DNA of 57,382 bases from an uncultured Bacilli bacterium (GTDB lineage Bacteria > Bacillota_I > Bacilli_A > RFN20 > CAG-826), in NCBI GenBank assembly GCA_944358865.1, contig CALVRV010000006.1, positions 1-57,382 on the forward strand, in the 5' to 3' direction. Position 1 is the stretch's first letter. The number at the start of each line of letters is the position of its first letter. The position numbers and the translations under genes were made by a program. Below, in pieces: positions 1-57,382 of the stretch. The notes under the pieces were generated by a model. It did no database searches and had not been told where the DNA came from. It saw only the letters and a list, made by a program, of their open reading frames with translations.

Positions 1-2
1 TG

Positions 3-827
3 GAAGCTTGTCCTCAACGTATAAAAATTGTTAGAATTACTCGAAAAGAAGACACAAACGCTTTTTCTATTCTAAGTAATGAAAAATTTGATGAGGTTTG
101 GAACGATCCATTACTTAAGTACTCAAACATTATGTCGAGTTTATTTTATAAAGTTGTTGTGTTATGCGAAAGTGATTCGGATTGTAAGATGTATTCTATT
201 GTAGAGAACTTTATTAAGCAGACTGAAGGAAAGTATTCTGAAGTGCTTTTTATACACTGTGGTGGTAAACATCGCATTGCGAAAATTTCAACTTCGATGC
301 GTGCACTAAATATTGATATTCGGTTGATTCTAGACATTGATGTTTTAAATGATGAAACGATATTTAGGAATATTGTAAAAGCATATGGTATTGATTGGAC
401 GAGTCTCCAAAGTGATTATAATATTATCGTTTCAAACCTACATAGTCCAAAGGAAAAGATTAACAGAAATGATGCTAAAACAACAATCAATAGGGTATTG
501 GACGCCTCTGAGAATCAAGAATTATCTAATCTTGAAATAAAAGATATTCGATCAACCATTAGTACAATTTCAAAATGGGATGCTTTGAAATCTTATGGAA
601 TTTTAGCTATTCCAGCAGGTGATGCACGTGTCGCATTTAAACAATTGGAGCAAATACTACGGAAAAATGGAATATATATTGTCCCAGTTGGCGAACTAGA
701 GGGATTTGTGAAGGAAGTCGGTGGCCATGGTCCAGATTGGGTTAACAAAGTTCTTGAAAGATACCCCGATTTAAGTACAGAAGTGTATGTACAGATAAAA
801 CAATTCATTTTAGAAATGAATCTATGA
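3..827 (+). CDS. OLD-family AAA ATPase/TOPRIM nuclease, C-terminal part (5' end outside window)
   Basis: The reading frame is open from the first bases, so the first internal ATG (132) is not the start; the visible 274 residues are the C-terminal portion of a larger protein. From the ATG at 132, residues 7-18 read KVVVLCESDSDC, the E-x-D-x-D lead of a TOPRIM domain following a beta strand, and residues 65-70 read LILDID, the second acidic motif. This pattern plus the C-terminal GELEGFVKEVGGHGPDW stretch matches the C-terminal nuclease half of overcoming-lysogenization-defect (OLD) ATP-dependent endonucleases, which often act in phage defence. The ATPase half would lie upstream of the window. 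It neighbours a decayed integrase, suggesting a mobile or defence island. The defence role is inference; the TOPRIM call is fairly strong. Confidence 0.8.
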   Translation, partial: EACPQRIKIVRITRKEDTNAFSILSNEKFDEVWNDPLLKYSNIMSSLFYKVVVLCESDSDCKMYSIVENFIKQTEGKYSEVLFIHCGGKHRIAKISTSMRALNIDIRLILDIDVLNDETIFRNIVKAYGIDWTSLQSDYNIIVSNLHSPKEKINRNDAKTTINRVLDASENQELSNLEIKDIRSTISTISKWDALKSYGILAIPAGDARVAFKQLEQILRKNGIYIVPVGELEGFVKEVGGHGPDWVNKVLERYPDLSTEVYVQIKQFILEMNL

Positions 828-835
828 AATTAAGA

Positions 836-868
836 ATCTCAAGCTATCCAAGTGCTGTAGCTTGGGAT
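836..868 (+). terminator. Stem-loop after the OLD-family gene
   Basis: An 11-bp stem (836-846 with 858-868, one G-U pair) with an 11-nt loop lies just after the stop at 827. The T-rich tail is not immediate (a run of six T is at 884-889), so it is a weak intrinsic terminator candidate, or a hairpin left by a mobile element end. Confidence 0.4.
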
Positions 869-884
869 TTCCCACTGTCAGAAT

Positions 885-1440
885 TATTTTTTGTCGCGGG
901 CTTGACATAAGGGTGCCGCAACTTGTGAAAACGAATGACGGGAAGATTGTTCTGCACAAGAAATGATTTGAAATGCGTCGTCAGGGTGGCGAGGCGGATA
1001 AGTTTGCCTACTTTATCCACACAAACATAATCTCGATACAGCCGATTATAGTATTGCCACTATTTTTCGGCGCACTTTTGCCGCTCTCTTTTCAAAATTA
1101 AGCAGAATATCTTTTACGATGGGTAACAGCAGCAAAGTTCGCATACTCGATTGATTTTTCATTTTGTCCTTTGTAACCAAAACTCTCTTTCCAATAACCT
1201 CGCATTGCACTACGGCATGGTCAAGCGTTATCGTATTATTTTCAAAATTGATCGCACTCCGACGCAAACCGCATACTTCGTCCTCCGCAGACCATATATT
1301 GCGATCAACTTATATATGTATTCGTAAGGATTGCCTTGCAATTTCTAAAAGAGCGTCAGCATCTGTTTCGTAGTATAAAATTTGGCTTTGAACTTCGGGG
1401 ATTTTGGTCGCTCCACTTTATCGGCGGGATTGATCAGTGA
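885..1440 (-). pseudogene. Decayed tyrosine recombinase/integrase
   Basis: On the minus strand three frames together read as a phage/ICE-type tyrosine integrase. From about 1440 down there is NPADKVERPKSPKFKAKFYT, broken by an in-frame TAG after LTLF. A frameshift near 1275-1290 restores EVCGLRRSAINFENN (the R-I catalytic region), which continues openly to about 1046. A further shift near 1040 leads to the NNLPVIRFHKLRHP segment, the H-x-L-R-H catalytic box, at about 905-950. At least two frameshifts and one stop mean it cannot make a full protein. Its base composition is visibly richer in G+C than the surrounding genes, consistent with import and decay. It probably belonged to the same island as the OLD-family gene. 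Confidence 0.85.
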
Positions 1441-1581
1441 TAAAAGCAATATAATTTTTACGAATTGGTTATTTTTATATTACCGCTACCACGAAGTTTG
1501 GATTAATTTATTAATATCTTTTGAATATGGAAATAATATTGTTTAAATTCAATAAAAAAATATAAAAATAGATTTAATTTA
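1441..1581. other. Intergenic AT-rich stretch
   Basis: Between the integrase remnant and the GNAT gene the sequence is AT-rich with no coding pattern. Together with 828-1440 this is the only gap above 300 bases without an intact gene. Confidence 0.5.
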
Positions 1582-2088
1582 TTAGCTATCTTTAAAGGAT
1601 TCTTTTGGATTAGCTAAAAATTCCATATTTTGGAAATTGAATTTTTTAGTTTTCCCGACAATTGAAGTAGATAAGGTAATTGTATCTATAGAGGTGAAAC
1701 CTTGCTTATAATATAATTTTAAAGCACTTAGATTATTAGGCGCTACTTCGATTTGAACACGTGGATTTCCTTTTGCTAAAACAATTTCTTTAATCTTTTT
1801 TAAAGCAAAACTTGCTAATCCTTTTCTTCTAAATTCTGGCTTTATATAAAGATATTCAATGTTATTTGTATAGCCATATTTTTCATTAACAAAAGTAAAA
1901 CCAGCAATGTTATCATCAAGCATAATAAGATAGCCAAAGCATTTTGGAGAAAGCATTCTTCTTATGTCTTCTAAAATATCTTCATCGCTTGCTTCAACTA
2001 GTTGAGTATGCCAAAAATCTTTAAGCATTAACGATAATTCATTTAGATCACATAAAGCAATTTTTCTTAAACTTTTTTTATTTGTCAT
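1582..2088 (-). CDS. GNAT-family N-acetyltransferase
   Basis: A 168-residue protein with the acetyl-CoA-binding motif A of GNAT enzymes: YLYIKPEFRRKGLASFALKK, where RRKGLA is the R/Q-x-x-G-x-G/A pyrophosphate loop, followed by a motif B-like NNLSALKLYYKQGF. Substrate unknown. The longest frame starts at a TTG at 2115, but that codon sits inside a 15-bp inverted repeat that looks like the terminator of the upstream operon, so the ATG at 2088 (MTNKKS) is preferred although no clear ribosome binding site precedes it. It lies downstream of the four-lipoprotein operon on the same strand and may be transcribed by readthrough or its own weak promoter. Confidence 0.8.
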   Translation of the reverse strand: MTNKKSLRKIALCDLNELSLMLKDFWHTQLVEASDEDILEDIRRMLSPKCFGYLIMLDDNIAGFTFVNEKYGYTNNIEYLYIKPEFRRKGLASFALKKIKEIVLAKGNPRVQIEVAPNNLSALKLYYKQGFTSIDTITLSTSIVGKTKKFNFQNMEFLANPKESFKDS

Positions 2089-2103
2089 AGTTAAAGCATA
2101 ACA

Positions 2104-2149
2104 AAAAGTTTGCAAAAAAGCAAATTTTACGCCGTTTTTGCAAACTTTT
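2104..2149 (-). terminator. Terminator of the four-lipoprotein operon
   Basis: A perfect 15-bp inverted repeat (2104-2118 with 2135-2149, 16-nt loop) lies just beyond the last lipoprotein stop (2178). Read on the minus strand the stem ends in a T-rich tail, as expected for an intrinsic terminator. Confidence 0.7.
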
Positions 2150-2177
2150 CCAAATGAATTGCAATTTTATTTATTGA

Positions 2178-3959
2178 TTAAATAATGTTATATTTTCCAT
2201 CTAAACATGTTATAGCGTTATCTGTAATAGCGGTTCCATTATGCCAGTTAGATGATAATTGTATCTGTTGAAATTGTTTTATTGTGCCAAGGTAATTTAT
2301 TGTTAAAGAATAAGTTTGATCTGAACTTGGCATATCTAGATACATGTTTTCAAATGCATCTCCTATGCTTTTTAAAGTGGTTGGTAAGGTAATTATAAAG
2401 ACGCTTCTTTGATACATAAAAGATGCGTTTTCTAATCTTATAACACCTTCATTTACAATAAAATCAGCATTAGTTTTGCCCATAGGATAGGTAATTAAAA
2501 TTTTACCTTCATCCGTGTTTTGATATAAAACAGAATCAATAATTTCAAAATGTTGATTTTCTTCTATTGTAAAATTATTATTTTGACCTAAACGTAAAAT
2601 ACCTGCGAAAGGATTATAACCTATTTTAGTTAGACTACTTGGAAGGTTGATTGATTCAATGTTATTTGCACGTTCAAAAGCGTAATTACCAATTTCTTCT
2701 AATCCGTCATTGAAATTAACCTTTACTAGGTTAAAACATTGAGAGAATACTGAATTTCCAATCCTTTTTAAAGAATTAGGAAATGTTATGCTTTCAATAG
2801 GAACTGAAACAAATGCTTGATCTTGTATTTCTAATAACCCTTCATTAAATATAATTTCTTTTAAATTACGGCAATAATTAAATGCGTATTCAGGAATTAT
2901 TTGTAAACTTGAAGGAATTGCAATAGATTTTAAATTAGAACAGCTATAAAAGGCTTGAACACCAAGAGTTGTTAAATTGCTAGATAAAATAACTTCTTCT
3001 AGAGCAGATTGTTGGAAAGCAGAGCCACCAATATCTGTCACACTATTAGGAATAGTTAAAGTTGAAATATTGCTATTTGCCAAGGCGTATTCATCAATTT
3101 TTTCTAATCCGTTATTTAATTGTATTTGTCTTACATTTCTTAAATTAGATAAAGCTTCAATTCCAATAATTAATGTATCATCTAAAAGAGTAATTTCTTG
3201 TTTTTGATAATTTTCACCAGCTTTAATTAATTTATGATTAATTTTGTCATATAAAATGCCATCACTAGATATAAAATTAGTGTTTGCATCATCTACATAA
3301 ATGTTTTCAAGCGAATAAGAAGCAGAGCCAAACGCATAGTCTTCAATTTCCTTTACATTTTTACCTATTTGATAAGAATGAACATCACGATTACTTAAAG
3401 CATAACCATCTATTTTTGTGACTGGATATGTAACATTATCGATAATTACTTCATCAGGTATAATGACTGGATCAGGAATTAAAGTTACATTTGGTTGTTC
3501 ATATTTAACCAAAGTGGCTTCATTATTTTCTATTATGAAAGAAAAATCATCAATGCTAGTAGCGATTTTTTCAAAATAAACATCAACAATATTATTGCCT
3601 TGGCTAACATTAAAAATATAATAATTGTCTCTTTGTTCCATATTTTCTTGATTTATTAATATGCGGTCAAGATAATATCCAAAAGATTTTTGACAATCAA
3701 TAACTACAATATCACCAACATCAACAACATCATCAAAATTATCACTATTTAAAATAACACCATCAAAATAAGCATTAACTTGACCATCACCATAAATATT
3801 TATTTCAAATGATAATTTATCATCGTTTTGACTTGTTGTTGTCGTAGATGAAGAAGTAGATTGATTAGATGAAGAAAAGTCATTAACAGTGCAACTAATT
3901 AGGCTAAGCGAAAATACCATTAATGATAACGCAAATAAATGTCGATATTTGTTAGTCAT
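2178..3959 (-). CDS. BspA-like leucine-rich-repeat (LRR_5) surface lipoprotein
   Basis: A 593-residue exported lipoprotein. The signal peptide ends in the lipobox LISC with Cys23 as the lipidation site, followed by a Ser/Thr/Asn-rich linker (about 24-46). Residues about 50-130 look like one InlB/Flg_new-type beta unit, and from about 165 onward there are serial LRR_5 units of the form L-x-x-I-x-x-x-A-F-x-x-x-x-x-L-x-x-I-x-x-P. These are typical of BspA-like adhesins and surface proteins of gut bacteria. It is the last gene of an operon of four lipoproteins (12-nt gap to the previous gene) and is followed by a terminator. The role in adhesion or substrate capture is inferred from the family. 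Confidence 0.88.
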   Translation of the reverse strand: MTNKYRHLFALSLMVFSLSLISCTVNDFSSSNQSTSSSTTTTSQNDDKLSFEINIYGDGQVNAYFDGVILNSDNFDDVVDVGDIVVIDCQKSFGYYLDRILINQENMEQRDNYYIFNVSQGNNIVDVYFEKIATSIDDFSFIIENNEATLVKYEQPNVTLIPDPVIIPDEVIIDNVTYPVTKIDGYALSNRDVHSYQIGKNVKEIEDYAFGSASYSLENIYVDDANTNFISSDGILYDKINHKLIKAGENYQKQEITLLDDTLIIGIEALSNLRNVRQIQLNNGLEKIDEYALANSNISTLTIPNSVTDIGGSAFQQSALEEVILSSNLTTLGVQAFYSCSNLKSIAIPSSLQIIPEYAFNYCRNLKEIIFNEGLLEIQDQAFVSVPIESITFPNSLKRIGNSVFSQCFNLVKVNFNDGLEEIGNYAFERANNIESINLPSSLTKIGYNPFAGILRLGQNNNFTIEENQHFEIIDSVLYQNTDEGKILITYPMGKTNADFIVNEGVIRLENASFMYQRSVFIITLPTTLKSIGDAFENMYLDMPSSDQTYSLTINYLGTIKQFQQIQLSSNWHNGTAITDNAITCLDGKYNII

Positions 3960-3971
3960 TAGATTATCTCC

Positions 3972-5501
3972 TTATTGATTTATTATATCATCTAATGAGA
4001 CATTATTAAGATCTGTGAATGTAACATTAATTGTGCCATTATAAATAATTGCGTTCATAGTGTCAACATAGGCATAATCAGCGTCTAAAGTTGATAAATC
4101 ACTATTTTCATCTAATGTAAGTGTAAATGTTGGTGCTTCTTCAAAACCATCAATTTTAAATGGTTGTTTGTCGATTAAGAAACAATCATTTAATGATGAT
4201 TTTGCATCTTCTAAAACTGTATAAGCATTATTTTCACTATCAAAAGTAAACAAAGCACCAGAAACACCGCTGATAATTGGACACAAATCACTATATACAT
4301 ATTTGCCATTATATCCGTTGGCAAATAAGATATTTCCTTCGCTATCAGTGACGCCATTTTCTACTAATTGATATGATTGAGAATTTTCATCATACATATA
4401 AGGATATAAAGTATTATCAGCATCACTTAAAGGAGCAAGATAATAGTCGTTTTCTAAATTAATATCACTTGTTTCATTTTCTAAGACTTTATGAACATAA
4501 ATTTCACGATTAGTAAAATAATAATCAAAAATTTCACTAAATTCTTCTGTTGTTTCTAAATTCATGTTGTTAGCGCTATATTGATTAGTGACACGCATTT
4601 TAAAACTACTATCTTTAAATTTAGCTAAAGCATTAGTTAAAATATTAGCGTCATTATTTTCTTCATAAGGAGTAACGTGTTTTATTGTTTCTTGACCAAT
4701 GTTAGAAAAAGTAAAACTAATATCATTAGTTATCATTGAAATTGTTCCAGACATCGAATCATAACTTAATGTTGCTGCAAGAGTAACAAACATTTGGCTA
4801 AAAACGCCATTATCAACACGAATATAAGCTTCTGTTGGTAAAGCATAGGCACCTGTATTTAATGAATAAAGTAAATTATTAGTGACTATTCCAACTTTGT
4901 CAACGTTTAAATCATATCTAGTATAAGATGAAACATTATTATTTAATGTAAAATCTTCTTCAATAAATATTTTAAAGAAATTATAAAAACCGTTATCTGC
5001 AAATGTTAAGCCTTTAGTAGAAGAAGATACAGAAGTATCATATGTTTTTATTATTTCGTTTGCGTAATTTATTTCTTCACTATAAGCATAACCATCTTCA
5101 TCTTCAAAAAAGACATATGGTCCTTCAGCGGTTACTTTTTCATTATGAATGTATTGATAAGAATGTTTATAAAAAGCATTTTCGCTTCCGCTATTAAAAC
5201 TAATATCAGTAAAATATGTGTTTTCTTCAATTGGATCACCAACAGGAATATAGGAACCATTAACATATCCAGCTTGATAACGTTTTTGAATTACGTTACC
5301 GCTTATAGAAAATCCTTTTAAAAGATTTAACATATTTTCTTTAATAATTGGATCATTAAATTCTTCTACTTCATTTTCGCTTGTAAATGGTGGAGTGGAA
5401 GTTGAAGAATTAGATGAAGAAACATCATTAGTTTGACATCCTGCTAAAGTCAAAAGTGCTGTTAGTGATAATAAAGCAATTTTATTTAATTTCATTTTCA
5501 A
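3972..5501 (-). CDS. Surface lipoprotein, two-part fold, paralogue of the next gene upstream
   Basis: A 509-residue protein with lipobox LAGC (Cys22) and a Ser/Thr-rich linker. A strong Shine-Dalgarno GGAGGG lies 8 nt before the ATG at 5501. I do not recognise a named family. It shares order and motifs with the 5510-7006 product: both have NLLKGFSISG / NLRNGFTLEG near the N terminus and FTFSNIG / LTFSNIG followed by PYEENND / PYKEEND and a second A-L-A-x-x segment. This suggests two tandem beta-rich domains per protein and a gene duplication. The spacing to its neighbours is 8 and 12 nt, so it is co-transcribed with them. Function unknown; extracellular, membrane-anchored. Confidence 0.8.
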   Translation of the reverse strand: MKMKLNKIALLSLTALLTLAGCQTNDVSSSNSSTSTPPFTSENEVEEFNDPIIKENMLNLLKGFSISGNVIQKRYQAGYVNGSYIPVGDPIEENTYFTDISFNSGSENAFYKHSYQYIHNEKVTAEGPYVFFEDEDGYAYSEEINYANEIIKTYDTSVSSSTKGLTFADNGFYNFFKIFIEEDFTLNNNVSSYTRYDLNVDKVGIVTNNLLYSLNTGAYALPTEAYIRVDNGVFSQMFVTLAATLSYDSMSGTISMITNDISFTFSNIGQETIKHVTPYEENNDANILTNALAKFKDSSFKMRVTNQYSANNMNLETTEEFSEIFDYYFTNREIYVHKVLENETSDINLENDYYLAPLSDADNTLYPYMYDENSQSYQLVENGVTDSEGNILFANGYNGKYVYSDLCPIISGVSGALFTFDSENNAYTVLEDAKSSLNDCFLIDKQPFKIDGFEEAPTFTLTLDENSDLSTLDADYAYVDTMNAIIYNGTINVTFTDLNNVSLDDIINQ

Positions 5502-5509
5502 GACCCTCC

Positions 5510-7006
5510 TTATGCATAAACAATATCAAAACTTGGTTTTGAATCTCCTAAATCTGAATAAGAAATGACCATTAAACCAGAATAGCCATTGCTATCAGCG
5601 TATTTAATATCAATATGATCAATACAAGTTTCATCATCGTTTACATAGATTCTTACATCATTAACATAACCTTGATTAACTTGATTAAATGTATCAAGAT
5701 AACTCATAAAGATATCTCGAGTAATATATGGAAGATTATCTTCTGTAGGTGAATATGAACCATCTTCATTAATGTTGAAAATATCAGCACTTAAAATTGA
5801 TAAATCATATTTTAAATCAGAATAAGAATATATATTATCGATATTGGAATAATTACTTGGATTTAAATAAAAAGTATTAGTAATATCATCTAATTGATAC
5901 ACTCTTAAATTACCATTTGGAATAGCTTTTTTTAAGATGTAGTCACTTAAAGAAGGACTTGTTGGTGCACTTTGACCTTCGCTTAATGTATAGGATTGTG
6001 AATAAATACCTTCATCTTCACCCATATAGTAGGAAGTCAAATAATTATCTTCACCAGAGTAAACACCATTAATATATGGTTCAATTTTTCTTGTAACAGT
6101 AACTTCTTGTTTTTCAACCATATTTGCAAGAGCGTTTCTTAATGGATCGTTTTCTTCTTTATATGGTTCAACAGCGATTAAATCTTGACTAGTCGCAGTG
6201 CCAATATTTGAAAAAGTTAAATCTACTTCATAGTTATAACGAATATAAGTTTGATGATATGGATCATCTTCACTAGGAACAGTAGAAGTATGATTAGAAT
6301 CAATATTTTGTGAAACAATAGTGGCTTTATCTAAAGTTCCGTCATGAAAATTAAAAGTACTTGTTTTAAAGACGATATTTTGTTGATAATCTTCAACAAT
6401 TGAAAATAATTGTGTAAACAAAATTGAAGTTTTTAAATTGCTTAATGTAAATCCTTCATCACCTTTAACAAAATCTTCTCTTTGTATTAAGGTAAATGGG
6501 TTAAGTAATCCATTTGTGCCATAAGGAACTAATTCATTGTTTTCATCAACCGCGTAACCAGTAACTAATTGATTGTTATAATCTAGATAATTTAAACCAG
6601 CATATCCATCCAAGTTATAGACGTTTTCACCATAATAATATACTTTAGTAGTAGTGTTGTTTGCTTCATCTTCTATAACTTCATAATAACGACGGTCTAA
6701 ACCAGTATATGATTCACTATTTTCATAATTAATAGTAACTGAATAAACAACCTTATCACTACTTAAAAGATTGTCTGGAACTTGAAAATAACTATCAGCA
6801 AAATAATTTTTAGTAATTGTTAATGTACCTTCAAGAGTAAATCCATTTCTTAAATTATCTATTGTATCATTTATTAACTCAACGTCACTATTTTGACTTG
6901 ATGTGTCTTTAGAAGTAGTTGATGATGTTTCTGTTTGAGCTTGACATCCACTTAACGCTGCTAAAGATAATAAAATAGTAGGTAATAAAATTTTAAATTG
7001 TTTCAT
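5510..7006 (-). CDS. Surface lipoprotein, two-part fold, paralogue of the next gene downstream
   Basis: A 498-residue protein with lipobox LSGC (Cys21), then a Ser/Thr-rich stretch to about residue 42. AGAGG lies 8 nt upstream of the ATG. It is related to the 3972-5501 product by the shared LTFSNIG block and the following acidic PYKEENDPLRNALANM segment, which starts a second repeat of the same domain type. No enzyme motif is visible. It is translated from the same operon as its neighbours (19-nt and 8-nt gaps). Substrate-binding or structural roles are possible but unproven. Confidence 0.8.
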   Translation of the reverse strand: MKQFKILLPTILLSLAALSGCQAQTETSSTTSKDTSSQNSDVELINDTIDNLRNGFTLEGTLTITKNYFADSYFQVPDNLLSSDKVVYSVTINYENSESYTGLDRRYYEVIEDEANNTTTKVYYYGENVYNLDGYAGLNYLDYNNQLVTGYAVDENNELVPYGTNGLLNPFTLIQREDFVKGDEGFTLSNLKTSILFTQLFSIVEDYQQNIVFKTSTFNFHDGTLDKATIVSQNIDSNHTSTVPSEDDPYHQTYIRYNYEVDLTFSNIGTATSQDLIAVEPYKEENDPLRNALANMVEKQEVTVTRKIEPYINGVYSGEDNYLTSYYMGEDEGIYSQSYTLSEGQSAPTSPSLSDYILKKAIPNGNLRVYQLDDITNTFYLNPSNYSNIDNIYSYSDLKYDLSILSADIFNINEDGSYSPTEDNLPYITRDIFMSYLDTFNQVNQGYVNDVRIYVNDDETCIDHIDIKYADSNGYSGLMVISYSDLGDSKPSFDIVYA

Positions 7007-7025
7007 TTTTTCTAACCTCTTTTAT

Positions 7026-8501
7026 TTAATTTTTCCATGTAACAGTTATTGTTAAATCTTCTTTGACCATTGAGAATTGTAAAACATTACCATTTAGTTG
7101 ACCTTCCCAACTTTCCATTTCATCGCCATTAAAATAAACTTTATCAACTAAAAGATCGCCATTTTCAAAAGTCACTGTGACTTGTTGAGTGCGGTGAGCA
7201 GTAGTGATAATATTTCCATCTTCATCACAAATAGTAGCAGTAGCGTTACTATCTTGTGGGTCAAAGACTATAGAATAATAAATATATTTTGCAGTAATTG
7301 ATAAATTAACATCTTTATCAGCAAAAGTAATTGAATAATAGCCATCATCATTTTCTGTAGCAGCAACATTATCAATTAAAACGTCATCAATTTCATATGT
7401 TCCTTCATAAATAACTTTGATTGAAGTTTTAAAATAAATTGTCGTGCCACTTTCAAATCTACTTGTTGGAGCGTAGAAGTCTAAAATTTCTTCATATTGG
7501 CCATTATTTAAACGATAAAAAGTTGTATCGATAAAATCATCAACGTTTAAATTAACTAAATATGAATCACTTGTAACAACTTCAGTTTTGATATTGACAG
7601 TTACATCATGATTTGGCATCGTAAAACGATAACCATCATTATTTTCAATGATTCTACCATCTAATGTAACTTCAACAACTTCATAATTAAATTTCGGTGA
7701 TATTTGCATATAAACATTTGTACCTTGTGTAACACTAGAAGGTTGAATTTGAGATAAAGAATATTCATCAATTAAAATAATTCCTTCGCTATCAAAGGCT
7801 TCACTATCATAAACTAAATTTACAGAATATGAAGCAATAGGAGATATTTTTAAAGTAGCTGCCTTGGCAGGCATTGTAAAAGTAAAATATCCTTCTGATT
7901 GTGATAATTGAGTGTCATCTAATGTCACACTAAGACTAGTTGAGGCACCGTTGACCTTTAAAAAATATGATTCATTTGGTTCTAAATCATAAACATTTTC
8001 ACTAGTTGGGAATACTTCCATACTATCTTTTAAACCAATGACAATAATTTCTTCGGAATCACTTTCATTTACAACAGTCAATGGATAAGTATCTAAGATT
8101 ACATCTGTAGTTAGGCAAGAAATTGTTACATCTTGATTAGGCATTAAAAAATAATATGACATCGAACCATCTTGCATGACAGTTACATCACTAACATCAA
8201 CATTGACGGATTGAACTTGCTTGCCATCAGGAACGCTTACAACATCAACATCAACTCTTTGTCCGCTTTGAGCAGATAATGGTTCAATATTTAGTTCAAC
8301 ACCATTAGTTTCACCAACAGTGATTTGAAATGTTTGAGCCTCGCTTGTGGTCGTAGTAGTGGAACTATCAGAAGATGTACCACTTGTTGTAGAAGATAAA
8401 GAAGAACTATTTTCAACAGTGGTACAAGAAGTAATAAGTAAGATTGATGCTAACCCTAGGGTTAATAATTTTATCTTACTTTTCATAGTTTTATTTTCCA
8501 T
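7026..8501 (-). CDS. Lipoprotein with InlB/Flg_new-like beta repeats
   Basis: A 491-residue protein and the first gene of the four-lipoprotein operon. The lipobox ITSC gives Cys26, followed by a Ser/Thr linker to about residue 55. The rest is about five repeats of roughly 80 residues, each ending in a version of M-P-x-x-D-V-T-x-x-I (MPNQDVTI, MPAKAATLKI, MPNHDVTVNI, FADKDVNLSI, MVKEDLTITV), typical of bacterial InlB B-type / Flg_new repeats in extracellular stalks. A Shine-Dalgarno AAAGGA lies about 9 nt before the ATG at 8501, which supports that start over the internal ATG at 8486. A spacer or display role is inferred. Confidence 0.85.
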   Translation of the reverse strand: MENKTMKSKIKLLTLGLASILLITSCTTVENSSSLSSTTSGTSSDSSTTTTTSEAQTFQITVGETNGVELNIEPLSAQSGQRVDVDVVSVPDGKQVQSVNVDVSDVTVMQDGSMSYYFLMPNQDVTISCLTTDVILDTYPLTVVNESDSEEIIVIGLKDSMEVFPTSENVYDLEPNESYFLKVNGASTSLSVTLDDTQLSQSEGYFTFTMPAKAATLKISPIASYSVNLVYDSEAFDSEGIILIDEYSLSQIQPSSVTQGTNVYMQISPKFNYEVVEVTLDGRIIENNDGYRFTMPNHDVTVNIKTEVVTSDSYLVNLNVDDFIDTTFYRLNNGQYEEILDFYAPTSRFESGTTIYFKTSIKVIYEGTYEIDDVLIDNVAATENDDGYYSITFADKDVNLSITAKYIYYSIVFDPQDSNATATICDEDGNIITTAHRTQQVTVTFENGDLLVDKVYFNGDEMESWEGQLNGNVLQFSMVKEDLTITVTWKN

Positions 8502-8584
8502 AAATCTTTTTCCTTTCTCTTTTTTAAAAAATATAGCAAAATATTATCATATTAAATTATTAATTTAAAACTTTTTATTATTTT

Positions 8585-8625
8585 TTGATAAAATACTAGG
8601 TTTTCTTTATGTTTTGTCTTAAAAT
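8585..8625 (+). promoter_or_regulatory. Promoter region of the DUF2804 gene
   Basis: TTGATA (8585-8590) is followed after 17 nt by TATGTT (8608-8613). TAAAAT (8620-8625) ends 6 nt before the ATG and would give a leaderless transcript. Which -10 is used cannot be decided by eye. Confidence 0.4.
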
Positions 8626-8631
8626 AAAAAT

Positions 8632-9654
8632 ATGAGAAAAAATAATCTTTTAAGTCCTGGAAATCTTTTAGACAAAAATGGAAATTTAACTGAATGTGGT
8701 TATTCAACATCACTAGTAAAAAATTTTAATAGAGAAAATTTAAAAACATCTAAATTAAAATTAAAACAATGGGATTATTATTATCTAGGCGATGAAAATT
8801 TTGGTGTTGCTGTCACAATTGATGACAATGGTTATATGGGTTTAACTAGTGTCTCGTTGCTCGATTTTAAAAACAAAATTATTTACGAAGCAAGCAAGAT
8901 GTTTGCGTTCCCACTTGGAAAAGTTAATATGCCAGTGACTAGTGAGACTGGTGATGTATCTTATAAACAAAAAGGATTTGACTTTAATTTTTACAATAAC
9001 AATGGCAGTCGTCATCTTGTCTGCAAAGTAGATAATTTAAAAGGCAAAGAATTTTCTTTAGATGTTCATCTAGAAAAAACAACACCTCATTCCATGGTAA
9101 TAGTCACACCATTTTTAAAAAGAAGACATTTTTATTACAATCAAAAAATAAATAATTTAAAAGTAAGTGGACATTTTTGCTTTGGTGATTTGAAATATGA
9201 TTTTAATCAAACAGCGTATGGTGTTTTAGATTGGGGTAGAGGCGTTTGGACTTACAGTAATACTTGGTATTGGTCAAGTTTAAATGGCTTTGAAAATGGT
9301 CATCACATAGGTTTTAATTTAGGATATGGTTTTGGCGATACTTCAAATGCAAGTGAAAACATTGTTTTCTATGATCAAGAAGTTTGTAAATTTGGCGATA
9401 TTGTTTTTGATATACCAAAAGAAAATAATAAATTGAATTTTATTAAGCCGTGGAAAATTTATGATGATGAAGGTTTAATAAATCTAAACTTTTATCCAAT
9501 TATAGATCGTCATGCAAAAATTAATGCTTTAATTTTAGGACAAGATTCCCATCAGGTTTTTGGTTATTTTAATGGGGAAATAAAAACAAAAGATAAGATT
9601 ATTAAAATTAATCATCTTCTAGGTTTCGCTGAAAAGGTTAAAAATCGTTGGTAA
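8632..9654 (+). CDS. DUF2804 family protein
   Basis: A 340-residue protein that I recognise as DUF2804-like. It has the N-terminal LLSPGNLLDKNGNLTECGYS opening, a central aromatic-rich beta region and the YGVLDWGRGVWTYSNTWYWS signature (about residues 196-215). The family is widespread in bacteria and fungi and its biochemical role is not established. No signal peptide or membrane segment is seen. The ATG has no Shine-Dalgarno; a TAAAAT hexamer ends 6 nt before it, so the mRNA may be leaderless. It is divergent from the lipoprotein operon. Confidence 0.8.
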   Translation: MRKNNLLSPGNLLDKNGNLTECGYSTSLVKNFNRENLKTSKLKLKQWDYYYLGDENFGVAVTIDDNGYMGLTSVSLLDFKNKIIYEASKMFAFPLGKVNMPVTSETGDVSYKQKGFDFNFYNNNGSRHLVCKVDNLKGKEFSLDVHLEKTTPHSMVIVTPFLKRRHFYYNQKINNLKVSGHFCFGDLKYDFNQTAYGVLDWGRGVWTYSNTWYWSSLNGFENGHHIGFNLGYGFGDTSNASENIVFYDQEVCKFGDIVFDIPKENNKLNFIKPWKIYDDEGLINLNFYPIIDRHAKINALILGQDSHQVFGYFNGEIKTKDKIIKINHLLGFAEKVKNRW

Positions 9655-9816
9655 TTTTTACATAATTTATAAACGTTTTTTCATAGCTTTAAAATAGAAT
9701 TATATTTATGAAATTTATACAATTTATTTTTAATTATTCGATGGTAAAAAATTTTTTAGAAATTTTATCAACATATGACTAAATTTGTGATAGCATTTTT
9801 ACTAGGAAGTGATTTT

Positions 9817-10257
9817 ATGCCATCTTGTCGTAATTGCCATTCTCGATTAACACGTTTTGATAAAGATATCTGTCCTGTTTGTGGTTGCAAAGAACCATTT
9901 TTAGGTATGTCAACTGAGACTAATGAAATAACTCAAGAAATATCTTCAATAAACGACAACAATATTCAATATGAAGCAAAAAAACGTAATTTTGCAGTGT
10001 TTTTATCCGTAATTGGCGGTTTTTTTGGATTACCGTTTTATTATTTAGGGTTCTTTATGAGCGGTATTATTTACTTATTAATATCGATAATATGTGCTGG
10101 CGCAATATTTTTGATAATGTATTTTGGAGGTCATCTAGATTTACTTATTTCTTTATGCGTACCGATTGGATTGTTATTTTTAAGTAATATTGTTTTAGCT
10201 TTTGTAATTGGTTTAAATAAAAATCTTAAAGACCGTCATCGGGAGTTTTTAAAATAA
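9817..10257 (+). CDS. Zinc-ribbon membrane protein
   Basis: A 146-residue protein. Two C-x-x-C pairs (CRNC and CPVC) at the N terminus form a zinc-ribbon. The part after about residue 60 contains two or three hydrophobic segments (VFLSVIGGFFGLPFYYLGFF, a following IIYLLISIICAGAIF, and ISLCVPIGLLFLSNIVLAF), so it is a small integral membrane protein with a cytosolic ribbon. A longer frame begins at 9775, but AGGAAG lies 7-8 nt before the ATG at 9817, which makes MPSCRN the likely start. Its stop overlaps the rsmE start by 1 nt (TAATG), so they are translationally coupled. Function unknown. Confidence 0.75.
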   Translation: MPSCRNCHSRLTRFDKDICPVCGCKEPFLGMSTETNEITQEISSINDNNIQYEAKKRNFAVFLSVIGGFFGLPFYYLGFFMSGIIYLLISIICAGAIFLIMYFGGHLDLLISLCVPIGLLFLSNIVLAFVIGLNKNLKDRHREFLK

Positions 10258-10976
10258 TGCCTCATTATTTAGCTTTTTTTGACAAGGAAGATGTTGTTTT
10301 TGATGATGAGACAACGCATCATTTAAAAACTGTTTTACGCGTTAAATTAAATGAGGATATCAAATGTTTAATTGATAATGAAGAATATCAAGTTAAAATC
10401 ACATCAATTAACCCATTAAAAGGAAAAGCAATTAAAAAAAATATTCTTGATAGCGAATTAAAAAGCCATGTAAGACTTTTTCTTTGTTTATTCAAGGGTG
10501 AAAAATTTGATTGGGTTTTACAAAAAGCATGTGAACTTGGTGTAAGCGATATTTTTTTAGTGCAATCAAAACGCACGATTGTAAAAATTGATAAACAAAG
10601 TAAAGAAAAAAAGTTAAGTCGTTATCAAAAAATATTAGATCTTGCCAGCGGTCAATGCCTTCGTAAGACAAGTAGCAAAATCATTGATGTTATTAATTTA
10701 AAAGATATTAATAAAGATTTGATGATGGATATTAATTTATTAGCAAATGAAAAAGAAAAAGGCGCGACAAATCATACTTTTGATATATTGAATAATTTAG
10801 ATCAGCGTAAATCTATTTCCTGTATTATTGGTCCTGAAGGCGGATTTGATGATGATGAAATTTTATATTTAAAGGATATCGGATTTGAATCAATTTCTTT
10901 AGGAAAAAGAATATTAAGGAGCGATACAGCTTCGTTATATTTATTAAGTGTGATATCATTTTGTTTGGAGAAATAA
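10257..10976 (+). CDS. rsmE: 16S rRNA (uracil(1498)-N(3))-methyltransferase
   Basis: A 239-residue SPOUT methyltransferase that methylates N3 of U1498 in 16S rRNA using SAM. The N-terminal PUA-like part carries HHLKTVLRVK. The knotted C-terminal domain has the family motifs IIGPEGGFDDDE (about 192-203) and LGKRILRSDTASLYLLSV (about 215-232). Length is usual for RsmE. It is coupled to the zinc-ribbon gene upstream (1-nt overlap) and followed immediately by an unknown gene and mtaB, forming an RNA-modification operon. Confidence 0.93.
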   Translation: MPHYLAFFDKEDVVFDDETTHHLKTVLRVKLNEDIKCLIDNEEYQVKITSINPLKGKAIKKNILDSELKSHVRLFLCLFKGEKFDWVLQKACELGVSDIFLVQSKRTIVKIDKQSKEKKLSRYQKILDLASGQCLRKTSSKIIDVINLKDINKDLMMDINLLANEKEKGATNHTFDILNNLDQRKSISCIIGPEGGFDDDEILYLKDIGFESISLGKRILRSDTASLYLLSVISFCLEK

Positions 10977-11756
10977 ATGTCTTTATATGATTTGTTAGAT
11001 AAAAAAAAGAAAGCTCGTAAATCATTTGAAAATAGTGAAGAATATGAGTTTTATATCAAATATCGTGAACTTTTAACAAAATTACCACGTTATGCATTTT
11101 TATATAATAAGGAAGACGATTTTGATGTCATGCGCGCAAATATCGTTATTTATTCTATTTTAAATAAAAACTATATTGAAAAAGAAGTATATTATCTTTC
11201 TAAACAATTTAATATTAACAACAAAAATGGCTTTAATCTTTTTTTTAACGCTTTTAAAGAAAAAATTAGCGAGCTCCCATATTATGATGAAGGGAAAACT
11301 CGTGTTTATGTTCCATTTTTTTCTTTGCCCTTAAACATCATATATTATAAAAATCCAGAAAAATTGCTTTCATATCCTTATGAATTATTAAAAAACGAAT
11401 ATCAAGAATCGGCGATTGATTGTTTTGATGTTTATGGTGCTAAATTATATGATTCTTATTTTACAAGATTGATTAAAATATGTTCAAATGGCAGTGAAAT
11501 TGCCTATTTTCATTATGATACAAATACTGTTTATATCGTTAATAGCCAAGGTCGTTTAGATAATAAGATAGTTCTTTTTGATCGTTATGTTAAAAAAATA
11601 TATGATAACCATATGATTGAAAGGTTAAAAAATGTTTTAAAATTTTATTTTAATAATTCTCGAAGCGAATTTATTGATGCATTATATCACTATCAATTTA
11701 TTTCTAAAAAAATGTATTTAATTCTTAAAAAAGGAGATTATTTAACAAATGAATAA
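10977..11756 (+). CDS. Conserved-position hypothetical protein
   Basis: A 259-residue protein that I do not recognise. It is soluble-looking, rich in Tyr, Lys and Asn, with no signal peptide, membrane segment or obvious catalytic motif. The N terminus (about 1-45) is charged and probably helical. GGAGA precedes the ATG inside the end of rsmE, and the stop overlaps mtaB by 8 nt, so it is part of the rsmE-mtaB operon. A role linked to RNA modification or translation would be a guess from context only. Confidence 0.65.
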   Translation: MSLYDLLDKKKKARKSFENSEEYEFYIKYRELLTKLPRYAFLYNKEDDFDVMRANIVIYSILNKNYIEKEVYYLSKQFNINNKNGFNLFFNAFKEKISELPYYDEGKTRVYVPFFSLPLNIIYYKNPEKLLSYPYELLKNEYQESAIDCFDVYGAKLYDSYFTRLIKICSNGSEIAYFHYDTNTVYIVNSQGRLDNKIVLFDRYVKKIYDNHMIERLKNVLKFYFNNSRSEFIDALYHYQFISKKMYLILKKGDYLTNE

Positions 11757-13017
11757 TCTTACTTTTTTTGTTTATTCTTTAGGATGTAAAGTTAATAATT
11801 ATGAAGCACACGCTGTGCAACAACTTTTTTTAGAAAAAGGGATGGTATATGATAACAATAATCCTGATGTTATTGTCATCAATACTTGTGCAGTTACTCA
11901 TGTCAGTGAGCAAAAATCTAGACAACATATTAGACGTTTTAAAAAGCAATTTCCTCACGCTGTTATTGTTGTGATGGGATGTTATAGCCAAAAAGAATCA
12001 TCATATTGTATAAATCAACTTGAAGCGGATATTGTTGTTGGCACAACAAACAAGTATTTAATTTATGATCTTTTGATTAAATATTTAAACAATCATGAAA
12101 AAATTTGTTTAATCAATAAAAATATAAAAGAATTTAAATATGAAGAAATTTGTCAAACTGCATATATTGAAAATGTTAGATCATATTTAAAAATACAGGA
12201 TGGATGCAATAATTTTTGTAGTTATTGTTTAATACCATATTTAAGAGGAAAGCCTCGTTCTCGCTCATTAACGGACATTGTTAACGAAGCTAAACACATA
12301 GTTAGTTTAGGAATAAAAGAAATAGTTGTTTCTGGTATTCATATTGGGTCATATGGCTATGATTTAGAAAATGTTAATTTTGCCATATTAATTGAACAAT
12401 TATTAAAAATTGATAATTTAAAAAGACTGACAATTTCCTCAATTGAGGCAAGTGAAATAAGCGATGATTTTATAAATTTATATCTTAAATATCCAAATTT
12501 GGCAAAACACATCCATATTCCTTTACAAAGTGGTTCAGAAAAAATTTTAAAATTAATGAATAGAAAATATAATAAAAAAGAATTTTTAAGTGTTATTAAA
12601 AAATTAAAAAATATTGTTCCAGATATCGCTATTACGACAGATGTAATTGTTGGATTTCCTGGTGAGAGTGATGAAAATTTTAAAGAAACTTACGATTTTA
12701 TTAAAGAAGCAGGGTTTGCTCAACTCCATGTTTTTCCTTTCTCTAAAAGAGAAAACACTCTAGCGTATCATCTTAAAAATCAAGTTGATGAACAAATAAA
12801 AAAGTCACGAGCTAAATCGTTAAGAGATTTATCATCTGAACTATATGAAGCATTTAAAAACACTCAAAATAACAAAACACTTAATGTTTTAATTGAATCT
12901 TATAACCCAAAAACTAACAAATATTTTGGGCATAGTGAAAATTATATTGGTGTAGAGTTATCTTCTGATACAAATATTATAAATACAATACAGACAATAA
13001 CTTATATAAATAAATAA
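11749..13017 (+). CDS. mtaB: tRNA (t6A37) C2-methylthiotransferase MtaB
   Basis: A 422-residue radical-SAM methylthiotransferase converting t6A37 to ms2t6A37 in tRNAs. The N-terminal domain has three cluster cysteines in SLGCKVNNYEA, VINTCAVTHVSEQKSR and GCYSQ. The radical-SAM cluster is CNNFCSYC at about residue 152, followed by LIPYLRGKPRSRS, and IHIPLQSGS is in the barrel. The THVSEQKSR and PRSRS features fit MtaB better than MiaB or RimO. It overlaps the upstream unknown gene by 8 nt; AAAGGAG lies upstream of the ATG. Confidence 0.92.
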   Translation: MNNLTFFVYSLGCKVNNYEAHAVQQLFLEKGMVYDNNNPDVIVINTCAVTHVSEQKSRQHIRRFKKQFPHAVIVVMGCYSQKESSYCINQLEADIVVGTTNKYLIYDLLIKYLNNHEKICLINKNIKEFKYEEICQTAYIENVRSYLKIQDGCNNFCSYCLIPYLRGKPRSRSLTDIVNEAKHIVSLGIKEIVVSGIHIGSYGYDLENVNFAILIEQLLKIDNLKRLTISSIEASEISDDFINLYLKYPNLAKHIHIPLQSGSEKILKLMNRKYNKKEFLSVIKKLKNIVPDIAITTDVIVGFPGESDENFKETYDFIKEAGFAQLHVFPFSKRENTLAYHLKNQVDEQIKKSRAKSLRDLSSELYEAFKNTQNNKTLNVLIESYNPKTNKYFGHSENYIGVELSSDTNIINTIQTITYINK

Positions 13018-13065
13018 GCACCATTCAAGGAAAAACAGGTTTTTTTATAATTTGTCTAAAAAAAA

Positions 13066-13095
13066 TTGACAATATTATCTTTTTTTATATATAAT
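13066..13095 (+). promoter_or_regulatory. rpmF promoter
   Basis: Consensus TTGACA (13066-13071), 18-nt spacer, consensus TATAAT (13090-13095). One of the strongest promoters in the window, as expected for a ribosomal protein gene. Confidence 0.8.
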
Positions 13096-13123
13096 AACAA
13101 AGCGTTTTATGTAGGAGGAAATT

Positions 13124-13399
13124 ATGGCAGTACCATTTCGTAGAACATCTAAAAGAACTAAAAGATTAAGAAGAACCCATTTTAAATTACATGTTACCGG
13201 TTTAGTCACTTGCCCTCATTGTGGTGCGATGATTAAAAGCCATCATGTCTGTCCAAAATGTGGTTATTATGATGGTAAACAAGTTTTAGTTAATGGTCGT
13301 TTCTTAACAAAAAAAGAAGAAGCAAAAGTTGAAAATCAAGGTAAAAAATCAACTAAAAGAAAAGCTAAAACAACCGACGAAACAACTAAAAGCAAATAA
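13124..13399 (+). CDS. rpmF: 50S ribosomal protein L32
   Basis: A 91-residue zinc-binding L32. The N terminus [14 protein letters not shown] is the conserved opening, and a four-cysteine zinc ribbon is intact (Cys30, Cys33, Cys43, Cys46). It is about 30 residues longer than usual (about 57-60) because of a Lys/Thr-rich C-terminal tail after the ribbon (about 60-91). GTAGGAGG lies just upstream of the ATG, behind a consensus promoter, and a terminator follows directly, so it is monocistronic. The intact ribbon marks the C+ (zinc-bound) form. Confidence 0.95.
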
Positions 13400-13427
13400 A
13401 TAGCCTAGTAAAAAGGCTATTTTTTTG
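13398..13427 (+). terminator. rpmF terminator
   Basis: An 8-bp stem (13398-13405 with 13415-13422) is followed by a T run to 13427. Confidence 0.85.
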
Positions 13428-13459
13428 TTAGTATAATGTCATAATCAAAGGAGAAAAGA

Positions 13460-14113
13460 ATGGAAAATATTAATCGATTAATTGATCACACTTTATTAAA
13501 ACCAGATGCAAAACAAGAAGAAATTGAAAAATTATGTGCTGAAGCAACAAAATATCACTTTATGTCAGTTTGTGTTAACCCTTGTAATGTCAACTTATGC
13601 GCGAAATTGTTAAAAGGTAGCGATGTTAAGGTATGTACAGTAATTGGATTTCCACTAGGCGCAAACATAAGCAAAACAAAAATCGAAGAGACTAAATATT
13701 GTCTTGAAAATGGTGCAAGTGAAATTGATATGGTTATTAATATCGGCCGTTTAAAAGATAAAGATTATGATTATGTTGAAAACGAAATTAGAGAAATTAA
13801 AAACGTTTGTAAAGATAACATTTTAAAAGTTATTTTAGAAACTTGTCTATTAAGCGATGAAGAAATTGTTAAAGCCTGCCAATTATCACAAAATGCTGGC
13901 GCTGATTTTGTTAAAACCTCAACAGGTTTTTCAAAAGGTGGGGCTACAACGCATGCAGTAAAATTAATGCGTGAAACTGTAAAAGATGCTTTAGGTGTTA
14001 AAGCAAGCGGTGGAATTCATTCATATGAAGAAGCAATGGCGATGGTAGAAGCAGGAGCAAATCGTATCGGCGCTAGTTCTGGTATAAAAATTGTTGAAGG
14101 AGCAAAACAATAA
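13460..14113 (+). CDS. deoC: Deoxyribose-phosphate aldolase
   Basis: A 217-residue class I aldolase splitting 2-deoxyribose 5-phosphate into acetaldehyde and glyceraldehyde 3-phosphate in deoxynucleoside salvage. The Schiff-base lysine is Lys152 in [15 protein letters not shown], the proton-relay Asp90 is in [10 protein letters not shown] and Lys181 is in GVKASGGI. Length is typical. AAAGGAG precedes the ATG, and a TATAAT at 13432-13437 behind the rpmF terminator may be its -10. No other deo gene is adjacent. Confidence 0.95.
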
Positions 14114-14136
14114 TCGCCTTTTTTAGCAAAAAAATC

Positions 14137-14164
14137 TTGTAATTAAAAAATATATCTCTATAAT
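14137..14164 (+). promoter_or_regulatory. rpsU / tRNA-fMet promoter
   Basis: TTGTAA (14137-14142), 16-nt spacer, TATAAT (14159-14164). Confidence 0.7.
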
Positions 14165-14197
14165 TAATATCGCTGTAAGCAAAGGAGGTGGAAAGCA

Positions 14198-14374
14198 ATG
14201 CCAAAAACAATAGTGCGTGAAGGTGAAAGTTTAGATGAAGCATTACGTCGTTTTAAAAGACAAGTTAACAAAGCTGGAATCCTCCAAGAAACACGTAAAA
14301 GAGAATTTTATTTAAAACCTGGTTTAAAAAGAAAACTTAAATTAGAAAACGCAAGACGTAAAAACCGTAAATAA
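14198..14374 (+). CDS. rpsU: 30S ribosomal protein S21
   Basis: A short 58-residue gene. The product begins [19 protein letters not shown] and ends in the basic RKNRK, the size and composition of Firmicutes S21, which sits near the 3' end of 16S rRNA and supports initiation. A full Shine-Dalgarno AAAGGAGGTG precedes the ATG by 7 nt, and a good promoter lies upstream. A 7-bp hairpin (14375-14395) with a poor T tail follows, so some transcripts may continue into the initiator tRNA. Confidence 0.95.
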
Positions 14375-14400
14375 AAGAAGCATAAAAAGCTTCTTAACAT

Positions 14401-14477
14401 CGCGGAGTGGAGCAGTTCGGTAGCTCGTTGGGCCCATAACCCAAAGGTCGATGGTTCAAATCCATCCTCCGCAACCA
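14401..14477 (+). tRNA. Initiator tRNA-fMet (CAT)
   Basis: 77 nt with encoded CCA. Features of a bacterial initiator: C1-A72 mismatch at the top of the acceptor stem and three G-C pairs (GGG/CCC) in the anticodon stem. The anticodon loop reads CCCATAA, so the anticodon is CAT but position 33 is C instead of the near-universal U. Otherwise it closely resembles the B. subtilis initiator. It lies behind rpsU and is closed by a terminator at 14489. Confidence 0.95.
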
Positions 14478-14488
14478 AACTAAAATAT

Positions 14489-14509
14489 AACCGCCTAAGG
14501 GCGGTTTTT
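14489..14509 (+). terminator. tRNA-fMet terminator
   Basis: A GC-rich stem AACCGCC/GGCGGTT with TAAG loop is followed by five T. Confidence 0.88.
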
Positions 14510-14517
14510 AGTTTGTG

Positions 14518-14544
14518 TTGCAGAATAACCATCGACCTTTGGTT
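14518..14544 (-). repeat. Inverted, degenerate copy of the 3' half of tRNA-fMet
   Basis: 14527-14542 is an exact reverse complement of 14441-14456 of the tRNA (16 nt: end of the anticodon stem, variable loop and T stem). Flanking bases keep an imperfect match to the acceptor end (GTTGCAGA versus GTTGCGGA) with about 9 nt deleted between. It lies beyond the tRNA terminator and just past the stop of the minus-strand gene 14558-15310. Confidence 0.75.
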
Positions 14545-14557
14545 AATAATAAACAGT

Positions 14558-15310
14558 TTAACCATAATATCGTGCAGAAATATATCTTAAAGAAGATTCT
14601 AACCTTGGCCAATAAAAATCTACTTTTTGCCGGCTTTCAGGATTTTTTATTTCTTTTCCAATGTAACGCGCATGGGGACGAAAAAGAATTGGTCCAAAGT
14701 GAGGAACATCAATAAATTTATATTTTTTAAGTTCGATGAATCGCATAATTTGAGCTTTTGATACAGTTATCCCATAATTTACATCGCCATGATATACGTA
14801 ATCTGCAGCAATATTTTCATCAAATGTACCTTTAAAAATTGTTCTTTCCGCTATTGCTTTAACTAAGTCAGAATTTTTATTTAATTCTTCATTTACTAAT
14901 TTTAATCTTTCTGCTAGAAGAGATCTTAATTTAACATAAGGCAATCTTTCTTTGCCGCTGCCATCTAAAGTCATATCACCATATTGATATAATAATATAG
15001 TTTTCTGTGTCCTTTCTGAGACATTAAATTTTCTTAGAAAGAATATAAATTTCTTTATATCTTCTTGATGAAGAGATTCAGCTTGACCTGATTTCATCGA
15101 AATATGCTTAGTGATGCCTTTATAAGTTATTGAAAAATCTGGTTTAATAAATTTATCAATTGATTCTGCTTTGATTATTTCCTCCTCATCAACTACTCCA
15201 AATATTTCTTTTACCATGAATTTGAGATTTTGATTCAAGTCCTTAATTTTTTTCCCGTTTAAGGCATTAATCATTTCTAGTTCTTTAAAATTACCAATAT
15301 TATCTTTCAT
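14558..15310 (-). CDS. Unknown protein, possible PD-(D/E)XK nuclease-like
   Basis: A 250-residue protein. The start at 15310 (MKDNIGNF) is chosen because GGAGGT sits 6 nt upstream; the longer frame to 15397 has no such site. I cannot name the family. Residues about 54-77 read FIKPDFSITYK, then ITKHISMKSGQAES, a P-D then S-x-K arrangement resembling a variant PD-(D/E)XK nuclease core, followed by LHQEDIKKF. The rest is charged and soluble with a conserved-looking YHGDVNYG. It stands alone on the minus strand between the initiator tRNA and a glycosyltransferase, next to an inverted tRNA fragment, as accessory cargo often does. A restriction-type or resolvase-like role is speculative. Confidence 0.55.
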   Translation of the reverse strand: MKDNIGNFKELEMINALNGKKIKDLNQNLKFMVKEIFGVVDEEEIIKAESIDKFIKPDFSITYKGITKHISMKSGQAESLHQEDIKKFIFFLRKFNVSERTQKTILLYQYGDMTLDGSGKERLPYVKLRSLLAERLKLVNEELNKNSDLVKAIAERTIFKGTFDENIAADYVYHGDVNYGITVSKAQIMRFIELKKYKFIDVPHFGPILFRPHARYIGKEIKNPESRQKVDFYWPRLESSLRYISARYYG

Positions 15311-15434
15311 AAATGTACCTCCGTTTCTATGCATATCGGTACTTACTAATAGGCAAATAATACAAAAAGTGCTAAAAATTTTTTTAAAAGATAGCATTAG
15401 TCAAATAAATTTTTTTACAAAAGTTTTAAAAACC

Positions 15435-15463
15435 TTGAAAATAAGTCGCTTGTCATTTACAAT
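15435..15463 (+). promoter_or_regulatory. Leaderless-type promoter of the glycosyltransferase gene
   Basis: TTGAAA (15435-15440), 17-nt spacer, TACAAT (15458-15463), then only 9 nt to the ATG at 15473, and no Shine-Dalgarno. Confidence 0.65.
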
Positions 15464-15472
15464 TAAAATACT

Positions 15473-16627
15473 ATGAAAATTACTATAGTTTGTGATGTTT
15501 TAGGAGAACCAAATAACGGCACTTCAATTGCGGCTTATAATTTAATTAATACATTAAAAAATAAAGGACACGATGTAAAAGTGTTGTGCCCTGATGAATT
15601 AAAAAAAGGTGAGCCTGGATATTATGTTTTGCCTCATCTTTCCTTTGGCGTTTTTAATTCATATGTTAAGAAAAATGGTGTCTCTTTAGCAAAATATGAT
15701 ATTGAAACTGTTGATAAGGCATGTAAAGATGCGGAAATTATTCATGTTATGATGCCTTTTAGTGCTGGCCATATGGCAGCGATATATGCTTTTGAACACA
15801 ACATTCCATTATCGGCAGGATTTCATGTCCAAGCAGAAAATATTACTAGCCATTTCTTTTCAATGAATAACAAAGGAATTAACGCTATTGCATATAAAAA
15901 ATTAAAAAAATCTGTCTATCAATATTGTAACTCCATTCATTATCCAACTAAATTTATTCAAGAATATGTTAAAAAATATGGTATTAAAGCACCTAGTGAA
16001 TATGTTATTTCAAATGGAGTAAATCAATCTGTTTATTATCCTCATTTTGTAAAAAAACCTAAAGCATACGAAGATCGTTTTGTTATTTTGATGTCGGGAA
16101 GATATTCAAAAGAAAAAAATCAACAGATGTTAATTAAAGCGGTAGGACGTTCTAAATATAATAGCAAAATTCAATTAATTTTTGCAGGCGATGGTCCTCA
16201 AAAAAAGAATTTATTTTTGTTAAGTGAAAAAATGCTTGTAAATCGTCCTTTGTTCACTCTTTGTTCTAGAGAAAAATTAAGTGAAATAATAAATTATAGT
16301 GATTTATATGTACATACCTCGAAAATAGAAATTGAGGCTATATCATGTCTAGAGGCTATTTCTTGTGGATTAGTTCCTTTAATAAGTGATTCACCTAGAA
16401 GCGCAACATCTAAATTTGCTTTATTAGAGCAATCTAAATTTAAATTCAATAAAGTAAAAGACTTAAAAAATAAAATTGAATATTGGATTGAACATCCTCA
16501 AGAAAGACACAAAGCTCGTCAGATGTATATCGATTTTGGGAAACAATTTGACTTTAATAAATGCATGGATCAAATGGAAGAAATGTTAATTGAAGTTGCT
16601 AGAAAATATGGAAAAAACAAAAACTAA
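15473..16627 (+). CDS. GT4-family glycosyltransferase, likely diacylglycerol glucosyltransferase-like
   Basis: A 384-residue GT-B glycosyltransferase. The N-terminal Rossmann half begins MKITIVCDVLGEPNNGTS, with a GTS glycine loop as in MgtA/UgtP-type lipid glucosyltransferases. The C-terminal half has the nucleotide-sugar-binding pieces SGRYSKEKNQQML, IFAGDGPQKKNL and an E-x-x-x-x-x-E like EIEAISCLEAISCG (about 290-303). No membrane segment. It is followed, with a 20-nt overlap, by a PlsC-like acyltransferase, which supports a role in making glycolipids at the inner membrane face. Exact acceptor and sugar are not determined by sequence. Confidence 0.82.
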   Translation: MKITIVCDVLGEPNNGTSIAAYNLINTLKNKGHDVKVLCPDELKKGEPGYYVLPHLSFGVFNSYVKKNGVSLAKYDIETVDKACKDAEIIHVMMPFSAGHMAAIYAFEHNIPLSAGFHVQAENITSHFFSMNNKGINAIAYKKLKKSVYQYCNSIHYPTKFIQEYVKKYGIKAPSEYVISNGVNQSVYYPHFVKKPKAYEDRFVILMSGRYSKEKNQQMLIKAVGRSKYNSKIQLIFAGDGPQKKNLFLLSEKMLVNRPLFTLCSREKLSEIINYSDLYVHTSKIEIEAISCLEAISCGLVPLISDSPRSATSKFALLEQSKFKFNKVKDLKNKIEYWIEHPQERHKARQMYIDFGKQFDFNKCMDQMEEMLIEVARKYGKNKN

Positions 16628-17396
16628 AAAAACGTATTTTTATCGTGACGCTTTAAATGATGATTTTGCAAAACTTCAAATTAAACCAATAGAAATTAAT
16701 GAAAATTTTAAATATCAACATAACAAAATATATTGGTTTTTTGCTTTTGCAATAAGAATTATCATTATTCCAATTTTGTATTGTGTTTCTAAAATAATTT
16801 ACGCTACAAGTGTAAAAAATAAAAAAGTATTAAAAAAAATTAAAAATAAAGGGTATTTTATATATTCAAACCACACTAGTGCTTTTGATCCAATCAATCA
16901 TGCTTGTATTGTAAATCCAACTAAATATAGTGCAATTATTGCCTCTTTAGATTCTTTTTCTATTAAAGGATTAGGTGGTTTAGTGCATCTTATTGGTGCT
17001 ATACCAGTTCCACAAAATTTAAAGATGTATAAAAATTTTTTTGGAATATTGAAATATCATATTCAAAAGAAAAGGAAAGTCATTGTTTATCCTGAGGCTC
17101 ACATTTGGCCATATTATTATGATATTCGCCCTTTTAAAAGTGTCTCATTTCGCTATCCGTGCGAATTAGATACACCCATTCTTGTAGCAACGACAATATA
17201 TAAAAAAAGAAAAATTTTGCATACTCCTAAAATGGTGATTATTTTAAATGAACCTTTATACCCAAATAAAGATTTACCACTTAAACAACAAATTCAAGAT
17301 TTGCGGAACCGTACGTATGATTTAATGAAATCAAATGTTTCACATTATGGTACATATAGATATTATTCTTACGAAAATCTAAATAAAATAAATTAA
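16608..17396 (+). CDS. PlsC-like 1-acyl-glycerol-3-phosphate acyltransferase
   Basis: A 262-residue membrane-associated acyltransferase. A hydrophobic segment at about 35-58 (FFAFAIRIIIIPILYCVSKI) precedes the H-x4-D motif in YSNHTSAFDP (catalytic His and Asp). The usual EGTR block is replaced by VYPEAHIWP, so the phosphate-binding motif is atypical and the acceptor may differ from lysophosphatidate. The ATG at 16608 overlaps the glycosyltransferase end; the longer frame starts at a TTG. Translational coupling with the glycosyltransferase suggests a joint lipid role. Confidence 0.8.
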   Translation: MEKTKTKKTYFYRDALNDDFAKLQIKPIEINENFKYQHNKIYWFFAFAIRIIIIPILYCVSKIIYATSVKNKKVLKKIKNKGYFIYSNHTSAFDPINHACIVNPTKYSAIIASLDSFSIKGLGGLVHLIGAIPVPQNLKMYKNFFGILKYHIQKKRKVIVYPEAHIWPYYYDIRPFKSVSFRYPCELDTPILVATTIYKKRKILHTPKMVIILNEPLYPNKDLPLKQQIQDLRNRTYDLMKSNVSHYGTYRYYSYENLNKIN

Positions 17397-17406
17397 TGCG
17401 TTTGTC

Positions 17407-17434
17407 TTGTTTAAAATAATAAATCGTTTATAAT
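17407..17434 (+). promoter_or_regulatory. Rubrerythrin promoter
   Basis: TTGTTT (17407-17412), 16-nt spacer, TATAAT (17429-17434). Confidence 0.6.
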
Positions 17435-17455
17435 TTTGATATGGAGGAAATAATT

Positions 17456-18001
17456 ATGGAATTAAAAGGTAGTAAAACTGAAAAAAATTTAATGGAAGCT
17501 TTCGCTGGAGAATCTCAAGCACGTAATAAATACACTTATTTTGCTAGCAAAGCCAAAAAAGAAGGCTACGAACAAATTGCCGCTTTATTTTTAGAAACTG
17601 CAGAAAATGAAAAAGAGCATGCCAAAATGTGGTTTAAACTCTTACAACCTAATGGTGAAATTCAAGACACTGCTTCTAATTTATTAGCAGCTGCTCAAGG
17701 CGAAAATTTTGAACATACTGATATGTATAAAAGAATGGCTTTAGAAGCTGAAGAAGAAGGTTTTAAAGACATTGCTCGTTTATTTAGAAACGTCGCAGCA
17801 GTTGAAGCAGAGCACGAAAAACGTTATCTTAAACTTTTAGAAAATGTTAAAGACGGTAAAGTCTTTATTAGTGATGACGTTGTTGTTTGGAAATGCCGTA
17901 ATTGCGGACATATTCACGTTGGTAAAGAAGCTCCAAAAATTTGTCCTACCTGTTCACATCCACAAAGCTACTTTGAACGCTTAGGAAAAGATTTATATTA
18001 A
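17456..18001 (+). CDS. rbr: Rubrerythrin
   Basis: A 181-residue non-haem iron peroxidase that reduces hydrogen peroxide in anaerobes. The four-helix ferritin-like domain carries the diiron ligands in ESQARNKY (Glu19), ETAENEKEHAKMW, EEEGFKDIARLF and VEAEHEKRY. The C-terminal rubredoxin-like domain binds iron through CRNCGH and CPTCSHPQ. GGAGG lies upstream of the ATG at 17456, so the upstream in-frame ATG (17441), which overlaps that site, is not the start. A terminator follows, so it is monocistronic. It implies oxidative-stress defence in an anaerobe or microaerophile. Confidence 0.95.
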   Translation: MELKGSKTEKNLMEAFAGESQARNKYTYFASKAKKEGYEQIAALFLETAENEKEHAKMWFKLLQPNGEIQDTASNLLAAAQGENFEHTDMYKRMALEAEEEGFKDIARLFRNVAAVEAEHEKRYLKLLENVKDGKVFISDDVVVWKCRNCGHIHVGKEAPKICPTCSHPQSYFERLGKDLY

Positions 18002-18024
18002 TTTTAAAAAAAGATTAATTATTA

Positions 18025-18052
18025 AAAAAACTCCGTTCCCGCGGAGTTTTTA
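18025..18052. terminator. Bidirectional terminator between rubrerythrin and the lipoprotein gene
   Basis: A run of A, then CTCCG/CGGAG stem, then a run of T; it can serve both convergent genes. Confidence 0.85.
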
Positions 18053-18094
18053 ATTTGCTTTTGTAAATATGTTTAAATACAAAATATATCTTTA

Positions 18095-18715
18095 TTAGTT
18101 TCCTGTATAATCGTATTCAGCCCAACTACCAATTACACAATTTTCTGGATTATTGTCATACCAAATAGCTTCGGTATTTTCAATAGTATACATCGGCGCA
18201 GTTAAATCAGATGGTATATCTTCAATAGCTATTTCTTGACTACGAGCATTCCAATCAGATAAAACTTCTCCAGATAGTCCAGAGCGAACAAATACAAAAT
18301 GTGTATATCCTTTAGTTAAGTCAATGGTGTATGTCTTATAATTATATCCGACATCCCATCCTTCAGGTGAAGTTCCAGTTTTTATAAAATCAACTTGATC
18401 CATTACTTCGCCTGGAAAAACTGCATTTTCTAAACCTTCCTCACCATAAAGATAAATAGCGGTTTCTGCTGCATCTTTGTTCCACCAAGAAGCATCTTTA
18501 AAATAGATTGTAAGACTATTTTGTGGCGTAGGTTCGCTTGTGGTAGTGACAGGAGGCTCTTCTGTTGTAGTAGTAGATTGACTAGTTGTAGTCGTAGTTG
18601 TAGTAGGATCTTCGCTATCACTTGTAGTGGTTAAAGAAGAACTATTACTACTTGGTGTACACGCTGCTAAAGCAAAAATTATAGCAGCAGGCAATAAAAT
18701 AACTTTTTTATTCAT
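18095..18715 (-). CDS. Small lipoprotein with a starch-binding-like (CBM26-type) domain
   Basis: A 206-residue lipoprotein. The lipobox LAAC gives Cys19, followed by a long Ser/Thr/Pro linker (about 20-68). The remaining ~135 residues begin LTIYFKDASWWNKDAAETAI and contain WDVGYNYKTYTIDL and FVFVRSG...DWNARSQ, a layout of aromatic residues like CBM26-type starch-binding modules. It could tether alpha-glucans at the cell surface, which fits malQ and the pullulanase-like gene elsewhere in the window. AGGAG precedes the ATG. The carbohydrate-binding call is moderate; no catalytic domain is present. Confidence 0.7.
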   Translation of the reverse strand: MNKKVILLPAAIIFALAACTPSSNSSSLTTTSDSEDPTTTTTTTSQSTTTTEEPPVTTTSEPTPQNSLTIYFKDASWWNKDAAETAIYLYGEEGLENAVFPGEVMDQVDFIKTGTSPEGWDVGYNYKTYTIDLTKGYTHFVFVRSGLSGEVLSDWNARSQEIAIEDIPSDLTAPMYTIENTEAIWYDNNPENCVIGSWAEYDYTGN

Positions 18716-18844
18716 TTTTCTCTCCTATTTAAATATAAATATATTTTAGTGCAAATTTATAACATGTCAACTCAATAATAAGTTCTTAATTTTTAAAATA
18801 AATAGGAAAAATATAAAAAGTATAAAAAAATATTAAGATAATGC

Positions 18845-18873
18845 TTGATTTTTTAATTTGTTTCATTGATAAT
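18845..18873 (+). promoter_or_regulatory. tRNA-Asp/tRNA-Phe promoter
   Basis: TTGATT (18845-18850), 17-nt spacer, GATAAT (18868-18873), about 20 nt before the first tRNA. Confidence 0.65.
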
Positions 18874-18892
18874 AATAACGCTGTCAGCAATT

Positions 18893-18968
18893 GGACCATT
18901 GGTGTAGCGGTTAACATGTCTCCCTGTCACGGAGAAGATCGTGGGTTCGATTCCCATATGGTCCGCCA
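18893..18968 (+). tRNA. tRNA-Asp (GTC)
   Basis: 76 nt, acceptor GGACCAT/ATGGTCC, anticodon loop CTGTCAC, CCA encoded. First of a two-tRNA unit with tRNA-Phe. Confidence 0.95.
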
Positions 18969-18996
18969 ACTATTTCGCTAACAGCATTTTTAATAA

Positions 18997-19016
18997 CTTA
19001 TAGGGGAACCTATAAG
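18997..19016 (+). other. Hairpin between tRNA-Asp and tRNA-Phe
   Basis: A perfect 8-bp stem with a GGAA tetraloop in the spacer of the tRNA pair. No T tail, so a processing or folding element is more likely than a terminator. Confidence 0.55.
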
Positions 19017-19024
19017 AAAACCTT

Positions 19025-19100
19025 GGCCCGGTAACTCAGTTGGTAGAGTAGAGGACTGAAAATCCTTATGTCGCCGGTTCGATTCCGGCCTGGGCCACCA
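19025..19100 (+). tRNA. tRNA-Phe (GAA)
   Basis: 76 nt, acceptor GGCCCGG/CTGGGCC, anticodon loop CTGAAAA, CCA encoded. Confidence 0.95.
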
Positions 19101-19102
19101 CA

Positions 19103-19155
19103 ATAAGGATTTTCAAAAAGGAGGGAACGACCCTCCTTTTTTCTACTCTACCAAC
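19103..19155 (-). repeat. Split inverted copy of the tRNA-Phe anticodon and D arms
   Basis: 19103-19115 is the exact reverse complement of the tRNA anticodon arm (19057-19069, 13 nt), and 19142-19155 the exact reverse complement of the D arm (19039-19052, 14 nt). The two pieces are in the order expected of an antisense tRNA but separated by the terminator hairpin. Confidence 0.75.
19116..19142. terminator. Bidirectional terminator between tRNA-Phe and htpG
   Basis: A 10-bp stem AAAAGGAGGG/CCCTCCTTTT with a 5-nt loop and a T run; serves the tRNA unit and the convergent htpG. Confidence 0.88.
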
Positions 19156-19167
19156 ATGATTAAATTG

Positions 19168-21093
19168 TTATTTATTAAACGCTTTTAAAAATAATTCGTT
19201 TAATTTTGAAACAAAACTCTTTTTATCTTTGATATCAAATCCTTCAAGTAACAAAGCTTCATCATAAAGCAAGGATGCATATTTTTCTTGTTCGCTATCA
19301 TTATTTAATTTTTTAAAAGCTTCAAATAAAGGATGATTAGGGTTTAATTCTAAAATTTTACTTGACTTGATTTGATGATCTTCATCTAAGCCAGGTTGTT
19401 CGTTTAAAGTTTTCTCCATCCCTAAAGATAAGCCTTGTTTTGTTGAAATGCAAACAGGGGAATTGATTAACTTACTTGACAAATTAACTTCATCAACAAT
19501 ACCTTTTAAACCATTTGTTAAATTATCTAAGAGACGTTTATTTTCAGCAGTTAATGCATCTAATTTGTCTTTTTCTTCTTTTGATAGTTCTTCACTTTCA
19601 TCGCTTGATATCGATTTAAATTCAGTTTTATCAAAATCATGGAGCATCATAATAGCAAATTCATCTACTCGTTTGTCAAGCAACAACACATCTATTTTTT
19701 CATTTTTATATTTTTCCATTTGTGGAAGCATTAAAATTTGTTCGATTGTCTCGCCGCTTGCGTAATAAATAAATTTTTGGCCATCTTTCATTTCTTCTTT
19801 GTATTGTTTTAAAGAAATATATTCTTCGTTATGATTTAATGTTTTAAAAATTAATAAATCCTCTAATAAATCTTTTTTAGCGCCATAAGATGAATAAATT
19901 CCAAATTTAATATGTTCTCCATAAAGTTCATAAAATTTCTTATATGTCTCAAAATCATTAGTTTTAGTTTCTTTTAATTTATCAATTATTTTTTTCTCAA
20001 TATTATCCGCTATTTTGCGCATAATGGGTGATTGTTGTAACATTTCACGAGAAATATTAAGATTAAAATCATCGCTATCAACTAATCCTTTAACAAATTT
20101 TAAATAATCTGGCACTAATTCTTTACATTTATCTTTAATAAATATTCCTTTCGCGTAAAGTGTAAGACCTTTTTCATAATTCTCACTATATAAATCATAG
20201 GGAATATGACTAGGAACAAAAATTAATGCCTTATAATCAACTAAACCTTCAACTGATATTATTTGATGAATTAAAGGTGATTCATAGTCGTTAAATTTGT
20301 TCTTATAAAATTCATTTATTTCTTCATCTTTAATTTCGCTTTTGTTCTTTTTCCAAATTGGAATCATCGAATTAAGCGTCTTATCTTCGCTTACTTCATG
20401 ATATTTATCCTTGATAGGATTTCCATTTTCATCTTTATCTTGTTCTTGATGAGTTATTAACATTTTAATCGGATAACGAATGTAATCTGAATATTTTTTA
20501 ACTAAAGATTCAATATTATATGAATCTAAAAACATATCATAGTTTTCATCTTTAGTATTCTTTTTTAATTTAACAATAATTTCTGTACCATTTTCTTCTT
20601 TAGTTGCATCTTCAATAGTGTAATTTTCTTGTCCATCACTAGTAAATTTATAAGCGTTTTTAAATTTAGCGCTTCTAGAAATAACTTCTATACTTTCTGC
20701 AACCATAAAAGCGCTATAAAAGCCAACACCAAATTGACCAATAATTTCTAAATCTTTATTATCTTTAGCTTTTTTAATTTTTTCTAAAAAATCCTTTGAT
20801 CCAGATTTTGCAATCGTTCCTAAATTTTGAATCAATTCTTCTTTGCTCATTCCAATCCCGTTATCTGAAATTGAAATTGTACGATTATTTTTATCTAATG
20901 TGATTCTAATAAAATGTTCTAGAGCAGGGTATTTATCAACATTTGTTAAAGATAAATAACGATATTTATCAATTGCATCGCTCGCATTTGAAATTAGTTC
21001 TCTTAAGAAAATTTCTTTGTTTGTGTAGATTGAATTAATCATTAAGTTTAATAATTGTTTTGATTCGGCTTGAAATTGTTTAACTTCTTTCAT
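19168..21093 (-). CDS. htpG: Chaperone HtpG (Hsp90)
   Basis: A 641-residue Hsp90. The N-terminal ATPase domain has LRELISNASDAIDKYRY, DNGIGM, GTIAKSGSK and GQFGVGFYSAFMVA; the middle domain carries LNISREMLQQ; the C-terminal dimerisation domain ends near ELFLKAFNK. Length is normal for bacterial HtpG. AAGGAGG is placed correctly before the ATG. A CIRCE-type operator overlaps the -35 of its promoter, which points to HrcA control rather than the CIRCE-independent control known for B. subtilis htpG. Confidence 0.97.
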   Translation of the reverse strand: MKEVKQFQAESKQLLNLMINSIYTNKEIFLRELISNASDAIDKYRYLSLTNVDKYPALEHFIRITLDKNNRTISISDNGIGMSKEELIQNLGTIAKSGSKDFLEKIKKAKDNKDLEIIGQFGVGFYSAFMVAESIEVISRSAKFKNAYKFTSDGQENYTIEDATKEENGTEIIVKLKKNTKDENYDMFLDSYNIESLVKKYSDYIRYPIKMLITHQEQDKDENGNPIKDKYHEVSEDKTLNSMIPIWKKNKSEIKDEEINEFYKNKFNDYESPLIHQIISVEGLVDYKALIFVPSHIPYDLYSENYEKGLTLYAKGIFIKDKCKELVPDYLKFVKGLVDSDDFNLNISREMLQQSPIMRKIADNIEKKIIDKLKETKTNDFETYKKFYELYGEHIKFGIYSSYGAKKDLLEDLLIFKTLNHNEEYISLKQYKEEMKDGQKFIYYASGETIEQILMLPQMEKYKNEKIDVLLLDKRVDEFAIMMLHDFDKTEFKSISSDESEELSKEEKDKLDALTAENKRLLDNLTNGLKGIVDEVNLSSKLINSPVCISTKQGLSLGMEKTLNEQPGLDEDHQIKSSKILELNPNHPLFEAFKKLNNDSEQEKYASLLYDEALLLEGFDIKDKKSFVSKLNELFLKAFNK

Positions 21094-21126
21094 TTTTAAA
21101 ACCTCCTTTTTAAGTCGACAAATTAT

Positions 21127-21154
21127 ATTATAATCGTAAAATTAGCAGTGTAAA
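21127..21154 (-). promoter_or_regulatory. htpG promoter
   Basis: On the minus strand TTTACA (21154-21149), 16-nt spacer, TATAAT (21132-21127); the -35 lies in the spacer of the CIRCE element. Confidence 0.65.
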
Positions 21155-21168
21155 GTGTTGAGTGCTAA
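21142..21168 (-). promoter_or_regulatory. CIRCE operator (HrcA site)
   Basis: Minus strand reads TTAGCACTC, 9 nt, CACTGCTAA. The first arm matches the CIRCE consensus exactly and the second has two mismatches; the 9-9-9 geometry is exact. It overlaps the htpG -35. Confidence 0.82.
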
Positions 21169-21227
21169 AAAATAACAATTTTATAAAAAATGTATCATTT
21201 TTAATCAAATTTTATTACACTATCACT

Positions 21228-21704
21228 ATGGAATATAAAACACTTCGTGTTACTGTCGCAGCTTATCCTCAATACATTGAAGAGATGGAATTGTTTGAAT
21301 GGCATCTAGATAAAGTTAATCCAGATGGCAAAGATGACCAATATGTTATTTTAAATTTTTCTAGAGATCCTAATATCAAAAATTATGAACAAATTCGACA
21401 ATTAGAATTAGAGTGGTTTTCTATTGATTATCCAAAATTTTGGCCTTGTGCTGTTTTTTGTATCCTTGGTTTTGCATTAATTACCGCACTACTTGTCATT
21501 TGTATGGCGTTACAATACGATTTTAATTCACAGCCATGGCTATACGCTTTACTAATCCCAGGTATAGTTTCTATTAATTTGGCTTTATTATATTTTATTT
21601 ATCGTACTTATAAAATGCGTAAAGTGTTTTTAAAAGGTGATGAAATTCGTCGCAATATTAGAGAAAAAATTAAAGGTTTAAACGATGCTCAAACAAAAGA
21701 TTAA
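21228..21704 (+). CDS. Two-TM membrane protein, first of a paralogous pair
   Basis: A 158-residue protein with a soluble N-terminal part (about 1-80) and two hydrophobic segments (FWPCAVFCILGFALITALLV and WLYALLIPGIVSINLALLYF), then a basic C-terminal tail. The ATG at 21228 (MEYKTLRV) is preferred; the longer frame starts at a GTG inside the CIRCE element. It resembles the next gene in layout (KVxV... then V-I-L-N-F, a charged helix, two TM helices), so the pair arose by duplication. No Shine-Dalgarno is seen. Function unknown. Confidence 0.7.
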   Translation: MEYKTLRVTVAAYPQYIEEMELFEWHLDKVNPDGKDDQYVILNFSRDPNIKNYEQIRQLELEWFSIDYPKFWPCAVFCILGFALITALLVICMALQYDFNSQPWLYALLIPGIVSINLALLYFIYRTYKMRKVFLKGDEIRRNIREKIKGLNDAQTKD

Positions 21705-22149
21705 AGTTAAAATAAAAGATGCCGAAGAAATTAAAAATAGTTATTTTCATTTTGGCTATCAACTCGTTAGTGAAATTCCAAGTGGAAATAAGGTTATTTT
21801 AAATTTTCAAAAAATGCCTACAGCTTCGAGCAAATCTTTAAAAAAATTAGAAAGACAATATAAAAAAGTTTTAAAAAAGTTCCCTCTAGCGGCCACTATA
21901 TTCTTGTTAGTTGGTCTAATATTTTTGTTTATCGGATTATTTTTAAATGTTGGAATTCAAATAATTAATATTGTTTTATTAGTCGTTGCATCATTATTAT
22001 TTGTAGATGCTGTCTATCTTTATATTGGCTTTTTATTAAACTTTATTTATCGTAAAAAAACTTTAGCTAATATTTTTAAAAAAGCCCAAAAAATTTATCC
22101 TGAAGGTTCTATTCAACTTCCAAACAACTTTAACACAATAAATAATTAA
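21685..22149 (+). CDS. Two-TM membrane protein, second of a paralogous pair
   Basis: A 154-residue protein. The N-terminal region includes IKVKIKDAEEIKNSYFHFGY and NKVILNF, matching the RVTVAAY... and YVILNF positions of its upstream neighbour. Two TM helices follow (LAATIFLLVGLIFLFIGLFL and IINIVLLVVASLLFVDAVYL). It overlaps the upstream gene by 20 nt, so the two are translated together and may form a heteromer. Family not recognised. Confidence 0.7.
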   Translation: MLKQKIKVKIKDAEEIKNSYFHFGYQLVSEIPSGNKVILNFQKMPTASSKSLKKLERQYKKVLKKFPLAATIFLLVGLIFLFIGLFLNVGIQIINIVLLVVASLLFVDAVYLYIGFLLNFIYRKKTLANIFKKAQKIYPEGSIQLPNNFNTINN

Positions 22150-22204
22150 TATTTAATTATTTTTTTAATTTATTTTTTTGTTATATTGTTATACAATTTT
22201 AAGT

Positions 22205-23620
22205 ATGAAAAACAAAGGTATTTTGCTTCCTGTATCTTCCTTACCAGGCCATCATGGTATTGGCGATATGGGTGAAAACGCATTCGAATTTATTAGATGG
22301 CTAAATAAAAGAAATTTTAATTATTGGCAAATTCTTCCAATAAATCCTTTAGGACCAGGATGGTCTCCTTATATGACTACATGTAGTGAAGCAATTGACT
22401 TCCGTTATATTAGTCTTGACGATTTGTACAAGGATGGTTTATTAGAAAAACCAGTAAGAAAATTCCATCCTAATTCAAATAAAGCATTGTATGTTGAAGC
22501 AGGGGAATTTAAGAAAAGAATTTTAAAAAAAGCTTATAAAAATTTTAAAAAGTCTCATTTTGATGAATTGTTAAAATTTGTTAAATCACAAAAATGGATT
22601 GTACGTTACGCATTTTTTAATATTTTTTATGAAGAAAATAATTTAAAAGCTTGGAATGAATGGCCAAAAGATGAAATTTTTTATCTTGAAAACCATAAAA
22701 AAGATAATAAAATTCCAACTAAATACAAGGACAAATTTTACTATCTCGTATTTGAACAATTAATTGCATATAAACAATGGAAAAAATTAATAAAATACGC
22801 TCATAAATTTGACATTAAAATTATTGGTGATCTACCATTTTATGTTGGCTATAATTCTAGCGATTGCTGGGGAAATAAAAAGGTTTTCAATTTAGATGAA
22901 AATTTTGTTCCGACAACTGTTGCAGGATGCCCACCAGATGGCTTTAGTGAAGATGGACAACTATGGGGAAATCCTACTTTTAATTTTGAAGTAATGAAAA
23001 AAGATAATTATAAATTTTATGTCAATCGTTTAGGTGCAATATCTAAACTTTGTGACATTGTCCGTTTAGACCATTTTAGAGCTTTTGATGCCTATTATGC
23101 TATTCCTGCTGGAGCAAAAAATGCTAGAGTTGGTGAATGGATTGACGGACCTGCTTATGGTTTATTTGATGCATTTTTTAAAAAATATCCAAAAGCCAAT
23201 ATTATTGCTGAAGATTTAGGGTTTATGACTGAAAGAGTGTATGCCCTAAGAGATCATTATCATTTTCCAGGCATGAATATTTTACAAAATACATTCTTTG
23301 AACCACAAACAAAAGATCAAGATGACATGATAATGTATACTGGTACACATGATAATAACACTATTAAATATTGGTTTGATAATCTTGATGATCAAGGCAA
23401 AGAAAAATTAAAAACAATTGTAAATGCTGATCCAAGTAAAGACTTATTAGAAGAATATATGCGTTTTGTTTTTAGAAAAGCTAGTAAATTAACAATTATT
23501 CCAATGCAAGATTATCTTTTGTTAGACAATTCCACTCGTTTGAATTCTCCTGGTAGTTTTGGTTCTCCAAACTGGGAATGGAAATTAATAAAATTACCTA
23601 ATGTCATAAAAAATTATTAA
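22205..23620 (+). CDS. malQ: 4-alpha-glucanotransferase
   Basis: A 471-residue GH77 amylomaltase that transfers alpha-1,4-glucan segments between maltodextrins. Diagnostic pieces: LLPVSSLPGHHGIGDMG at the N terminus, WQILPINPLGPGWSPY, DLPFYVGYNSSDCWG, the nucleophile Asp in CDIVRLDHFRAFDAYYAIP, the acid/base Glu in NIIAEDLGF and the third acid in YTGTHDNNTIKYW. The ATG at 22205 is preferred to the TTG 27 nt upstream. TACAAT (22192-22197) ends 7 nt before the ATG and there is no Shine-Dalgarno, suggesting a leaderless message. Confidence 0.95.
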   Translation: MKNKGILLPVSSLPGHHGIGDMGENAFEFIRWLNKRNFNYWQILPINPLGPGWSPYMTTCSEAIDFRYISLDDLYKDGLLEKPVRKFHPNSNKALYVEAGEFKKRILKKAYKNFKKSHFDELLKFVKSQKWIVRYAFFNIFYEENNLKAWNEWPKDEIFYLENHKKDNKIPTKYKDKFYYLVFEQLIAYKQWKKLIKYAHKFDIKIIGDLPFYVGYNSSDCWGNKKVFNLDENFVPTTVAGCPPDGFSEDGQLWGNPTFNFEVMKKDNYKFYVNRLGAISKLCDIVRLDHFRAFDAYYAIPAGAKNARVGEWIDGPAYGLFDAFFKKYPKANIIAEDLGFMTERVYALRDHYHFPGMNILQNTFFEPQTKDQDDMIMYTGTHDNNTIKYWFDNLDDQGKEKLKTIVNADPSKDLLEEYMRFVFRKASKLTIIPMQDYLLLDNSTRLNSPGSFGSPNWEWKLIKLPNVIKNY

Positions 23621-23665
23621 TTTTTAAGGCTTTAATTAATAAACAAAAAAGGAGCAATTTAAAAG

Positions 23666-23950
23666 ATGCCAACATCAAGTTTTGATTTTCACCTTCTGGC
23701 AATGATTTTCATTGTTTTAAGTGTTGCATCTTTTGTTTTAGCTTTAATTTTAAGAGCGTTTAGACTAAGATTTCTTTCTCGCTTATTTATTGTTTTTGCT
23801 TCTTTAGGTTTTTTAATTTATTCATCGCTATTTTTTGTTAATTTTCCTAGAAACGATTTGTCTTTTGCTGATATTTCGCAAATTATATTGTTTGTTTTTG
23901 CAATATTATTAACTATTTATAATCTAATTGTATTTATTAAAAAAAGATGA
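23666..23950 (+). CDS. Small three-TM membrane protein
   Basis: A 94-residue hydrophobic protein with about three membrane helices (LLAMIFIVLSVASFVLALIL, LFIVFASLGFLIYSSLFF and IILFVFAILLTIYNLIVF) and a short basic end. AAGGAG precedes the ATG. Its stop overlaps the rimO start (ATGA), so it is coupled to rimO. Not recognised. Confidence 0.65.
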   Translation: MPTSSFDFHLLAMIFIVLSVASFVLALILRAFRLRFLSRLFIVFASLGFLIYSSLFFVNFPRNDLSFADISQIILFVFAILLTIYNLIVFIKKR

Positions 23951-25260
23951 AAACTGTAGGTATTATTTCTTTAGGATGCTGTAAAAATCTCGTCGATAGC
24001 GAACTATTATTAGGATATTTTAAAGATTCTAATTATACTGTTGTGACTCAACCAGAAACCGCTGATGTAATTATAATTAATACATGTGGTTTTATTTTGG
24101 ATGCTAAAAAAGAATCTTTAGATATGATTTTTGAAATGGCTAAATATAAAAAGAAACTTGTTATTACAGGTTGCTTAGTTCAACGTTATTACAAAGAATT
24201 AAAAAAAGAACTACCAGAAGCTGATTTGCTTGTCAAAATAAGCGATTACCCTCATCTATATGATAAAGTAATACAAATCGACAAACGTTTTAAAAAAATA
24301 ACAGATGGCATATGGTATTATAATCGTGTCATTCCATATAATGGTTATTCAGCCTATTTAAAAATTGCTGAGGGTTGTTCAAATCATTGCTCCTATTGCG
24401 CAATACCGCTGATAAGAGGGGAATTAAAATCAAGACGAATTAAAGATATTATGATTGAGGCAAAATATCTTGCCACAAGAAACATAAAAGAACTAGTGGT
24501 TATCGCTCAAGATACAACTAAATATGGTCTTGATATTTATGGTAAAGTTAAAATTGTTGATCTATTAAAACAACTACTTGAAATAAAAGACTTTCAATTT
24601 ATTCGTCTTTTATATCTGTATCCAGATGAAATTGACGATGACTTAATACAACTTATTAAAAACGAAAAACGTATCGCCCCTTATTTTGATATCCCCATCC
24701 AACATAGCGAAGACCGTATTTTAAAAGCAATGAATAGAAGGGGAAGCAAACAATTTTTACTTAATTTATTTAAAAAAATAAGAAAAGAAATTCCTAACGC
24801 TATTTTAAGAACAACAATTATGGTTGGATTTCCTGGCGAAACTCAAGAAGATTTTGATAACCTAATCGATTTTATAAAAGAAGTTAAATTTGATCATCTC
24901 GGTGTATTTGCCTATTCTAGAGAAGAAGACACCCCATCTTTTAATATGAAGGATCAAATTAGCGATGAAATTAAAACAAAACGTGTCGATGATGTAATGA
25001 TCGCACAATATTATATTTCAAAAGAAAAAAATGAATCACATATTGGCGAAATTATGACAGGCATTGTTATTAAAAGAACAAATAGATACTATTATTTAAG
25101 GTCGTATTATAACGCTCCTGATGAAATTGATGGCAATATTTTATTTAATTCACGTCGTAGATTAAAAGTTGGTGACGTTGTAAAAGTTGAAATAACTAAT
25201 TCGACACCATATGATTTGTATGGAGAATTTGTAAAAACTGTTGATTTTAAAAAACAATAA
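23947..25260 (+). CDS. rimO: Ribosomal protein S12 methylthiotransferase RimO
   Basis: A 437-residue radical-SAM enzyme adding a methylthio group to an Asp of ribosomal protein S12. The N-terminal Cys set is in SLGCCKNLVDSE, INTCGFILDAKKES and GCLVQRYYKEL; the SLGCxKNLVDSE and CGFI-x-x-A-K-x-E-S patterns are RimO-specific. The radical-SAM motif is CSNHCSYCAIPLIRG. A TRAM-like end follows (MTGIVIKRTNRYYYLRS...). It is translationally coupled to the small membrane protein upstream, and the tRNA-Thr promoter lies in its last codons. Confidence 0.95.
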   Translation: MKTVGIISLGCCKNLVDSELLLGYFKDSNYTVVTQPETADVIIINTCGFILDAKKESLDMIFEMAKYKKKLVITGCLVQRYYKELKKELPEADLLVKISDYPHLYDKVIQIDKRFKKITDGIWYYNRVIPYNGYSAYLKIAEGCSNHCSYCAIPLIRGELKSRRIKDIMIEAKYLATRNIKELVVIAQDTTKYGLDIYGKVKIVDLLKQLLEIKDFQFIRLLYLYPDEIDDDLIQLIKNEKRIAPYFDIPIQHSEDRILKAMNRRGSKQFLLNLFKKIRKEIPNAILRTTIMVGFPGETQEDFDNLIDFIKEVKFDHLGVFAYSREEDTPSFNMKDQISDEIKTKRVDDVMIAQYYISKEKNESHIGEIMTGIVIKRTNRYYYLRSYYNAPDEIDGNILFNSRRRLKVGDVVKVEITNSTPYDLYGEFVKTVDFKKQ

Positions 25261-25269
25261 TAATATAAT
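25241..25269 (+). promoter_or_regulatory. tRNA-Thr promoter
   Basis: TTGATT (25241-25246, inside rimO), 17-nt spacer, TATAAT (25264-25269). Confidence 0.7.
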
Positions 25270-25287
25270 AACGCTTGCATGTGTTAA

Positions 25288-25361
25288 GCCCCATTAGTTA
25301 AATGGCATAACGGATCCATGGTAAGGATCTATTCGTAGTTCGATTCTGCGATGGGGCACCA
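25288..25361 (+). tRNA. tRNA-Thr (GGT)
   Basis: 74 nt, acceptor GCCCCAT/ATGGGGC, D stem GTTA/TAAC, anticodon stem GATCC/GGATC with loop ATGGTAA (U33, anticodon GGT), a short 4-nt variable loop, T stem with one G-U pair, CCA encoded. Confidence 0.9.
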
Positions 25362-25373
25362 ACATGTTAAAAT

Positions 25374-25394
25374 GATGCTTAGGCATCTTTTTTT
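25374..25394 (+). terminator. tRNA-Thr terminator
   Basis: GATGC/GCATC stem with TTAG loop followed by seven T. Confidence 0.85.
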
Positions 25395-25436
25395 AATTAT
25401 TAAAAAAACAAAATGAAAATTTTCTAGGATTAGTCG

Positions 25437-25453
25437 TTTTTTTTTTTTTTTTT
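25437..25453. repeat. 17-nt poly-T tract upstream of the WYL gene
   Basis: A run of 17 T ends one base before the TTGATG -35 element of the downstream promoter. Confidence 0.9.
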
Positions 25454-25454
25454 A

Positions 25455-25483
25455 TTGATGAAACAAGATTTATGACTTAAAAT
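25455..25483 (+). promoter_or_regulatory. Leaderless-type promoter of the WYL regulator
   Basis: TTGATG (25455-25460), 17-nt spacer, TAAAAT (25478-25483), 9 nt to the ATG; no Shine-Dalgarno. Confidence 0.65.
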
Positions 25484-25492
25484 ATCAATAAA

Positions 25493-26482
25493 ATGATAAT
25501 AACAAAAAAGCACACTCCATTACTTGTTTTAAAAATTTTGCAAGAATATAGTGATGAAAATCATTATCTTACACAAAATCAAATACTTGAGTTAATTAAA
25601 GAAAAATATCAAGTTGATTTAGAACGCAAATCTATCGGCGCGGCAATTAATTTTTTATTAAATTTTAATTACGATATTATAAAAGCTCCTCGAGGTGGAT
25701 ATGCGCTCATTTCGCGTCTTTTTGAAAATGAGGATATTAGATATATTAATGACGCTATTTTTTCTAGTAAATATATTGATTTAGAAAAATCTTATCAAAT
25801 CGTTGATAAAATTAATTCAACATTGTCAATTTATAAAAAGAAGGAAAATGGATACGTTTTGAAGGGTTTTGCTCTTAAAAACAATAATATAAATCATATT
25901 TTTGAAAATATTGAAATAATTAATCAAGCGATTGAAAGTAATAAAAAAATTACATTTCAATCAAAAATATATAATTTTGATGGAGAACTAATTTTAAAAA
26001 ATAATGGTGCAAGATATACAGTCTCACCTTATTTCATTATAAATAATCTGTGTAAATATTACTTACTTTATGATTACAACAAAGAGTCCAATATGTTTAA
26101 ATACCTTCGCGTTGATAATTTAGAAAACGTTGAAATTAGTAAAGAAGATGTAGAATTACCATCTATTTTTAAAACAAATGAAGAATCTGAGTCTGACAAA
26201 TTAATAAATAATATTAGCAATATATTTTTTCGTAATCTAATTTGTGCAAAAGTAGAAATACTATCTCCTAATTTTATCCAGCATATCGCTGATTATTTTT
26301 CTAAATATACAATTTCAAAAGAAGGCGATAGGTTATACGCGAATATTACTAGTGATGAAAACGCTATATTTAAATGGATTTTATATTATGGTGAAGAATT
26401 TCGTCTTGTTAGTCCTGAAAAGACATTAGAAAGAATAAAATTATACATAGAAAAACAAAGTCAAATTTATAAAATAAAGTAA
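25493..26482 (+). CDS. WYL-domain transcriptional regulator
   Basis: A 329-residue DNA-binding protein. The first ~75 residues form a winged helix-turn-helix (LTQNQILELIKEKYQVDLER, KSIGAAINFLLN and a wing ending in PRGGYALI). The middle has a WYL-type Sm-like fold (KKITFQSKIYNF, YTVSPYFIINNLCKYYLLYD, the YFIIN...YYLL part corresponding to the WYL motif), and the C-terminal WCX region ends in ILYYGEEFRLVSPEKTLERI. WYL regulators often sense nucleic-acid or nucleotide ligands. The gene is alone, behind a poly-T tract; its target is unknown. Confidence 0.85.
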   Translation: MIITKKHTPLLVLKILQEYSDENHYLTQNQILELIKEKYQVDLERKSIGAAINFLLNFNYDIIKAPRGGYALISRLFENEDIRYINDAIFSSKYIDLEKSYQIVDKINSTLSIYKKKENGYVLKGFALKNNNINHIFENIEIINQAIESNKKITFQSKIYNFDGELILKNNGARYTVSPYFIINNLCKYYLLYDYNKESNMFKYLRVDNLENVEISKEDVELPSIFKTNEESESDKLINNISNIFFRNLICAKVEILSPNFIQHIADYFSKYTISKEGDRLYANITSDENAIFKWILYYGEEFRLVSPEKTLERIKLYIEKQSQIYKIK

Positions 26483-26497
26483 AATTTTACTTTTTTT
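26476..26497 (+). terminator. Terminator overlapping the WYL gene stop
   Basis: The 9-bp palindrome AAAGTAAAATTTTACTTT includes the stop codon and runs into a T tract. AT-only arms make it weak. Confidence 0.5.
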
Positions 26498-26643
26498 AAA
26501 AAAATAGAGCAAATATGAATTCTTTTTTAAAAAACGATATGTTAATAGGTATAATTTATCTTCAAAATTTAACCATTTTGCAAAAAATATGAAAAAAAAT
26601 TAAAAATACCAATTTTTTTTGTTAAAAATCTAATTTGATTGTG

Positions 26644-26649
26644 TATAAT
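26644..26649 (+). promoter_or_regulatory. -10 element of a leaderless-type promoter
   Basis: Consensus TATAAT lies 7 nt before the ATG at 26657; TTGTTA is 19 nt upstream. No Shine-Dalgarno. Confidence 0.55.
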
Positions 26650-26656
26650 AATAAAT

Positions 26657-27874
26657 ATGAACTCAATAAATCGTGTCAACGGAATGAAAGTCGTTAAAAA
26701 ATGGAATCTTGGTTTGTTTATTAGTTGTTTTTTAATGCTCGGTGCTTGTGGCGGTTTAATTGCTGCTATGTATTTTTTACCATTATTTGGCGCTGATTTT
26801 CAAACATCATTAAATGGAAATCTAACTAATCATAACTATTTAATTTATACGACCGATTTTGTTTATTTTGTTTTGCAAGATTTTCTTGGCACAAATTCTA
26901 TTTCAAATGGATTTTGGGCTTTTAATTCTAGTGCAATGTGTACTTTGATTCCTCAAAATTTAGAAATAATTCGTTATATTTTGATAGATTTTATCTTTGG
27001 ATTAATCGCTATTTTAGTTTTATTTGCTCTAATAAGTGTAATAACATTTGTTTTTGGACTTTTATTTGGAGTAATTAAAGGTGGATGGAGAGCACCAAAA
27101 GTATTAACTTGGCTAAGTTTTTCATTTACATTTGTTTTAGCTCTAGTTTTTGTTACTTTAAAATTATTATTAATGTTTTTAGTTAATGGCGCTCCATATG
27201 GTAGCAGTGGATCTACTATTGCAAGTTATAATCTTAATATTTGGTATTTGGTAGGTTATTGTGGAGTTTTACTCGTCCTTGGAATTATTCAATCGATTAT
27301 TTATAATGTTTGCTTTAAAGATCGCATCTATATTAAAGATGCTAAACGTATATTAGAAGCTCAAAAACAAAAACAAGAAATGATGTCTCAACAAATGGGC
27401 TATGGCTATGCAATGCCAATGCCAATGATGGTTCCGGCTCCTAATTATCAAATGAATAATGTTCCACAAATGATAAATAATCAACCTGTTCGTCCAACTA
27501 GCAATCCAACTATTGTTACACAAGTCAAATATTCACCTGGTAAAGGTTTACCAGAACAACTATCTTCTATTGGTGGACATGCCTTTAGTCAAAATAGTAA
27601 TTTAGAGATTGCTATTATTCCTTTAGGAATTAAAGAAATTGGACCTAGTGCCTTTTCTAATTGCCCAAATTTAAAAGTTGTCTCTATTCCTACTAGTGTT
27701 ACAAAAATTGGATATAATGCTTTCTTTGGTTGCAAAAAATTAGCGCGTATCAATTATGGTGGACGCAAAAACGAATGGAAAAATATTGTTCGTGGTTCAA
27801 ACTGGCTTGCCAGCAGTGGCACTAGTGTTGTTGTTTGTGTCGATGGCGCTATCACGGTTAATCCTTATCATTAA
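26657..27874 (+). CDS. Four-TM membrane protein with a C-terminal LRR_5 domain
   Basis: A 405-residue protein. About four membrane helices fill residues 10-210 (LGLFISCFLMLGACGGLIAA; YILIDFIFGLIAILVLFALI; LSFSFTFVLALVFVTLKLLL; LVGYCGVLLVLGIIQSIIYN). A Gln/Met/Pro-rich linker (about 230-285) follows, then two to three LRR_5 units: LSSIGGHAFSQNSNL, IKEIGPSAFSNCPNL, VTKIGYNAFFGCKKL. LRR_5 units usually sit in secreted proteins such as the lipoprotein at 2178-3959; here they hang on a multi-helix anchor. An internal ATG (26684) is an alternative start. It overlaps ispD by 1 nt. Confidence 0.75.
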   Translation: MNSINRVNGMKVVKKWNLGLFISCFLMLGACGGLIAAMYFLPLFGADFQTSLNGNLTNHNYLIYTTDFVYFVLQDFLGTNSISNGFWAFNSSAMCTLIPQNLEIIRYILIDFIFGLIAILVLFALISVITFVFGLLFGVIKGGWRAPKVLTWLSFSFTFVLALVFVTLKLLLMFLVNGAPYGSSGSTIASYNLNIWYLVGYCGVLLVLGIIQSIIYNVCFKDRIYIKDAKRILEAQKQKQEMMSQQMGYGYAMPMPMMVPAPNYQMNNVPQMINNQPVRPTSNPTIVTQVKYSPGKGLPEQLSSIGGHAFSQNSNLEIAIIPLGIKEIGPSAFSNCPNLKVVSIPTSVTKIGYNAFFGCKKLARINYGGRKNEWKNIVRGSNWLASSGTSVVVCVDGAITVNPYH

Positions 27875-28563
27875 TGAATATTGCTGTTATACTCGCTGCA
27901 GGTAAAAGCGAAAGATTAAATTTAAATAAAAATAAGTGTTTTGTAAAAGTATGTAATCTATATGTTTATGAATATAGTTTAAATACTTTTTTTTCTAATT
28001 CTAACATTGATTTAATTATTTTAGTTGCCGATAAAGAAAATATTAAGTTAGTAAACAATGGAAAATATTCCAATAAACTTCATGTTATTGAAGGTGGAAA
28101 TAATCGTCAAGAAAGTGTTTTTCGTGCTTTAAATTATCTTTTAAAAAATAATCTAGCTCAAGATAACGACAATATTTTAATACATGATGGAGCAAGACCA
28201 CTTGTTAGTGATGAAATAATTAATAATAATATTTTCTTTTTAAAAAATCATGATTTTACTACAACTTGTCTTATGAGCGTTGATTCTTTAGTTCGGGTCA
28301 ATGAATATTTCACTACAAAAGTTGTAGATCGCGATGCTGTATTTTTAGAGCAGACTCCATTAGGTGGTAAATTTAAATTACTTTATAATATTCATAGTAA
28401 TTCAATAAATGAATTTGTCCTTGATACACACGATGATGTTTCTTTAATTTTGCGTTATGGCTATAAAGCATTTATGGTAAGAGGCAATAAAATGAATTTT
28501 AAAATTACTTATGAGGATGATTTAAAACTTTTTAGATTATATCTAAAAATTCTAAAAAAATAA
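27874..28563 (+). CDS. ispD: 2-C-methyl-D-erythritol 4-phosphate cytidylyltransferase
   Basis: A 229-residue nucleotidyltransferase of the MEP isoprenoid pathway that makes CDP-methylerythritol. Motifs: AVILAAGKSERL (CTP loop), the substrate-binding GGNNRQESVFRAL, ILIHDGARPLV and QTPLGGKF, with THDDVSLILRYGY near the end. It could instead be a TarI-type ribitol-phosphate cytidylyltransferase, which shares these motifs; no tar gene is adjacent. The start overlaps the stop of the membrane protein (TAATG). Confidence 0.85.
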   Translation: MNIAVILAAGKSERLNLNKNKCFVKVCNLYVYEYSLNTFFSNSNIDLIILVADKENIKLVNNGKYSNKLHVIEGGNNRQESVFRALNYLLKNNLAQDNDNILIHDGARPLVSDEIINNNIFFLKNHDFTTTCLMSVDSLVRVNEYFTTKVVDRDAVFLEQTPLGGKFKLLYNIHSNSINEFVLDTHDDVSLILRYGYKAFMVRGNKMNFKITYEDDLKLFRLYLKILKK

Positions 28564-28569
28564 TTTTTA

Positions 28570-28597
28570 TTGCAATAGTAAGGTTTTTTGATAAAAT
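28570..28597 (+). promoter_or_regulatory. Leaderless-type promoter of the first CBS gene
   Basis: TTGCAA (28570-28575), 16-nt spacer, TAAAAT (28592-28597), 9 nt to the ATG at 28607. Confidence 0.6.
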
Positions 28598-28606
28598 TTA
28601 AACGTT

Positions 28607-29755
28607 ATGTTAATACAACCACTTAGTGATTCTAGTATCGACCCTCTGTCTAGCCTGACTGATGTTAATCCAGGGGCTTTTGGAATGCCAGATTGGCTAA
28701 GCTGGACCATTATAGCAATTTTACTTCTTGTCAGCGCGTTATTTTCCGCTAGTGAAAACGCTTTTTCTAATTGCAATAAATATCATTTTAAAGTTCTTGC
28801 TGATCAAGGCAATCTTACTGCTAAAATTATTGTTCGATTAACAGAAAAATTTGAAGATACTCTTGTAAGTGTTCTTGTTGCTAATAATATTGTCCAAACC
28901 TTAATGTCAACAATAAGCGCTATTTTATTTTATAACATGTGTCGACAATGGGGCATACCAGAAGATTCACCAATTGAAGCTGTCTTATCAACTGTGGTTA
29001 TGGCCGCTTGTGTTTACATTATCAGCGATACATGTCCAAAAATTTTATCAAAATCAATTCCAAATCGTATGGCAGTAATTCTTGCGTGGCCTGATTTTAT
29101 TATTTCAATTATTTTATTTCCAATTATTCTTATTTTTAGAGGTATATTAAAACTTACCCATAAAATCTTTAAAATTAAAGATGAAAATATATTAACAAAA
29201 GAGGATATTTTAGAAAGTGTCGACGAAGCAATTTCTGATGAAAACATAAATAATGAAGAAGAACAACTTTTTGAAGAAAATGAAAAGAAAATTTTTAATC
29301 GCGCTTTTAATTTTGATACTATAACTATTAATCAAATTTTAACTAAAAAAGAAAATATTGTTTCTATTAATATTGACGATTTGACGGTTGAAAAACTAAA
29401 TGATTTTATCATGAAGCACAATTATTCACGTTATCCAGTTTATGATGGAGAATGTGATAATATCGTTGGAATTTTATCGATTAATACATATTTTAGCGAA
29501 TATGCAAGTGACCCACATCTTGATATTAGGAGTTGTTTAAGCGTTCCTTTATATGTTAATGATAATGATAAAATTGATGATATTTTAGATAAACTAAACC
29601 AAAAGAAAACTCATATCGCTTTAGTAAAAAATGATAAAGATAAACTAATTGGTATGGTTACAATGGAAGATATATTAGATGAATTAGTAAACACTAACGA
29701 TATAATTAGTTCCACCCAAAATAAAGGAGAAACAACAAATGATAGTAGCTTATAG
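28607..29755 (+). CDS. CNNM/CorC-family membrane protein with CBS domains (first of pair)
   Basis: A 382-residue protein of the HlyC/CorC (CNNM) family, linked to Mg2+ or other ion transport. The DUF21 transmembrane domain (about 25-185) carries SALFSASENAFSNCNKYHF, with the S-x-E-x-A signature, and the cytosolic part has two CBS motifs (about 240-365: NYSRYPVYDGECDNIVGIL and THIALVKNDKDKLIGMVTMEDILDELV). It lacks the extra C-terminal CorC_HlyC domain. It overlaps the next gene, a paralogue, by 17 nt. Confidence 0.88.
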   Translation: MLIQPLSDSSIDPLSSLTDVNPGAFGMPDWLSWTIIAILLLVSALFSASENAFSNCNKYHFKVLADQGNLTAKIIVRLTEKFEDTLVSVLVANNIVQTLMSTISAILFYNMCRQWGIPEDSPIEAVLSTVVMAACVYIISDTCPKILSKSIPNRMAVILAWPDFIISIILFPIILIFRGILKLTHKIFKIKDENILTKEDILESVDEAISDENINNEEEQLFEENEKKIFNRAFNFDTITINQILTKKENIVSINIDDLTVEKLNDFIMKHNYSRYPVYDGECDNIVGILSINTYFSEYASDPHLDIRSCLSVPLYVNDNDKIDDILDKLNQKKTHIALVKNDKDKLIGMVTMEDILDELVNTNDIISSTQNKGETTNDSSL

Positions 29756-31052
29756 TATTATCTTAGTTATCCTTTTGGTTGGATCTATCTTTTTTTCCAG
29801 CGCTGACATGGCTTATGGAAGTGCTAATTTAAATCGTTTAAAAAAAGATAAAGAACAACATCCAAAATCAAAAAATCGCGCTAGAGCTTTTAAACTTAGC
29901 AAAAATTATGATAAGACTATATCTACAATTTTATTATTTAACGATACAATTAATGCTGGTTTAGATTCTATTTCAACATTATTAGGTATTGCTATTGCTA
30001 TCCAATTTGGCTTTTCAGGTGATAGTTCTACTGCAGAAACATTTGGTCTTGTTGCCTCAATGTTAATGCTTGTACTTAAAATTATTTTTGGTGAAATCAT
30101 AGCTAAATCTGTCGGTAAAATTTATAACTATCGTATTGTTAATTGGTATTCGATGGCTATTAGTGTTTGTTATTATATTACTATTCCTATTACTTTTCTT
30201 GTTGGTGGTTTTGGTCAAATTGTAACTTATCCTGTTGTTCATAATGTTAAAGATATTCAAATTAAAGATGATGAAATTCATGAAATGATTGATGAAGGTG
30301 AAGAAAGTGGCGCTATCGATGAAGATAAAGCTGAACTTTTAAGAGGAACTTTAGATTTTACTACGACTGAAACTTATGAAATAATGACTCCACGCGCAAG
30401 AATATACGCTATTGATAAAAGTGATAAATTATCAGATATTTTAAAGGATGAGCGAACTTTTAAACATTCTCGTATACCAGTTTATGAAGATAACATCGAT
30501 AATATTATTGGTTATGTTAGAACTAAAGAATTAATTAGATTAAAATTAGAAAATCTTACTGAAGATATTTCAAATATTATTCAAAATATTAGTTTTTTTC
30601 CAAGAACGACAGAAATAAATGATGTTTATCAATACTTTAAATTAAATAAAAAACATATCGCTATAATTTTAGATGAATATGGAGGATGCGAAGGTTTAAT
30701 TACTTTAGAAGATATAGTTGAAGAAATTGTTGGAGAAATTTGGGATGAAACAGATGATCCTAATGAGCCTTACAGCGAAAGAAATGATGGGACATATATT
30801 GTCGATGGCGGCATGAATTTAGAAGATTTTTGCACTTTATTTGAATTAGATTATGATCAAATCGAAACAGAATATGTCACTATTGGTGGTTTTATTATCG
30901 AATTATTAGATGATAAATTTGCAAAATTAAATGACGTAGTTACTTATAAAAACTTAAAAATCAAAGTCATTGCCTTAGGCAAACATCATACAGTAAAAAA
31001 GCTTTTAGTAGAACCTTTACATGTAGATGAAAATCAAAACGAAAATGAATAA
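29739..31052 (+). CDS. CNNM/CorC-family membrane protein with CBS and CorC_HlyC domains (second of pair)
   Basis: A 437-residue paralogue of the preceding protein. The DUF21 domain starts FFSSADMAYGSANLNRL. CBS motifs are at about 235-345 (HSRIPVYEDNIDNIIGYVRT and KHIAIILDEYGGCEGLITLEDIVEEIVGEIWDE, split here for length). It ends in a CorC_HlyC transporter-associated domain (GTYIVDGGMNLEDFCTLF to the end). A heterodimer of the tandem paralogues is plausible. Its stop is just upstream of the rimP leader promoter. Confidence 0.88.
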   Translation: MIVAYSIILVILLVGSIFFSSADMAYGSANLNRLKKDKEQHPKSKNRARAFKLSKNYDKTISTILLFNDTINAGLDSISTLLGIAIAIQFGFSGDSSTAETFGLVASMLMLVLKIIFGEIIAKSVGKIYNYRIVNWYSMAISVCYYITIPITFLVGGFGQIVTYPVVHNVKDIQIKDDEIHEMIDEGEESGAIDEDKAELLRGTLDFTTTETYEIMTPRARIYAIDKSDKLSDILKDERTFKHSRIPVYEDNIDNIIGYVRTKELIRLKLENLTEDISNIIQNISFFPRTTEINDVYQYFKLNKKHIAIILDEYGGCEGLITLEDIVEEIVGEIWDETDDPNEPYSERNDGTYIVDGGMNLEDFCTLFELDYDQIETEYVTIGGFIIELLDDKFAKLNDVVTYKNLKIKVIALGKHHTVKKLLVEPLHVDENQNENE

Positions 31053-31059
31053 ATTCCAC

Positions 31060-31088
31060 TTGAAATAAATTAATTGTTAATATAAGAT
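31060..31088 (+). promoter_or_regulatory. rimP-nusA operon promoter
   Basis: TTGAAA (31060-31065), 17-nt spacer, TAAGAT (31083-31088); predicted start near 31095. Confidence 0.65.
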
Positions 31089-31094
31089 AATTGT

Positions 31095-31171
31095 CGTGGT
31101 TAATCCACAACTCTTAATCAAAACGAAAAAGAGTGGTCTTCGGGCCACTCTTTGCTTTAAAAGGAGGTATG
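31095..31171 (+). promoter_or_regulatory. Attenuator-like leader of the rimP-nusA-infB operon
   Basis: Four pairing segments: 1 GTGG (31096-31099), 2 CCAC-AA-CTCTT (31105-31115), 3 AAGAGTGG (31129-31136), 4 CCACTCTTT (31145-31153). Segments 3 and 4 form an 11-bp stem (31128-31138 with 31143-31153) capped by a C(TTCG)G tetraloop; segments 1 and 2 make a small hairpin; segments 2 and 3 can pair instead. The 3-4 hairpin ends 8-9 nt before the rimP Shine-Dalgarno. Confidence 0.6.
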
Positions 31172-31636
31172 ATGAATCTTGAAATTTTAAAAGAAAAAAC
31201 AAAAAGCAAATTAAATGAACTTGGTTATGATCTTTTTCAATTTAAGATGACTCATAATAAAGATGGGGCAACGCTATCGATTGTTATTGATAGTCTTAAT
31301 GATGATGAAATTTCTATGGATGATATCGTTTCTGTCAGCGATAAAATTAATCAATTATTCGATGAATTAGATTTAATTGATTATGAATATGTCTTAGATA
31401 TCTCTTCTGTCGGTGCAGAAAAAGAAATTTCTATTGATAAATTAGCAAAATATATCAATAAATATTTACGTGTTCATCTTAAAAATCCAATCGATGGTGA
31501 AAATATTTATTTTGGAGATTTGATCGAAGTAAATGATAATTCAATTACTATCTCATATCGTCAAAAAACACGACTAAAGAAAATCAATATAATGATTGAT
31601 AATATTTATAAAATTAATAAAGCTATTAAATTTTAA
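31172..31636 (+). CDS. rimP: Ribosome maturation factor RimP
   Basis: A 154-residue protein needed for 30S subunit maturation. It has the DSLNDDEISMDDIVSVSDKI block (family form D-x-x-x-G-I-x-x-x-D-C-x-x-x-S) and the Y-V-L-D-I-S-S-V-G-A-E motif, then an Sm-like C-terminal half. The start at 31172 is the second of two adjacent ATGs after AAGGAGG; the longer frame to 31133 reads through the leader hairpin and is not credible. First gene of the operon with nusA (11-nt gap). Confidence 0.92.
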   Translation: MNLEILKEKTKSKLNELGYDLFQFKMTHNKDGATLSIVIDSLNDDEISMDDIVSVSDKINQLFDELDLIDYEYVLDISSVGAEKEISIDKLAKYINKYLRVHLKNPIDGENIYFGDLIEVNDNSITISYRQKTRLKKINIMIDNIYKINKAIKF

Positions 31637-31647
31637 GGAGAATAAAA

Positions 31648-33336
31648 ATGGTTGATGAAAAACAATTTATTGAAGCGTTTAATGAACTAGAAATTAAATC
31701 TGGCATTAGTAAAGACGCTATATTAAACGCTTTAAAAGAAGCTCTTGATAAGGGTTTAAAAAAACAATTAGGTGGCGATGATGCTTATACTGAAGTTAAA
31801 ATTGATTCCGAAAATGGTAAAATTTCTTTATCACAATTAAAAAAAGTTGTCGCAGGTGAAGAAGAAGATGACTTTTTAGAAATCAATTTAGAAGATGCAA
31901 GAAAAAAATATCCAGATATTCAAGTTGGTGATTTTTATCGTATTGATTATAAATTAGATGATATTTTAAAAACATACGCACTTGTTGTAAAAAATGTTTT
32001 CAAACAAAAATTAAATGAAGCAGAAAAAGTTGCTTTATATGAAGCCTATAAAGATAAAATTGGAGAAATGATAACTGGTGTTGTTGATAAAGTTGAAGAA
32101 AGAGGATTGCAAGTAACTATTGCAAAAACTTCAATTTTTGTTCCACGTCGTGAATTAATAGGCGATGAAAAATTTTATCCAAAAGATGCGATTAAATTAT
32201 ATGTTTCTGGTGTTAAAGAAGATACAAAAGGAACTAAAATATCTGTTTCACGTTCTAATGAAGGATATTTAAAAAGAGTATTTGAAGAAGAAATACATGA
32301 AATATATGATGGCACAATAATTATTAAAGCTATTGCAAGAAAAGCAGGACAAAGAAGTAAAGTCGCTGTTTATTCAAATGACATTAATGTCGATCCAGCT
32401 GGTGCATGTATTGGCTCTAATGGAGCACGCATACAAAAAGTTGTCGCACAACTTGGAAATTCTAGCAGCAAAGAAAAAGTTGATGTTATCGAATATTGTA
32501 ATGATGATGCCTTATTTGTTATGGAATCTTTAAAACCTGCCGTAGTAGTGGGAATTGATATTAATAAAGAAAATAAGACCGCTACTGTAATTATTGCTGA
32601 TGGTAATTCTAATGTCGCTTTTGGCAAAAAGATGGTTAATAAAGAATTATCTGAACGTCTTACTGGTTATAAATTAACTTTAATTGAAGAAAGTGAAGCC
32701 AAAGAAAAACAAATTTCATATCAAAGTTATGAAGAAGTAGAACGTGCTTTTACCGATGCAAAACAAAAAGCAGTTGAAGAATTACTAGCGAAACAAGAAA
32801 AAGAAAATCATGAAAAAATTCTTCATAACACACAAGGTTATGTCGCACCAAATCAACGTCACTATGATGATACTATAAGCGAAGAAGAAAAAGAAATTTT
32901 AGAAGAAGTTGTCGATAAAGAAGAATTAACAACTGCTGTAGAAGAAGAAAAAGAACCTTCTACATTAAATGAAGAATTATCAACAAGTGAAGAAACAAAA
33001 GATGTTGCAAAACAAGAAGAAAACGAACTTGAAGATGAAAAAACAGCTGTTAAAACAACTACAACACTTGCTGATTTAGAAAAAGAATTAGCCTTAGAAT
33101 CACAAAAAGCTAAATCTAATCAATCAAAAGGCAAGAAAAAATCTAAAAAAGAAGAAGAAAATAGTGAAAATGTCGTTGTCAATAAAGTTGATCCTTCTCA
33201 AAGAATGTCTATCTACACTGATGAAGAATTAAAAGCTTTTGAAGAAGAAGAAGGAAACGAACTAAATCAAGATTACGAAGACGACGATTTTGACTACGAT
33301 GATTATGACGACTACTATGACGATGAAGGTAAATAA
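31648..33336 (+). CDS. nusA: Transcription termination/antitermination protein NusA, with long acidic tail
   Basis: A 562-residue NusA. N-terminal polymerase-binding domain about 1-125, S1 domain about 135-200 (GVVDKVEERGLQVTI), KH1/KH2 about 230-350 (VDPAGACIGSNGARIQKV; VIIADGNSNVAFGKKMVN). Typical Firmicutes NusA ends near residue 350-370; this one continues about 200 residues with a Glu/Lys/Ser-rich, probably disordered tail closing in an Asp/Tyr-rich DYDDYDDYYDDEGK. It overlaps the next gene by 14 nt. NusA could act on its own leader. Confidence 0.95.
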   Translation: MVDEKQFIEAFNELEIKSGISKDAILNALKEALDKGLKKQLGGDDAYTEVKIDSENGKISLSQLKKVVAGEEEDDFLEINLEDARKKYPDIQVGDFYRIDYKLDDILKTYALVVKNVFKQKLNEAEKVALYEAYKDKIGEMITGVVDKVEERGLQVTIAKTSIFVPRRELIGDEKFYPKDAIKLYVSGVKEDTKGTKISVSRSNEGYLKRVFEEEIHEIYDGTIIIKAIARKAGQRSKVAVYSNDINVDPAGACIGSNGARIQKVVAQLGNSSSKEKVDVIEYCNDDALFVMESLKPAVVVGIDINKENKTATVIIADGNSNVAFGKKMVNKELSERLTGYKLTLIEESEAKEKQISYQSYEEVERAFTDAKQKAVEELLAKQEKENHEKILHNTQGYVAPNQRHYDDTISEEEKEILEEVVDKEELTTAVEEEKEPSTLNEELSTSEETKDVAKQEENELEDEKTAVKTTTTLADLEKELALESQKAKSNQSKGKKKSKKEEENSENVVVNKVDPSQRMSIYTDEELKAFEEEEGNELNQDYEDDDFDYDDYDDYYDDEGK

Positions 33337-33595
33337 GAAAGAAATTTATCGTACATCCTTAGTGGATCATAAAATTTATCATAAAAAAGATTTGTTAAGA
33401 ATTGTTAAGACTAGACAAGGAGAAATTTTTGTTGATGTCGAGCAAAGCATCCTAGGAAGAGGCGCTTATATTTGCTATGATTTAAAAAAAGCATTAATAT
33501 TAAAAAGAAAGAAACTTTTAAATAAAGTTTTTAAAAAAGATGTAAGCGAACAAATTTATGATCAAATAATTGAAATTATTAAAGAAAGAGGGTGA
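33323..33595 (+). CDS. ylxR: YlxR-like protein (RnpM family), cysteine-poor form
   Basis: A 90-residue protein between nusA and infB, the normal ylxR place. The body matches YlxR: KKDLLRIVKTRQGEIFVDV and GRGAYICYDLKKAL. The usual N-terminal R-x-C-V-x-C segment is replaced by YRTSLVDHK, so the paired cysteines are absent. The ATG at 33323 inside the nusA end is the best start, giving a 14-nt overlap; no good Shine-Dalgarno is seen. In B. subtilis this protein (RnpM) modulates RNase P. The expected ylxQ (L7Ae-like) gene is missing between it and infB. Confidence 0.85.
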   Translation: MKVNKKEIYRTSLVDHKIYHKKDLLRIVKTRQGEIFVDVEQSILGRGAYICYDLKKALILKRKKLLNKVFKKDVSEQIYDQIIEIIKERG

Positions 33596-33599
33596 TTGT

Positions 33600-35435
33600 A
33601 TGGCAAAAAAGAATAACTCTACTCAAGAAAGAAAAGTAAATGTTTCTACAAAAGTAAGTTCTTCAAAAACAACTAGTAAAGTAAACAATGGTGTCTTTGT
33701 TTATACAGGCGCTATAAGTGTTAACGAATTAGCCAAGTCATTAAACATCATGCCGTCCGAAATTATTAAATATTTCTTTATGAAAGGCAAAATTTTAAAC
33801 ATCAATTCTTTATTAGATGATGAAATGATTGGAACAATTTGTTTAGAACACGGCTTTGATTTTCAAAGAAAAGAAGTTGTTGAAGCAGAAAATTTTGAAA
33901 ATTTACAAATTCGCGATAAAGAAGAAGACTTACAACCACGACCACCTGTAGTCACTATTATGGGGCACGTTGACCATGGCAAGACAACTTTAATAGATGC
34001 AATTAGAAATTCTAATTTAGTTGATTATGAAGTAGGTGGAATATCTCAAAGTATCGGTGCCTATCAAACTGAAATTAACAATAAAAAAATTACTTTTATT
34101 GACACTCCTGGGCACGAAGCTTTTACCGCTATGCGTTCAAGAGGTGCATCTGTTACAGATATTGTTATCTTAGTTGTTGCCGCTGATGATGGTGTCATGC
34201 CTCAAACAATAGAAGCAATTGACCATGCTAAAGCCGCTAATGTTCCAATTATTGTCGCAATTAATAAAATAGATAAACCAGGCGCAGATCCAAGCAAAGT
34301 TAAAAACGAATTGTTAGCCCACGATATAGTATTAGAAGAATATGGTGGTGATGTTATTGCTGTTGAAATAAGTGCAAAACAAAGAAAAAATATTGATAAA
34401 TTGTTAGAAACGGTTATTTTGGTTGCGGAAATGAGTCAATTAAAAGCTAATCCAAATCGTTACGCAATGGGGGTAGTTTTAGAAGCGGAATTAGATAAAC
34501 AAGAAGGTCCAAAAGCAACGCTTCTTATTCAAAACGGCACTTTAAAGACAAGTGATTATCTCGTTGCAGGCACCTGTTATGGTAAAGTTAGACGTATGAC
34601 TAACGAATATCGAAAAGTTTTAAATGCGGCTCTACCTTCCACACCAGTTGCGGTAATTGGTTTAAGCGAAGTACCACAAGCTGGGGATCGCTTTATGGCT
34701 TTTGAAAGTGAAAAAGAAGCTCGTGAAATCGCATTAAGAAGAAAACAAATTAAGGAATTAAAAGAAAAAAGAATGACTTCTGCTGCAACTTTAGAAGATT
34801 TATTCAATATGAAAAAAGAAGGCGAAATTCAAAATATAAATATTATTTTAAAAGCTGATTCTACTGGTAGTGCAGAAGCATGTAAAGCGTCACTAGAAAA
34901 AATAAATGTTCCTAATGTTAAAATTAATGTTATTCGCGCGACAAGTGGTGCGATTACTGAAAGCGATGTTTTATTAGCGAGTGCTTCAAAAGCAATAATT
35001 TATGGCTTTAATGTTAGACCCGATGCCAAAACTCGCGCGAAAGCTTTAGAAGAAAAAGTTGAAATTCGTTTGCAAAGAATTATTTATGCCTTAATTGAAG
35101 AAATTGAAGCGGCTGCAAAAGGATTATTAAAACCTGAATTAGAAGAAAAAATTATTGGTCAAGCTGAAATTAGACAACTATTTAAAGTATCTAAACTTGG
35201 CACAATTGCTGGATGTATGGTTGTCGATGGTCTTATTAAAGCTAATGATCCTATCCGATTAATTCGTGATGGAATTATTATTTATGAAGGCAAAATCGCT
35301 TCTTTAAGAAGAGGAAAAGACCAAGCAAGAGAAGTCGCTAGAGGATTTGAATGCGGCATTTTGATTGATGGATTTAATGATATTAAAGAATTAGATATTA
35401 TTGAACAATATGAAATGGTCGAGGTGAAAAAATAA
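33600..35435 (+). CDS. infB: Translation initiation factor IF-2
   Basis: A 611-residue IF-2 with a short N-terminal region, as in small-genome Firmicutes. GTPase motifs: [14 protein letters not shown] (P loop, about 121-134), DTPGHEAF (G3), NKID (G4) and SAK (G5). The fMet-tRNA-binding C-terminal domains end at [20 protein letters not shown] precedes the ATG at 33600; the longer frame from 33570 starts in ylxR and is less likely. The stop overlaps the rbfA start by 1 nt. Confidence 0.96.
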
Positions 35436-35773
35436 TGCCAAGATCTAGAAGTGACCATCTACAAGCCTTGTTAGCAAGAAACATATCTAAAATCATTCAA
35501 AGTGACTTAAAAAACCCTCATCTAGGCTTTCTTTCTATACCAGAGGTTAAAGTTTCTTCTGATTTAAGTTATGCAAAAGTATATGTATCCTTCTTTAAAA
35601 AAGAAGATATAAATAAAGGAATGCAAATTTTAGAAAAAAGTAAAGGATTTATAAGAAGTCAACTAGCAAAAATGATGGATACTAGAAGAGTGCCTTTAAT
35701 AAATTTTGTGCTAGATGATAGTTTTAATAAGACCCAAGAATTAGAAAAATTAATTGATAAAGTTAATCATTAA
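35435..35773 (+). CDS. rbfA: Ribosome-binding factor A
   Basis: A 112-residue KH-like protein for 30S maturation. It shows RSDHLQALLARNISKIIQ, the DLSYAKVYVSFF strand and VPLINFVLDDSFNK. It overlaps infB by 1 nt. Its stop codon overlaps, tail to tail, that of the minus-strand TtcA-GNAT gene (4 shared bases). Confidence 0.93.
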   Translation: MPRSRSDHLQALLARNISKIIQSDLKNPHLGFLSIPEVKVSSDLSYAKVYVSFFKKEDINKGMQILEKSKGFIRSQLAKMMDTRRVPLINFVLDDSFNKTQELEKLIDKVNH

Positions 35774-36963
35774 ACATTTAATTCCATTAAAATATGTTTA
35801 ATTTTTGCTTCATAAAATGGTTTACCAACGCATTTAAAATTATATTTAAGATATAAATTTCGGTAGCGGTATTGACTATGAAGACAAATAGTGATTGGGT
35901 TATAAAAATGTTTAATATATTTTATAAGATATTGTAATACTTGACTACCATAGCCTTTATTACGATATCTTTTTTTAATAGCAAAACGTTGTATATAAAT
36001 TCTTTTTTGTTCTTCAAATAGTTTTAAACGAAATGTCCCGATAATTTTATTTTTTAATAAAATAAGATAAGATTGACAATTTTCCTCTGAAACAACAAAT
36101 TCATCTTTAAAAGAAATATTTTCCTCTTTTATAAAAATATCATGTCTAATTTTTATTTCTTCAATGTAGTCAGCTTTTGTAAAAACTGGTTTTATTACTA
36201 ATCCTTTTTGATTAATTTGTTTTTCAATATGATAATTCCAAAGATCTTCTTTTGGGTCGTTTAATAAAGTTAAAAAATTCTTTTTAGCAGATGGAAACTG
36301 CTTATAAATATCATTTAATAAAACCTTAATTTCTTCCCTAGTTGTATTTTTATCAGCAGGGCATAAGCTAGTTAAGATAGGAATATTTTCTTCTTTAATT
36401 AATTTTTTAATATCATTTTCATTAACTAAACAAAATGGTCTTATAAAAGTAATATCATCTTTATCTAAAAGCATTTTTGGAGAAAATGTTGAAACTTTTG
36501 CAGAATATAACATATTCATAAAAAATGTCTCAATCGCATCATCTAGATGATGGGCAAAAGCAACTTTGTTAAATTTTATTTTTTTTGCCACTTTATCAAT
36601 AGAGGCTTTTTTCATTCTTGAACAAATTGAACAGGGAAGATGCTTTAATTTTTGTTTTTCTTGCTGAATTTTTAATATTTGATATACATTTTTATTATCT
36701 TCAATTATCAGTTCATAGCCTAAAGATTGACAAAATTGTTTTATTTTATCAAAATTACTATTTGGAAAGCCTAAATCTAATAAAACTGGCTGAATTTGAA
36801 ATTTTGTATGTTCAAATTTTTGATATATGGATAAACAATATAATAAAGCAAGAGAATCTTTCCCACCTGAAATTCCTACGACAACCTTATCACCTTTTTC
36901 AAATAAATTGTATTTTTGATCAGCTTGTCTAATGCACGCTAGAAGACTTCGAATTGCTTTCAT
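35770..36963 (-). CDS. TtcA-like tRNA 2-thiolation enzyme fused to a GNAT domain
   Basis: A 397-residue two-domain protein. Residues 1-~245: PP-loop ATPase of the TtcA group, with SGGKDS at 32-37, PCSICSR (Cys111, Cys114), AHHLDDAIETF at 137-147 and a third Cys201 in SLCPADKN, the three-Cys set expected for the [4Fe-4S] cluster of TtcA. Residues ~255-397: an ElaA/YjcF-like GNAT domain (IRHDIFIKEENI, then FAIKKRYRNKGYGSQVL with the RNKGYG acetyl-CoA loop, and the closing YLKYNFKCVGKPF). It lies on the opposite strand, splitting the rbfA-truB order. TATAAT (36978-36973 on the minus strand) ends 9 nt before the ATG, so the mRNA may be leaderless. Confidence 0.88.
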   Translation of the reverse strand: MKAIRSLLACIRQADQKYNLFEKGDKVVVGISGGKDSLALLYCLSIYQKFEHTKFQIQPVLLDLGFPNSNFDKIKQFCQSLGYELIIEDNKNVYQILKIQQEKQKLKHLPCSICSRMKKASIDKVAKKIKFNKVAFAHHLDDAIETFFMNMLYSAKVSTFSPKMLLDKDDITFIRPFCLVNENDIKKLIKEENIPILTSLCPADKNTTREEIKVLLNDIYKQFPSAKKNFLTLLNDPKEDLWNYHIEKQINQKGLVIKPVFTKADYIEEIKIRHDIFIKEENISFKDEFVVSEENCQSYLILLKNKIIGTFRLKLFEEQKRIYIQRFAIKKRYRNKGYGSQVLQYLIKYIKHFYNPITICLHSQYRYRNLYLKYNFKCVGKPFYEAKIKHILMELNV

Positions 36964-37003
36964 AACGAAATAATTATATTATTTTAGAAAAGGAAAATAA
37001 ACT

Positions 37004-37885
37004 ATGGATGGAATGTTATTAATTGATAAACCATTAGATTGGACTAGTCAAGATGTATGTAATAAAGTAAAAAGAACTTTAAGAATTAAAAAAGTTGGCC
37101 ACTGTGGCACCTTAGATCCCTTTGCCAGCGGTTTAATGATTGTTTTATGTGGAAATGCAACAAAATTATTGTCCTATATTTTAACATTAGATAAAAAATA
37201 TATTGCAACACTAAAACTTGGAATTGAAACTGATACTTTAGATACTGAAGGAGAAATAATTAAAGAAGAAGAAGTTAAAAAATATACTTTAGATGAAATA
37301 AATAATGTATTAGATAGTTTTAAAGGACGTCAAAATCAAACACCTCCTAAATATTCTGCTTTAAAAATTGATGGAAGACCTGCTTATGAATATGCAAGAA
37401 AAGGTCTTGATATTAATTTAAATAGCCGTCCAATTAATATTTATGACGCTAAATTGATTAAATATGATGAAAAAAATGATGAAATAACCTTTTCTTGTCA
37501 TGTTTCAAAAGGAACATATGTAAGAACTTTAGGATTAGATATTGCTAAAAAATTAAAAACAATTGGTCATTTAAATTATTTAAGAAGAACTTATATTGGA
37601 AAATATAGTGTAGAAGATGCATTAAGTGTTGATAATATTGATCCTCGATATATGATTGACATTAACGATTGTTTAGATTTTTTTCCTAGTTATGTCATAC
37701 CAGAAAGAGAAAAATTTTTAGTTATAAATGGGCAAAGAATACAAATTTTAAATCGAAAAGAAAAACAAATTGCTATTTATGATTCTAATCATATTTTGCT
37801 TGCCATATATGAAAAAGAAAATAATGATACATACTATTGTTTAAGAGGCATAAATAATGGAAATAATAAACCTAAAAGAAAATGA
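37004..37885 (+). CDS. truB: tRNA pseudouridine(55) synthase
   Basis: A 293-residue enzyme making pseudouridine 55 in the T loop. It begins MDGMLLIDKPLDWTSQDV and carries the catalytic Asp38 in VGHCGTLDPFASGLMIV, then GRQNQTPPKYSALKIDGRPA, split over motif II, and CHVSKGTYVRTLGLD. AAAAGGAAA lies before the ATG. The 3' end overlaps ribF by 29 nt. It is divergent from the TtcA-GNAT gene with a 40-nt promoter gap. Confidence 0.95.
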   Translation: MDGMLLIDKPLDWTSQDVCNKVKRTLRIKKVGHCGTLDPFASGLMIVLCGNATKLLSYILTLDKKYIATLKLGIETDTLDTEGEIIKEEEVKKYTLDEINNVLDSFKGRQNQTPPKYSALKIDGRPAYEYARKGLDINLNSRPINIYDAKLIKYDEKNDEITFSCHVSKGTYVRTLGLDIAKKLKTIGHLNYLRRTYIGKYSVEDALSVDNIDPRYMIDINDCLDFFPSYVIPEREKFLVINGQRIQILNRKEKQIAIYDSNHILLAIYEKENNDTYYCLRGINNGNNKPKRK

Positions 37886-38747
37886 TAATATTACATCTTT
37901 TCAAGATATTGTATTGTGTCTTGGCTTTTTTGATGGTGTTCATCTTGGACACCAAAAATTATTTGCCACGGCCAATAAATATCCTTATAAAAAAGGTGTA
38001 TTAACTTTTTATGGCAATTTTAAAAAAGCTAAATTGATTAACACTTTTCAAGAAAAGGTCATGCTTTTAAAACAATATGATATTGATTATCTTTTTGTTA
38101 TTGAAATAAATGAAAAATTAATTAAAACAACTTGTGAAGAATTTATAAAAAAATATCTTGCTCCTTTACATCCTAAAATAATCATATGCGGAGAAGATTT
38201 TCATTTTGGATACAATAACTGTGGTGATTGGCAATATTTAAAACAATTTTTTAATGTTGAAGTAATTCCTTTATTAAAAATTGATGGAATTAAAATTTCT
38301 TCATCTTTAATTCGTCAATTATTAAAAGAAGGAGAAATAGATAAAGTAAATAAATATTTAGGTCATAATTATTTTATTTTAGGAAAAATAAATAAAGGAT
38401 TAGGTAATGGAACTAAATTAGGATTTAAGACCGCAAATATTGATACAAGGGAAGGATATCAGATGTTAAAAAATGGTGTTTATCTTACTAAAGCCACAAT
38501 TAACAACAAAAAATATGATTCAATAACTAATGTTGGTGTCCACCCTAGTATTAGCAAATTAGATAAACCGATAATTGAAGTTCATATATTTGATGGTTTT
38601 GACTTTGATGTTGGTGATGAAATTTATTTAGAATTTGTATCTTTTATTCGAGATGAAAAACATTTTGAAAATGTTGATTTATTAAAAAAACAAGTGCTTT
38701 TTGATATTGATTTTGCAAAATCATATTTTAAGAAAAATCAACCTTGA
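37857..38747 (+). CDS. ribF: Bifunctional riboflavin kinase/FMN adenylyltransferase
   Basis: A 296-residue enzyme making FMN and FAD. The N-terminal adenylyltransferase has LGFFDGVHLGHQKL and ISSSLIRQLLKEGEI; the C-terminal flavokinase has KGLGNGTKLGFKTANID (the usual G-x-x-x-G-x-P-T-A-N region, here with K-T), NVGVHPSI and the terminal FVSFIRDEKHF. AGAGG lies 8 nt before the ATG inside truB. The 29-nt overlap with truB implies coupling. Confidence 0.93.
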   Translation: MEIINLKENDNITSFQDIVLCLGFFDGVHLGHQKLFATANKYPYKKGVLTFYGNFKKAKLINTFQEKVMLLKQYDIDYLFVIEINEKLIKTTCEEFIKKYLAPLHPKIIICGEDFHFGYNNCGDWQYLKQFFNVEVIPLLKIDGIKISSSLIRQLLKEGEIDKVNKYLGHNYFILGKINKGLGNGTKLGFKTANIDTREGYQMLKNGVYLTKATINNKKYDSITNVGVHPSISKLDKPIIEVHIFDGFDFDVGDEIYLEFVSFIRDEKHFENVDLLKKQVLFDIDFAKSYFKKNQP

Positions 38748-38763
38748 TACAACTTTTTATGTA

Positions 38764-38791
38764 TTTACAAAAGAAATATATTTAGTATAAT
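38764..38791 (+). promoter_or_regulatory. Promoter of the candidate small RNA
   Basis: TTTACA (38764-38769), 16-nt spacer, TATAAT (38786-38791); start expected near 38798. Confidence 0.65.
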
Positions 38792-38797
38792 AAAATT

Positions 38798-38909
38798 AAA
38801 GGAAGACAAGAAACGCAATGAAAGGATAGACGTTTCTAGTTTAGAAAACGATATATATATTCATGCGTTTCTTCTCCTTATTAATTATGTCCAATTTTTG
38901 GATTTTTTT
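38798..38909 (+). ncRNA. Candidate structured small RNA between ribF and rpsO
   Basis: About 110 nt bounded by its own promoter and a terminator. The outer helix pairs 38108-like arms at 38108... no reading frame of note; precise pairs are AAGAAACGC (38808-38816) with GCGTTTCTT (38865-38873), ATGAA (38818-38822) with TTCAT (38860-38864), and AAGGA (38799-38803) with TCCTT (38875-38879). An inner hairpin pairs 38831-38838 with 38842-38850. The only frame is a 3-codon ATG AAA GGA TAG. I do not recognise a known family. Confidence 0.55.
38890..38909 (+). terminator. Terminator of the candidate small RNA
   Basis: TCCAA/TTGGA stem with a TTT loop followed by seven T. Short stem, strong T run. Confidence 0.6.
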
Positions 38910-38910
38910 A

Positions 38911-38939
38911 TTGCAATTAATCTATGATTAATGTAATAT
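38911..38939 (+). promoter_or_regulatory. rpsO promoter
   Basis: TTGCAA (38911-38916), 17-nt spacer, TAATAT (38934-38939). Confidence 0.7.
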
Positions 38940-38945
38940 AGGCAT

Positions 38946-39022
38946 TGCGACTTATTCTAAGATTAATGAATCCTCAACGTTAATCATGGAATAAGCTAAG
39001 AATTTAAAAGGAGGAAAAAATC
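38946..39022 (+). promoter_or_regulatory. Candidate S15 autoregulatory leader
   Basis: CTTATTC (38951-38957) pairs with GAATAAG (38989-38995); after a 3x3 internal loop GATTAATG (38961-38968) pairs with CGTTAATC (38978-38985), including a U-G next to a G-C at the loop end, the kind of G-U/G-C motif S15 recognises in 16S rRNA. The Shine-Dalgarno lies about 15 nt beyond the stem. Confidence 0.55.
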
Positions 39023-39292
39023 ATGGCACTTACTAAAGAAGAAATTCAAAATATAGTGACCGAATATGGTAAAAATCCAAAAGATAGTGGTTCTACTGAT
39101 GTTCAAATTGCATTATTAACACATCAAATTAATCGCTTAACTGCTCATTTAAAAGAACACAAAAAAGACCATTCTTCTCGTCGTTCACTATTAGTTTTGG
39201 TAGGCAAAAGAAGAGCGTTATTAGATTATCTTGCCCGCACCGATCGTGAAGATTATTTAAGATTAATCGCTAAATTAGGCTTACGTAAATAA
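39023..39292 (+). CDS. rpsO: 30S ribosomal protein S15
   Basis: An 89-residue S15, the usual length. It shows [39 protein letters not shown] and KRRALLDYL, the 16S rRNA-binding helices. AAGGAGG precedes the ATG. Own promoter and structured leader upstream and a strong terminator downstream; elsewhere it is commonly followed directly by pnp, here a lipoprotein gene intervenes. Confidence 0.97.
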
Positions 39293-39299
39293 AATAAAT

Positions 39300-39320
39300 A
39301 ACCGCTTATGCGGTTTTTTT
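39300..39320 (+). terminator. rpsO terminator
   Basis: AACCGC/GCGGTT stem with a TTAT loop followed by seven T. Confidence 0.85.
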
Positions 39321-39339
39321 GTTAAAGGAGTTTAAAATT

Positions 39340-40914
39340 ATGAAAAAAATAGTTCTATTTATTTTGATGTGTTTATCTCTTAGTGCTTGTAACACTAATA
39401 ACATCTCATCTTCAATTACAACAACCACTAGTGAAGAACCTTCTTCAACTACGACAACTACCACAAGTGAAGAAATAGATTATTTAAAACAATATTATTC
39501 TTCATTTCAAGCTAACACAATTATTAAATCTTCTACTGAAGGAAGCGAAGATATATTTACATATTATCAATTGTATGTTGATGATACACATTTTACTTTT
39601 TCATCTTATCAAGACGCTAATTATTCAGTATTGACAAGACAAATTTTTTACGAATTAGAAGATAATAAAATAATTAATAAAACATTAAATATAAATAATG
39701 AAATAGTATCTAATCAAGATACAAATCGTTTTTTAACTGATGACTTTAATTTAATTGATAATTTTGGTTTACAAATTTATAAAGACGGCACTTATGATGT
39801 CACTAATAATGATGTCGGAGCGTTATTTAATAAATATCTTACTTATGATTTAGTAGGAACTTTAAGTGCAAAATCATATCAATTTATTTTAAGTAATAAT
39901 ACTTTAAAATATTTAAGTATTTATGAATCAAATGGTATTACTTTGACAATTGAGACAACTTTTTTAAGTAAAGAAGAAGAAAAAAGACAAATTATCAAAC
40001 CTTTAAATAAAACAGAAATTAGTAATGATCTTGAATCGTTATTTACTAGATTAAAAGAAAATAATTACACGATTACAATTAAAGAAAATGAAAATATTGT
40101 CAAAACGTTATTAATAAATAACGATAAAATTTATGTTGATAATGTCACTACTAGCGATGATGGATATCGTAAAATTGAAAATGGCTACAATATTTTAAGT
40201 ATTGATGATAATCAAAATGTTACTTTAGTAAATACGATTGAAGAAGATTTTAATACGCTCCTAGCAAATTTTAATTTTTCTAGCTCTATATTTATATCAA
40301 ATGGAGAAAATATTATTTTACCAACATATATTGATAGAGACGCTTTAATCGATGAATTAACACTTTTAAATGTCAGCGATTTTATTTATAGTATCAACTT
40401 AAGTTTTTCATATGATGAAAATTCATTTACTATTTCTAGTGAATCATTTAATCAAAATGAATATAAAATAATATTTAACAATATTAATTCAACTGTTATT
40501 GATATTGATTTAGATGATTATGACACTAAGATGGGATGGGAAAATGAAAGTAGCGAACTATATTCTTTCATTGTTGATATGATTGGTGACATAAATTTAT
40601 TACCATATTTAGATACCGGTTATGGCTATAATTATTATGATTATACCAGTGGAGTTGAACTTGATATTTGTTCTGAAGATGTTCCTGATAGTGAATTAGA
40701 TAATTTATTTAATCAATATGAACAACTATTATTTGAAACTGGGTATAAAAAATTAACTAGTGATGAAATTGATGAATATGGAATATTTGTTTATGCTGAT
40801 TCTAATGATGTCGCTAATGTGTATATGATTAATGATACTTTTGCAATCGAAGTTTATGCCTTTGGATCTGAAGGGATGTTTGCAGGCTTTAATTTATTCA
40901 TTTACGCAATATAA
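39340..40914 (+). CDS. Lipoprotein of unknown function
   Basis: A 524-residue exported lipoprotein with lipobox LSAC (Cys17) and a Ser/Thr/Glu linker (about 18-46). AAAGGAG sits before the ATG at 39340; the frame from 39319 begins in the rpsO terminator. No catalytic motif is visible. The layout of two beta-rich halves, each starting with an L-x-x-x-x-x-x-N-x-x-x-x-I region, loosely recalls the 3972-7006 pair. It sits between rpsO and pnp, closed by its own terminator. Confidence 0.75.
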   Translation: MKKIVLFILMCLSLSACNTNNISSSITTTTSEEPSSTTTTTTSEEIDYLKQYYSSFQANTIIKSSTEGSEDIFTYYQLYVDDTHFTFSSYQDANYSVLTRQIFYELEDNKIINKTLNINNEIVSNQDTNRFLTDDFNLIDNFGLQIYKDGTYDVTNNDVGALFNKYLTYDLVGTLSAKSYQFILSNNTLKYLSIYESNGITLTIETTFLSKEEEKRQIIKPLNKTEISNDLESLFTRLKENNYTITIKENENIVKTLLINNDKIYVDNVTTSDDGYRKIENGYNILSIDDNQNVTLVNTIEEDFNTLLANFNFSSSIFISNGENIILPTYIDRDALIDELTLLNVSDFIYSINLSFSYDENSFTISSESFNQNEYKIIFNNINSTVIDIDLDDYDTKMGWENESSELYSFIVDMIGDINLLPYLDTGYGYNYYDYTSGVELDICSEDVPDSELDNLFNQYEQLLFETGYKKLTSDEIDEYGIFVYADSNDVANVYMINDTFAIEVYAFGSEGMFAGFNLFIYAI

Positions 40915-40939
40915 TTACTTATTTTAAAAAAAGAATTTT

Positions 40940-40984
40940 AATTGCTTTTATTAGATAAGACTTAACTAATAAAGGCAATTTTTT
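40940..40984 (+). terminator. Terminator after the lipoprotein gene
   Basis: A 15-bp stem with one G-U pair (40940-40954 with 40966-40980) followed by four T. Confidence 0.75.
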
Positions 40985-41035
40985 ATTTATATTATTTAAA
41001 TTCTTTATTAACTTATTCATATATCAAACAATATT

Positions 41036-41060
41036 CTAGGCAAAGCCTAGTTTCTATTTT
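41036..41060 (+). terminator. Second hairpin upstream of pnp
   Basis: CTAGGC/GCCTAG stem with an AAA loop, followed by a T-rich tail. Upstream of the pnp promoter, so it insulates pnp. Confidence 0.5.
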
Positions 41061-41076
41061 TCTTTTTATTATAACG

Positions 41077-41085
41077 TGATATAAT
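41077..41085 (+). promoter_or_regulatory. pnp promoter (extended -10)
   Basis: TGATATAAT, an extended -10 with consensus TATAAT (41080-41085); the -35 region is poor. Confidence 0.65.
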
Positions 41086-41120
41086 CTTAACGTATTAATT
41101 AAGAAAGAGAGAAAAAGTAA

Positions 41121-43304
41121 ATGAAAAATGTATTCGAATTAGAGTTCGAAGGAAAGAAATTTGTTGTTGAAACAGGTGAAATTGCAAAACAAGCAGATGG
41201 TGCTGTTTTAGTGCGTTATAATGAAACTGTTGTTCTTTCCACTGTATGTGCAAGTGATTTACCAAAAGAAGGCGATTTTTTCCCATTAACTGTTCAATAT
41301 GAAGAAAAACAATACGCTGTTGGTAAAATTCCTGGCTCATTTTTAAGACGTGAAGGTCGTGCAGGTGAACACGCGACTCTTACAGCAAGATTAATCGATC
41401 GTCCAATTAGACCAATGTTTGCCGAAGGATTTAGAAACGAAGTTCAAATTATCAATACCGTTATGAGTGTTGATCCAGACGCTAGTAGTGAAATGGCTGC
41501 GATGCTTGGCTCAAGTTTAGCCTTGTGTATCAGCGATATTCCATTTGATGGACCTATTGCAGGTGTCCAAGTTGGCCGTGTTGATGGAAAATTTATTATT
41601 AATCCTAGTGTTGAAGAAAATGAGAAAAGTGATATTAAATTAACTGTCGCAGGCACTAAAGATGCGATTAATATGGTTGAAGCTGGTGCAGATCAAGTCA
41701 GTGAAGATGATATGCTTGATGCTTTAATGTTTGGCCATGAAGCAATTAAAAAATTATGTGATTGGCAAATTGAAATTGCTTCAAAAATAGGAAAACCAAA
41801 ACGTGAAATTGAATTATATAAAATTGATGAAGAAATTGAAAATGACGTTACTTTAAGAAGCAAAGAAAGACTTTGCAAAGCTATTTCTATTTTTGACAAA
41901 TTAGAAAGACAAGACGCTATCGATGCCATTGAAAATGAAATATTAGATGATTATGATTCTAGGAAATATGAAGATGAAAAAACTCATCAAAAAACTATGT
42001 CGATGGTGAAACAAGTTTTAGAAGGACTTGTCGCTAGTGAAGTAAGAAGATTAATTACTGAAGAAAAAATTAGACCAGATGGACGTAAAGTTGATGAAAT
42101 TCGTCCTTTAGATGCTCAAATTGATTTACTTCCACGCACTCATGGAAGTGCCATGTTTACCCGTGGACAAACCCAAGTTATTTCAATCACAACTTTAGGG
42201 GCAAAATCCGATGAACAAATTTTAGATTCATTAAATGGAGAAGAAACAAAACGTTGGATGCATCATTATAATTTCCCACCATTCTCTGTTGGAGAAGTTG
42301 GTCGTATGGGTTCTCCTGGTCGTCGTGAAATTGGTCATGGCGCTCTTGGTGAACGAGCACTTTCTTATGTCTTACCAAGTGTGGAAGAATTCCCTTATAC
42401 AATTAGATGTGTCGCGGAAGTAGTTGAAAGTAATGGTAGTTCTTCTCAAGCTAGTATATGTGCTTCTTGTATGTCTTTAATGGCGGCAGGTGTCCCTATT
42501 AAAGAAATGGTTTCTGGTATTGCAATGGGATTAATTTCTTCTGGACCATTAGATGGGAAACATCCTTACACTATTTTAACTGATATTCAAGGATTAGAAG
42601 ACCATTTTGGTGATATGGACTTTAAAGTTGCAGGAACTAAAAATGGAATTACAGCCTTACAAATGGATATTAAAATTAAAGGTGTAACTCGTGAAGTATT
42701 AAAAGAAGCTTTAACACAAGCTCATGAAGCTCGTGCAAAAATTAGAGAAGTTATGGCTAAAGCAATCGATAAACCTAGACCAGATGTATCTAAATATGCA
42801 CCTAAGATGGATACATTTAAAATTGAACCAGACAAGATTAAAGATGTTATCGGAACTGGTGGTAAAGTTATTAACGATATTATTGCCCAATGTGATCAAT
42901 GCAAAATTGATATTGAAGATGATGGTCAAGTAACTATTTATCACATGGATCGTGATGTTATAAATAAAGCTAAACAAATGATTATTGACATTGTTAAAGA
43001 AGCACAGGTAGGTGAAATCTACGAAGGTCTTGTCACTAGAGTAGAAGATTATGGTGCTTTTGTACGTTTGTTTGGTAATTGCGAAGGTTTATGCCATGTA
43101 TCTAGATTAGGATGGGGCTATATTGAAAAAGCTAGCGATGTTGTTAAAGTTGGTCAAACTTTAAAAGTTAAAGTTATTGAAATTGACGAACACGGAAAAG
43201 TTAAAGTTAGCCATAAAGAATTTTTAGAAAAGCCTACTGAAGATAACAAAGAAGAATTTAAAAACAAAAAGCTAGGTAATTTCTTAAAAGGGCATAAAAA
43301 ATAA
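41121..43304 (+). CDS. pnp: Polyribonucleotide nucleotidyltransferase (PNPase)
   Basis: A 727-residue phosphorolytic 3'-5' exoribonuclease. First RNase PH domain (about 1-220) with [23 protein letters not shown], split motif; helical linker; second RNase PH domain (about 310-545) with [19 protein letters not shown] and the catalytic region [21 protein letters not shown]; then KH ([19 protein letters not shown]) and S1 ([20 protein letters not shown]). Full-length and intact. Terminator follows. Confidence 0.97.
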
Positions 43305-43317
43305 ATTTTATCAATTA

Positions 43318-43350
43318 ATAAATCCTATGCAAAAACATAGGATTTATTTT
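43318..43350 (+). terminator. pnp terminator
   Basis: A long AATCCTATG/CATAGGATT stem with a CAAAAA-type loop and a T-rich tail. Confidence 0.82.
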
Positions 43351-43408
43351 TAAAAGTCTGCAAAAACTTAATATTTTTTAAGATTAAGAATTAAAAAAAC
43401 ATCTATAT

Positions 43409-43437
43409 TTGTCATAATAACAATATTTATTTATAAT
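43409..43437 (+). promoter_or_regulatory. galU promoter
   Basis: TTGTCA (43409-43414), 17-nt spacer, consensus TATAAT (43432-43437). Confidence 0.8.
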
Positions 43438-43461
43438 AAATAAGAAAAGGAATTGATTTTT

Positions 43462-44349
43462 ATGCAACAAAATATTAAAAAAGCTGTTATCCCATGTGCA
43501 GGTTTAGGAACTAGATTTTTGCCTGCTACTAAAGCGATGGCTAAAGAAATGCTTCCAATTGTTGATATTCCTACTTTACAATATCAAATTAAAGAAGCTA
43601 TTGATGCCGGTTTAGAAGAAATTATATTGATTATAAGCGACGCTAAAGAGGAAATTAAAAAACATTTTTCTCGTGATGAAAATTTTGAAAATTATTTAAT
43701 CGAAAAAGGAAAACAAGAAGAAGCAAATTTAATTAAGCAATTATCGACCATGGCGAAAATTACTTATGTTGTTCAAAAAGAACAAAAAGGTTTAGGACAT
43801 GCGATATTGTGCTGTAAAGAAGTCATTAAAGATGAACCATTTGTTGTTATATTAGGAGATGATTTAATTATTAATGAAAAAGGCGATAATGTTTCAAAAC
43901 AAATGATAGATATTTATCGTGAAAAACATTGCCCAATTATTGGTTGTCAAAATGTTAAGGAAAGCGAAGTTAGTAAATATGGTATCATGTCTTTAAAAGG
44001 AAAGATGGAAAATCGTATCGGTTATTTATTAGATATGGTTGAAAAACCAAAATTAGAAGAAGCACCTTCACATTTAGCGTGTTTAGGAAGATATTTATTA
44101 ACTAGCGATATTTTCAAAATATTAGAAAATACCAAACCTGGTAAGGGTGGTGAAATTCAATTGACAGATGCGATTAAAAGTTGGTGTAAATATCAAGATG
44201 TTATTGTTTATGATTTTATTGGTCGAAGATATGATGTTGGCGATAAATATGGGTATGTAGAAGCTGTGATAGATTTTGCTTTAAAACGCGATGATATGAA
44301 AGAAAAAGTCTTAAATCATATTAAAGAAATATTATCTAAAAAGGAATAA
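43462..44349 (+). CDS. galU: UTP-glucose-1-phosphate uridylyltransferase
   Basis: A 295-residue enzyme making UDP-glucose, a donor for lipid and surface glycans, including the GT4 enzyme in this window. It has KKAVIPCAGLGTRFLPATKA (nucleotide loop), KEMLPIVDIPTLQYQIKEA, VVILGDDLI and VEKPK, with KGGEIQLTDAI near the end. The ATG at 43462 follows AAAAGG; a TTG 9 nt upstream is less likely. Confidence 0.95.
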   Translation: MQQNIKKAVIPCAGLGTRFLPATKAMAKEMLPIVDIPTLQYQIKEAIDAGLEEIILIISDAKEEIKKHFSRDENFENYLIEKGKQEEANLIKQLSTMAKITYVVQKEQKGLGHAILCCKEVIKDEPFVVILGDDLIINEKGDNVSKQMIDIYREKHCPIIGCQNVKESEVSKYGIMSLKGKMENRIGYLLDMVEKPKLEEAPSHLACLGRYLLTSDIFKILENTKPGKGGEIQLTDAIKSWCKYQDVIVYDFIGRRYDVGDKYGYVEAVIDFALKRDDMKEKVLNHIKEILSKKE

Positions 44350-44352
44350 GAT

Positions 44353-45795
44353 ATGTTTGATATTGTTATTATTGGCGCTGGAATAGTTGGTGCTATGTTA
44401 GCTAGAAAATTATCACAATACGAATTAAAAATTTTGGTAATTGAAAAAGAAAATGATGTTGCAAATGTCACAACCATGGCTAATAGTGCGATTATTCATA
44501 GCGGCTATGACCCATTACCAAATTCATTAAAAGCTAAATTAAATGTCTTAGGAAATAAGCAATTTGATGAAATTGCAAAACAATTAGATGTTAAATTTTC
44601 TCGTATTGGTTCTTTAACTTTAGCTTTTGATGAAAAACAATTAGAAACATTGAAAGAACTTCAACAAAGAGGAAAAGAAAATCAGGTTGAAACATTTATT
44701 TTAAATAAAGAAGAAACTTTAAAAATAGAACCTAATATTAATGATAATGTCATAGGATCTTTATTTGCTCCTACTGCGGGAATTATAGACCCTTTTAATT
44801 TGTGTGTTCATGCGATGGAAAACGCCTGTGAAAATGGGGTAATTCTTCATTTAGAAGAAGAAGTTATTGATATAAAAAAAGAAGATAATAACTTTAAAAT
44901 AATTACAAATAAAGATGAATATTTAACTTCTATCGTTATTAATGCATCAGGATATAACGCTGATGATATTGCTAAAAAAGTTGAAGATATTGACTGGTCA
45001 ATAAATCCAAGAAAAGGACAATATTTTGTTTTAGATCATTTTGATGATAATTTTGTTAATCATGTTATATTCCCACTTCCAAGTGAAAAGGGTAAGGGTG
45101 TCTTAGTAAGTAAGACAACATCTAATAATTATATTGTTGGTCCTAGTAGTGAACCTTGTTTAAAAGATGATTTTTCTTGCGATAAATTAACTTTAGATAA
45201 TGTAAGAAATAGCGCTAAAGAGATGGTTAAAAATATTCCTTTTAATCAAACTATTAGAATTTTTTCTGGTATTAGAGCTACTTCTTCACGACATGATTTT
45301 ATTATCGAACCAGCAAAAAAATATCCTAATTTTATTAATATTGCTGGTATAGAATCACCTGGTTTAGTTTCTTCACCCGCGATAGCGGATTATGTTATTA
45401 CAAATTATATTTCTAAATTGATTAATCTTGTTCCTAATAAAAATTTTAATCCATATGTTAGACCTTATGTTCACTTTTTAGATTTAAGCATAGAAAAACA
45501 AAACGAATTGATTAAAAAAGATAAAGATTTTTCAAAATTAATTTGTAACTGTGAAAAAGTTACCTTGGGTGAGATAAAAGATGTTTTAAATCGCTATGTT
45601 AAACCATCAACTTTAAAAGGTGTTAAAAAAAGAACTAGAGCAGGATTTGGCAAATGTCAAAGCGGATTTTGTCAATCTAATATAATTGATATTTTATCTA
45701 CTTTTTATCAAGTTGATAAAACTAAAATTTTATATGATAAAATCAATTCTAATATTTTATTTTATAAGACAAAGGTAGGAGAAAATAATGATTAA
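44353..45795 (+). CDS. GlpA-like FAD-dependent oxidoreductase with [2Fe-2S] BFD-like tail
   Basis: A 480-residue flavoprotein of the DAO / glycerol-3-phosphate dehydrogenase type. The FAD-binding start is DIVIIGAGIVGAMLARKLS, with NSAIIHSGYDP and IFSGIRATSSRHDF in the body. The C-terminal ~60 residues hold a Fer2_BFD-like site: CNCEKVTLGEIKDVL then GKCQSGFC. This architecture is common in anaerobic Firmicutes, upstream of an FAD/NAD oxidoreductase and a DUF1667 protein, the exact set seen here, and is taken to be an anaerobic glycerol-3-phosphate (or related hydroxyacid) dehydrogenase complex. Overlaps the next gene by 8 nt. Confidence 0.85.
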   Translation: MFDIVIIGAGIVGAMLARKLSQYELKILVIEKENDVANVTTMANSAIIHSGYDPLPNSLKAKLNVLGNKQFDEIAKQLDVKFSRIGSLTLAFDEKQLETLKELQQRGKENQVETFILNKEETLKIEPNINDNVIGSLFAPTAGIIDPFNLCVHAMENACENGVILHLEEEVIDIKKEDNNFKIITNKDEYLTSIVINASGYNADDIAKKVEDIDWSINPRKGQYFVLDHFDDNFVNHVIFPLPSEKGKGVLVSKTTSNNYIVGPSSEPCLKDDFSCDKLTLDNVRNSAKEMVKNIPFNQTIRIFSGIRATSSRHDFIIEPAKKYPNFINIAGIESPGLVSSPAIADYVITNYISKLINLVPNKNFNPYVRPYVHFLDLSIEKQNELIKKDKDFSKLICNCEKVTLGEIKDVLNRYVKPSTLKGVKKRTRAGFGKCQSGFCQSNIIDILSTFYQVDKTKILYDKINSNILFYKTKVGENND

Positions 45796-47035
45796 TTGTC
45801 AGTTGGTTATTATCGGTGGTGGTTCAGCTGGCATGGCCAGTGCTTTAAAAGCCTATCAAGAAGGTATTAAAGATATTATTATCATTGAAAAAGATGATAA
45901 ATTAGGCGGAATTTTAAATCAATGTATTCATGATGGTTTTGGTTTAGATTTATTTAAAGAAGAATTATCTGGACCAGAATATGCTTATCGTTTCATTCAA
46001 GAAATTGAAAAATTGAATATTAGATGTTTTCTTTCAACATTTATTTTAGGAATTGATAATGATTTTAATATTAAAATTTTAAACAAAGATGGGGTAGAAA
46101 TTATTAAAGCCCACGCGATAATTTTTGCTGCTGGATGCTATGAAAGAAATGCTGGTGCGATCAATCTTATGGGTGATAGACCTAGTGGTATTATGAGTGC
46201 TGGTACCGCTCAAAAATATTTAAATATTAAAGGATATATGCCTTCTAAGCGTGTTGTTATTTTAGGTAGCGGTGATATAGGCTTAATTACTGCTCGAAGA
46301 ATGACACTTGAAGGCGCTGAAGTTTTAGCGGTTTTAGAAATAATGCCATATAGTAATGGATTAACTAGAAATATTAAACAATGTTTAGATGATTTTAATA
46401 TCCCTTTATATCTTTCGACAACAGTTAAACAAGTGATTGGCAAATCACGTTTAGAAAAAGTAATCGCGTGCCGTGTAGATGAAAATGGCAATTTTATTGA
46501 TGGAAGTGAAATAGAATTTGATTGTGATACACTTTTACTAAGTGTTGGCTTAATTCCTAATATTGGATTAATTAAAGATATGGGAATAAGATTTTCTTCT
46601 ACTCGTGGTCCTGTTGTTGATGAATTACTTCAAACTGATAAAAAAGGATTGTTTGCATGTGGTAATTGCCTCCATGTCCACGATTTAGTCGATCATGTTA
46701 CTAATGAAGGATATCTTGCTGGTTTAGGTGCTTCTTTATTTTTGAAAAATAAAATTAAAGAAAACTTAAATGTTGAAGTGATTGCTAAAAATTATGTTTC
46801 ATATGTTGTTCCACAATATATCAACACAACATTATTAGATAATATTACTTTAAAATTTCGAGTCAAAAAGCCATTAAAAAATGTCAATATAGTCATTTCT
46901 GATGATAAAAGAATAATTAAACGTATTCCAAAGTTAACGCTTCTTCCTTCACAAATGGAAAATATTGTTATTAAAACTTTGGACTTAGTTCAAAACAATG
47001 GTAAAATATACGTAGACATCGAGATGAAAATATGA
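45788..47035 (+). CDS. FAD/NAD(P)-dependent oxidoreductase, second subunit of the GlpA-like set
   Basis: A 415-residue pyridine nucleotide-disulphide-type flavoprotein without the redox disulphide. FAD motif QLVIIGGGSAGMASALKA, the family's GGILNQCIHDGFGL, the second nucleotide-binding VVILGSGDIGLITARRM and the C-terminal FAD motif GLFACGNCLHVHDLVDHV. This is the usual middle gene between the GlpA-like flavoprotein and DUF1667. Overlaps of 8 and 4 nt with its neighbours indicate one operon and a stable complex. Confidence 0.85.
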   Translation: MINCQLVIIGGGSAGMASALKAYQEGIKDIIIIEKDDKLGGILNQCIHDGFGLDLFKEELSGPEYAYRFIQEIEKLNIRCFLSTFILGIDNDFNIKILNKDGVEIIKAHAIIFAAGCYERNAGAINLMGDRPSGIMSAGTAQKYLNIKGYMPSKRVVILGSGDIGLITARRMTLEGAEVLAVLEIMPYSNGLTRNIKQCLDDFNIPLYLSTTVKQVIGKSRLEKVIACRVDENGNFIDGSEIEFDCDTLLLSVGLIPNIGLIKDMGIRFSSTRGPVVDELLQTDKKGLFACGNCLHVHDLVDHVTNEGYLAGLGASLFLKNKIKENLNVEVIAKNYVSYVVPQYINTTLLDNITLKFRVKKPLKNVNIVISDDKRIIKRIPKLTLLPSQMENIVIKTLDLVQNNGKIYVDIEMKI

Positions 47036-47373
47036 AACAATTAACGTGCATTATTTGTCCGCGGGGTTGTCAATTAACGATTGATGATAACTTAAATGTA
47101 ACTGGTAATTTTTGTAAACGAGGTCAAATATATGCCCTTGAAGAATTAACTAACCCTTCAAGAACGTTGACGACTACAATTCGAGTAAGAAATCGTAAAG
47201 ATGTTTTAATTCCTGTCCGAACAAATAAAAAAGTACCTAAAGATAAATTGTTCGACATCATGCAAATTATTAATAAAACTACAGTTTTAGCACCTTGCCA
47301 TATTAATGATGTGGCAATTAAAAATGTTTTAAATCTTGGTGTGGATATTATTTTTACTAGCGAAATTAAATAA
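47032..47373 (+). CDS. DUF1667 cysteine-rich protein
   Basis: A 113-residue protein. The N-terminal third has four cysteines, TCIICPRGCQLTI (Cys6, Cys9, Cys13) and Cys28 in GNFCKRG, suggesting a metal or iron-sulphur site. The remainder, RTLTTTIRVRN and VPVRTNKKVPKDK-like text, is the DUF1667 core. It completes the three-gene oxidoreductase set and overlaps the middle gene by 4 nt. Confidence 0.88.
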   Translation: MKQLTCIICPRGCQLTIDDNLNVTGNFCKRGQIYALEELTNPSRTLTTTIRVRNRKDVLIPVRTNKKVPKDKLFDIMQIINKTTVLAPCHINDVAIKNVLNLGVDIIFTSEIK

Positions 47374-47433
47374 TTAACTAGTGTTTGTTAATATTTATAA
47401 TTGACAATTTGGTTAGTTAGAAAGCGAGGAATT

Positions 47434-49125
47434 ATGCTTGATTCCATTAAAGTATTTGCCCTTGGTGGCTTAGATGAATTAGGAAAAAATATGATTGTCG
47501 TTGAAGTTAATGACGATATCTTTATTTTAGATTGCGGTTTAAAATTTCCAAATAAAACCACACCTGGTATTGATTTTTTAATACCAAATCTTGATTATAT
47601 TAAAAATAACGCTCATCGTGTTAAAGCTTATTTTATAAGTCATCCACATGACGAACAAATTGGAGCTTTACCATTTTTTTATGAATACGCTCCTGCTCCT
47701 GTTTATGTTACTAATTATGGTAAAACAGTTATAACTAGAAGAACAATTTTTGCTAACAAAAGATTAAATTATAATTTTATTGTTGTAAAACCAACATCTA
47801 GACATTTAGTTGCAGGACATGAAGTACAATTATTTCAAACTTGTCACAATGCCTATGATTCATTTGGTGTTGCTATTTTAACTAATCGTGGGTATGTCGT
47901 TTATTCAAGTGAATTTATTGTTGATTATGATACAAAATATAAATCATTTTTATTTGATTTACCTGCTTTAAGTAAAATTGCTGAAAAAGAAACTTTACTT
48001 TTAATGTGTGAATCTTTAGGTGCGACCTATGAAGGATATTGTTCGCCATCACATTGCTTTACAAATCACATTAAACAATATTTTAATAATAATCAGGGTA
48101 GGTTATTTGTTGGTGCTTTTTGGCAAAATAGCTTTAATTTGAATGAAATTTTGCAGTTATGTCTCGAAAATAATAAAAAAATTGTTTATTTTGATATGTT
48201 AACTAAATACATAATTGAAAATTTACAAGCTGATGGAATAATTAATATTCCAAAAGATAATTTGATTAATTATGAAGATGTTTTAAGATATCGAAGTCAA
48301 GATGAGGTCTTTATTATTTTAGGACACGGTGAAAATTTATTTGAAAAAATTCAACAACTTTGTCATAAAGAAAACGAAGATAAAAGAATATTTTTAAATG
48401 AAACTGATACCTTCTTATTATGCGCGCCACCAAGTGATAATTTAGAAGATTTATTTACCAAAACTGTTGATGAATTATTTAAAACTCATGCAAATGTCGT
48501 ATATTTAAAAAGAAAAGACGCTGCCTCAATGCACGCGAGAAGTAATGATTTAAAAATGATGTTATCATTACTTAAACCAAAATATTATTTGCCAGTCAGA
48601 GGTAGTTATGTTCAATTATTAGCTAACGCTAAAATTGCTTTAGGCATGGGAATTGGTTTAAATCATACGAATGTTTTTGTTTTAGATAATGGTTCCGTTG
48701 TTAATTTTAAAAAGGATGAGATTCGACCAACTTTGGATAATAAAGAAAATATTGAAGCTAGTGAAGTCATTATTGATGGAATAGGTGTTGGTGATGTAAG
48801 TGAAGAGGTATTGCAAGAAAGAAACAAACTTTCTTATGGTGGAGTTGTTGTTATTGCAAGTTCGATTTCTTTATCAGAAAAAAAGATTATTACTAAACCA
48901 GATTGTCAAATGCGAGGTTTTGTTTTCGTAAAAGATGCTGAACCAATATTAAAATCAGTCACTAACATTTATATTGAAGAAGTTAATAATGCTTTAAAAA
49001 ATAGCGATAAAGGATTTAATCGTAAGCAAGTTTACGAAGTAATTAAAGATCGAGTTTCAAAGGCAATTAGGCATCATTTAAGACGTGACCCTGTTGTCGT
49101 GCCTATCATTATTGAAACAGAATGA
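47434..49125 (+). CDS. RNase J2-like metallo-beta-lactamase protein with degenerate active site
   Basis: A 563-residue protein with RNase J length and layout (IKVFALGGLDELGKNMIVVE at the N terminus; beta-CASP region; LLKPKYYLPVRG; C-terminal PVVVPIIIE). The first metal motif, H-x-H-x-D-H in RNase J1, reads SHPHDEQIG (His70, His72, Asp73, Glu74, Gln75), close to the HGHDEN form of B. subtilis J2. The bridging T-G-D-F motif reads SSEF (Glu160), the G-S-Q-G-E-P block reads LGHGEN and the H-V-S-G-H block reads AASMHAR. Nuclease activity is probably weak or lost; a structural partner of RNase J1 is likely. The start at 47434 follows GCGAGGA. Confidence 0.85.
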   Translation: MLDSIKVFALGGLDELGKNMIVVEVNDDIFILDCGLKFPNKTTPGIDFLIPNLDYIKNNAHRVKAYFISHPHDEQIGALPFFYEYAPAPVYVTNYGKTVITRRTIFANKRLNYNFIVVKPTSRHLVAGHEVQLFQTCHNAYDSFGVAILTNRGYVVYSSEFIVDYDTKYKSFLFDLPALSKIAEKETLLLMCESLGATYEGYCSPSHCFTNHIKQYFNNNQGRLFVGAFWQNSFNLNEILQLCLENNKKIVYFDMLTKYIIENLQADGIINIPKDNLINYEDVLRYRSQDEVFIILGHGENLFEKIQQLCHKENEDKRIFLNETDTFLLCAPPSDNLEDLFTKTVDELFKTHANVVYLKRKDAASMHARSNDLKMMLSLLKPKYYLPVRGSYVQLLANAKIALGMGIGLNHTNVFVLDNGSVVNFKKDEIRPTLDNKENIEASEVIIDGIGVGDVSEEVLQERNKLSYGGVVVIASSISLSEKKIITKPDCQMRGFVFVKDAEPILKSVTNIYIEEVNNALKNSDKGFNRKQVYEVIKDRVSKAIRHHLRRDPVVVPIIIETE

Positions 49126-49157
49126 CACTGATAAAATTAATCATTTTAAGACAGTGT
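49125..49157 (+). terminator. Hairpin after the RNase J-like gene
   Basis: ACACTG (49125-49130) pairs with CAGTGT (49152-49157), with an inner TAAAAT/ATTTTA helix. No T run follows, so termination is uncertain. Confidence 0.4.
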
Positions 49158-49178
49158 ATAAATTAGTAAAATAGACTA

Positions 49179-49207
49179 TTTAAATATTTATATTTAATTT
49201 ATATAAT
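49179..49207 (+). promoter_or_regulatory. Leaderless-type promoter of ftsK
   Basis: TTTAAA (49179-49184), 17-nt spacer, TATAAT (49202-49207), then 7 nt to the ATG; no Shine-Dalgarno. Confidence 0.65.
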
Positions 49208-49214
49208 TTTATAT

Positions 49215-52082
49215 ATGGAAGAAACAAAAACTAAAAAACAAATTAAAAATATACCACCTAAAACAATTCAATTATTATTTGGATTATTTCTATGCTTAAT
49301 ATCTTTTATATTAGTAATGGATGTTGGCTATGTAGCAAGAACATTAAATTATCTTTTCTTTTTCTTTTTTGGATATGGGTGTTATTTAATATATTTATTA
49401 AATATATGTTTTGGAATTTATTTGATTTTATTAAGTAAAAAGAATATTATCAAACATAAAATTACACTTATCTGCGGTAGTGTTTTTGCTTATATTGGTA
49501 TTTTATCAATATTAAGTTTATCTTTAGGCCGATATAATGTGACATTTGATAATTTTGATAGAAATTTTTTATCTGTTTTTTCTACATTTTATGAAAATTG
49601 TCACCTTCCATTTTTATTTAGTGGTGGTCATAGTTCTATTGGTGGCGGCAGTGTTGGCTATTTAATTGGGCAAATATTTAATTTAACAAATAATATCGTT
49701 TTATCATATTTTTTAGGTAGTCTATTAATATTTTTAGGGCTGATAACTATTTTCTTACCATATTTAATTACTTTAATTAAAAAAATTATTAAAGCTAACA
49801 AAGAAAAAAGAAGCCAATTAGAAAAACAATTTTATGAACAAAATCAGGATTTTAGTTTTGATAATATTAAAAAAGAAACTTCTAATGACTCGAAAAAAAT
49901 TATCTTAAAAGATCATACAAGCGATTTAATAAAACAGGCTAAAATGACTTATCATGAACCTATTAAAAAAGAAGAAAATATAGTTAATAACAATCAATCA
50001 AATAACAAACAAAGTATTGATAATTTATATTTTAATAATGTGAATTATCAAAAAGTTGGTGGACTTAGCCGCGCTCATTATTATGGTGATGGAAGAATTT
50101 TAAATAATGATATCAACAAAGAAAATCTTGTCAGCGAGATGATTAAAAACGAACCAAAAGAAGAAGAGATTAGACCGCAACGCGCTGAACAAATGACCTT
50201 TGATTTAAATATTGACGAAAAAGAAAATAATAAAAATGTCGCTACTAATAATCAATTAAAACAAGAAGAAATATTTACTGATTCATTTTTTGAAGATGAT
50301 AAAGATGATTTAAATGAAATAGATTTCATAAATAATCAAAATAATAATTTAAACATGAATAGTCAAATCAGTCAGCCAATAAACACTAATGCTAGACCTG
50401 ATGTGATGTCTAATAATACTATAAATATATCAAATGAAGAAACAAATACAGCCGATACAAATGACAATAAATATAGTCACAATGTTGTTTTTGAAGAAAA
50501 AGAAGAAAACAATTTTAAAAATATTCACACTATCTCATTTCAAAGACAAGAATACACTATGCCTGGTTTAGATTTATTAGAAGAATATGATAATAAAGAA
50601 AAAGAAAACATAAACAATCAACAAGCATTGACATATATGGGTGAGATTAATGAAGTTTTTAAAGATTTTAATGTCGGTGCAAAAACTACTACATATATTA
50701 TCGGACCTAGCGTTACACAATTTGCAGTTGTTTATGAACCTGGTGTTTCTACTAAAAAAGTTTCATCCATCATCGATGATTTATCTATTCGTCTAGGAGG
50801 GGTATCTGCTAGATTTGAGCCAATCGTATTAGGGAAGCCTTATTCTGGATTACAGTTACCAAATGCTAAAATGGCTACCGTTGGTTTTAAAGAAGTTTTA
50901 GAAAAATTGCCACCTATTGAAGAGCATCCTCTAGCGGTTGCTTTTGGTAAAAATATTTCTGGTGATATTGTTTATGCTGATATTTGTGAATTCCCACACA
51001 TGCTTGTAGCTGGTACAACTGGTAGCGGTAAATCTATTTATATCCACTCTGTTATTATGACTTTAATCATGAGAAATAATCCAAGTGATTTAAGATTAGT
51101 TATTGTCGATCCAAAAAAAGTAGAAATGAAGCAATATAAAAATATGCCTCACCTTTTATGTCCTATTATTGATGATCCAGAAAAAGCTGTTGTGGCACTT
51201 AATAAATTATGTGAAGAAATGGAATCTAGATATCAAGCTTTTGGTCAATATCAAGGTGTTACATCAATTTCACAATATAACAAAAAACGACGCGCGAATA
51301 ATCAAGATACAATGCCATATATTGTTGTAATTTTAGACGAATACGCTGATTTAGTTGATCGTGCAAAAGATATTGCTCGTCCAGTTGTTTCTTTAGCGCA
51401 AAAATCACGTGCTTGTGGTATTCATTTAGTTATTTCTACTCAAAGACCTAGTACCAATGTTATTAATGGTGTTATTAAAGGCAATCTTCCTACTCACGTT
51501 GCTTTAACTACCGCTAGTAGTGTTGACTCTATTACTATTATTGGTGAAGGTGGAGCCGAAAAATTACTTGGAAAAGGTGACATGCTTGTTCAATCACCAC
51601 TTATTAGTCGAAATGGTTGTGTTAGATTACAATCTTGTTTTGTTCAAAACGATGAAATTAGTCGTGTTGTCGATTCATTAAAACGTCAACTTAAAACAGA
51701 ATATGATTCTGATTATCTTGATTTAGTTGATCATAGTAAAGATGAACCAATTACTAACATGCCTAATTTAAATAATAATGATAATTCTAAAGTTGATTCT
51801 CGTTATGAAGATGTTAAAAAAGCCGCTATGGCGGAAGAATATTTCTCGATTAGTAAAATTCAAAGAATGTTTGCTTTTGGCTTTGGACGTGCTGGACGTA
51901 TTTTTAATCAACTTCAACAAGAAGGAATTGTCGCCTCAAGTGGAAACGCTAAAGGTTGTAAAGTTTTAGTACATGATGATTCTTATGGAATTTCTGTTGA
52001 CAATGATTCTAATGAAGTGAGTTCAACAGAATCAATTAATGAATATATTTCTAATAGCGATAATAGTGATGGAGCCTATTAA
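49215..52082 (+). CDS. ftsK: DNA translocase FtsK/SpoIIIE
   Basis: A 955-residue septal DNA pump for chromosome segregation. Residues ~15-190 hold four membrane helices; ~195-470 is a low-complexity, Asn/Glu/Lys-rich linker; the motor follows with Walker A AGTTGSGKSIYIHSVIM (about 598-614) and Walker B YIVVILDEYADLVDRAK (about 708-724), and AQKSRACGIHLVISTQRPS. The C-terminal gamma winged helix (about 868-905, EEYFSISKIQRMFAFGFGRA) recognises polar DNA motifs. AcpS starts 4 nt after its stop. Confidence 0.95.
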   Translation: MEETKTKKQIKNIPPKTIQLLFGLFLCLISFILVMDVGYVARTLNYLFFFFFGYGCYLIYLLNICFGIYLILLSKKNIIKHKITLICGSVFAYIGILSILSLSLGRYNVTFDNFDRNFLSVFSTFYENCHLPFLFSGGHSSIGGGSVGYLIGQIFNLTNNIVLSYFLGSLLIFLGLITIFLPYLITLIKKIIKANKEKRSQLEKQFYEQNQDFSFDNIKKETSNDSKKIILKDHTSDLIKQAKMTYHEPIKKEENIVNNNQSNNKQSIDNLYFNNVNYQKVGGLSRAHYYGDGRILNNDINKENLVSEMIKNEPKEEEIRPQRAEQMTFDLNIDEKENNKNVATNNQLKQEEIFTDSFFEDDKDDLNEIDFINNQNNNLNMNSQISQPINTNARPDVMSNNTINISNEETNTADTNDNKYSHNVVFEEKEENNFKNIHTISFQRQEYTMPGLDLLEEYDNKEKENINNQQALTYMGEINEVFKDFNVGAKTTTYIIGPSVTQFAVVYEPGVSTKKVSSIIDDLSIRLGGVSARFEPIVLGKPYSGLQLPNAKMATVGFKEVLEKLPPIEEHPLAVAFGKNISGDIVYADICEFPHMLVAGTTGSGKSIYIHSVIMTLIMRNNPSDLRLVIVDPKKVEMKQYKNMPHLLCPIIDDPEKAVVALNKLCEEMESRYQAFGQYQGVTSISQYNKKRRANNQDTMPYIVVILDEYADLVDRAKDIARPVVSLAQKSRACGIHLVISTQRPSTNVINGVIKGNLPTHVALTTASSVDSITIIGEGGAEKLLGKGDMLVQSPLISRNGCVRLQSCFVQNDEISRVVDSLKRQLKTEYDSDYLDLVDHSKDEPITNMPNLNNNDNSKVDSRYEDVKKAAMAEEYFSISKIQRMFAFGFGRAGRIFNQLQQEGIVASSGNAKGCKVLVHDDSYGISVDNDSNEVSSTESINEYISNSDNSDGAY

Positions 52083-52086
52083 GTTT

Positions 52087-52410
52087 ATGCCTGTAGGTAT
52101 TGATATTGTTCAAATTAATCGCATTGATATTTCTAATACACGTTTTATTAATAAAGTTTTATCTAAAAAAGAAATTGAATTGATGAATACTAAAATCAAT
52201 AAACAGTCTTTTGTTGCTGGAAGGTTTGCAGCAAAAGAAGCATTTTTAAAAGCTAATAAATGTGGTATATTTGATATGGACTTAAATAAAATCGAAGTCC
52301 TTTATGATGAATTACATCAAAATCCTATTATATATTATGAAAATAAAAAATATGAAAACGTATCTATATCACATGAAAAGGAGTATGCGATTGCAATCGT
52401 TATAATTTAA
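52087..52410 (+). CDS. acpS: Holo-[acyl-carrier-protein] synthase
   Basis: A 107-residue phosphopantetheinyl transferase that activates ACP for lipid synthesis. GIDIVQINRID at the N terminus carries the Mg-binding Asp, and RFAAKEAFLKAN is the second motif; VSISHEKEYAIAIVI closes it. The ATG at 52087 gives the normal start (MPVGIDIV); upstream in-frame ATGs lie inside ftsK. Genes after it continue in the same direction with a 2-nt gap. Confidence 0.9.
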   Translation: MPVGIDIVQINRIDISNTRFINKVLSKKEIELMNTKINKQSFVAGRFAAKEAFLKANKCGIFDMDLNKIEVLYDELHQNPIIYYENKKYENVSISHEKEYAIAIVII

Positions 52411-52412
52411 TT

Positions 52413-54545
52413 ATGAATCAATCTTATTTTTGTGCAAAACTATCATCTTTAAACACTATTTCAATTATGATTTTTACTGATTTAACAAAAAAAAGTGATG
52501 ATATTCGCTTTTTATTAGTTAAAGATTTTAAAATTATCGATAGTATTATTCCAAGCAAGCAGACATCGATGAATAATGTTTACTTTTTTGAAATTCGTTT
52601 AAAAGACGAATTTGAATTTGGACATTTTTATGAGATTTTTATTCCTAATTTTGGTTCGGTCTCTGTTGATGTCAGTGATGCGATATATTTTGATGATTTT
52701 GATAAAAAATTTTATTATGATGGAAATGATTTAGGTGCGACATATAAAAAAGAGGAAACTTCTTTTGCTATTTGGGCTCCTCTTGCGTGCCATGTTTCTT
52801 TGCTTGTTTATTATAAAAAGGGACTTTTAAGTTATGATATGACACGTTGTGAAAAGGGTGTTTATCGTATAACTGTTAAGGGTGATTTAGAAAATGTTAG
52901 CTATCAATATGTTGTAACTAATTCTGGTGTTTCTAGACGAGTTAATGATCCATATGGAAAAGGATTAACTTTAAATAGTGAAAAAAGCGCGGTTGTTGAT
53001 TTAGAAAAAATTAAAAATGAATATCCTAATATAAATTCTAATTTAAATAAAACAATAAACGATGCTTTTATTTATGAATTAAATATTCGTGATTTTACCA
53101 TTGATGAAAATACAAATATTAAAAACAAAGGCAAATATCTTGGTTTAATTGAAGAAAATCGTAAAACTAAAAATGGTAATCCAGCTGGACTAGATTATTT
53201 AAAATTTTTAAATGTTAGCCATGTGCAATTACTTCCAATCTTAGATTTTGGAAATGTTTTAGATGATAATCCAAATAAAATTTATAACTGGGGATATGAT
53301 GTTACTTCATTTTTCTCTTTAGAAGGATCATATTCATTAAAACCTGAAGTTCCAAGTCAAAGAATAAAAGAATTTAAACAAGTTGTTAATAAGCTTCATA
53401 AAAATAATATCGGCGTCATTTTAGATGTTGTATATAACCATATTTTTAGTTATGAAGGAAGCGATTTAGAAAAAATTTTACCGGGATATTATTTTAGAAA
53501 AAATGGGCATGGTCGTATTATTAACGGCTCAGGATGCGGAAATGATGTCGCTAGTGAAAAACTTATGGTAAGAAAAATGATCGCGGATTCATTATGCTAT
53601 CTTGTTAGTATGTTTGATGTCGATGGTTTTAGATTTGATCTATTGGGTTTATTAGATATTGAAACAATTGAATACGCTAAAAAGCGCGTTAGTCAAATTA
53701 AAGATAATGTATTCTTTTATGGAGAAGGTTGGGCTATTCCTACTGGACTTAAAAGTGAAGACCAAGCAACAATATTAAATTCTTTTAAAATGCCAAATAT
53801 TGGGTTTTTTAACGATTCTTTCCGCGATATTTTAAAAGGATCGACATTTGATAATGGTGCGAAAGGATATTTTAATGGCGATTATTCTTATGTTGATGGA
53901 ATGTATTTTGCTATGCTTGGGTCTTGCGTTGATTATACTTTCCCAAAAAGATTTGCTACACCTAGCCAATCAATTAATTATGCAGAATGCCACGATAACG
54001 GCACACTTTATGATAAATTGTTATTTACAAATTCTGAAGAAGATGAAACTAGTCGACTTGATCGAATTAAATTTGCAAATTCTTTGATTGCATTTTCTTT
54101 TGGAGTGCCTTTTATTCACATGGGTCAAGAAATTGGCTTATCTAAATTTATGCAAGATAATACTTACAATATGGGTGATGCCTATAATAAAATGGATTAT
54201 TCTATACTAGATAAACGCTTTGAAATGGCTAAGTATTTAAAAGAATTAATAAATTTTAGAAATAATATGTCGTTTTTAAAAACAAATGATCCAAAAATCA
54301 TCGAAAATATTTATAAATATGAAAAATTAGAAGATGGTGGATTTAAATTACAAATTAATAATATTGATAATAATAACCACGAAGGATTAATTTTAGTTAA
54401 TCCATCTGATAAAACTAAATATATACCATTAGATGATTATTATCGTATTATTTTTACTAAAAATGGTTTTAGTTCAAAAGAAGAATTATATGTTAAAAAT
54501 TTGACTCAATCTCCATTTTCTATAGTTTGGTTGGTGAAAAAATAA
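52413..54545 (+). CDS. Type I pullulanase-like GH13 enzyme
   Basis: A 710-residue intracellular glycoside hydrolase with no signal peptide. The N-terminal ~110 residues are a CBM-like beta domain, then a CBM48 region (YKKEETSFAIWAPLACHVSL). The GH13 catalytic barrel has YNWGYDVTSFFSLEGSY, VILDVVYNHIF, the nucleophile Asp in VDGFRFDLLGLLD, the acid/base Glu in VFFYGEGWAIP and the third acid in NYAECHDNGTLYDKL. The YNWGYD and EGSYS features fit type I pullulanase (pulA), which debranches alpha-1,6 links. Works with malQ on imported maltodextrin or stored glycogen. Confidence 0.88.
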   Translation: MNQSYFCAKLSSLNTISIMIFTDLTKKSDDIRFLLVKDFKIIDSIIPSKQTSMNNVYFFEIRLKDEFEFGHFYEIFIPNFGSVSVDVSDAIYFDDFDKKFYYDGNDLGATYKKEETSFAIWAPLACHVSLLVYYKKGLLSYDMTRCEKGVYRITVKGDLENVSYQYVVTNSGVSRRVNDPYGKGLTLNSEKSAVVDLEKIKNEYPNINSNLNKTINDAFIYELNIRDFTIDENTNIKNKGKYLGLIEENRKTKNGNPAGLDYLKFLNVSHVQLLPILDFGNVLDDNPNKIYNWGYDVTSFFSLEGSYSLKPEVPSQRIKEFKQVVNKLHKNNIGVILDVVYNHIFSYEGSDLEKILPGYYFRKNGHGRIINGSGCGNDVASEKLMVRKMIADSLCYLVSMFDVDGFRFDLLGLLDIETIEYAKKRVSQIKDNVFFYGEGWAIPTGLKSEDQATILNSFKMPNIGFFNDSFRDILKGSTFDNGAKGYFNGDYSYVDGMYFAMLGSCVDYTFPKRFATPSQSINYAECHDNGTLYDKLLFTNSEEDETSRLDRIKFANSLIAFSFGVPFIHMGQEIGLSKFMQDNTYNMGDAYNKMDYSILDKRFEMAKYLKELINFRNNMSFLKTNDPKIIENIYKYEKLEDGGFKLQINNIDNNNHEGLILVNPSDKTKYIPLDDYYRIIFTKNGFSSKEELYVKNLTQSPFSIVWLVKK

Positions 54546-55336
54546 TGTCAGCGGTAAAAAGATATTTTAAACCATTATTTACCGCCGCGCCATCAATATT
54601 ATGGGCTTATTTTTCTTGGATGAAATATTATAGCTTACATCCAAATAAAAAAGATATTTCATATCGTTATAGAAAACTACATAAATTGATCGCTAAAGTT
54701 ACTGATTACTTAAATGGTCAAATTATTGTTGAAGGTTTAGAAAATGTTAATAATATCGATACCAATTTTTGTTTAATTGGAAATCATATTTCAGATTTTG
54801 ATCCTTTAGCTATCATGACTATTTTTGAAAAGCCGGTTACTTTTGTTGGAAAAATTGAAACATTAAAATATCCTTTTATTGGCACTGCATTAAAATCAAT
54901 TTCTGGTGCATTTATTAAAAGAGATGATTTAAAACAAACTTTAAAAGTGATGATGCGTGTTCAAAAAGAAATGGAAGAAGAGAAAAAGAATTGGTGTATT
55001 TTTGCTGAAGGCACTCGTTTAAAAGATTCATCGTTAAAAATTGCTGATATGCATCCTGGTACATTTCGTGTTCCTATGAAAGCCAAAATACCAATTGTAC
55101 CTTTTGCAATTATCGGAAGTGATCGTATTTTTAAAAGCAAACCTATTTATAAAAAATATCCTATCCATATAAAATTTTTAAAACCTATCACTTATGATGA
55201 ATATAAAGATTTATCTACTGAAGAAATAGCAAAATACGTCCAAGCCCAAATACAAAAAACTATTAGCTTTGATTTAAGAAGAAAAGATTTTGATTTGATG
55301 AAAAAAATCAATGGCAATAAATATAATCCGTTATAA
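54545..55336 (+). CDS. 1-acyl-sn-glycerol-3-phosphate acyltransferase (PlsC-like)
   Basis: A 263-residue membrane-associated acyltransferase forming phosphatidic acid. The catalytic H-x4-D motif is in IGNHISDFDPLAI, motif II in GAFIKRDDLKQT, motif III in CIFAEGTRLKDSS and motif IV in KAKIPIVPFAIIG. All motifs are intact, unlike the PlsC-like protein at 16608. The ATG overlaps the pullulanase-like stop by 1 nt (TAATG), so it is coupled to it although unrelated in function. Confidence 0.92.
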   Translation: MSAVKRYFKPLFTAAPSILWAYFSWMKYYSLHPNKKDISYRYRKLHKLIAKVTDYLNGQIIVEGLENVNNIDTNFCLIGNHISDFDPLAIMTIFEKPVTFVGKIETLKYPFIGTALKSISGAFIKRDDLKQTLKVMMRVQKEMEEEKKNWCIFAEGTRLKDSSLKIADMHPGTFRVPMKAKIPIVPFAIIGSDRIFKSKPIYKKYPIHIKFLKPITYDEYKDLSTEEIAKYVQAQIQKTISFDLRRKDFDLMKKINGNKYNPL

Positions 55337-55369
55337 TTGTTAAATTATAAAATAATTTATAGCAATAAA

Positions 55370-55405
55370 AAAACTGTTCAATTTTGAATCTTGAACAGTT
55401 TTTAT
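55370..55405. terminator. Bidirectional terminator
   Basis: AAAACTGTTCAA (55370-55381) pairs with TTGAACAGTTTT (55391-55402) with A and T runs on either side; serves the convergent plsC-like and lipoprotein genes. Confidence 0.85.
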
Positions 55406-55416
55406 TTTAATAATTA

Positions 55417-57219
55417 TTAAGCAGCAGTAGCAGGTGTGAATACTTGCTCAGTAATAAGTGATTCATCAAAGACATAAACATCAAATTCTAAGCTAAAGAC
55501 GCCTGTACCATAACGACCAGAAAGTCCACTTAATAAGACTAATTCATTGGTTGTTTCGTTAAATGCGACATCAGCAGGGAATTCATTGCCTTGAGAATCT
55601 TCCATCATAAATAAACTAGAAGTACCTAAAACAAAGCCAGTGCTTTCATCAAGAATTAATTCTTGGAATACATCAAATGCTTCACGTAAAGTTGCTAAAG
55701 TTGCTTCTTGAGTAGCATCATTTGTATAGTAGTAGTTTGCAAATGATTCTTGAATGATAGCGATATCTTGATTTAAATAAGCACCTTCATTACGACGGTT
55801 TAATGTACTTTGTTGACCAAGTTCAACACCTTCCATTGGTAATGAATCTAATGAAGCAGGAAGTGCAGAGTCAAATGTAGTGCCTTCTGCTAAACCAAGA
55901 TTAATTGAACCATCAGTGACATAAGAATTAATAACATCTTCATAGGCAACAACTACTTCTTGTAAGTTAGAACCAGTAAAGATAGTTGGATTTTCAGTTT
56001 GTAAATAAAGAATTACATAGCCAGGTGCCTCTTGAACACCAAGAACAAGTGAAGATTTTTCACTATAGAATTCAGCATAACCAGTATCGGTAGAACCTGG
56101 GATCATGCCTTCAATAGAAGTAAATAAAGCGACATAGTCTTCAAATACTGTTGTTTCTTGAGGTTCTTCTAAAGAGGTAGATGTATAGGAAGTATTGTAG
56201 GTGTATGCGTTAACACTGACAAGATAACCACCTTGGCTACCACCATAACTAGTATCATCAACAACATAAGAATAGACATCTTCATTACCTAAATCAGCTG
56301 GAATATAATCAGATTCAGGTGATAAGAAGAATGATGACATAGATTGAGATAATTTGCTACCAGCACCTTCTCCTTTAAAAACATAGCCAGCATTAGCATA
56401 ATCTTCAGCGCTCATAGAATAGCAAAAATCTAATGATAAATCGCTAAATAAGAAACCAGCTTGACCATTTTTCCAATGGAATAAGAAATAACCATCAATT
56501 AAATCGCCTTCTTGTAATGAAGCATATGTTTGGTTAAATAATAAAACTTCACGAGCAGTTAAGTTACCAGGAACGTAAACTGGCATAACAAAATAATTAA
56601 ATGGGTTGCCTGTTTCGGCAGAATTGTCGTGGTCTTCACCAGGGAATGTGACATAAAAAGTTTTGCTTTCGCCAACTTTTAATGTACCAGGAGCACTAGT
56701 TAGTTCTAATGTGGCACCAAATGGTGCGCCACTTAATAATCTAGTGCCAAAAATTTCAAAACTAGCACGGTTAACAGCGTAATAATAAAAGTTTGGTACG
56801 CCATCACTAGTTTTTGTCGCGGTAGCGTTTTCTAAGACTACTCTGTCTTCAAAAGTACCGACATAACCAGTAACATCAAGAATGTTACCTAATTCATAGT
56901 CATCTTCATTTTCAACAAAAATTTGAATTGGGTCTAATGTTTGATCTTGTTGCATAACATATAAACCGCCATCAATTTTGCTTAAGACGATGACATCTTC
57001 AAATGTAACCCAGTCGCCTTGATTTTGCGCTTGGTTTGTTTGGCTATTCCAACTTAAGACGTCGATAACTGAAACTACTTCAGGTGCATCAGGTTGAGAG
57101 GAAGTATCTGAACCTGTTGTTGTACCATTTGAGCTAGAAACGTCAGTAGGTTGGCATCCAGCGAGTCCGACAGCGCTTAATGCAGCTACGGCTAAGGTTA
57201 GAAATATTTTTTTCTTCAT
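55417..57219 (-). CDS. Large lipoprotein with an OB-fold-like N-terminal domain
   Basis: A 600-residue exported lipoprotein with lipobox LAGC (Cys22) and a Ser/Thr/Gly linker (about 23-46). Residues ~50-130 contain GDWVTFEDVIVLSK, GGLYVMQQDQ, PIQIFVENEDD and DVTGYVGTFEDRVVLENA, a sequence of strands like the OB-fold domains found beside secreted nucleases and in DUF5689-type proteins. The rest has no motif that I recognise; it is rich in Asp, Tyr, Ser and is probably extracellular. AAAGGAG precedes the ATG at 57219; a longer frame to 57255 begins in the leader. Confidence 0.8.
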   Translation of the reverse strand: MKKKIFLTLAVAALSAVGLAGCQPTDVSSSNGTTTGSDTSSQPDAPEVVSVIDVLSWNSQTNQAQNQGDWVTFEDVIVLSKIDGGLYVMQQDQTLDPIQIFVENEDDYELGNILDVTGYVGTFEDRVVLENATATKTSDGVPNFYYYAVNRASFEIFGTRLLSGAPFGATLELTSAPGTLKVGESKTFYVTFPGEDHDNSAETGNPFNYFVMPVYVPGNLTAREVLLFNQTYASLQEGDLIDGYFLFHWKNGQAGFLFSDLSLDFCYSMSAEDYANAGYVFKGEGAGSKLSQSMSSFFLSPESDYIPADLGNEDVYSYVVDDTSYGGSQGGYLVSVNAYTYNTSYTSTSLEEPQETTVFEDYVALFTSIEGMIPGSTDTGYAEFYSEKSSLVLGVQEAPGYVILYLQTENPTIFTGSNLQEVVVAYEDVINSYVTDGSINLGLAEGTTFDSALPASLDSLPMEGVELGQQSTLNRRNEGAYLNQDIAIIQESFANYYYTNDATQEATLATLREAFDVFQELILDESTGFVLGTSSLFMMEDSQGNEFPADVAFNETTNELVLLSGLSGRYGTGVFSLEFDVYVFDESLITEQVFTPATAA

Positions 57220-57295
57220 CTTTCTTTCTCCTTTCAAAATAAAGAATGCATACATTTTATAATTTATACTAAATTATTACAAGTTTTATTTAAAA

Positions 57296-57325
57296 ATTAT
57301 AAAAATTGTTAAGTGACAATGTCAA
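57296..57325 (-). promoter_or_regulatory. Promoter of the large lipoprotein
   Basis: Minus strand: consensus TTGACA (57325-57320), 18-nt spacer, TATAAT (57301-57296). The -35 lies in a TGACA-TGTCA dyad, a possible operator. Confidence 0.7.
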
Positions 57326-57382
57326 TGCAACTCTAACTGTTTTATAACTACTTTTTCTTTTTTATATAATATTTTTGTCTTC

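Follow-up and report, generated by a model that had tools for sequence, protein, structure and literature searches.

In Escherichia coli, the gene for the small RNA SraG/PsrO lies beside rpsO, between rpsO and pnp. In Staphylococcus epidermidis, a noncoding RNA of ~116 nt, jaeL-118, was found by RNA-seq between ribF and rpsO (PMC5343137), and autoregulatory leaders of ribosomal protein S15 occur in several unrelated forms in Firmicutes and other bacteria (PMC4137082, PMC7247131). We suspect that jaeL-118 is the S. epidermidis rpsO leader itself.

The locus described here belongs to an uncultured Bacilli bacterium of the gut (assembly GCA_944358865.1; 1.19 Mb in 39 contigs, ~26% G+C), and the window, that is, the whole stretch of DNA analysed, comprises 57,382 nt of contig CALVRV010000006.1. 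Its gene order, with names taken from a reading of the translations, is infB, rbfA, a minus-strand gene, truB, ribF, rpsO, a lipoprotein-like gene and pnp. Between the stop codon of ribF (riboflavin kinase/FAD synthase; 37857–38747, plus strand) and rpsO (39023–39292, plus strand; the orthologue in a genome of the same genus is 91% identical) there are 275 nt, which hold a candidate small RNA of ~112 nt (38798–38909, plus strand) with a predicted start at ~38798 and a predicted end in a run of T. We consider this unit, with a probability of about one half, to be a lineage-specific short transcription unit, most simply a recent orphan sRNA candidate that would also end ribF transcription.

Anatomy of the candidate unit

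Sequence and promoter scoring place a sigma-A type promoter-like site, TTTACA-16-TATAAT as the preliminary description of this DNA had read it, at 38764–38791 of the plus strand (−35 at 38764–38769, −10 at 38786–38791), ~7 nt before the helix of the unit and with 11/12 matches. The whole genome contains 98 sites with at least 11/12 matches, counting both strands, and 48 of them fall in noncoding DNA, which by a simple ORF count makes up about one fifth of the genome; this several-fold enrichment implies that some are real promoters. When 97 promoter sites with at least 11/12 matches were ranked by the stability of the following 89 nt, the unit came second, after a structured leader preceding a gene judged from its beginning to be rpsJ and ahead of a tRNA gene, a ranking that favours a genuine start of a structured RNA. 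A structured leader of ~120 nt that follows a strong promoter and precedes an rpsJ-like gene (L188:500–690) has no match at Rfam gathering score.

In the minimum-free-energy structure, an outer imperfect helix of 20 pairs joins both ends of the unit, its 5' arm at 38799–38822 and its pyrimidine-rich 3' arm, ending in TCTCCTT, at 38860–38879, and encloses an inner hairpin at 38831–38850. This agrees with the ~19 paired positions and inner hairpin seen earlier, as does the pairing of AAGGA (38799–38803) with TCCTT (38875–38879) at the base of the helix. The free energy of the 112 nt is −29.5 kcal/mol, compared with −15.6 ± 2.9 kcal/mol for shuffled sequences (z = −4.8), none of 200 shuffles being as good. 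Equally stable folds occur in many noncoding stretches of the genome, in counts made contig stretch by contig stretch without joining them, although the majority of the ones looked at proved to be tRNA, rRNA or coding sequence. Two similar inverted pairs stand in tandem at 38808–38872, AGAAACG-N15-CGTTTCT and AGAAAACG-N-CGTTTCT, so that alternative local hairpins are possible; nowhere else in the genome do AGAAACG and CGTTTCT pair within 80 nt.

The idea that the helix masks a Shine-Dalgarno-like element says little: AAGGA is not followed by any convincing start codon, and the only ATG in range opens a three-codon ORF 14 nt away. No plausible peptide was found in the unit, the plus strand offering only ATG AAA GGA TAG, and the earlier view that it encodes no protein holds. 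On the minus strand (~38878–38840), AAGGAG precedes by 9 nt an ORF of seven codons (ATG AAT ATA TAT ATC GTT TTC TAA), for which no promoter was noticed and which is probably due to chance. Elsewhere in the same genome (L164:17640–17780), a possible TTG start is preceded by a long imperfect hairpin that pairs CTCCTT with AAGGAG, an arrangement resembling a sequestered ribosome-binding site.

At the 3' end, the predicted structure includes a weak intrinsic-terminator-like stem, GTCCAA-TTT-TTGGAT (38889–38903), with seven T at 38903–38909. The TCCAA/TTGGA stem and T run first described are thus present, but as a terminator the element is weak: it has only two G-C pairs and ~−4 kcal/mol, and the terminator scan does not list it (38889–38909 falls below the scan threshold), although for this AT-rich genome, whose terminator-like sites have a median of −4.6 kcal/mol, such an energy is ordinary. 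Compared with what characterizes an intergenic sRNA gene, then, the promoter-like site and the folded body are in place, and the terminator is the weak part.

The same anatomy gives rise to a close rival, which we regard as possible: the hairpin would belong to the ribF operon as its 3' untranslated region, the long stem and terminator ending the transcripts and shielding their 3' end, and the promoter would be a chance match in AT-rich DNA, with no independent RNA. The stretch that holds the unit starts directly after the ribF stop codon, and about half of the 11/12 sites lie in coding DNA, where they presumably arise by chance. Moreover, the inverted repeat extends by six A-T pairs (AATTAA/TTAATT) upstream of the predicted start, and is therefore not exactly framed by it, and the minus strand folds equally well (z = −5.9), as with any inverted repeat, which makes folding silent on which strand, if any, is transcribed and leaves the strand of the unit to be set by the promoter and the T run only. 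Against this explanation, chance would not often put an 11/12 site at the correct distance from the helix, and in the relatives the space from ribF to rpsO contains no terminator and no hairpin, so that this is not an ancestral operon end.

Distribution among relatives

The closest relatives in public genomes, recovered by a RibF-guided scan, are metagenome-assembled "Bacilli", "Erysipelotrichaceae" and "Mollicutes", many of them from rumen or gut. Relatives of ribF are present in 184 of 196 genomes of the family, and the gap was compared at 60-odd loci that have ribF and rpsO together, several of which are represented twice. In nearly all relatives keeping the pair, the gap measures 94–180 nt, mostly ~95–130 nt, and in the two genomes of the genus where the pair can be compared directly, the gaps are 96 and 111 nt, with only the rpsO promoter and leader inside. 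The few longer gaps hold, by inspection, other genes or other repeats. The gap of the window is ~160 bases longer than those of the relatives, and the unit is absent from every comparable one. In a third genome of the genus, an exported endonuclease-like gene stands between ribF and rpsO (L019:2050–3610, L005:1–1500), which indicates that the gap tolerates insertions in this genus.

No second copy was found in the genome itself, in phage records and viral contigs, or by the RibF-guided scan; within the family, blastn at a loose cut-off returned nothing beyond short AT-rich fragments, many of which covered the promoter, and across the order (279 genomes) blastn returned no homologue. A covariance model built from the single sequence matched, in its own genome, only the unit and its reverse strand, and found no homologue in a family sample and all genomes of the genus (best outside match 25 bits, E = 0.09); a model of this kind detects diverged homologues poorly, so that a copy elsewhere could have escaped it if strongly diverged. 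With no homologue anywhere examined, the helix shows neither covariation nor signs of selection.

Rfam (release 15) recognized, at gathering score, only three tRNAs in the whole window, in agreement with the initial description of the unit as unassigned, and 6S RNA (RF00013) had no covariance-model match in the genome or at the unit. In E-value mode the best matches were the plant family MIR390, on the minus strand of the unit, and caiA, both at ~28 bits and far below their gathering scores of 77 and 55.5. Identity with a microRNA is rejected, this match being sub-threshold and on the minus strand of an inverted repeat, and so is identity with caiA, whose sub-threshold match lies within the rpsO leader, not the unit.

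A conserved structured RNA family of the clade is likewise rejected, given that no homologue with a covarying helix was found in the genus, family and order searches and the gaps of the relatives are too short to hold the unit. Absence of a transcript together with lack of conservation of the helix had been named beforehand as counting against an undescribed small RNA, and of these two the second applies in the relatives examined. Of that proposal, a structured, noncoding element with promoter-like and terminator-like ends and outside Rfam stands, whereas conservation does not. The unit appears to be restricted to its species, represented by a single genome, or to close kin, and is probably a recent, species-level feature and not a new conserved RNA family.

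The ~160 extra bases, together with a structure that is an inverted repeat confined to one lineage, could also mark a fold-back insertion or a decayed mobile repeat without RNA function in the ribF–rpsO gap. We consider this unlikely, for no second copy was found in the genome, the order or the phages, and visual inspection showed no clear target-site duplication. Membership in a fold-back or MITE-like repeat family is rejected on the single copy in the genome and the order. Taken together, the unit is best called a correctly seen, non-random feature, either an orphan sRNA candidate or an operon-end hairpin without conservation.

Proposed mode of action and the neighbouring rpsO leader

For the preferred reading, a short transcription unit of this lineage, we envisage that a strong sigma-A type promoter just past ribF would start an RNA of ~112 nt, which would fold as one long imperfect hairpin stabilised by the closed helix of its 5' and 3' ends and would stop at the weak intrinsic terminator just ahead of the rpsO promoter. 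The same terminator would also halt transcripts coming from ribF, separating the ribF operon from rpsO. What the analysis shows is the sequence anatomy, a fold more stable than chance and the absence from relatives, from which transcription, termination and stability of this RNA are inferred. If the RNA acted in trans, its seed would be the pyrimidine-rich, anti-Shine-Dalgarno-like 3' arm, UUCUUCUCCUU. The fuller version of this scheme, in which a recently born, expressed sRNA regulates mRNAs in trans through that arm while also decoupling ribF from rpsO-pnp, seems to us rather improbable, and any trans target is speculative: across 474 ORFs, the best predicted pairing of the unit with a start region has −30.0 kcal/mol, and for 40 shuffled RNAs the best pairing ranged from −26.7 to −41.2 kcal/mol, most at or below −30, so no target stands out. 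If expressed, the unit would be an example of an orphan sRNA and a new transcription boundary arising between two otherwise adjacent genes. It would not constitute a new RNA family.

Directly downstream, sequence, covariation and the gaps of the relatives delimit an rpsO promoter (TTGCAA-17-TAATAT) and a structured rpsO leader (38912–39022, plus strand), both intact, and the separateness of the unit from this leader, asserted in the preliminary description, is borne out. Across the family, the leader itself (~38941–39022; GCGACTTATTC...GGAATAAGCTAAGAATT...AGGAGG) is conserved and shows compensatory changes. In a set of 16 sequences, one from the window and 15 from relatives, its two-helix model has 25 cells changed on both sides, against 11.4 ± 2.2 after shuffling (none of 500 shuffles as high), and a covariation score of 0.249 against 0.132; whenever the helix partners were slid, the percentage paired and the covariation score both fell. 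The leader has no match at Rfam gathering score and could be a variant S15 leader of this group of Bacilli that is not yet listed. The conserved, covarying RNA at the locus is this leader and not the upstream unit, and we reject the unit as the S15 leader, as its terminator-like stem closes it off ahead of the rpsO promoter and the conserved leader is a different stretch. That the unit might instead be a second, upstream leader, read through from 38798 past its terminator so that the hairpin would serve as an rpsO-pnp attenuator, is very improbable: the terminator is weak and the next gene downstream, in the same orientation, is rpsO, but inspection by eye revealed no convincing antiterminator pairing of the hairpin with the terminator stem, a promoter and a conserved leader already belong to rpsO itself, and the relatives manage without the unit. 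The lesson of this locus is that a good single-sequence fold with a promoter and a terminator is insufficient, and that what evolution conserves here is the neighbouring rpsO leader.

Comparison with known systems

Like 6S RNA, the unit is a long imperfect hairpin closed at both ends, but the 6S model has 187 positions against 112 nt here, and the unit is unconserved and without an Rfam match. It shares with the S15 autoregulatory leaders the property of being a structured RNA adjoining rpsO; the S15 leader of this locus is at ~38947–39022, whereas the unit lies upstream of it, has its own terminator-like stem and is unconserved. SraG/PsrO also adjoins rpsO, on the pnp side, and the unit adjoins it on the ribF side. 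With jaeL-118, which comes from a different bacterial group, the unit has in common a similar length, the position between ribF and rpsO and the orientation, a likeness that is a positional parallel only.
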